Translations under genes and position numbers: made by a program
Assembly: GCA_007127655.1 (NCBI GenBank)
Contig: SKYX01000225.1
Location: 1 to 7,415 of the forward strand
Reading direction: 5' to 3'
DNA from: Desulfonatronum sp.
GTDB taxonomy: Bacteria > Desulfobacterota > Desulfovibrionia > Desulfovibrionales > Desulfonatronaceae
DNA length: 7,415 nt
Shown: piece after piece, positions 1 to 7,415 of the stretch
How positions within the stretch are numbered: the stretch's first letter is position 1
How the letters are laid out: every line of letters begins with the position of its first letter
The notes under the pieces: model-generated
Databases searched by the model: none
What the model was told of the DNA's origin: nothing
What the model saw: only the letters and a program-made list of their open reading frames with translations

Positions 1-203
1 ATGGTAAAGGTGACCTTTTCGCCGAGGGCGTCGCTGGTTACGCTGTTCGTGGCCTCGGCCGTGAGGGTGGTCCTGCCGCCCACAGGGACATCCGCGGGGT
101 CTGGACTCAGTGTCGCCGAAGTAACGGTACTCCCCCCGCCGCAGGAAATCAGAAGCAGGGTGGTGAAAACGAAAAAGTACGTGCAAAGTGAACGCAAAAT
201 CAT
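1..203 (-). CDS. Partial lipoprotein with probable Ig-like (Big) domain, N-terminal 67 residues
   Basis: The minus strand reads as an open frame from an ATG at 203-201 to the left edge of the window, giving 67 residues with no stop. It begins MILRSLCTYFFVFTTLLLIS and then Cys21, a classical lipoprotein signal: Arg4, a hydrophobic core, and lipobox Leu18-Ile-Ser-Cys21, followed by a flexible GGGS linker. Residues from about 30 (ATLSPDPADVPVGGRTTLTA) resemble the start of a bacterial Ig-like domain (Big_1/Big_2 style), common in surface or adhesin-like lipoproteins. The start is well fixed: an in-frame TAA lies at 224-222 on this strand and a GAGAGG ribosome binding site sits 7 nt before the ATG. 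It is divergent from the plus-strand cluster. Lipidation is clear from the sequence; the Ig-like assignment is tentative, and the rest of the protein, with its function, lies outside the window. Confidence 0.75.
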   Translation of the reverse strand, partial: MILRSLCTYFFVFTTLLLISCGGGSTVTSATLSPDPADVPVGGRTTLTAEATNSVTSDALGEKVTFT

Positions 204-210
204 GATCGTG

Positions 211-216
211 CCTCTC
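211..216 (-). promoter_or_regulatory. Ribosome binding site of the divergent lipoprotein gene
   Basis: On the minus strand this is GAGAGG, 7 nt before the ATG at 203-201. Together with the in-frame stop at 224-222 it fixes the start of the partial lipoprotein. Confidence 0.6.
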
Positions 217-308
217 GAAGGTTATTGTCAGACATATAGTGAATGGGTTACAGGGTTAGTAGGTTATGAGAAAATTTGCCTTGCAGCAAGCGATTCGTTT
301 ACTTGCCA

Positions 309-334
309 ACTATATCTCGAGAGAAAATTGTCAA
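309..334 (-). promoter_or_regulatory. Weak candidate sigma-70 promoter for the divergent lipoprotein
   Basis: On the minus strand a perfect TTGACA (334-329) is followed by TATAGT (314-309), a fair -10 element. The 14-bp spacer is shorter than the usual 16-18, so this is only a candidate. It would give an untranslated leader of roughly 100 nt before the ATG at 203. Confidence 0.25.
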
Positions 335-341
335 CATCTTC

Positions 342-347
342 AGGGAG
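342..347 (+). promoter_or_regulatory. Ribosome binding site of the solute-binding lipoprotein
   Basis: AGGGAG stands 3 nt before ATG 351 and 9 nt before an in-frame GTG at 357. The spacing fits GTG 357 better, so true initiation may be two codons downstream of the ATG used here. Either start keeps the whole lipoprotein signal. Confidence 0.55.
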
Positions 348-350
348 ATC

Positions 351-1598
351 ATGTTCGTGAGAATTCATCAGCTTTTTGTTATGGTTGTCATGGTCGGCCT
401 TCTCTTCTCCTGCACCCAAGCCGTCAATGAAGACTCTACTTCGAACGATGTCCCGGGGGTGAGCGATTCCGAGATTTTGATTGGATCGTCGCTGGCGCTC
501 AGCGGGCATGCCGGTTTTTTGGGGACGCAGACCCTGAATGGGGCCTTGTCCTACATCAACCATGTCAACGAGCAGGGCGGGGTGCATGGGCGCAGGATTC
601 GGTTGATTGCCCATGATGACGGGTATGACCCACCGAGGTGTCTGGCGAACACCCAGAAGCTGATCGTTGACGATCAAGTCTTCGCGCTCTTCAGTTACGT
701 CGGCACTCCGACCACTGTCAAGATTCTCCCATTGATCGAGCAGGCCCAGATACCGCTCCTGGGGATCTTCAGCGGGGCGAACGCGTTTCGGGAGCCGTTC
801 AACCGGAATATTATTAATATTCGCGCCTCGTACTATCAGGAAACCCAGGAAGTCGTTCGCCATTTTGTCGAGGATCTCGGCCTGACCAGAATCGCCGTAT
901 TTTATCAATACGACGCGTATGGTTTCGATGGCTTGAAGGGAACCGAGTTGGCCCTGCGGGCGTATGAACTGGCACCGGTGGCCAGAAGCAGCTACATCCG
1001 CGGCACCCAGGACATCGAAGAAGGCTTGGCGGCAATCATGGAATCCCAGGCCGAGGCCGTGATCATGATTGGGACCTTTGACGCTTGCGGGAAATTCATC
1101 AAGCAGGCCCGCTCTCGCGGGTTCTCTCCGCTGTTTCACAACGTTTCGTTCGTGGGGTCCGAGGAATTGGCCCGTATTCTTGGCAAGGACGGGAACGGGG
1201 TCATCATCTCCCAGGTGGTTCCTCCTCCGGACTCATTGGAATCTCGGGCCTTATTGTGGGGCGTGGTGGAGTATCTGGAGCGGCATAAACGGGCTTTTCC
1301 AGAGGATCAGCCCAACCTCGTGGCCCTGGAAGGCTACATCAACGCCAAGGTCTTGGTTGAGGGGCTGCGAAGGGCCGGACGTAACCTGAGCAGGGCGCGT
1401 TTCATCGACGCCATTCAGTCCATCCAGAACTATTCCCTGGGCATCGCCAACACCCTCTCTTTTGGGCCGACGAACCATCAAGGGCTGGAGCGGGTTTACT
1501 TCACGATCATCCAGGACGGTCGCCTGGTGATCTTGACCGACTGGAGCCGACTTACGGCGGAAACGGGGCATGATCCCTCGGCGGCTTGTTCGGAGTAG
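351..1598 (+). CDS. ABC-type substrate-binding lipoprotein, branched-chain amino acid/amide type (Peripla_BP_6-like)
   Basis: This 415-residue protein is predicted to sit in the periplasm, tethered by lipid, and to bind a small ligand between two lobes. Residues 1-21 form a lipoprotein signal: Arg4, a hydrophobic core, and lipobox Leu18-Phe-Ser-Cys21. The mature part opens with EILIGSSLALSG, typical of LivJ-like type I binding proteins, followed by an NGALSYINHVNEQGGVHGR stretch, an AHDDGYDPPRC element with Cys97, and YVGTPTTVKILPLIEQAQIP. The second lobe includes IAVFYQYDAYGFDGLKG and a Cys at 246. Length fits the family. No permease or ATPase gene is in the window and the next gene is a sensor kinase, so a sensory co-receptor role is more likely than transport (inference). 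The ligand is unknown: amino acids, amides, urea and aromatic acids are all used in this family. An upstream in-frame ATG at 276 is rejected because it would bury the signal peptide. Confidence 0.88.
   Translation: MFVRIHQLFVMVVMVGLLFSCTQAVNEDSTSNDVPGVSDSEILIGSSLALSGHAGFLGTQTLNGALSYINHVNEQGGVHGRRIRLIAHDDGYDPPRCLANTQKLIVDDQVFALFSYVGTPTTVKILPLIEQAQIPLLGIFSGANAFREPFNRNIINIRASYYQETQEVVRHFVEDLGLTRIAVFYQYDAYGFDGLKGTELALRAYELAPVARSSYIRGTQDIEEGLAAIMESQAEAVIMIGTFDACGKFIKQARSRGFSPLFHNVSFVGSEELARILGKDGNGVIISQVVPPPDSLESRALLWGVVEYLERHKRAFPEDQPNLVALEGYINAKVLVEGLRRAGRNLSRARFIDAIQSIQNYSLGIANTLSFGPTNHQGLERVYFTIIQDGRLVILTDWSRLTAETGHDPSAACSE
1592..1595 (+). promoter_or_regulatory. Shine-Dalgarno candidate supporting an alternative TTG start of the kinase
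   Basis: GGAG lies 8 nt before an in-frame TTG at 1604 and overlaps the end of the upstream gene (stop 1596-1598). If used, the kinase gains 13 residues and is translationally coupled to the binding protein. No comparable site precedes ATG 1643. Confidence 0.35.
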
Positions 1599-1642
1599 AC
1601 ATTTTGCCGAATACACCACGGATAAGCTCGACACCAAAGACC

Positions 1643-3631
1643 ATGCTGACCACCCTGCGGGAAATCAGCCTGAAGAACAAGATTTTTTTCTCCACCCTGG
1701 CCATGGTGTTGGTCATCAGCGCGACCATCGCCCTGTTGGCGAGGTGGATTTTGATCTCCAGTCTGGTCAACGAACTGACCGCCCGTGGGATTGCCATCGC
1801 CCAAAGCATTGCGGACCAGGGACGCGGCTACGTATTGACCCGGGACCATCCGAATTTGGTCAGTCTGATTTTCGACAACGCCCAGCTCGGCGAGCGGCGC
1901 ATGCTCGTGGAATACATTTTTATCCTGGACGATGAACGCAACGTCCTGTCGCATACCTTCATCCGTCCATTTCCGAAGCCGTTGATTTCCGCCAACCCCA
2001 TTCCAGCGGACAAGCAGCACAGCGTGACCCAGTTGACCATCGACGACGCCTCGGTCTACGACATCGCCGTGCCAATCTGGGAGGGCATTTACCCCATCGG
2101 TACCGTTCACGTCGGACTGAAGCAAAAACACATCGACCAACTGATCACCAAGCTGCGCATCACGTTTCTTGGATTTATCAGTGCAATTATCGGCATTATT
2201 TTTTTGGTCAGCCATAAACTTTCCAAGTACGTGACCAGGTCTTTGACCCAATTGACCAAGCTGGCTGACGAAATCACCCGGGGGAACCTGGACATGAAGC
2301 CCTTGGGGCTGGATGAAGCGGACAAAGAGGAACACTGCCCAGCCTACTATAACATGGATCTGCCCTGCTGGTACGTGGACAAGACCCTGGGCCGGTTTAG
2401 TCCCGACTACACCCCGGAGAAGCCCGCCTACTGCACCGACTGCGTCATTAAAAAGAAAAAATCCGGTGATGAAGTGTTGCAATTGGCGGACTCCTTCAAG
2501 TACATGGTTCGCAGTATCAAGCTCTACCGGAATCGGGTCCGCGAGTCCGAGGAAAAATATCGTTCCTTGTTTCGAAGTGGCCCGGCCCCGATTTTCGTGC
2601 TCAGCACCCGCACATTCCGGATTATGGACGCCAATCCCAGCGCCTTGGCTGCCTACGACTATACCAAGGAGGAGATGCTGAAGACGTCGTTTCTGGAACT
2701 GGCCCCGGAGTTCAAGAATCGGTTCGCGGCTTTTTTTCTTGAAAATCCGGGCTCCGAGAGTTTCATTTATCCCAAGGCCATGCATTTCAAAAAGGGGGAA
2801 GTGCCCTTTTACGTGAACGTGGTGGCCTGCAAAACGCGCTACCTGGAGCGCGACGCGATCATCGTCTCCACCTCGGACATCACGGAGATGTTGGAAAAGG
2901 ACGCTCAGTTGATCCAGGCCAGCAAGATGACCAGTCTGGGTCAACTTTCAGCGGGTATCGCCCACGAGTTGAATCAGCCCCTGAACATGATCAAAATGGG
3001 CAGCGAATTCCTGGACATGGCGGTGAACGAGCAGATGCCTCTGTCCAACGAGAGTTTGCGGGAGATCAGCAAGGAAATGAGCACCCAGGTGGATCGGGCC
3101 ACGGAAATCATTAATCATTTAAGGGAATTCGGCCGAAAGTCGGATTTCTCCAAGGAGCCCGTCGACATCAACAAGCCGGTGCGCGGGGTCATGTCCATCA
3201 TGGCCCATCAGTTGAGCCTGCAGGACATCGATGTTACCCTCAACCTGGACGAAAACCTTCCACCGGTGTCGGCCCACGTGAATCGTTTGGAGCAGGTTTT
3301 GTTCAATCTGGTCACCAACGCCAGGGATGCGATTCAAGACCGCTACAAGACCCTGGAAGAGGAAGGACACCGGGAGATAGTGATCCGCTCCTTCCTGGAC
3401 CACGACCGGGTTCGTCTGAGCGTGGCGGATACCGGGTGCGGGATGAGTCCTTCCGTGGCGGAGAAAATTTTCGACCCGTTTTACACAACCAAGCAGACCG
3501 GGATGGGCATGGGGCTTGGTTTGTCCATTTCCTACGGCATTATCAAGGATTACGATGGGACCATCGACATCAAGAGTGAGGAGGGCGAAGGGACGACCTT
3601 CGTACTTTCGTTCCCCATTGCTCAGGAATGA
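1643..3631 (+). CDS. Membrane sensor histidine kinase: periplasmic sensor, HAMP with Cys-rich insert, PAS, HisKA, HATPase
   Basis: This 662-residue inner-membrane kinase should autophosphorylate on His and pass the phosphate to the regulator encoded next door. Visible order: TM1 about 14-36; periplasmic Cache-like sensor about 37-170; TM2 about 173-192; HAMP first helix about 200-225; a Cys-rich insert with Cys232, Cys242, Cys264 and Cys267; HAMP second helix from about 276; PAS about 302-415; HisKA with GIAHELNQPLN (His441); then HATPase with N box NLVTNARDAI (from 555), G1 DTGCGM (from 596), F box FDPFYTTK and G2 GMGMGLGL (620-627). All catalytic boxes are intact. The insert matches the CPAY...CW...CxxC part of the cysteine motif that I recall from deltaproteobacterial signalling proteins ('two-CW'-like), suggesting metal or redox sensing. 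Start is uncertain: ATG 1643 lacks a clear Shine-Dalgarno, whereas in-frame TTG 1604 has GGAG at 1592-1595, 8 nt upstream and overlapping the previous stop. ATG 1643 is used because it sits next to TM1. Confidence 0.92.
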   Translation: MLTTLREISLKNKIFFSTLAMVLVISATIALLARWILISSLVNELTARGIAIAQSIADQGRGYVLTRDHPNLVSLIFDNAQLGERRMLVEYIFILDDERNVLSHTFIRPFPKPLISANPIPADKQHSVTQLTIDDASVYDIAVPIWEGIYPIGTVHVGLKQKHIDQLITKLRITFLGFISAIIGIIFLVSHKLSKYVTRSLTQLTKLADEITRGNLDMKPLGLDEADKEEHCPAYYNMDLPCWYVDKTLGRFSPDYTPEKPAYCTDCVIKKKKSGDEVLQLADSFKYMVRSIKLYRNRVRESEEKYRSLFRSGPAPIFVLSTRTFRIMDANPSALAAYDYTKEEMLKTSFLELAPEFKNRFAAFFLENPGSESFIYPKAMHFKKGEVPFYVNVVACKTRYLERDAIIVSTSDITEMLEKDAQLIQASKMTSLGQLSAGIAHELNQPLNMIKMGSEFLDMAVNEQMPLSNESLREISKEMSTQVDRATEIINHLREFGRKSDFSKEPVDINKPVRGVMSIMAHQLSLQDIDVTLNLDENLPPVSAHVNRLEQVLFNLVTNARDAIQDRYKTLEEEGHREIVIRSFLDHDRVRLSVADTGCGMSPSVAEKIFDPFYTTKQTGMGMGLGLSISYGIIKDYDGTIDIKSEEGEGTTFVLSFPIAQE

Positions 3632-3633
3632 AT

Positions 3634-3638
3634 GGAGG
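3634..3638 (+). promoter_or_regulatory. Ribosome binding site deciding the response regulator start
   Basis: GGAGG, 8 nt before ATG 3647. It overlaps the earlier ATG at 3632 that directly follows the kinase stop, which argues that 3647 (MRKILVIDDE) is the real start. Confidence 0.75.
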
Positions 3639-3646
3639 CTGGGCTG

Positions 3647-4375
3647 ATGCGCAAAATACTCGTTATCGACGATGAAAAGCCGACCCTGTCCATGTTTCGT
3701 CTGTTTTTGAACGCCTACGGATTTACGGTGTTCACCGCGGAGAACGGCGAGGATGGGTTGGTCGTTTTCCAGAAAGAACAACCGTCCATTGTGATTACGG
3801 ACATCAAAATGCCCGGGATGGACGGCCTGGAGGTCCTCAAGCGCATCAAGGAGATCAATCCCCTTGCCGAGGTGATTATCATCACCGGCCACGGGGACCT
3901 GGATCTGGCTATTCGTGCGCTGAACATGAACGCCACGGATTTTATCAACAAGCCGATTCAGAAGGCTGCCCTGGATCAAGCCCTGCGGCGCGCCGAGGAG
4001 CGGCTGACCATGGCCGAAAACGAGGAAAGGGAAATTTCCTGGGTCCAGGAGGGCGATATGGCCTGCATCGACATCCGGGGGAACGTCAACGCCGCTTCCG
4101 AACCGGTGTTGCTGGAGGCGTACAGTCATATCTCGGCCTGGAACGTCCCCAAAATTCTTTTTCGTTTCAACGAGAACGCCTCGGTCAACGGCGCCGGCAT
4201 CGCCGTGCTGATCCAGCTCCTTACGCAGAGCAAGCAGCGCGGCCAATCCGTGATCCTTACCGGTCTGGCTGAGAATTTTCAAAAGGTGTTTGAAATGGTC
4301 GGGGTGACCAAACTGGCCCGGATCGTTCAGGATGAAGCCGAGGCCCGCTCCGTGTTGAGCGGCATGTCGGTTTGA
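3647..4375 (+). CDS. Response regulator, REC receiver fused to STAS domain
   Basis: This 242-residue cytoplasmic protein is the likely phosphotransfer partner of the kinase that ends 15 nt upstream. Residues 1-120 form a complete receiver: acidic pair Asp8-Asp9, phospho-acceptor Asp52 in DIKMPGMDG, switch Thr80 and Lys102 in NKP. A short charged linker leads to about 130-242, which resembles a STAS (anti-sigma factor antagonist) domain: the ACIDIRGNVNAASEPVLLEA strand-helix unit, then SVNGAGIAVLIQLL, then VILTGLAENFQKVFEMVGV. STAS proteins act by binding partners such as anti-sigma factors or SpoIIE-type phosphatases, so the output is probably protein-protein rather than DNA binding; no HTH is seen. 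The loop that carries the phosphorylatable Ser in SpoIIAA (DSSG) reads NGAG here, so Ser-based switching is unlikely and control probably falls on Asp52 (inference). No cognate anti-sigma or sigma gene lies in the window. Confidence 0.9.
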   Translation: MRKILVIDDEKPTLSMFRLFLNAYGFTVFTAENGEDGLVVFQKEQPSIVITDIKMPGMDGLEVLKRIKEINPLAEVIIITGHGDLDLAIRALNMNATDFINKPIQKAALDQALRRAEERLTMAENEEREISWVQEGDMACIDIRGNVNAASEPVLLEAYSHISAWNVPKILFRFNENASVNGAGIAVLIQLLTQSKQRGQSVILTGLAENFQKVFEMVGVTKLARIVQDEAEARSVLSGMSV

Positions 4376-4398
4376 AGCCACTTTTCACCGTAATCGTC

Positions 4399-4402
4399 GG
4401 AG
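4399..4402 (+). promoter_or_regulatory. Ribosome binding site deciding the thioredoxin-like gene start
   Basis: GGAG, 8 nt before ATG 4411. It supports this start over an upstream in-frame TTG at 4372 that would overlap the regulator stop and add 13 residues before the signal peptide. Confidence 0.7.
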
Positions 4403-4410
4403 AAACAGAT

Positions 4411-4974
4411 ATGCGCGGATTTTCAGGTAGGTACTTGGTTCTGGTGTGGTTGTCGTTGGTTTTGCTCGCCGGTCAGGTTTTCGCCGCCGGACCTCTGGTC
4501 GTCGGTGAGCGACACCCGGAGATTTTGGCCTTTGTGTTCCCTGCTCCGGAGGTTCCGGACCATCGAGTTTATCTGGGGCTTGGAGAGGATCAGGACAGCT
4601 TGGCATTGGCGGACATGGAGCGGGACTTCTTGCTGGTAGAGATCGTCGGCGTCTACTGTCCCGTTTGCCATAACCAAGCCCCGGACATCCTGCGTCTGTA
4701 TCAGCGAGTTCAGCGTGACGCCGGACTGGCGGGCAAGGTGGGCATGGTCGCCGTGGCCGTCGGGGCCACGCCGATGGAAATCGAGCACCTTCACCGGACA
4801 TGGCGTTTCCCCTTTCCCATTCTTCAGGATGGGGACTATGTCCTGCACAAACTGATCGGCGAACCGGACACGCCATACTCCTTTCTCCTGGATCGTGACG
4901 GCTCCGTCCTCTACACCCACCTGGGCCGAGCGGATACCGAGAGTCTCTTCAATCAGCTCAAACAGTTACCCTGA
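4411..4974 (+). CDS. Exported thioredoxin-like protein (TlpA/MauD-like) with CPVC active site
   Basis: This 187-residue protein has an N-terminal signal (Arg2, Arg7, hydrophobic stretch 8-24, cleavage likely after QVFA or QVFAA near 25-26), so it should act in the periplasm, either released or held by an uncleaved anchor. The fold follows the TlpA/AhpC-TSA pattern: VEIVGVYCPVCHNQAPDILR gives the redox pair Cys83-Pro-Val-Cys86; next are a VGMVAVAVGATPMEIEHL strand-helix unit, FPILQDGDY, and the cis-Pro segment DTPYSFLLDRDGSVLY. Such proteins reduce or rearrange disulfides in periplasmic partners. The gene follows the regulator by 35 nt. With the MauE-like protein encoded two genes on, it recalls the MauD/MauE pair of methylamine dehydrogenase maturation, but no mau structural gene is present, so the partner is unknown. 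The CxxC and cis-Pro are both present, so it is likely active. Confidence 0.88.
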   Translation: MRGFSGRYLVLVWLSLVLLAGQVFAAGPLVVGERHPEILAFVFPAPEVPDHRVYLGLGEDQDSLALADMERDFLLVEIVGVYCPVCHNQAPDILRLYQRVQRDAGLAGKVGMVAVAVGATPMEIEHLHRTWRFPFPILQDGDYVLHKLIGEPDTPYSFLLDRDGSVLYTHLGRADTESLFNQLKQLP

Positions 4975-5035
4975 ATCTCGTTTTCCTGATTCACGGCCAC
5001 CGATCTCCTCAACCTCTCGTTCAGGGGATTCGGTC

Positions 5036-5040
5036 GAGGA
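5036..5040 (+). promoter_or_regulatory. Ribosome binding site of the GAF-rhodanese gene
   Basis: GAGGA, 6 nt before ATG 5047. The 72-nt gap from 4975 to 5046 otherwise shows no promoter or hairpin terminator that I can identify, so continued transcription from upstream is likely. Confidence 0.6.
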
Positions 5041-5046
5041 TGCGAC

Positions 5047-6819
5047 ATGGATCAGCGCCGGGCTCCGAACCCCTCAGCGGGACCGTCATTGCAGGCCTCT
5101 GCAGAGGCTCCCCCCGAGGCCTCCAAAGACTCTTTCGGGGAGCGTCGTGCCTTTCATCTGGACGCCTTGTTCGAGACGGTCAGTGAACTGAGTCGGTTGA
5201 CCGACCCGAAGGAGGTCATGGAGTCCTTCGTCCTGATGAGCATGGGGGCCCTGGGAACGGCTCAGGGAGTGCTCGTTGCCCAGGATCGCCGTTCAGGCCG
5301 ACAGCATCTCGTCTTGCGCGGCCTGCCTGAGTCCGACAAGGAGCGGCTGCCTGAGGCGATTCAGTCCGTATCCGCTAAAGTTCGAGACGAGGGAGAGATG
5401 CTTTCTCGGCAGGTTCTGGTCGTGGTGATCAACGAGTCTCCCGAAAAGCCCGGCCTGCCCGAGCCGTTGCGCGTCGTGGTGGAGTGGTATCTGGACGAGC
5501 ATCGTTTTGGAGTCCTGGGCTATGGCCCCAAGATCAACGGCTCGGCGTACGACCACCAGGATGAAGATTTCGTGCTGCAATTGGTCACGGCTTTCATGGA
5601 CGCCCTGGCCGCCGCGAACGTGAATGAAACCATTCGCGGCCTGAATGAGAAATTGCAAGCAAGAAACACCGAGCTTCATCGGGCGCTGCTGACTTCCCAG
5701 GATATCCAGGCCCGGCTGGACCGCCGCTACTTTCACTTCAAGTCCATCTGCGACACCACCCGGGAACTCAGCGGCAACCTCCACGCCAAGACCCTGCTTT
5801 CCTCATTTCTCTTGTCGGTCATGGGCACGTTCAGCGCCCAACGCGGGTTCATCGTGCTCTGGGATCGACGTGAGGGCCGGATCGAGACCGTGACTCGAGG
5901 GTTCGGCGGCGATACTGCCCCGGTTTTTGACGGCCAGCGTTTAGACGCCGTCTTCCGTTCCCTGCTGCATCCCCCATTTGTCCCGGCCCAGGGAGGAAAG
6001 CACTATCAGTTGCTGACCCAAGATGAACTCCAGGCTCTGGAATTGGCTGAGGCATCGCAAATCGGTGCCGCGTTTCTGGTGGACGAGCATTGGTATGGGC
6101 TCGCGGGAATCGGAAACTGTCTTGCCCGGTCCGAGGACGATCAAACGGAGCAGGAATTGTTGCCCGCCCTGCTCCAGGGATTTCTGGTCAGTTTGGGCAA
6201 TGCCTTGGCCTTTGAAACCATCGAGAAATTGAACAGCGACCTGTTGCGCAAAAATGCCGAGCTGCGTCAAACTTTGGACGAGCTGCAACAAAGCCGCCAG
6301 ACCATCAGCCTTCTGGAGGCTGCCGGCAATCGTATCAGCTCCTTGCTGCGCTCCGAAACGCTACGCATCAAACGGGTCAGTCTGTTCGATTGTCTGGCCT
6401 TGGCCGTGGTCAGCCTGGTCCTGGCGCTGGTCTTCAACGCCTCCAGCCCCGGGGGGATTTCGCTGTTACCGGAAACCTGGAACCAACCGAAGCCCGACTA
6501 TATCGACGTGGCTTGGGCCAGGCTCAAGCATGCGTCACAAGGCGCACTGTTTTTAGATGCTCGGCCCACGGAGTTTTTCAATCAGTCGCGTATCCCCGGC
6601 GCGGAAAACCTCCCTTTGAACCTGTTCGACTTTGTCTACTCCATGCGTTTTGCCATGCTGGACCCGGAAAAGGACGTCATCGTCTACGGCCGCAACATCA
6701 GCAGAAGATATGACGAACAGGTGGCAGCCAAACTCAAGGAGCGCGGCATGGTCAATGTCCGGGTCATGGACGGAGGGCTGCAGCAATGGCAGCGCAACGG
6801 ACTTCCGGTGGAACCATGA
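5047..6819 (+). CDS. Membrane protein with two GAF-like domains, coiled coils and a C-terminal rhodanese-like domain lacking the catalytic Cys
   Basis: This 590-residue protein has an unusual architecture. After a Pro/Ala-rich start, residues about 36-190 form a GAF-like domain (FHLDALFETVSELSRLTD... VLVAQDRRSG), about 195-235 a coiled coil, about 236-395 a second GAF-like domain (FHFKSICDTTRELSG... GFIVLWDRREGR) and about 396-440 another coiled coil. One TM helix spans about 446-463, preceded by basic residues (RIKR), which places the N-terminal part in the cytoplasm and the C-terminal part in the periplasm. Residues about 484-590 are rhodanese-like (LFLDARPTEFFNQSRIPGAENLPL; VRVMDGGLQQWQRNGLP). 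The active-site loop reads IVYGRNISRR: Gly548 stands where the persulfide Cys normally lies, and the usual GHIPGA is QSRIPGA, so sulfurtransferase activity is unlikely. A binding or sensing role is inferred. It overlaps the next gene by 4 nt (ATGA). The GAF assignment rests on pattern alone and is less sure than the rhodanese fold. Confidence 0.85.
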   Translation: MDQRRAPNPSAGPSLQASAEAPPEASKDSFGERRAFHLDALFETVSELSRLTDPKEVMESFVLMSMGALGTAQGVLVAQDRRSGRQHLVLRGLPESDKERLPEAIQSVSAKVRDEGEMLSRQVLVVVINESPEKPGLPEPLRVVVEWYLDEHRFGVLGYGPKINGSAYDHQDEDFVLQLVTAFMDALAAANVNETIRGLNEKLQARNTELHRALLTSQDIQARLDRRYFHFKSICDTTRELSGNLHAKTLLSSFLLSVMGTFSAQRGFIVLWDRREGRIETVTRGFGGDTAPVFDGQRLDAVFRSLLHPPFVPAQGGKHYQLLTQDELQALELAEASQIGAAFLVDEHWYGLAGIGNCLARSEDDQTEQELLPALLQGFLVSLGNALAFETIEKLNSDLLRKNAELRQTLDELQQSRQTISLLEAAGNRISSLLRSETLRIKRVSLFDCLALAVVSLVLALVFNASSPGGISLLPETWNQPKPDYIDVAWARLKHASQGALFLDARPTEFFNQSRIPGAENLPLNLFDFVYSMRFAMLDPEKDVIVYGRNISRRYDEQVAAKLKERGMVNVRVMDGGLQQWQRNGLPVEP

Positions 6820-7295
6820 CGAAAAATCCGCTGGTCAGACTGCTGACCCATGAGTACGTGGCCTTGGCACTGCGATTGTACATCGGCGGGCTGTTCATCT
6901 ACGCGAGTATGTACAAGATCAGCTATACCGCTGAGTTCGCCGAAACCATCGCCAGCTACCAATTAGTTCCCTACTGGGCAGTGAACGTGCTGTCCGTGTT
7001 CATGCCCTGGTTCGAGCTGGTCTGCGGCGTCTTGCTGATCATCGGCTTCCGGGCAAAATCCGCTGTGGTGCTGATCGGCGGGATGTTGGTGATGTTCACC
7101 ATTGCCGTGGTGATCAACCTGTTTCGCGACTCACCCATCCCTTGTGGCTGCTTCAGCAGCGTCGAGGACCCGATTTCCTGGTGGACGGTGGTCCGCGACC
7201 TGATCTGGGTGGCCATGACCGTCCATATCTACTATTTCGACAAAATTTTGCACCTGGAAAACCATTTCACCTCCAGGATCGAGAAAATTGCCTGA
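6816..7295 (+). CDS. MauE/DoxX-type redox-associated integral membrane protein
   Basis: This 159-residue protein has about four TM helices: roughly 15-32, 53-76, 82-103 and 125-145. It carries Y33-K34 after the first helix, as in DoxX-like proteins, and a PCGCF motif (Cys110, Cys112) after the third, which is characteristic of the MauE branch. MauE is needed with the thioredoxin-like MauD for disulfide formation in methylamine dehydrogenase; DoxX-type relatives serve in thiol and sulfur metabolism. Here a thioredoxin-like gene lies two genes upstream and a rhodanese-like gene directly upstream, so a periplasmic thiol or sulfur redox role is inferred. The start ATG overlaps the preceding stop as ATGA, a strong sign of translational coupling. 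An earlier in-frame ATG at 6786, inside the rhodanese gene, is rejected because it would add ten residues read from the upstream coding sequence. It is the last gene of the cluster. Confidence 0.88.
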   Translation: MTKNPLVRLLTHEYVALALRLYIGGLFIYASMYKISYTAEFAETIASYQLVPYWAVNVLSVFMPWFELVCGVLLIIGFRAKSAVVLIGGMLVMFTIAVVINLFRDSPIPCGCFSSVEDPISWWTVVRDLIWVAMTVHIYYFDKILHLENHFTSRIEKIA

Positions 7296-7364
7296 TATGG
7301 GGATGGTTCACTTTGTCGAAGAAATCGGGTGACACCTTCGAGTACGATTGTTCATGTCCAGACC
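7296..7364. other. Non-coding 3' flank of the cluster
   Basis: These 69 bases follow the MauE-like stop. I see no gene and no intrinsic terminator with a U-tract. There is only a weak 5-bp stem (CGAAG at 7317-7321, CTTCG at 7336-7340) enclosing a short GGTGACACC dyad. Confidence 0.5.
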
Positions 7365-7392
7365 GTAGGGGCGACCGGCCGGTCGCCCCTAC
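7365..7392. repeat. Perfect 28-bp palindrome, probable REP-like intergenic repeat
   Basis: GTAGGGGCGACCGG is followed directly by its exact reverse complement CCGGTCGCCCCTAC, giving 14 paired bases per arm and no mismatch, centred at 7378/7379. Palindromes with GTAGGGGCGACC ends recur between genes in many bacterial genomes. It lies about 70 nt past the last gene of the cluster. No T-run follows, so it is not a standard rho-independent terminator, though the strong hairpin could protect the 3' end of the mRNA or slow transcription. Copy number cannot be judged from this window, which holds only one. Confidence 0.75.
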
Positions 7393-7415
7393 ACCGAACG
7401 GAGGCCAGAAAGCAG

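What the first reader, a model, noticed from the sequence alone, without database searches (positions are those of the whole stretch)
351..7295. Candidate redox-responsive signalling cluster: binding lipoprotein, Cys-HAMP kinase, REC-STAS regulator, CPVC thioredoxin, GAF-rhodanese and MauE-like protein
Six same-strand genes join a complete two-component pathway (ligand-binding lipoprotein, kinase, regulator) to three periplasmic or membrane thiol-type proteins. Cysteine features recur: a four-Cys insert in the kinase HAMP, CPVC in the thioredoxin, PCGCF in the MauE-like protein, and a rhodanese fold stripped of its Cys. I know of no named system with this combination. A plausible reading is that a ligand or thiol state is sensed and the module adjusts or reports periplasmic thiol redox through a STAS partner. 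Gene order and motifs are seen; the joint function is inferred.
Basis: partly seen in the sequence, partly recalled or inferred. Interest (0 to 1): 0.75.

Follow-up and report, generated by a model that had tools for sequence, protein, structure and literature searches.

The report
Signal-gated thiol relay beside formate dehydrogenase
In sulfate-reducing bacteria, a conserved row of genes joins a signalling pathway to a membrane thiol system and usually sits beside a selenium-containing formate dehydrogenase; it is predicted to let the cell switch thiol chemistry outside the inner membrane, likely to tune that enzyme.

Summary
The six genes are real, intact and on one strand, in a whole contig of a Desulfonatronum-like genome. 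The same order occurs in 34 of 44 fetched loci of the order and in two genomes outside it. The cluster is two modules that share the REC-STAS regulator. Module one (binding lipoprotein, kinase, REC-STAS) has formate dehydrogenase genes in the fetched stretch in 82 of 120 genomes, in four arrangements; chance gives about 3 at five copies per genome. Module two (TlpA-type thioredoxin, membrane pseudo-rhodanese, MauE, a small lipoprotein) occurs across the phylum. Its rhodanese cysteine is absent wherever the site could be read; its cytoplasmic part is tandem GAF, a cyclic-nucleotide domain, or neither; five loci fuse it to MauE. In eight genomes with separated modules both keep a REC-STAS. Where readable, linked FdhA mostly has both cysteines of the known C845-C872 switch, but so does most FdhA elsewhere. 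I read it as a signal-controlled periplasmic thiol relay, likely serving formate dehydrogenase. Mechanism, ligand and target are untested. No named system was found.

The parts
351..1598 (+). Peripla_BP_6 (LivK-type) substrate-binding lipoprotein; lipobox LLFSC; two further conserved Cys, C97 and C246
   Evidence: 37 of 37 aligned; both Cys in 112 of 136 hits, paralogues included
1643..3631 (+). sensor histidine kinase: sCache_3_2, split HAMP, PAS, HisKA, HATPase_c
2336..2443 (+). four-Cys insert in HAMP (C232, C242, C264, C267)
3632..4375 (+). REC-STAS response regulator without DNA-binding domain
4187..4198 (+). STAS loop NGAG, where the phosphorylatable Ser of SpoIIAA-type STAS (recalled) is replaced
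   Evidence: sequence
4411..4974 (+). TlpA/ResA-like thioredoxin; signal peptide judged from the sequence
4657..4668 (+). CPVC motif
   Evidence: both Cys in 44 of 44 aligned
5047..6819 (+). tandem-GAF, one transmembrane helix, Cys-less rhodanese protein
6385..6444 (+). transmembrane helix (residues 447-466) preceded by RIKR, so N-terminus inside is likely
   Evidence: sequence; model
6685..6696 (+). YGRN: glycine at the catalytic cysteine position of rhodanese
6816..7295 (+). MauE-family membrane protein; start overlaps the GAF-rhodanese gene
7143..7151 (+). CGC motif of MauE
   Evidence: 17 of 17 aligned

Best explanation
The six genes are a conserved cluster in which a two-component pathway (binding lipoprotein, sensor kinase, REC-STAS regulator) is predicted to switch, through a membrane protein with two GAF domains and a cysteine-less rhodanese domain, a TlpA/MauE thiol relay in the periplasm, likely to tune the selenocysteine formate dehydrogenase that is encoded beside it in most relatives. 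Shown: gene content and order, the REC-STAS in both halves, the swapped cytoplasmic sensor domains, the pseudo-rhodanese-MauE pairing and fusion, and the formate dehydrogenase linkage. Inferred: a small molecule bound by the lipoprotein or sCache domain sets kinase activity; phosphorylated REC frees or presents the STAS domain; STAS docks on the cytoplasmic GAF part; the signal crosses one membrane helix to the pseudo-rhodanese, which acts as an adaptor and not as a sulfurtransferase; MauE passes electrons between the membrane and the TlpA-like thioredoxin; the thioredoxin sets the thiol or disulfide state of periplasmic targets, the neighbouring FdhA being the first candidate.
For: Six-gene order in 34 of 44 fetched loci of the order and in L173 and L174 outside it. 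In the 8 genomes where the halves are apart, each half has its own REC-STAS, and the five thiol-half copies of one genus form a clade of their own (100/99). Pseudo-rhodanese lies directly beside MauE or fused to it in 17 of 18 further phylum loci, in the 18th (L178) within about 4 kb; fused in five. The cytoplasmic part is a cNMP_binding domain in 6 of 10 proteins scanned, against tandem GAF here. Catalytic Cys absent in 43 of 43 readable order loci and 20 of 20 phylum loci. Of 30 other rhodanese loci, the best PF00581 matches of 21 relatives, none has MauE within 1.5 kb. Formate dehydrogenase in the fetched stretch in 82 of 120 core genomes, 3.4 expected at five copies per genome. In L189 fdhA-fdhB-fdhE-rhodanese-mauE-thioredoxin follow on one strand. 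Both switch cysteines (C845/C872 of D. vulgaris, numbering) are in 14 of 15 readable FdhA rows of 14 thiol loci, in L189 and in the own genome.
Against: In 6 of the 8 split genomes the fetched stretch around the thiol half holds no formate dehydrogenase, while the stretch around the sensory half does, so the enzyme link belongs first to the sensory half. Apart from L189, none of the other 19 fetched phylum loci holds the enzyme (some are short). FdhA with both cysteines is about as common without the thiol module (45 of 57 rows against 14 of 15; Fisher p = 0.28). One genus of 14 genomes (g28) has the sensory genes and no formate dehydrogenase in the stretch. L072 keeps REC-STAS and GAF-rhodanese but has no thioredoxin or MauE match (that locus has masked runs). 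A STAS-GAF contact, electron flow through MauE and the ligand are all untested.
Confidence: 0.38

Rival explanations
1. The thiol genes sit upstream in the signal: TlpA, MauE and the pseudo-rhodanese set the redox state of the binding lipoprotein (C97, C246) or kinase, so the module reports periplasmic redox instead of changing it.
For: Two conserved Cys in the lipoprotein beyond the lipobox (37 of 37; 112 of 136 hits); four-Cys insert in the kinase; shared gene order.
Against: The same cysteines and the insert persist in genomes without the thiol genes. The insert follows the membrane helix and so is probably in the cytoplasm. The thiol half, when alone, carries REC-STAS and not the kinase.
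Confidence: 0.2
2. REC-STAS works as a partner-switching anti-sigma antagonist that controls transcription of formate dehydrogenase and other genes; the thiol genes are a passive part of the regulon.
For: No DNA-binding domain on the regulator; sources name some homologues anti-anti-sigma factor; formate dehydrogenase linkage.
Against: The STAS loop is NGAG, SGAG or NGTG in 117 of the 120 homologues examined, without the usual serine (that this is the phospho-site is recalled). I did not search for a cognate anti-sigma kinase.
Confidence: 0.17
3. The thiol half is a maturation or sulfur-delivery device for the molybdenum or tungsten selenoenzyme, beside FdhE.
For: FdhE (Pfam) and genes that I read as MobA, ModE and MoeA-like (my reading of the sequences) near several loci; L189 puts FdhE directly before the pseudo-rhodanese.
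Against: The rhodanese has no catalytic Cys; 19 of 20 fetched phylum loci lack the enzyme.
Confidence: 0.12
4. Two unrelated modules are neighbours by inherited synteny and do not work together.
For: Each occurs without the other.
Against: Two different joint arrangements (SBP-HK-RR-TRX-GAF-rhodanese-MauE, and thiol half - fdhAB - SBP-HK-RR in L053/L165 and L055/L166) and REC-STAS kept in both halves in 8 of 8 split genomes.
Confidence: 0.13

Closest known systems
MauD/MauE pair of methylamine dehydrogenase biogenesis (recalled)
   Same: MauE family membrane protein close to a CxxC thioredoxin with a signal peptide
   Different: here with a sensor-bearing pseudo-rhodanese and a two-component system; methylamine dehydrogenase genes were not looked for
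TlpA/ResA/DsbE thiol-disulfide oxidoreductases
   Same: Redoxin family match, ResA-like PDB matches, CxxC, conserved T-P
   Different: scores under the NCBIfam cut-offs of ResA and DsbE; partner is MauE instead of CcdA or DsbD (recalled partners)
MauE with a cysteine-bearing membrane rhodanese (YCDG type) in the same bacteria
   Same: rhodanese directly beside MauE (L224, L233, L235, L237)
   Different: keeps the cysteine; the proteins have 172 to 318 residues and were not scanned for sensor domains
Binding-protein plus Cache histidine kinase two-component systems
   Same: Peripla_BP_6 lipoprotein, sCache kinase, receiver regulator
   Different: STAS output, four-Cys HAMP insert, linkage to Sec formate dehydrogenase
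Allosteric disulfide switch of D. vulgaris FdhAB (PMC11134731, PMC11323313, PMC13397495; passages read)
   Same: both cysteines present in most readable linked FdhA
   Different: no reducing partner is named in the passages read; a role of this module is only proposed

Membership tests
Two-component system | HisKA and HATPase_c with conserved H-box, receiver with phospho-Asp | tested here: met
   H441 and D57 conserved; receiver motif in 118 of 120 homologues
Active rhodanese sulfurtransferase | catalytic Cys in the active loop | tested here: not met
   Gly in the window and 43 of 43 readable order loci and 20 of 20 phylum loci; YG in 116 of 120 cNMP homologues by a pattern, 4 not assigned
Rhodanese fold | fold and DAR motif | tested here: met
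SpoIIAA-type anti-sigma antagonist | phosphorylatable Ser in the STAS loop (recalled) | tested here: not met
   NGAG, SGAG or NGTG in 117 of 120, 3 not assigned
SpoIIAA-type anti-sigma antagonist | cognate anti-sigma kinase | not tested
   no search for it was made
TlpA/ResA-like thioredoxin | exported thioredoxin-family protein with CxxC | tested here: met
   export judged from the sequence
MauE family | PF07291 over its cut-off | tested here: met
   97.6 bits against 27
Mau cluster (methylamine utilisation) | methylamine dehydrogenase genes | not tested
   not searched
Reductase of the FdhA C845-C872 switch | target cysteines present in the linked FdhA | tested here: met
   14 of 15 readable FdhA rows from 14 thiol loci (the exception is a second FdhA in L042), own genome L160, L189
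Reductase of the FdhA C845-C872 switch | thiol module specifically enriched with switch-bearing FdhA | tested here: inconclusive
   Fisher p = 0.28 for the thiol module; a TlpA-like gene in the locus goes with both Cys (44 of 57 against 2 of 13 rows at 60 bits, 4 of 13 at 40 bits), phylogeny ignored, and only two genera (8 rows) wholly lack the pair
Tandem GAF protein | two GAF folds in series | tested here: met

The most novel reading that the evidence does not exclude
The cluster is the missing, signal-controlled activator of periplasmic selenocysteine formate dehydrogenases: the TlpA-like thioredoxin fed by MauE opens the allosteric disulfide of FdhA, and the cysteine-less rhodanese membrane protein is a new class of transmembrane gate that puts periplasmic thiol chemistry under the command of cytoplasmic ligands, tandem GAF plus REC-STAS in one lineage and a cyclic-nucleotide domain in others.
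Probability: 0.15. Interest if true: 0.9.

Novelty: new variant of a known kind. Interest (0 to 1): 0.7.

Why it matters
Known thiol relays of the bacterial envelope are mostly described as always-on (recalled). A relay whose membrane partner carries exchangeable cytoplasmic sensor domains, and which often lies beside the selenocysteine formate dehydrogenase of sulfate reducers, would be a direct way for a cell to set periplasmic thiol state. FdhAB of Desulfovibrio vulgaris is a much-studied CO2 reductase with an allosteric disulfide that must be reduced for full activity (PMC13397495, PMC11323313; passages); the passages that I read name no physiological reductant. The module gives a short list of genes to delete in order to find one. 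It also points out a widespread Cys-less rhodanese family, some members of which sources name rhodanese-related sulfurtransferase, a name that the missing cysteine contradicts.

Tried and rejected
Four-Cys kinase insert as a mark of the thiol genes: suggested by L072, which lacks both, but rejected, because kinases in genomes without the thiol genes keep the insert (the output of about four of 84 loci was cut from view). L150, L151 and L153 show a longer form of the motif and no REC-STAS match.

FdhA disulfide switch: my first test (repeated) used a cysteine pair that I had placed from recall, and it was the wrong pair. The earlier numbers are withdrawn; the first test had argued against the idea, the corrected one is neutral to favourable.

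Rfam on the window: no match at gathering scores. Promoter scan: 4 found, shuffles 2.3 +- 1.5. Rajeev et al. 2011 (PMC3333781, find passages): no occurrence of STAS or formate dehydrogenase. Text searches for REC-STAS with response regulator and for formate dehydrogenase, Desulfovibrio, STAS domain and response regulator together found no paper.

The zinc-ribbon IS1595-like protein beside fdhA was not followed.
Full report
What the window is. The window is the whole of contig C312 of a 2.76 Mb, 439-contig genome. Its GAF-rhodanese protein is 91% identical to one of Desulfonatronum lacustre and 90% to D. thiodismutans, so the host is a Desulfonatronum or close kin (order Desulfovibrionales).

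Anatomy. Gene 1 is a Peripla_BP_6 lipoprotein with two extra conserved cysteines. Gene 2 is an sCache-HAMP-PAS-HisKA-HATPase kinase in which a stretch with four cysteines interrupts HAMP. Gene 3 is a receiver joined to a STAS domain with no DNA-binding domain; its STAS loop reads NGAG, and 117 of 120 homologues examined read NGAG, SGAG or NGTG. Gene 4 is a TlpA/ResA-like thioredoxin with CPVC. Gene 5 has two GAF folds, one membrane helix and a rhodanese domain whose catalytic cysteine is glycine. Gene 6 is MauE with CGC.

Neighbourhood survey. Searching 199 genomes of the order with the GAF-rhodanese protein gave a match in 137, mostly to the rhodanese domain alone. I fetched 44 loci with a long match; one more such genome (G080, match split over contigs) was not fetched. 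Full six-gene order on one strand: 34 of 44 (in L067 the binding-protein gene is cut by the contig end). One locus is cut by contig ends before that can be judged (L060), one lacks thioredoxin and MauE matches (L072), and in eight the binding protein and kinase are not upstream. A search with the kinase sensor part found it in 129 of 199 genomes at E 1e-20; I fetched 84 loci, 78 from genomes without a long GAF-rhodanese match. There the binding protein precedes the kinase in 78 of 78 and REC-STAS follows it in 74 of 78; three of the other four have the longer Cys motif, the fourth runs off its contig.

Formate dehydrogenase. Over the 122 genomes with fetched loci, 120 have binding protein and kinase, and 82 of these have fdhA or fdhB within the fetched stretch of up to 18-19 kb: 15 downstream in opposite direction, 1 downstream same, 31 upstream same, 35 upstream opposite. 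It holds in 18 of 25 genera. With five fdhA copies in each genome chance would give 3.4. One search shows 1 to 5 copies in the 174 of 199 genomes with a match, but at most five candidates per genome were scored, so copy numbers are capped; even 26 copies, the highest number of first-look candidates, would give 17.6. One genus with 14 genomes (g28) has the sensory genes and no formate dehydrogenase in the stretch. The linked enzyme uses TGA at the active-site codon in 76 of 82 pattern hits, so it is mostly the selenocysteine type. In the own genome, contig C48 (4.0 kb) reads FdhA, FdhB and then, convergent, the small lipoprotein, and ends there, which fits the end of the window contig and the order seen in relatives such as L002.

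Two modules sharing REC-STAS. In eight genomes the halves are apart. In all eight, one half is binding protein-kinase-REC_STAS and the other begins with its own REC-STAS followed by thioredoxin, GAF-rhodanese and MauE. In a tree of 127 REC-STAS sequences the five thiol-half copies of one genus form a clade (100/99) away from the kinase-linked copies of the same genomes. So REC-STAS goes with both halves, which makes it the likely point of contact. Against a simple story, in six of these eight the formate dehydrogenase is found with the sensory half and not with the thiol half.

The thiol half across the phylum. A profile of the GAF-rhodanese found matches in 32 of 297 genomes drawn from the phylum, four of them in the order. 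I fetched 20 of the 31 listed places outside the order. Two (L173, L174) hold the full cluster including the small lipoprotein. In 17 of the other 18 MauE is directly beside the pseudo-rhodanese, in five of these as one polypeptide, and in L178 it lies about 4 kb away. All 20 lack the catalytic cysteine (L187 read). Pfam finds a cyclic-nucleotide-binding domain in 6 of 10 proteins scanned, where the window protein has tandem GAF. A protein search with nine of the 305-residue type gives 1018 proteins at E 1e-20; the named ones among the 120 listed include Syntrophobacteraceae and other deltaproteobacteria, and 116 of those 120 show YG at the site by a pattern, 4 not assigned. In L189 fdhA (TGA), fdhB, fdhE, pseudo-rhodanese, mauE and a thioredoxin follow each other on one strand; it is the only one of the 20 phylum loci with the enzyme.

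Controls. In 21 relatives, 17 MauE genes were found. Ten are beside the Cys-less protein. Four (L224, L233, L235, L237) are beside a rhodanese that keeps its cysteine (YCDG), two more lie next to rhodanese matches by coordinates, and one does not. Of 30 other rhodanese loci (the best PF00581 matches of those genomes) none has MauE within 1.5 kb. So MauE is as a rule paired with a rhodanese in these bacteria, while most rhodaneses are not paired with MauE; the window shows the Cys-less, sensor-bearing form.

The FdhA switch. D. vulgaris FdhAB is activated by reduction of the C845-C872 disulfide (PMC11323313, PMC11134731, PMC13397495; passages only). With numbering from 6sdr, both cysteines are in 14 of 15 readable FdhA rows of 14 thiol loci, in the own genome and in L189; the other thiol loci with the enzyme gave no FdhA row covering both sites. 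They are also in 45 of 57 FdhA rows of loci without the thiol half, so the thiol half is not specifically enriched (p = 0.28). A TlpA-like gene of any kind in the locus does go with the pair: 44 of 57 rows with both cysteines against 2 of 13 without at 60 bits, 4 of 13 at 40 bits (p = 6e-5 and 0.002; own genome left out). Relatedness is ignored, only two genera (g7, one row; g20, seven rows) wholly lack the pair, and genus g21 (9 rows) has the pair and no TlpA-like gene. This is suggestive, not proof.

Mechanism. The fusion of pseudo-rhodanese to MauE, the recurrent thioredoxin and the exchangeable cytoplasmic sensor domains argue that the pseudo-rhodanese protein is a transmembrane adaptor that gates a MauE-thioredoxin relay. 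The two-component pathway would then feed it through REC-STAS. The direction of electron flow, the ligand, the STAS contact and the target are inferred. The neighbouring selenocysteine formate dehydrogenase is the best candidate target.

Print. Searches for MauE with rhodanese and DoxX (none), for two of rhodanese, cyclic nucleotide-binding and MauE (10 of 11 papers shown), for rhodanese with DoxX (two papers) and for REC-STAS (none) list no paper whose title or abstract start describes this system. Six papers hold Desulfonatronum and rhodanese (listing); in one, PMC12998232, the passages found speak of SseA-type sulfurtransferases and the text does not hold MauE. Only open-licence papers are held, so subscription work could have been missed.

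Noticed in passing
L160:3545-3862 (own genome, contig C48) and just after MauE in most relatives: A small lipoprotein of about 105 residues without a Pfam match is a seventh member of the cluster, also found beside several cNMP-type pseudo-rhodanese loci.
   Followed up: partly
L061:2524-3384 and beside fdhA in many loci: A protein with an IS1595-type zinc ribbon and transposase domain is a frequent neighbour of the selenocysteine fdhA; possibly a domesticated regulator.
   Followed up: no
L185, L186, L187, L188, L192: Single polypeptides that join a Cys-less rhodanese and MauE; in the two scanned (L185, L187) a cNMP-binding domain comes first.
   Followed up: yes
L150, L151, L153: Kinase relatives with a longer six-Cys HAMP insert and no REC-STAS match, two of them with two binding-protein genes in a row.
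   Followed up: no
window:639-641 and 1086-1088: Two conserved cysteines (C97, C246) of the binding lipoprotein; Ser replaces C246 in genera g24 and g34.
   Followed up: partly
window:7367-7390: A palindrome (GGGGCGACCGGCCGGTCGCCCC) near the contig end may have broken the assembly here (sequence).
   Followed up: no
   Followed up: no
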